NCBI GenBank assembly: GCA_017550765.1
Contig: JAFZOC010000081.1
Location: forward strand, 1-12,475
Source: Oscillospiraceae bacterium
GTDB lineage: Bacteria; Bacillota_A; Clostridia; Oscillospirales; Oscillospiraceae
DNA length: 12,475 nucleotides
Direction of reading: 5' to 3'
The notes under the pieces were generated by a model. It was not told where the DNA came from. It did not search any database and saw only the letters and a list, made by a program, of their open reading frames with translations. The position numbers and the translations under genes were made by a program. Below, piece by piece: positions 1 to 12,475 of this stretch (its first letter is position 1; every line of letters starts with the position of its first letter).

Positions 1-353
1 ACGGTCTCCTCGGTGGCCTTGAGACGTTTCCCGACGATGTCGCGGATCTGGGCCTCGAAGAGGTCCTTGTAGTCTCCGCGGATCATGCTCTGCCAGGTCG
101 CCTCTCTGTCCGGCGTGGCCGGCTGAGCCGGCTCAGTCTGCTCCCCGGCGGCGGGAGCCTCCTGCTTGCCGTACCGGACCTCGGCCAGCGAGGAGCGTTT
201 TGCGCCCTTGGTCTGCGGCTGGGCGGGTACCGCGCTCTCCTGCCCTGCGGGGCTCTCCCCGCTCATCCCCGCTCCGGTGCCGCCATCGCCGCCTCCGGCG
301 CCTTCGCCGAAGAGCTGGATGTCGAAGAGAGGACGCTCGTGCATGTCGATCAT
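1..353 (-). CDS. Phage scaffold protein, N-terminal part (cut by window edge)
   Basis: An open frame starts at ATG 353 and stays open for 117 codons to the window edge. GGAGGAGAT lies 3 bases before the ATG. The N-terminus carries the peptide PLFDIQLFGEG at residues 8-18, then a Gly/Ala/Pro/Glu-rich disordered stretch, then a charged segment with DYKDLFEAQIRDIVGKR near residues 93-109. That arrangement is typical of scaffold proteins in Bacillota phages, which assemble the procapsid with the coat protein and then leave. The [FL]-[ND]-[LI]-Q-x-F-[AG] peptide is the kind removed by Prp protease from L27 and from phage 80alpha scaffold and coat proteins. The Prp-like gene just upstream makes cleavage after QLFG plausible. 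Its position directly after portal and protease fits a scaffold; a coat protein sharing the same N-terminal motif is the main alternative. Confidence 0.75.
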   Translation of the reverse strand, partial: MIDMHERPLFDIQLFGEGAGGGDGGTGAGMSGESPAGQESAVPAQPQTKGAKRSSLAEVRYGKQEAPAAGEQTEPAQPATPDREATWQSMIRGDYKDLFEAQIRDIVGKRLKATEET

Positions 354-423
354 ACGATCTCCTCCTGCCCGTCAGGTGGGCGATCCCGTATATGTCAGCC
401 GGCTCCCGCCGGTCATGACCAGA

Positions 424-451
424 GTTCGTAGTGCGTAGTGCGTAGTTCGTA
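424..451. repeat. Four tandem GTKCGTA heptamers
   Basis: Four contiguous 7-base units read GTTCGTA, GTGCGTA, GTGCGTA, GTTCGTA. They lie in the 247-base gap between the protease gene and the scaffold gene, about 70 bases upstream of the scaffold start in the sense of transcription. Variant copies of the same CGTAG core recur at 491-495 and 532-543, where they flank palindromic modules. No open frame with a ribosome binding site covers the area. Confidence 0.8.
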
Positions 452-490
452 GAAAATGCGGAATTCGGAAGAGAACTCGCTGGATACCCC

Positions 491-570
491 GTAGGGGCGC
501 CCTCCGCTTCGCTCCGCCCTCGTGGTCGCCCGTAGTTCGTAGGGGCCCGGCCACGGGCTCCTCGGCGGCC
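491..570. repeat. Composite palindromic repeat block with GTAGGGG modules
   Basis: Module 1 (491-535) opens with GTAGGGGCG and closes with TCGCCCGTAG, so its ends are imperfect inverted repeats. Module 2 begins at 539 with GTAGGGGCC and forms a hairpin with arms 545-549 and 554-558 (GCCCG/CGGGC). The modules are joined by GTAGTTCGTAG, built from the same heptamer as at 424-451. From memory, blocks of this form occur between genes in many Oscillospiraceae-like genomes; that is recollection, not a search. The block occupies the only long non-coding gap inside the phage module. Confidence 0.55.
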
Positions 571-600
571 CGCATGGCTTCCCCGCGCACGGGGAAGCTG

Positions 601-963
601 TCAGCGCAGCTGACTGATGAGCTCCCCCGCGACCTCCGGTCTCGCGACGTGCTCCGGATAGCAGCCGGCCAGCAGCGACATCCCCGTCGCCACGAAGGCC
701 AGGGCGTGAAGGGCCTCGTCGAAGCGCTCCGGCCGCAGCTCCGCCAGCAGACGCATCCGGCCGCTGTCCACGGTCATCTGCATCTCGCCGCGCATCGCCC
801 CCTCCTGCTCCATGCGCAGCAGGAAGTCAAAGGCGGTGAAGGCCAGCGTGGAGGCCCCGGCGCAGACCGGGTCCGACCCGGGATCTGCGAAGCCCGCGTG
901 GCCGTCCATGTCCAGCAGGACCAGGCCTGCGCTCCTGTCGATCGCAAAGCGCGATCGGATCAT
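601..963 (-). CDS. prp: Prp-family ribosomal-processing-type cysteine protease, phage-borne
   Basis: A 120-residue protein of the Prp (YsxB) family, cysteine proteases that remove the N-terminal extension of ribosomal protein L27 in Bacillota. The signature is clear: MDGHAGFA at 19-26 and DPVCAGAS at 31-38 place the catalytic dyad at His22 and Cys34, the positions I recall for Staphylococcus aureus Prp. Prp enzymes are about 105-115 residues long, so length fits. ATG 963 was chosen because AAGGAG lies about 8 bases upstream and because longer readings of this frame run inside the portal gene. The gene sits between portal and scaffold, 77 bases after portal, so it is expressed with the head genes. 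Host Prp is known to cleave phage 80alpha scaffold and coat proteins; this copy probably matures the neighbouring scaffold, which carries PLFDIQLFGEG. Family assignment is firm; the substrate is inferred. Confidence 0.88.
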   Translation of the reverse strand: MIRSRFAIDRSAGLVLLDMDGHAGFADPGSDPVCAGASTLAFTAFDFLLRMEQEGAMRGEMQMTVDSGRMRLLAELRPERFDEALHALAFVATGMSLLAGCYPEHVARPEVAGELISQLR

Positions 964-980
964 CTCTTCTGCTCCTTCCC

Positions 981-1023
981 TGTCATGGCGAACCAGCGTC
1001 GCAACGCTGGTGTGGCCATCCGT
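981..1023. repeat. REP-like palindromic element, copy 1 (portal/prp gap)
   Basis: The element starts TGTCATGGCGA and ends GTGGCCATCCGT, matching copy 2 at 4700-4739 at both ends. An outer stem pairs ATGGC (985-989) with GCCAT (1015-1019). The inner hairpin is a perfect 7-base stem, CCAGCGT (993-999) with ACGCTGG (1004-1010), around a 4-base loop. It lies wholly between the portal stop and the protease ribosome binding site, so it would form a structure in the late mRNA. Confidence 0.8.
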
Positions 1024-1040
1024 TCCCCTTCTTCCCTGCC

Positions 1041-3131
1041 TCACCGCGGCGCGGTGGCCTCGGCGATGTTCTGCCGGGCCTTGCGGGTGATCTTGCTCTC
1101 GCCGCCGGTCGTGCCGCCCAGAGCCTGCATCTCCTCCGCGGGGACCGGCTCTCCGGCGGCGGGGGCAGACGCTGTCGGCGCTACGCCGGGGGCAGGGCCC
1201 GGGGCCGCCGGTCCACCCAGCATCGCCATGAGCTGGCCGATCATCTGCTGGGCCTGCATCAGCTGCTGCTGCAAGTCGCCGTTGGCCTGGACCTTGCGGA
1301 CGACCATGTCCTTCCGGTCGAAATCCATCATGTCCAGGCAGGCCAGGGCGGCCGGCGCGTTCTCCGGCGCGAAGAAGCCGGCGCCGTAGAGCTGCAGGGC
1401 CAGCTCGTTCTGGGCAAGGCGGCTGTAGGGGCTCTGCTTTTCCGCGGAGACGGAGATGTCGAACATGGGCAGCCTGTAGCTCTCCGAGCCGTCCGCGAGC
1501 ATCCCCTGGGCCTGTGGCACGATCCCGGCGTTGGACCAGGCGGTGAACTCCTCCTGGCCCTGGGGGCCGAGGATGCGGAAGCGTCGGGGGACGTCGTAGA
1601 ACTGGCGGATCAGCTCGATCACCATGACCACCACGGCGCGGAAGGCGCGGTAGCTGCCCTTGTTGAAGTCGCGGGAGAGCTTGGAGCCGGCCTCCTGCAT
1701 GGCGGCGATGGCGGCCGCGGCCGTAGCCCCGCCGCTGGTGCCGCCGTTGGAGACATCGCGGTTGCCCGTCGTTTCTTTGAGCTCCTGGACCTTGTTCTCC
1801 AGAATGGAGACATAGAGCCCGTTGAGGGGCGTGGGCTGGATGGGGACGATGCTGTCCTGCCCCAGGGCGCCGTCCACGTGGACGAAGTCCCGCGTGACGT
1901 CGGCGAACTCCTCCTCGTTTACGGCACCGTCGGTGCGGATGAAGTGCCGCGGGCGGGCGTTGAACAGCAGGTTCTGCAGGACCGCGGCGTCGCCCCGGTC
2001 GATGTACTCCTGGGCGCTCTTGCCGATGTCGATATACCCGAAGCCGGCGGGCGTGCCCTTGCAGCGCATGAGCGGATCGAGGACGAAGGGGTAGCAGCCG
2101 TGGTCGTACCAGCCTCGGTCGTGGTGCTCCGGGTCGTTCTCGGAGGCGTAGAGCGGCTCTGTCTGCCCGGCGACGAACTGACACCAGTGCAGGACGGTCC
2201 GTCCGCTCTCGTCGGTCTTCTTATAGTACCAGTCGACCAGCACGCTCTTGTCGGAGGTGTCGATCGAGTCGTCGTAGAGGTAGAGCTTGGTCTCGATGGT
2301 GGGCCCGCCGAGCTTGTCCCGCAGCTGGGGCCACTGCTGCTCCAGCAGATCGTTGTCCCGCAGGGAGAGGAAGAAGACGTGTCGGCTCTGCTGGATGTCG
2401 CAGATCCCCGGCTCCCAGAAGAGGTCGATCAGGTCGACGGGGCGGATGTCGATATCCCCCAGGCCGCCCTGCTTGCGGCTGTCCCAGAAGACGCCGTAGG
2501 CGCCGGTCCCGGAGATCAGCTTGTCGTCCATGACGCGGGCATAGGTCTCCTCGAACTCGCAGCTGTCCAGCACGACGGGGACGATGGCGCTGAGCGACCT
2601 GGCCTCCTGGACGTCCGTCTCCTCCCGGGGGAGGATGTTGGCGCGGGGCATGTTGTCCATCGCGTCTGCGTGCTTGTTGGCGATGGAGTTGAGGAGCCAG
2701 GCGGAGACGGGCTCCACAGAGCCCTCCCGTTTCTTCCGGCGCATGCTCTCCCACTGTCTCAGGCGATACCACTCCTGGTCCTCGACCAGGCGCTGCTCCA
2801 GGCTGGCCTTGCCCGCCTTGTAGCGCAGAAGGGTCTGGTATGCCTGCGAGATCTCCGGGGCGGAGACGGGCAGCCGCTGCCAGGGCGCGATCTCGCCTGT
2901 GTCCGGCACGGCGCTGCGCTCCAGGCTCTGGGCCAGGGCGATGTCGCCCTCGGGGATCTGCCCGCCGACCGGCCAGGGTGTCCCGCCGGTCCCCACGTCT
3001 CCCCCGAAGTCGCTGACGCCCAGGCCTCCCTGCATCCCGGTGGGGCTGCCGCCGGCCGCCCGCAGCTGTGCGTCTCTGTCCTCGAAGGGCAGCGCAGCAG
3101 CGCCGCGGGCCGTTCTCCAATTATTCGCCAT
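1041..3131 (-). CDS. Phage portal protein, P22-like
   Basis: A 696-residue portal, the dodecameric ring at one capsid vertex through which DNA is packaged and ejected. Evidence includes its position directly after the large terminase and an N-terminal helical region rich in charged residues around WYRLRQWESMRRKK. A long alpha/beta body contains motifs such as LISGTGAYGVFWD and RPVDLIDLFWEPG. A conserved-looking segment TTGNRDVSNGGTSGGATAA precedes a helix, as in the stem and crown region of such portals. The C-terminus is Gln-, Ala- and Pro-rich and probably flexible. Its length is close to the P22 portal (about 725) and longer than HK97-type portals (about 400). The ATG at 3131 overlaps the last 11 bases of terL and has GAGGAGG before it, implying translational coupling. 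The P22-like subclass rests on length, gene order and general character, not alignment. Confidence 0.85.
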   Translation of the reverse strand: MANNWRTARGAAALPFEDRDAQLRAAGGSPTGMQGGLGVSDFGGDVGTGGTPWPVGGQIPEGDIALAQSLERSAVPDTGEIAPWQRLPVSAPEISQAYQTLLRYKAGKASLEQRLVEDQEWYRLRQWESMRRKKREGSVEPVSAWLLNSIANKHADAMDNMPRANILPREETDVQEARSLSAIVPVVLDSCEFEETYARVMDDKLISGTGAYGVFWDSRKQGGLGDIDIRPVDLIDLFWEPGICDIQQSRHVFFLSLRDNDLLEQQWPQLRDKLGGPTIETKLYLYDDSIDTSDKSVLVDWYYKKTDESGRTVLHWCQFVAGQTEPLYASENDPEHHDRGWYDHGCYPFVLDPLMRCKGTPAGFGYIDIGKSAQEYIDRGDAAVLQNLLFNARPRHFIRTDGAVNEEEFADVTRDFVHVDGALGQDSIVPIQPTPLNGLYVSILENKVQELKETTGNRDVSNGGTSGGATAAAAIAAMQEAGSKLSRDFNKGSYRAFRAVVVMVIELIRQFYDVPRRFRILGPQGQEEFTAWSNAGIVPQAQGMLADGSESYRLPMFDISVSAEKQSPYSRLAQNELALQLYGAGFFAPENAPAALACLDMMDFDRKDMVVRKVQANGDLQQQLMQAQQMIGQLMAMLGGPAAPGPAPGVAPTASAPAAGEPVPAEEMQALGGTTGGESKITRKARQNIAEATAPR

Positions 3132-4677
3132 CGTTTTCCTCCTCGGCGCTCACAGCGCCAGTCATACGAAGACCTGGAAGGACCTCCATCCTGGCCGCAG
3201 CTCTCTGCGGCGGGAGGTCGTCGATATCCAGATAGAGGTACATCGGCCCCCTGTTGGACTTGTCTGGCGTGACCGTCTCTCTGGGCCGGATCGGTCGTGA
3301 CATCAAAAAGTACCGCGTCTCGTCTGCCACATGGTCTTCGCCGCTGGTGTCCAGGTCCTCCGGCCGGTGCTCGTCGAACTGGAGGAGGGGGATGGTGCGG
3401 ATGAAGGCGCGGCAGTTCGAGAAGACGTAGATCTGGGGGAAGCCCTGCTCGTCGAAGGCGAAGCGGTAGTGCAGCTGCATCCAGCCCGGGATGCGCTGGT
3501 GGTCGCCCTTCTCGAAGAAGACGCCGCAGCGGGCGGCGGTCTCGGCGATGGAGACGCCGGTCTCGGCGTTCCAGATGGCGGGATCGGCGATGCCCTGGAT
3601 GCGTCTGCCCTTGAGCAGGGGGTGCTCGTTCTCCAGGCGTCGGATCTCGCCGAAGACGTGTTCGGGGGTCCACTTGATCCCCTCGTTGGCCGTCTCGGTG
3701 CAGCCGTAGAGCTCCAGGATGCGGTAGACGGTGCCCTCGAAGTCCACGGCCCACCAGCCGCAGGAGAAGGGACGCCGATAGCCCCAGTCGAAGGAGCGGT
3801 AGACCTTCCAGGCTGCGGGGATCTGGAAGGGCTCGATCACGTGGCAGAAGCGTCTCTGCCGCTTGAGCTCCTCCCGGCTGAGCGTGACGCCCGCCGCGGC
3901 GGCGGCGCGCAGATCCGGCTCGACGCGGAAGTCCTCGAAGAACTGGCCCTCATAGCTGTCCCAGTCTCCGTAGAGCAGGGCCTGCTTCTCTTTTTCCGGC
4001 ATGGAGGCCAGACGGGCCAGATACTGCTCGTCGTTTCGCAGCAGGGCCTGATTGTCGAAGACGCTGGCGGGGACGAAGGCCCGGGACATCCAGCGCGTCT
4101 CGCTGTGTCCGTCGGGGTGGACCACCACCACCTGCTCCCAGACGGTCTTGAGGGGCCCTGGATCGACGAAGCGCTCCTTGACCCAGGTGTGGCCGATGCC
4201 GCCGGGGTTGCCGGTGGAGCGGGTGTAGACCCGGGTGCCGGGTCCGTTGGGGCGGTTCCGGCTCAGGAGGTAGATGTACTCGTCCCTGGTGAAGTGGGTG
4301 AGCTCGTCGAAGCCGATGAAGTCGAAGGCCTTGCCCTGGTAGTTGAAGCGGTCGCGCTCGTGCTGCATGGAGCCGAAGACGATCTTGGCGCCGCTGGGGA
4401 AGGTCCAGGTGTGCTTCTGCTCGTTGTAGCGGGCCCGGGGGAAGGCCCTGGTGTAGTAGCGGAAGCTCTTCTCGATGAGCTCCGAGAGCTGCGGGTAGGT
4501 CTTGCGGATGAGCAGGCCCTTGTAGTGGGGGATGCTCACCTGGCGGGCGGCCTCGATGACCAGGGCGTCGCTCTTGCCGCCGCCGGCGGCGCCGCCGTAG
4601 AAGACCTCGTCCTCGGCCCGGCGCATGAAGGCGATCTGCTTTGGCTGCGGCCGCCAGATCACCGTGTCACGTCCCAT
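3121..4677 (-). CDS. terL: Phage terminase large subunit (ATPase/nuclease)
   Basis: A 518-residue packaging motor subunit that hydrolyses ATP to pump DNA into the procapsid and cuts the concatemer. The N-terminal ATPase has Walker A GGAAGGGKS at 28-36 (Lys35), Walker B IGFDE at 121-125 (Asp124, Glu125) and coupling motif STGNPGG at 154-160. The C-terminal RNase H-like nuclease shows SFDWGY with Asp297 and GIADPAIW with Asp365 as metal ligands; a third acidic residue probably lies in HVADETRYF near the end. Length is standard. The ATG at 4677 follows GGAGGAG. The gene overlaps portal by 11 bases and follows terS after 72 bases that hold a REP-like repeat. All motifs needed for activity are visible. 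Confidence 0.95.
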   Translation of the reverse strand: MGRDTVIWRPQPKQIAFMRRAEDEVFYGGAAGGGKSDALVIEAARQVSIPHYKGLLIRKTYPQLSELIEKSFRYYTRAFPRARYNEQKHTWTFPSGAKIVFGSMQHERDRFNYQGKAFDFIGFDELTHFTRDEYIYLLSRNRPNGPGTRVYTRSTGNPGGIGHTWVKERFVDPGPLKTVWEQVVVVHPDGHSETRWMSRAFVPASVFDNQALLRNDEQYLARLASMPEKEKQALLYGDWDSYEGQFFEDFRVEPDLRAAAAAGVTLSREELKRQRRFCHVIEPFQIPAAWKVYRSFDWGYRRPFSCGWWAVDFEGTVYRILELYGCTETANEGIKWTPEHVFGEIRRLENEHPLLKGRRIQGIADPAIWNAETGVSIAETAARCGVFFEKGDHQRIPGWMQLHYRFAFDEQGFPQIYVFSNCRAFIRTIPLLQFDEHRPEDLDTSGEDHVADETRYFLMSRPIRPRETVTPDKSNRGPMYLYLDIDDLPPQRAAARMEVLPGLRMTGAVSAEEENDGE

Positions 4678-4699
4678 CGCTCCTCCGTTCCCCGTTCTC

Positions 4700-4739
4700 T
4701 GTCATGGCGAGGAGGCCGAAGGCCGACGTGGCCATCCGT
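4700..4739. repeat. REP-like palindromic element, copy 2 (terS/terL gap)
   Basis: It shares the ends TGTCATGGCGA and GTGGCCATCCGT with copy 1 at 981-1023, including the outer pairing ATGGC/GCCAT. The inner part differs and forms a shorter GGCC-GAA-GGCC hairpin (4717-4727... arms 4715-4718 and 4721-4724 by exact reading). The element lies between the terS stop at 4750 and the terL ribosome binding site at about 4681-4687, the same placement as copy 1. Confidence 0.8.
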
Positions 4740-4749
4740 CCTTTCCGCG

Positions 4750-5439
4750 CTATTCTCCCTGGCGATCCGTCTCCTCATTCGGCGGGACCGGCGCATCGTC
4801 GAAGAGTGGCAGCAGCAGCACGCCGCCGCTCTCTTCCAGATCACCGCCGCGGACCTCGCTGCGGAGCTTCTGGATCCTGGCCTTCTGCTCCTCCAAGTCC
4901 AGGGCGTCCTTGGAGAGGCCTTGGATGTCGCGGATATCCTTGAGAGCCCGCGCCAGGGTGGCGATGGCGGAGGCGTTCCCGGGCTCGATGGTGTTGAGCG
5001 CGTCGATGATGCGGTCCATCATCTCGTCAGTGACCCGGAGCAGGCGGTCTCTTCGCTCGATGCGCAGCCGCAGCGCCAGGTCCTCCGGCACGATGTCCAG
5101 GGCCAGGTCGGATCCTTCGGAGCCTCCGAGCTCTTCTGCATCCTCCCGGACACGCTCCTCGCCGTCGAGCTCGTCCGGAGCCTCGGCCCATTTTGCGTCG
5201 GTTCCTTTTGGTCCCTCGGTTCCTTTTCGGTTCCCGGTCCCTTTTTGCGGAGTTCCTTTTCTCTCTGCAGCCTCGGCCTGTGCCGCGACCTTCGGGAGCT
5301 TCGCGCCCCAGTGCCCGGCCGCTGCCTTTTTCTTGAGGGTGGAGATCGACACGTTCCACTTTTTCGCCAGGTCCACGTAGGCCATGCCTGTGGCCAGGTA
5401 GTCTGCCTCGATGGCCTTCCAGTCCGGCTTGCGCTTCAC
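4750..5439 (-). CDS. terS: Phage terminase small subunit
   Basis: A 229-residue protein that would recognise the packaging start site and hand DNA to TerL. The N-terminal 40 residues form a helix-turn-helix of the small terminase type: DWKAIEADYLATGMAYVDLAKK followed by WNVSISTLKK, then the GHW turn. Residues 60-80 are a low-complexity KGT repeat, followed by an acidic linker (DELDGEERVREDAEE). A helical oligomerisation region follows, ending in ARALKDIRDIQGLSKDALDLEEQKAR, which is typical of Bacillota TerS proteins. I place the start at GTG 5439 because GGGAGGAG lies just upstream. It is the first gene of the leftward late operon. The repeat in the middle is encoded by an unusual GGTYCC DNA array described separately. 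Confidence 0.88.
   Translation of the reverse strand: MKRKPDWKAIEADYLATGMAYVDLAKKWNVSISTLKKKAAAGHWGAKLPKVAAQAEAAERKGTPQKGTGNRKGTEGPKGTDAKWAEAPDELDGEERVREDAEELGGSEGSDLALDIVPEDLALRLRIERRDRLLRVTDEMMDRIIDALNTIEPGNASAIATLARALKDIRDIQGLSKDALDLEEQKARIQKLRSEVRGGDLEESGGVLLLPLFDDAPVPPNEETDRQGE
5200..5256. repeat. GGTYCC iteron-like array inside terS, candidate pac site
   Basis: On the plus strand GGTTCC or GGTCCC occurs at 5200, 5210, 5218, 5229 and 5236, with a degenerate AGTTCC at 5251. Most copies are followed by a T-run (TTTT). Spacings are 10, 8, 11, 7 and 15 bases, close to one helical turn for several pairs. In the gene this encodes the KGT repeats of TerS. In P22 and SPP1 the packaging start site lies in or beside the small terminase gene, which makes this a candidate TerS binding array. 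The function is inferred. Confidence 0.4.
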
Positions 5440-5521
5440 GGTCTCCTCCCCTCACTTTCTTATATCTACATCGATCGTATCATGCGTGTTTATCCCCCCC
5501 TTCGTCCTCACTTCTCGGCAT

Positions 5522-5563
5522 AAAAAAAGAGCCGCCGCCCCGGTCACCCGGGAACGACAGCTC
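5522..5563 (-). terminator. Rho-independent terminator upstream of terS
   Basis: Read on the minus strand, GAGC (5563-5560) begins a long GC-rich stem that closes with GGCTC at 5533-5529. There is a GTGA loop, one bulged base and several G-T pairs. Seven T residues (5528-5522) follow immediately. It would stop leftward transcription coming from the tRNA side before it enters terS, so the phage operon needs its own promoter within roughly 5440-5520. I see no convincing -35/-10 pair there, only a TATAAG at about 5455-5460. Confidence 0.75.
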
Positions 5564-5569
5564 CGTCCA

Positions 5570-5591
5570 GTAGTAATTTGGTAGTAATTTT
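5570..5591. repeat. Tandem 11-base repeat GTAGTAATTT(G/T)
   Basis: GTAGTAATTTG at 5570-5580 is followed directly by GTAGTAATTTT at 5581-5591. It is markedly AT-rich compared with its surroundings and lies between the two terminators in the gap separating terS from the tRNA. The 5440-5735 stretch otherwise contains no reading frame with a credible start. The repeat could be a recombinase or excisionase arm-type site, or the eroded end of a lost integrase gene; neither is shown. Confidence 0.6.
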
Positions 5592-5692
5592 GCAAATTCA
5601 GCCCTGCTTTCGGTCTTCCTTTTCTGCTCTTTCCGCGTCATTTTTGACCGCCGGCGAGATCCAGCAAAGCCTTGAAAACACAGGAGAAAACG

Positions 5693-5726
5693 AAAAAGTC
5701 CTGTAGTCATGACAACTACAGGACTT
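5693..5726 (-). terminator. Rho-independent terminator of tRNA-Arg
   Basis: A perfect 12-base inverted repeat, AAGTCCTGTAGT (5696-5707) and ACTACAGGACTT (5715-5726), encloses a 7-base loop. On the minus strand the stem runs into a T-run (5697-5693) followed by CGTTTT. It begins 9 bases after the CCA of the tRNA, the expected place for the tRNA transcript to end. Confidence 0.85.
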
Positions 5727-5735
5727 CCTCATAAA

Positions 5736-5812
5736 TGGTACGGCCGACGGGATTCGAACCCACGACCTCCAGAGTCGGAGTCTGGCACTCTATCCAGCTG
5801 AGCTACGGCCGC
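5736..5812 (-). tRNA. tRNA-Arg (anticodon CCG)
   Basis: On the minus strand all four arms fold. The acceptor is GCGGCCG with CGGCCGT (a G-T first pair) followed by A and an encoded CCA. The D-arm is GCTC/GAGT, the anticodon stem CCAGA/TCTGG with loop CTCCGAC, and the T-arm contains TTCGAAT. The anticodon CCG (5778-5776) reads CGG arginine codons. The length is 77 including CCA. It has its own promoter upstream (5883-5911) and terminator downstream. Its 3' end points at the phage genes, the usual orientation when a phage integrates at a tRNA 3' end. Confidence 0.95.
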
Positions 5813-5831
5813 ATATTCTTTTTGCTCCAAC

Positions 5832-5860
5832 TTTACAAAGCCATATCCGTCTGATATAAT
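5832..5860 (+). promoter_or_regulatory. Sigma-70-type promoter for the aldo/keto reductase operon
   Basis: TTTACA (5832-5837), a 17-base spacer and TATAAT (5855-5860), with TG one base before the -10 (extended -10). Transcription would start near 5867, giving a leader of about 80 bases before the ATG at 5948. It faces the minus-strand promoter at 5883-5911, and the two predicted start points lie about 10 bases apart. Confidence 0.8.
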
Positions 5861-5882
5861 GCTTCTGTTCGGAGCGCGTGTT

Positions 5883-5911
5883 ATTATACCAAAAGCCTTC
5901 TCGATTGTAAA
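5883..5911 (-). promoter_or_regulatory. Sigma-70-type promoter for tRNA-Arg
   Basis: On the minus strand TTTACA (5911-5906), a 17-base spacer and TATAAT (5888-5883), also with an extended -10 TG. The predicted start is near 5876, leaving a leader of about 64 bases before the mature tRNA 5' end at 5812. Its boxes are identical to those of the opposing plus-strand promoter. Confidence 0.8.
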
Positions 5912-5947
5912 GAGCCAATTTGTAATTTTTTCCGGGGTGACGAAAAC

Positions 5948-6976
5948 ATGAAAACGATCCCTTTCGGCAGCACCGGTCTGATGGTGTCCAAGCCCGCCAT
6001 GGGCTGTCTGCCCCTTCAGCGCTGCAGCAAAGAAGACGCCATCCGCTTGCTGCGCGCCGCATTTGACGGCGGCATCACGTATTACGACACAGCCAACGCC
6101 TATACCGACAGTGAAGAGAAGATCGGTCTCGCGCTCTCCGATGTGCGCGACAAGATCGTGCTCTCCACCAAGAGCCAGTCCCGTGACAAAGCCGGGGTCC
6201 TGGCCCATATCGAACTCAGCCTGCAGCGGATGAGGACCGATCACATCGACCTCTTCCAGTTCCACCAGGTCCCGGAGGTCCCCGATCCCGATGACCCCAA
6301 CGGGGCTTACGCCGGCGCGCTGGAAGCCAAGGCGCGGGGCTGGATCGACCACATCGGCGTTACCACCCACCGGGTGGATGTGGCCGAGGCCTGCATCGCC
6401 TCCGGTCTTTTCGAGACGCTCCAGTTCCCCTTCAGCTATATCTCCTCCGAACGCGATCTGGCTCTGGCCGGCAAGTGTAAGGAGGCCGGGATGGGCTACA
6501 TCGCCATGAAGGGCCTTGCCGGCGGTATGCTGACGAACGTGCGCGCCTGCCATGCCTTCATGGCGCAGTACGAGAACGTTGTCCCCATCTGGGGGATCCA
6601 GACCATGGAGGAGCTCCGCCAGTGGCTGGACGTCGCGGAAGAAGACCCCGCCATGGACGAAGAGCTGTCCGCTTTCATCCGCAGGGAACGTCAGGAGCTC
6701 TCCGGCTCCTTCTGCCGCAGCTGCGGCTACTGCATGCCCTGCCCTGTGGGGATCGAGATCCGCAACTGCGCGCGCATGGACAGGCTCCTGCGCCGCAGCC
6801 CCTGGCAGCAGTACATGACCCCCGAGTGGCAGGCGAAGATGGCCAAGATCGAAGATTGTCTGGGCTGCCGCCGCTGTGCCAGCCGCTGCCCCTATCAGCT
6901 GGACACGCCGGCTCTGCTCAAGTATATGTTGAAGGATTACAGAGAGTTCTATGAAACACACAAACATCTTCTCTAA
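5948..6976 (+). CDS. Aldo/keto reductase with C-terminal 4Fe-4S ferredoxin-type domain
   Basis: A 342-residue NAD(P)H-dependent oxidoreductase of the aldo/keto reductase superfamily. The barrel begins IPFGSTGLMVS, and the catalytic tetrad is visible as Asp47 and Tyr52 (YYDTANAY), Lys75 (STKSQ) and His106 (FQFHQV). After the barrel come two cysteine clusters: Cys256/259/262/265 in CRSCGYCMPCP, with Cys274 shortly after, and Cys304/307/310/314 in CLGCRRCASRCP. These are expected to hold iron-sulfur clusters, as in the ferredoxin-fused branch common in anaerobic Clostridia. The substrate is unknown; electron exchange with ferredoxin is a reasonable inference. A GGGGTGA precedes the ATG, and the gene is led by a consensus promoter. 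Its 3' end overlaps apbE by 26 bases, so the two are co-translated. Cytoplasmic: no signal peptide. Confidence 0.92.
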   Translation: MKTIPFGSTGLMVSKPAMGCLPLQRCSKEDAIRLLRAAFDGGITYYDTANAYTDSEEKIGLALSDVRDKIVLSTKSQSRDKAGVLAHIELSLQRMRTDHIDLFQFHQVPEVPDPDDPNGAYAGALEAKARGWIDHIGVTTHRVDVAEACIASGLFETLQFPFSYISSERDLALAGKCKEAGMGYIAMKGLAGGMLTNVRACHAFMAQYENVVPIWGIQTMEELRQWLDVAEEDPAMDEELSAFIRRERQELSGSFCRSCGYCMPCPVGIEIRNCARMDRLLRRSPWQQYMTPEWQAKMAKIEDCLGCRRCASRCPYQLDTPALLKYMLKDYREFYETHKHLL

Positions 6977-8015
6977 ACATGCTCTCCGGCTGATCGCGCT
7001 GATCCTGTGTCTGGCGACGGTACTACCCCTCAGCGCCTGCGGTGAGAACCGCATGCAGCAGCGGGAGATCTATTCCATGGACACGATCATGACCCTGACC
7101 GCCTACGGCAAGAACGCCGAGGCCGGTCTCAACGCCGCAGAGAGCGTGATCCTGGCGATGGACGCCATGCTTGACCCGGAGCTGTCCACCAGCACGGTCT
7201 ACGCCATCAACAACGCCAACGGGTCCAGCGTGGTCGTTTCCGCCCAGATCGCCAAGATGATCAACACTGCCCGCACCGTCTACCAGCAGAGCGGCGGCGC
7301 CCTGGATCTGAGCCTGTACCCCCTGATAAAGCGCTGGGGCTTCATCGACCAAAAATACTATAAGCCCACCGAGGCGGAGATCCTGGAGGATCTGTCCCGG
7401 CTCTGCTTCGATGAGATCCAGCTGACCAGCTTCCCCGCCTCCGGCTCCTATCAACTGACCTTGCCGGCCTACGGGCAGATCAGCTTCGGCGCGGCCGCCA
7501 AGGGCTGCGCTGCCGAGAACGCCGTCGACGCCATGCGCCAGGCGGGCGTCGAGAGCGGGATACTTTCTCTGGGCGGCAACGTCCAGACGCTTGGTGTAAA
7601 GCCGGACGGCAGCCTCTGGCGCGTCGCGATCCAGGATCCGGAGGATCCCAGCGGTTATGTCGGCGTCGTGAGCGTCGGGGAGACCGCCGTCGTCACCAGC
7701 GGCCCCTATCAGCGCTTTTTCACGCTGAAAGACACGGTCTACCACCACATCATCAACCCCGCCACCGGGCACCCCAGCGGCAGCGCCCTGCGCTCCGTCA
7801 CCATCCTCTGCGAGGACGGCACCATGGCGGACTGTCTGTCCACGGCCATGTTCGTTCTGGGCGAGACGAAGGCCATCAACTACTGGCGGCAATACGGTGG
7901 CTTTGAGATGATCCTGATCACCACCGACGACAGGATCGTGTGCACCATGGGCCTGCTGGAGGAGTTCACCCTCTCCCCCGAGGCCGGAAAATACACCGTA
8001 CGTTACACGGAGTGA
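6951..8015 (+). CDS. apbE: FAD:protein FMN transferase (ApbE), lipoprotein
   Basis: A 354-residue extracytoplasmic flavin transferase that moves FMN from FAD onto Ser/Thr of target proteins such as RnfG/NqrC subunits or flavinylated reductases. A lipoprotein signal ends in the lipobox LSAC with Cys30. Family motifs follow in order: MDTIMTL (43-49), GGALDLSLYPLIKRWGF, FGAAAKGCAAE, LSLGGNVQ, a TSGPYQR block, YHHIINPATGHPSG from residue 264 and ADCLSTAMFVLG from 293, with Asp294 as the expected metal ligand. Length is normal. The start inside the preceding gene has only a weak AGAGAG site, consistent with coupling to the reductase, and recG starts 3 bases after the stop. No flavinylation target is in view, so its partner is elsewhere in the genome. 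Confidence 0.93.
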   Translation: MKHTNIFSKHALRLIALILCLATVLPLSACGENRMQQREIYSMDTIMTLTAYGKNAEAGLNAAESVILAMDAMLDPELSTSTVYAINNANGSSVVVSAQIAKMINTARTVYQQSGGALDLSLYPLIKRWGFIDQKYYKPTEAEILEDLSRLCFDEIQLTSFPASGSYQLTLPAYGQISFGAAAKGCAAENAVDAMRQAGVESGILSLGGNVQTLGVKPDGSLWRVAIQDPEDPSGYVGVVSVGETAVVTSGPYQRFFTLKDTVYHHIINPATGHPSGSALRSVTILCEDGTMADCLSTAMFVLGETKAINYWRQYGGFEMILITTDDRIVCTMGLLEEFTLSPEAGKYTVRYTE

Positions 8016-8018
8016 GCC

Positions 8019-10073
8019 ATGAACGGGCTGAACGCGGATATCCGCGACTGTAAAGGGATAGGCGAGAAAAAGGCGCTGGCGCTGAATAAGCTCGGCGTCT
8101 TTGATCTCTTTGACCTTCTTTCCCATTTTCCCCGTCGCTATGAGGACCGGAGCGTATCCAAGCCGATCGCCCTGGCGATGGATGGCGAGAGCGTATGTCT
8201 GCACGCCATGGTGGCGGACACGCCGCGTCTGACCCGGATCCGCCGAGGTCTGGATCTGGTCAAGTTCCGCATCGTGGATGAGAGCGGCATGGCCGACGTC
8301 ACCTATTTCAACCAGTCCTACAGGAAGGACAGCATCCACAAGAGCGAGAGCTATATCTTTTTCGGCCGCATGGAGGTCAAGGGCTCTCACCGGAGCCTCG
8401 TCAATCCCGTCTGCGAACGGGAGGGGGCGAAAGACGGCGTCACAGGCTGCATCGTCCCGGTCTATCGGGTCTGTGCCGGCCTGACCCAGCGCGATCTCCT
8501 GCGCGCGATCCGCACGACGCTGGACGAGCAGCTGGACCGCATCCCGGACGTGCTGCCGGAGGATGTGCTCCGGCGGGAGCAGCTCTGCGCTGCGGCCTAT
8601 GCCTATGAGAACATCCACTTTCCCGCGAGCACCGGCGCCCTGGAGATCGCCCGCAGGCGTCTCATATTCGAAGAGCTATTCCTATTGGCCTGCGCGCTGG
8701 GGAAAACGCGCGGGAAGCGCGTGCGCGCCAGCAGCATCCCCCTGCAGCCCGTCGATCTCACGCCCTTCTGGGACTCTCTCCCCTTCGCGCCCACCGGCGC
8801 CCAGCTGCGCGCTGTCGATGGAGCGCTGGCCGACATGGCTTCCGGTCACGTGATGGACCGGCTCGTCCAGGGCGACGTGGGCAGCGGCAAGACCCTGGTG
8901 GCCGCCGCGCTCGTCTGGGCGACCTGGAAGAACGGGCTCTGCAGCGCCTTCATGGCGCCCACGGAGATCCTGGCCCAGCAGCATCTGGCCACACTGAGCG
9001 CCCTCCTGGCGCCTTTCGGCCTCCGCATCGGCTTGCTCACAGGCTCGATGCCCGCCAAGGAGAAGCGGGCCGTCAAGGCCGCGCTCCAGATGGGCGAACT
9101 GGACCTCATCATCGGGACCCACGCCCTCTTCAGCGAGGACGTGGGATACCGGGATCTGGGCCTCGTGGTCACCGACGAACAGCATCGTTTCGGCGTCGCC
9201 CAGCGCAGCGCTCTGATCAACAAGGGGAAACGTCCCCACGTCCTGGTCATGTCCGCAACGCCGATCCCGCGCACCCTGGCGCTGATCCTCTACGGCGATC
9301 TGGACGTGTCGATCATCGACGAGATGCCGCCCGGCCGGCAGAAGGTCGACACCTTCGCCGTGAACGAGAGCTATCGGGCACGCCTCAACGGCTTTATCCG
9401 CAAGCTCGCCGCGGAGGGGCGTCAGATCTTCGTGGTCTGTCCCATGGTGGAGGAGAACGAGGAGTTCCCGGAGCCGCTGAAGTCGGCGGAAGAACATGCC
9501 CAGGTCCTGGCCCGGGAGTTCCCGGAGCTGAAAGTCGGCTGCGTCCATGGGAAGATGCGGTCCAAGGAGAAGGACGCGGTGATGGCGTCTTTCGTCGCCG
9601 GGGAGACGGATATCCTGGTCTCCACCACGGTCGTCGAGGTGGGCGTTGACGTGCCCAACGCCGCTCTAATGGTGATCGAGAACGCGGAGCGCTTTGGCCT
9701 CAGCCAGCTCCACCAGCTCCGCGGCCGCGTTGGCCGGGGCAAGCACAAGAGCTGGTGCATCCTGGTCTCCGATGCGGATGGCGACGAGGTCCGCGCCCGG
9801 CTCGGCATCCTCTGCAAGACCAACGACGGCTTCAAAGTCGCGGAGGAGGATCTGCGTCTGCGGGGCCCCGGCGACTTCTTCGGCACGCGGCAGCACGGGC
9901 TGCCCGAGATGCACATCGCGGATCTAGGCGCGGACACCCAGATCCTGCAGCGCGCCCAGGACGCCGCCCTCGAGCTCCTTGCGGCGGACCCGGATCTCAG
10001 TCGGCCGGAGCATCGTGTCCTCCACGATCGTGTGGAGCAGCTCCTCGCGCGCAGCGCGGACACTTTCCACTGA
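8019..10073 (+). CDS. recG: ATP-dependent DNA helicase RecG
   Basis: A 684-residue branch-migrating helicase that remodels stalled forks, D-loops and Holliday junctions. The N-terminus has the helix-hairpin-type KGIGEKKALALNKLG and the HFPRRYEDRS signature, then the wedge (OB) domain that binds junctions. The motor follows with Walker A GDVGSGKT at 285-292 (Lys291), the DEQH box at 386-389, SATPIPRTL, and late motifs VVEVGVDVPNA and QLRGRVGRG. LRGPGDFFGTRQHG near the end is characteristic of RecG. Length compares with 693 in E. coli, so the gene is complete. GGAGTGA precedes the ATG, and the gap to apbE is 3 bases. It ends the operon at the bidirectional terminator. Apparently a housekeeping gene read from the reductase promoter, unless an internal promoter exists. 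Confidence 0.97.
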   Translation: MNGLNADIRDCKGIGEKKALALNKLGVFDLFDLLSHFPRRYEDRSVSKPIALAMDGESVCLHAMVADTPRLTRIRRGLDLVKFRIVDESGMADVTYFNQSYRKDSIHKSESYIFFGRMEVKGSHRSLVNPVCEREGAKDGVTGCIVPVYRVCAGLTQRDLLRAIRTTLDEQLDRIPDVLPEDVLRREQLCAAAYAYENIHFPASTGALEIARRRLIFEELFLLACALGKTRGKRVRASSIPLQPVDLTPFWDSLPFAPTGAQLRAVDGALADMASGHVMDRLVQGDVGSGKTLVAAALVWATWKNGLCSAFMAPTEILAQQHLATLSALLAPFGLRIGLLTGSMPAKEKRAVKAALQMGELDLIIGTHALFSEDVGYRDLGLVVTDEQHRFGVAQRSALINKGKRPHVLVMSATPIPRTLALILYGDLDVSIIDEMPPGRQKVDTFAVNESYRARLNGFIRKLAAEGRQIFVVCPMVEENEEFPEPLKSAEEHAQVLAREFPELKVGCVHGKMRSKEKDAVMASFVAGETDILVSTTVVEVGVDVPNAALMVIENAERFGLSQLHQLRGRVGRGKHKSWCILVSDADGDEVRARLGILCKTNDGFKVAEEDLRLRGPGDFFGTRQHGLPEMHIADLGADTQILQRAQDAALELLAADPDLSRPEHRVLHDRVEQLLARSADTFH

Positions 10074-10108
10074 ACGCCCGAGTGGACCAAACCGGTCTCG
10101 TATTTGAG

Positions 10109-10150
10109 AAAAAGAGCGCCGCTCCTGTCGCAGGAGCAGCGCTCTTTTTT
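10109..10150. terminator. Bidirectional terminator between recG and the cytidylate kinase-like gene
   Basis: The hairpin arms GAGCG-C-CGCTCCTG and CAGGAGCAGCGCTC enclose a TCG loop (10114-10144). It is preceded by AAAAA (10109-10113) and followed by TTTTTT (10145-10150), so it can end transcription from recG on the plus strand and from the converging minus-strand gene. Confidence 0.9.
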
Positions 10151-10189
10151 CTCGTGCTTGTCATATCGGTCCAAGGCTCAGCCGTGTGT

Positions 10190-10792
10190 TCAGCTCTCCC
10201 GATGCTTCTGGACGCAGCGCACTACGCCGGCGATGGCCATCACCGCGCCGTCTATCCCGGTGCAGGCGCTGTTGATGCACAGATCGAAATTGTCGATCTC
10301 GCCCCAGCTCTGATCGGTATAGTATCGATAATAGCTCGCGCGGTCTTTGTCCACCTGGCGGATCAGCTTGCGGGCCTGCTCATAGCTGAGCTGCTGCCTC
10401 TCCATCATCGTCGCGATGCGGGACTCCAGTGGAGCCGTGATGAAAACGCGCAGCAGGTCGTCCCTCTTGCGCAGCACATAGTCTGCGCAGCGGCCCACGA
10501 AGATCCCGTCGCCCTCCTCTGCGAGCATGCGGATCGCATCGAACTGCGCCGACGCGATCTGTGTGCTGAGCTGGAAGGTCTCGCCCAGGTCGAGCATATG
10601 GGGCGACGCGGAGATGAAGGGTGAGATCCGCTTCTCGTCATAGTGGTCCATGATCGACCGGGCAAACTTGGAATTCTTCGCCGCAGCCTCTACGATCTCC
10701 TTGTCATAGCAGCGATAGCCCAGTTCTTCCGCCAGACCTGTAGCGATCAGATGCCCGTTGCTGCCGTGCTCTCTTCCGATGGTGACGATCAT
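10190..10792 (-). CDS. Cytidylate kinase-like family protein
   Basis: A 200-residue protein of the cytidylate kinase-like family, a P-loop group frequent in Clostridia and without an assigned substrate as far as I know. The start MIVTIGREHGSNGHLIA matches the family pattern ITIGREFGSGG, with Asn-Gly (12-13) where true CMP kinase has Gly-Lys, so the usual Walker A lysine is absent. A YDKEIV segment (29-34) matches the helix after the P-loop, and IFVGRCADYVL (97-107) corresponds to the nucleotide-binding GR motif of CMP kinases. An Arg-rich lid-like region, RQVDKDRASYYRYYT, lies at 145-159. ATG 10792 follows GAGGAGGGG. The gene is monocistronic, converging on recG. Family membership is secure; activity as a CMP kinase is doubtful. 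Confidence 0.85.
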   Translation of the reverse strand: MIVTIGREHGSNGHLIATGLAEELGYRCYDKEIVEAAAKNSKFARSIMDHYDEKRISPFISASPHMLDLGETFQLSTQIASAQFDAIRMLAEEGDGIFVGRCADYVLRKRDDLLRVFITAPLESRIATMMERQQLSYEQARKLIRQVDKDRASYYRYYTDQSWGEIDNFDLCINSACTGIDGAVMAIAGVVRCVQKHRES

Positions 10793-10822
10793 CTTTTCCC
10801 CTCCTCGCGCTCTGTCAACGTC

Positions 10823-10852
10823 ATAGTATCACGATCGCGCTCAGACGCGCAA
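10823..10852 (-). promoter_or_regulatory. Possible promoter of the cytidylate kinase-like gene
   Basis: On the minus strand TTGCGC (10852-10847), an 18-base spacer and TACTAT (10828-10823), about 30 bases before the start codon. The -35 is a poor match. The 80-base gap to ribU upstream contains no clear terminator, so read-through from ribU is an alternative. Confidence 0.4.
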
Positions 10853-10872
10853 GTACGCGAGCCGATCTTGTC

Positions 10873-11616
10873 TCAGGCTTTTTTGCGCCTCTCGTCCCCC
10901 TTGTGCATCAGCGGCGAGATCCGCTTGTAGAGCAGGAAGGTCAGCGCGGAGATGATCACGCCCTTGAGCAGATTGAAGGGCACCACCGCATAGAGGACCA
11001 GGGTATAGACGCTGTCGATGTGGCTGTTCTTGGCCGCGCCCATCCCTACGATCTTCTCCAGTTCCATGTTGAAGAGCTGGGCGAACTTGGGGATCAGATA
11101 CAGCGCGTTGAACGCGCTGCCGAAGACGGTCATGACAAGGGTGCCCACGATCATGCCCACCAGCGCGCTGCGGCGGCTGGGCCGGGCATGGTAGATCATG
11201 CTGGCCGGGAGCACGAAGGAGCAGCCCACGGCGAAGTTCGCGAAGTCGCCGACAAAAGCGGTGGACGTGCCTTTGAGCAGGAGCTTCAGCACGATCTTGA
11301 CGAATTCTGCCGTGACGCCGGCAACAGGGCCCAGATAAAACGTGCAGATCATGATCGGCAGTTCGCTCAGGTCCATTTTATAAAAACTCGGCGCAAAGAA
11401 GAGCGGGATCTCCAGCAGCATCAGGACGCCTGCCATGGCGGAAAAGATCGCGGTATAGCTGACATAGTGGGTATCGGAGAATCTCTTGCGGTCTTTCATC
11501 AGGAGCCGCTCGAAAGCGAAGGCCAGCAGGAAGAGCCCCGCGAACACGCCCAGGCATACCAGCAGGAAGCCGACATCGTCTTTGGCTGCAGCAAACGTCT
11601 TTTTCAGTGTTTCCAT
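10873..11616 (-). CDS. ribU: ECF-type riboflavin transporter S component (RibU)
   Basis: A 247-residue integral membrane protein that binds riboflavin and works with a shared ECF energising module (not in this window). It contains about six hydrophobic segments. The family-type stretch runs YTAIFSAMAG, LSELPIMICTFYLGPVAGV, EFVKIVLKLLLKGTSTA, GDFANFAVGCSFVLPA. The N-terminus has one additional membrane segment (about 15-36) before this core, making it longer than classic RibU (about 190). I chose ATG 11616 because GGAGGG lies 6-7 bases upstream. A start 23 codons earlier would lie inside the riboswitch terminator. The FMN riboswitch directly upstream independently supports riboflavin as substrate. 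Lys/Arg-rich C-terminus. Expected to be switched off when FMN is plentiful. Confidence 0.92.
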   Translation of the reverse strand: METLKKTFAAAKDDVGFLLVCLGVFAGLFLLAFAFERLLMKDRKRFSDTHYVSYTAIFSAMAGVLMLLEIPLFFAPSFYKMDLSELPIMICTFYLGPVAGVTAEFVKIVLKLLLKGTSTAFVGDFANFAVGCSFVLPASMIYHARPSRRSALVGMIVGTLVMTVFGSAFNALYLIPKFAQLFNMELEKIVGMGAAKNSHIDSVYTLVLYAVVPFNLLKGVIISALTFLLYKRISPLMHKGDERRKKA

Positions 11617-11630
11617 GTTGTTCCCTCCAT

Positions 11631-11663
11631 AAAAATGAGCCCGAAGACCATCGGCCTTCGGGC
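11631..11663 (-). terminator. Riboswitch-controlled intrinsic terminator
   Basis: On the minus strand GCCCGAAG (11663-11656) pairs with CTTCGGGC (11646-11639) around a 9-base loop. TCA and a run of five T (11635-11631) follow. It lies between the FMN aptamer and the ribU ribosome binding site, so it is the expression platform that stops transcription when FMN is bound. Confidence 0.85.
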
Positions 11664-11695
11664 AGCACAAGACAGGGACAGGCATACCATATCCT

Positions 11696-11802
11696 GTCTT
11701 CTTCCATCCAGACTATACTGTCGGTCCCGGGATCGCACCGGGTCTGCCATTCGGCTCGCGGACTGTCACCGCCGGTCGGGGATCTCACCCTGCCCTGAAG
11801 AC
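11696..11802 (-). promoter_or_regulatory. FMN riboswitch aptamer (RFN element)
   Basis: The minus strand carries the conserved RFN blocks in order: TCTTCAGGGCAGGGTGA, ATCCCCGACCGGCGGT, AGTCCGCGAGC, a GGTGCGATCCC variable arm, GACCGACAGTATAGTC and TGGATGGAAGAAGA. P1 is GTCTTC (11802-11797) with GAAGAC (11701-11696). FMN binding represses riboflavin import and synthesis genes. The gene it controls here is ribU. The promoter at 11809-11837 starts the leader just upstream. Confidence 0.97.
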
Positions 11803-11808
11803 GTGTTC

Positions 11809-11837
11809 ACTATAGCATAAGGATCATCCTTTGACAA
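11809..11837 (-). promoter_or_regulatory. Promoter of the riboswitch-ribU transcript
   Basis: On the minus strand TTGTCA (11837-11832), a 17-base spacer and TATAGT (11814-11809), with the start expected near 11802, at the first bases of the aptamer. The -35 overlaps the -35 of the opposing promoter by five bases. Confidence 0.8.
11819..11831. repeat. 13-base perfect palindrome in the ribU promoter spacer
   Basis: AAGGAT and ATCCTT flank a single central base. It sits between the -35 and -10 of the ribU promoter and abuts the -35 of the divergent promoter. It could be an operator for a dimeric repressor acting on both, but it is short and may be chance. Confidence 0.45.
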
Positions 11838-11859
11838 GTCCTTTTTCTTGCGCTATGAT
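11831..11859 (+). promoter_or_regulatory. Promoter of the SLOG-family gene
   Basis: TTGACA (11831-11836), a 17-base spacer and TATGAT (11854-11859), a near-perfect sigma-70 promoter. Transcription would start near 11866, about 26 bases before the ATG. Its -35 box is shared, on the other strand, with the ribU promoter. Confidence 0.82.
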
Positions 11860-11891
11860 AGGAACGATCGAACGAACGGAGGGACGAGAAG

Positions 11892-12398
11892 ATGAGCCAG
11901 CGTGATATGACCTGCTGCTTCACCGGGCACCGCCCGCAGAAGCTGCCCTGGGGCTATAACGAGCGAGATCCCCGGGCGATGGACATGCTGGACCGGCTGG
12001 AGCAAGAACTGGACGGCGTCTTCCGCCGTGGCTACCGCCACTTCCTCTGCGGGATGGCGGAAGGCTGCGATCTCGTCTTCGCCGAGCTCGTACTGGCTCT
12101 GCGGGAGGACGTCCCCTCGGTAACGCTGGAAGCGGCCATCCCCTGCCCCGGTCAATCGACGCGTTGGGCCGTATCCTCCCGGGCGCGCTACGACAAGATC
12201 CTCAGCCTCTGCGACAAGATCAGCGTCATCTCCCAGACCTATACGCCGGACTGCATGATGCTCCGCAACCGCTACATGGTCGACCGGTCATCGCTGCTGA
12301 TCGCCTGCTCCAACGGCCGTCCCGGCGGCACCATGAGCACCATCCGCTACGCCTGGGATCAGGGGCTCCATGCGATCACCATCCCGGTCGAGCTTTGA
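11892..12398 (+). CDS. SLOG family protein (DUF1273/YpsA-like)
   Basis: A 168-residue protein with the Rossmann-like SLOG fold of the DUF1273 (YpsA) group, thought to bind a nucleotide-derived ligand. Motifs are CCFTGHRPQKLPWGY at the N-terminus (TGHRP 11-15), FLCGMAEGCD (51-60), in which a YpsA-type protein places its ligand-binding loop, and RNRYMVDRSSLLIAC (125-139) with NGRPGGT (141-147) before the final strand. Length is normal (about 180). GGAGGG precedes the ATG by about 9 bases, with a strong consensus promoter upstream. No partner gene follows before the window edge. In Bacillus subtilis YpsA affects cell division and stress responses; whether this copy does is unknown. The function is not established from sequence. 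Confidence 0.88.
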   Translation: MSQRDMTCCFTGHRPQKLPWGYNERDPRAMDMLDRLEQELDGVFRRGYRHFLCGMAEGCDLVFAELVLALREDVPSVTLEAAIPCPGQSTRWAVSSRARYDKILSLCDKISVISQTYTPDCMMLRNRYMVDRSSLLIACSNGRPGGTMSTIRYAWDQGLHAITIPVEL

Positions 12399-12475
12399 TA
12401 CGATCGACCGATAGAACAGCTTGAGATCTTTCGGCCGGATCTGTGCCATGCTTCGTTATCGGCCTTGACGATACA
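12399..12475. other. Non-coding end of window, nothing identified
   Basis: I see no terminator with a T-run after the SLOG gene and no reading frame with a ribosome binding site. TTGACG near 12465 could be a -35 box of a promoter whose -10 lies beyond the edge. Confidence 0.4.

What the first reader, a model, noticed from the sequence alone, without database searches (positions are those of the whole stretch)
1..963. Phage appears to encode its own Prp protease next to a scaffold bearing a Prp-type cleavage motif
Seen: a complete 120-residue Prp homologue with GHAGFA (His22) and VCAGAS (Cys34) lies between portal and scaffold, and the scaffold begins with PLFDIQLFGEG. Known: in Staphylococcus aureus, host Prp removes an L27 N-terminal extension with a similar [FL]-N-L-Q-x-F-A motif, and phage 80alpha relies on it for scaffold and coat processing. 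Inferred: this phage brings the protease with it, making head maturation independent of the host enzyme. Protease and substrate side by side in a late operon form a self-contained maturation cassette.
Basis: partly seen in the sequence, partly recalled or inferred. Interest (0 to 1): 0.75.

Follow-up and report, generated by a model that had tools for sequence, protein, structure and literature searches.

The report
Gut phages' own Prp head protease
A family of gut-bacteria phages carries its own version of a ribosome-trimming protease right beside the head proteins it very probably trims, and many of these phages live in bacteria that seem to have lost that protease.

Summary
On the minus strand a complete Prp (PF04327; His22, Asp31, Cys34; AlphaFold model matching S. 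aureus Prp) lies between a P22-like portal and a protein starting ...PLFDIQLF|GEG. It is not a one-off: Prp lies downstream of the portal in 73 of 80 related viral loci and 72 of 80 related prophage loci. In 88 of 100 non-redundant loci (70 by the automatic rule, the rest by hand and recheck) both the predicted scaffold and the major head protein start with a Prp-type site. The two sites often drift together (FIQLF/FIQLF, SLYLL/SLYLL, P3 Gln lost in both). In one sublineage Prp is fused to the scaffold with a conserved site at the joint. New and unexpected: the window's host, judged by RecG alone, belongs to a Clostridia group in which every L27 read lacks the extension and every Prp read is a phage gene, so the phage enzyme probably has no host stand-in. 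Four Prp-less relatives lack the head-protein site; three keep a host-L27-like site on the scaffold. Phage-encoded C108 proteases are known (Cp-1; annotated in Lactococcus and Oenococcus phages), so this is a new variant of a known kind. Cleavage itself was not tested.

The parts
601..963 (-). phage Prp (C108-type cysteine protease), 120 aa, His22/Asp31/Cys34
   Evidence: PF04327 2.9e-10; PHROG 4478; AlphaFold pLDDT 91.7; Foldseek hits to SaPrp 7jvs/7kld/4peo and to TM1457 1s12
3..353 (-). predicted scaffold, N-terminal 117 aa (gene runs off the window); PHROG 13908
   Evidence: PHROG 13908 3.9e-8; place between Prp and major head protein in relatives
309..353 (-). predicted propeptide MIDMHERPLFDIQLF, cut expected after F15 (before G16)
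   Evidence: sequence; motif statistics and relatives
1041..3131 (-). P22-like portal protein
   Evidence: PF16510 3.3e-30; PHROG 156 6.1e-75
3121..4677 (-). terminase large subunit
   Evidence: PF03237 2.8e-14; PHROG 979
4750..5439 (-). terminase small subunit
   Evidence: PHROG 1206 1.8e-7
5736..5812 (-). tRNA-Arg (CCG), possible prophage integration site (phage lies at its 3' side)
   Evidence: ARAGORN; att site not looked for
8019..10073 (+). host recG (named from the protein searches' use and recall, not run against a family library), used to place the host

Best explanation
The gene is a phage head-maturation protease of the Prp (C108) family. Made from the late head operon, it removes an N-terminal propeptide from the next gene's product (predicted scaffold) by cutting after Phe in [N/D/F][L/I]Q-L-F|[A/G], and very probably the same from the major head protein encoded next. 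Shown here: family, fold, catalytic residues, conserved gene order, motif on both substrates across relatives, concerted motif drift, protease-scaffold fusions, purifying selection. Inferred: the cutting itself, its timing in the procapsid, and that the window's own head protein carries the motif. The window's host probably has no Prp and a short L27, so the phage enzyme would have no host substitute and no ribosomal substrate there.
For: Prp lies downstream of the portal in 73 of 80 viral loci (within 150 bases in 67 of 73, up to 591 in the rest) and in 72 of 80 prophage loci (within 151 bases in 71 of 72). His22 and Cys34 in 116 of 116 non-redundant phage Prps, Asp31 in 108 of 116. Both substrates bear a site in 70 of 100 representatives by the automatic rule, 83 with 13 rows set by hand, 88 with five head-protein sites the rule had missed. 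Scaffold and head-protein motifs agree at P6, P5, P4, P2 and P1 more than permutation within 20 Prp clusters gives (p 0.03, 0.003, 0.02, 0.004, 0.03; 70 automatic rows), but not at P7 or P1'. Concerted departures: SLYLL|E and SLYLL|D (L119); P3 Gln lost in both (L134, L135, L138, L141, L152); YIQIF/FIQIF (L008). Prp-scaffold fusion frames in L134, L135, L138, L141 and partial L142, with DLC[R/Q]F kept at the joint in 5 of 5. dN/dS 0.04-0.43 in the 13 pairs tried. Host: of 46 prophage-bearing genomes with a RecG match (48 searched), the nine best are all genomes with short L27 and no host Prp. In the genus of G004, 44 of 102 genomes have no Prp match; 29 of 29 L27 loci read start MAHKKG and 30 of 30 Prp loci read lie among phage head genes.
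Against: No cleavage was measured. In 80alpha, uncleavable scaffold or coat gives viable phage (PMC5744158, passages), so cleavage may matter little. L115 and L118 have mismatched motifs (xLTLFG against xLQLFA). Motif agreement is not significant at any position when permuted within 46 tighter clusters, and phylogeny-independent pairs go the same way and almost never the other but reach p 0.05 at none of the positions whose output I saw (the P3 summary was cut). The window's own genome is not held, so its L27 and Prp content are inferred from one gene. All but one of the 14 short-L27 prophage-bearing genomes are MAGs or uncultured assemblies by title.
Confidence: 0.87

Rival explanations
1. 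Prp here is an assembly chaperone or scaffold-binding structural part; the motif is its docking peptide and cutting is incidental or absent.
For: In 80alpha the scaffold N-terminus is needed but its cleavage is not (PMC5744158, passages). Prp-scaffold fusions also fit a structural role.
Against: Catalytic His and Cys invariant in 116 of 116; agreement between the two motifs runs from P6 to P1 and not to P1', as for a protease's non-prime pocket; one of four Prp-less relatives (L148) encodes a head protein starting MSEPNTNVTT, about where others would start after the cut.
Confidence: 0.08
2. The host's own Prp does the cutting, as in 80alpha, and the phage copy is redundant or a dosage aid.
For: 27 of 42 prophage-bearing genomes whose L27 locus was read carry a host Prp beside L27 as well as a phage copy elsewhere; Prp-less relatives L129-L131 carry L27-like scaffold sites.
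Against: 14 of those 42 genomes have short L27, no room for Prp between rplU and rpmA, and Prp matches at phage loci only; the window's RecG groups with nine of them.
Confidence: 0.05
3. The phage Prp mainly acts on the host (L27 or FlhB) to reshape translation or motility.
For: Family members cut L27, and FlhB is a proposed substrate (PMC9405229, sections read).
Against: L27 in the short-L27 hosts has no site; the gene sits in the head operon; motifs of phage substrates drift with each other. FlhB of these hosts was not looked at.
Confidence: 0.02

Closest known systems
Staphylococcus phage 80alpha with host Prp (PMC5744158 passages; PMC9405229 sections)
   Same: scaffold and coat share an L27-like N-terminal site cut after Phe
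   Different: there the protease is the host's; here it is phage-encoded, and the likely host has none
Streptococcus phage Cp-1 protease, MEROPS C108 / clan CR (PMC12445089 and PMC9405229 passages; the 1998 paper itself not held)
   Same: phage-encoded protease of the same family, cuts the N-terminus of the major head protein
   Different: Cp-1 removes about 40-48 residues by those texts; here a P22-like portal lineage, short L27-type sites, two substrates, fusions to scaffold. Its sequence was not compared here
Lactococcus phages TP712 and PLgT-1, Oenococcus phage Krappator149 (3 of the 7 phage records hit were looked at)
   Same: Prp-type gene after the portal; N-L-Q-[L/R]-F sites on the scaffold and on a head protein in all three. 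Krappator X27 gp4, by gene order the same gene, is printed as 'putative maturation head protease' (PMC12403621, one passage)
   Different: not of the P22-like portal lineage by gene content (portal not compared); the Lactococcus Prps fall on the host side of the tree
S. aureus Prp (PDB 4PEO, 7KLD, 7JVS)
   Same: fold (query-normalised TM 0.57-0.66), catalytic residues, size
   Different: processes ribosomal L27; 18-24% identity in the structural alignments

Membership tests
Prp / MEROPS C108 / PF04327 | sequence family | tested here: met
   PF04327 40.7 bits, cut-off 27; NCBIfam Prp equivalog models hit but far under their cut-offs
Prp / MEROPS C108 / PF04327 | catalytic His22 and Cys34, supporting Asp31 | tested here: met
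Prp / MEROPS C108 / PF04327 | Prp fold with flexible loop by the active site | tested here: met
   pLDDT 91.7, residues 21-30 at 64; Foldseek probability 1.00 to 2idl, 7jvs, 7kld, 2g0j, 4peo, 1s12
host ribosomal-processing Prp | gene between rplU and rpmA, long L27 as substrate | tested here: not met
   gene is in a phage head operon; L27 of the window's host not seen, nearest hosts have short L27
Prp / MEROPS C108 / PF04327 | cleaves after Phe in an L27-type site | not testable with these tools
   site present; activity needs an assay
phage-encoded C108 head protease (Cp-1 type) | phage gene in head module with head-protein substrate | tested here: inconclusive
   head module yes; head protein of this phage lies outside the window, site seen in 97 of 100 relatives (91, six more)
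serine prohead proteases (HK97/lambda types, recalled) | a serine prohead protease domain | tested here: not met
   PF04327 is the only Pfam family listed for this protein at E up to 0.001; other phage genes outside the window were not seen

The most novel reading that the evidence does not exclude
In a genus-sized Clostridia group the chromosome has shed both Prp and the L27 extension, and Prp survives only as a viral enzyme whose specificity is free of the ribosome: it drifts with its two phage substrates. In other hosts of the same phage lineage the site loses even the P3 Gln, and in one sublineage the enzyme is made as a self-releasing protease-scaffold precursor. Shedding Prp may have been favoured because it starves phages that borrow the host enzyme; phages that carry their own escape.
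Probability: 0.2. Interest if true: 0.8.

Novelty: new variant of a known kind. Interest (0 to 1): 0.62.

Why it matters
Prp is studied as an essential ribosome-processing enzyme and drug target of Firmicutes, and 80alpha made it a host factor for phage heads. These phages appear to separate the two roles: a Prp lineage that serves virus heads, in part in hosts that manage without it. That gives paired enzyme-substrate variants for reading Prp specificity, fusion proteins that bear on how a protease gets into a procapsid, and a natural test of why head proteins are trimmed at all.

Tried and rejected
Own-genome search: no whole genome is held for the window, so the host was placed by RecG alone. 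Direct reading of the window's coat gene: outside the window; the protein search shows the Prp on 3 contigs, the longest 18,338 bases, which I had no way to fetch. Naming the scaffold by profile: no hit to annotated scaffolds or to solved structures (best E 0.16). Phylogeny-independent pairs for motif covariation: too few for significance. The automatic motif rule missed long open frames and drifted sites; 13 rows were set by hand, nine of them with at least one site outside the rule's pattern, and six more head-protein sites turned up in a recheck (L014, L056, L105, L123, L128, L133). Considered and set aside: recent capture of the host's Prp (phage and host labels need only 2 changes on the tree against 23 in shuffles; 60 phage rows, a thinned sample, and 27 host rows, 43 of 83 inner branches unresolved); chance motif. 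Loci without Prp: 7 of 80 viral, of which six end just behind the portal and L055 carries other genes there; 8 of 80 prophage, of which L103, L121 and L147 end just behind the portal match, L153 is masked, and L129-L131 and L148 are absences with scaffold and head protein in view. Literature searches whose listings showed no account of this cassette, of a Prp-scaffold fusion or of Clostridia without the L27 extension: (open-licence papers only; Wall 2015 and the Cp-1 paper are not held).

Full report
What is there. The window is the edge of a prophage (minus strand) joined to bacterial chromosome. In the direction of phage transcription: small terminase 5439-4750, large terminase 4677-3121, P22-like portal 3131-1041, Prp 963-601, predicted scaffold from 353 off the window end. 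A tRNA-Arg (5812-5736, minus) lies between phage and host genes, a usual kind of integration site.

It is a Prp. PF04327 at 40.7 bits, over the cut-off; NCBIfam's Prp equivalog models match weakly, far below their cut-offs. AlphaFold2 on a 51-sequence alignment gives pLDDT 91.7 with a loose loop at 21-30. The first 14 Foldseek rows are Prps: the S. pneumoniae and S. mutans proteins, S. aureus Prp with and without bound peptide, and Thermotoga TM1457, named as Prps in the review. The sequence-profile search of solved structures gives four sequences, all Firmicute Prps (2idl, 2g0i, 4peo, 7jvs). His22 and Cys34 are invariant in 116 of 116 non-redundant phage homologues, Asp31 is kept in 108 of 116. 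The 13 pairs of related phage genes that I tried show dN/dS between 0.04 and 0.43.

It is a standing head gene. A portal search of viral contigs kept 80 loci of 153 relatives. Prp lies downstream of the portal in 73, within 150 bases in 67 of them; six of the other seven end just behind the portal and one (L055) has other genes there. A profile search of genome contigs kept 80 prophage loci of 88; 72 have a Prp match, within 151 bases of the portal in 71.

Two substrates. Behind Prp lies PHROG 13908 (unknown function; predicted scaffold by position) and then a PHROG 1357 major head protein (five proteins checked besides a fusion). Their N-termini carry a site of the form x[L/I]Q[L]F|[A/G]. A position-specific score above 8, trained on the same set, is reached by 219 of 267 real and 0 of 267 shuffled N-termini. 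Among 100 non-redundant phages with both genes seen, both bear the site in 70 by the automatic rule and in 83 after 13 rows were set by hand. A recheck found the site on six more head proteins, giving 88 with both, 9 with the head-protein site only and 3 with neither.

The sites drift together. Permuting head-protein motifs among phages of the same Prp cluster (20 clusters, 70 rows) shows excess agreement at P6, P5, P4, P2 and P1 (p 0.03 to 0.003) and none at P7 or P1'; with 46 tighter clusters no position reaches 0.05, with 11 looser ones P6 to P1 all do. Strong single cases: FIQLF in both; YIQIF/FIQIF; CLQLF/CLQLF; NPQLF/NAQLF; SLYLL|E with SLYLL|D in L119; and a group with titles Ruminiclostridium or Eubacterium with DLCRF|D or DLCQF|G on the scaffold and NLRQF|D, DLRQF|D, CLDQF|D or CLTQF|D on the head protein. 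On a portal tree of 83 phages the independent pairs run in the same direction (for example P2: 4.0 same, 0.1 opposite, of 7; P4: 2.6 and 0.0 of 5), but too few exist for significance. L115 and L118 are counterexamples, with T in place of Q on the scaffold only.

Natural fusions. In that Ruminiclostridium/Eubacterium group Prp and scaffold are one open frame (L134, L135, L138, L141; L142 cut by its contig end). In L141, PHROG finds peptidase 4478 at 1-105 and family 13908 at 195-316, and Pfam finds PF04327 at 1-102. The joint is variable except for DLC[R/Q]F, kept in 5 of 5, and is predicted disordered: residues 111-142 fall under pLDDT 50, in a model of low overall confidence (65.5). This ties Prp to the scaffold physically and suggests release by self-cleavage; that last step is inference.

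The host. I searched 48 genomes that hold these prophages; 43 have an L27 match and I took the L27 locus in 42. Twenty-seven of the 42 have a host Prp beside L27; where my pattern could read their L27 it has an extension such as LKLSLQFFAHKKG (seven were not read). One (G029) ends at a contig edge. Fourteen genomes (G001-G004, G006-G011, G017, G020, G032, G036) have L27 starting MAHKKG and rplU directly next to rpmA with no room for Prp. Their 16 Prp matches all lie at phage loci: 15 at the loci L081-L091, L097, L099, L105, L119 and L124 by their coordinates, one (G003) at L265, again behind a portal. One of the fourteen is a record not titled as a MAG, Cuneatibacter sp. NSJ-177 (L124), so binning loss is not the only explanation. 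The window's RecG is most like G004, G007, G010, G006, G009, G017, G001, G020 and G002, at 63-76%: the nine best of the 46 genomes that match, all of the short-L27 sort. Of the other five short-L27 genomes, G003 and G008 show no RecG and G011, G032 and G036 lie far off at 43-44%, so the trait occurs in several lineages. Within the genus of G004 the window's RecG reaches 78%. In that genus 58 of 102 genomes have a Prp match and 44 have none; all 29 further L27 loci read are short, and all 30 Prp loci read (of 62 matches) lie among phage genes, 27 with the portal just upstream. In the wider family 72 of 150 sampled genomes have a match.

Natural controls. Four relatives lack Prp with scaffold and head protein in view. 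L129-L131 keep a scaffold site, ISLQFF|A or IGLQFF|A, close to their hosts' L27 (ISLQFF|AHKK in the two hosts read) and have no site on the head protein; L130 and L131 lie in genomes with one Prp, the host's, while L129's genome shows neither L27 nor Prp. L148 has no site on either, and its head protein starts MSEPNTNVTT, about where others would start after the cut. So the head-protein site is in 0 of 4 Prp-less loci and in 97 of 100 Prp-bearing ones, with the caution that L129-L131 are close kin.

Origin. On a tree of 60 phage rows (a thinned sample) and 27 host rows, the two labels need 2 changes against 23 in shuffles, so the gene of this lineage is not a recent capture from these hosts; about half of the forks are unresolved. 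The exceptions are the two Lactococcus phage Prps, which sit with the hosts and suggest a separate entry, and one host Prp (L201, a Treponema-titled MAG) on a long branch among the phages.

Against the literature. Host Prp cutting 80alpha scaffold and coat is established, and there cleavage is dispensable although the scaffold N-terminus is needed (PMC5744158, passages). A phage-encoded C108 protease is known from Cp-1 (PMC12445089 and PMC9405229 passages; original not held). An Oenococcus phage paper calls what is by gene order the corresponding gene a putative maturation head protease (PMC12403621, one passage). The Prp review (part 1 of sections 1 and 3, section 1.3 and the tables read) lists an N-terminal extension for every Firmicute in its L27 table and says that species with long L27 have Prp; its table shows no Firmicute with short L27. 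The listings of my searches showed no description of the fusions, the concerted drift or Prp as a phage-only gene in a Clostridia group (open-licence library only).

Verdict. It is a new variant of a known kind, because both phage-encoded C108 proteases and Prp-cut heads were known.

Noticed in passing
window 982-1018 and 4701-4734 (minus), 434-446 (minus): Short hairpin-like intergenic repeats (TGGCCAC...GCCATGAC) sit in phage spacers before prp and between the terminase genes, and an ACTACGCACTACG repeat sits between prp and scaffold; they look like chromosomal interspersed repeats that entered the prophage. Among all other loci held then, only L084 had the second kind and none the first.
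   Followed up: partly
L134, L135, L138, L141, L142: Prp and predicted scaffold fused in one open frame with a conserved DLC[R/Q]F site at a joint predicted disordered.
   Followed up: yes
L167, L168, L170-L174, L176, L178, L179, L181, L190, L193, L196, L271-L299: Clostridia genomes with L27 lacking the N-terminal extension; in the first 14 loci rplU and rpmA are adjacent with no room for Prp. The review's table lists an extension for every Firmicute shown.
   Followed up: yes
L113 (record titled Candidatus Treponema caballi) and L140 (titled uncultured Bacteroidales): Related cassette prophages in MAGs of non-Firmicutes; mis-binning or wide host jumps not resolved.
   Followed up: no
L148 3476-3818: Prp-less relative whose major head protein starts MSEPNTNVTT, about where Prp-bearing relatives would start after the cut.
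   Followed up: partly
L151, L154, L156, L157-L160: Cassette phages with a site on the head protein only (such as DFLQRFA, IDLQRFA, DYIQHFA); the shorter predicted scaffold has none.
   Followed up: no
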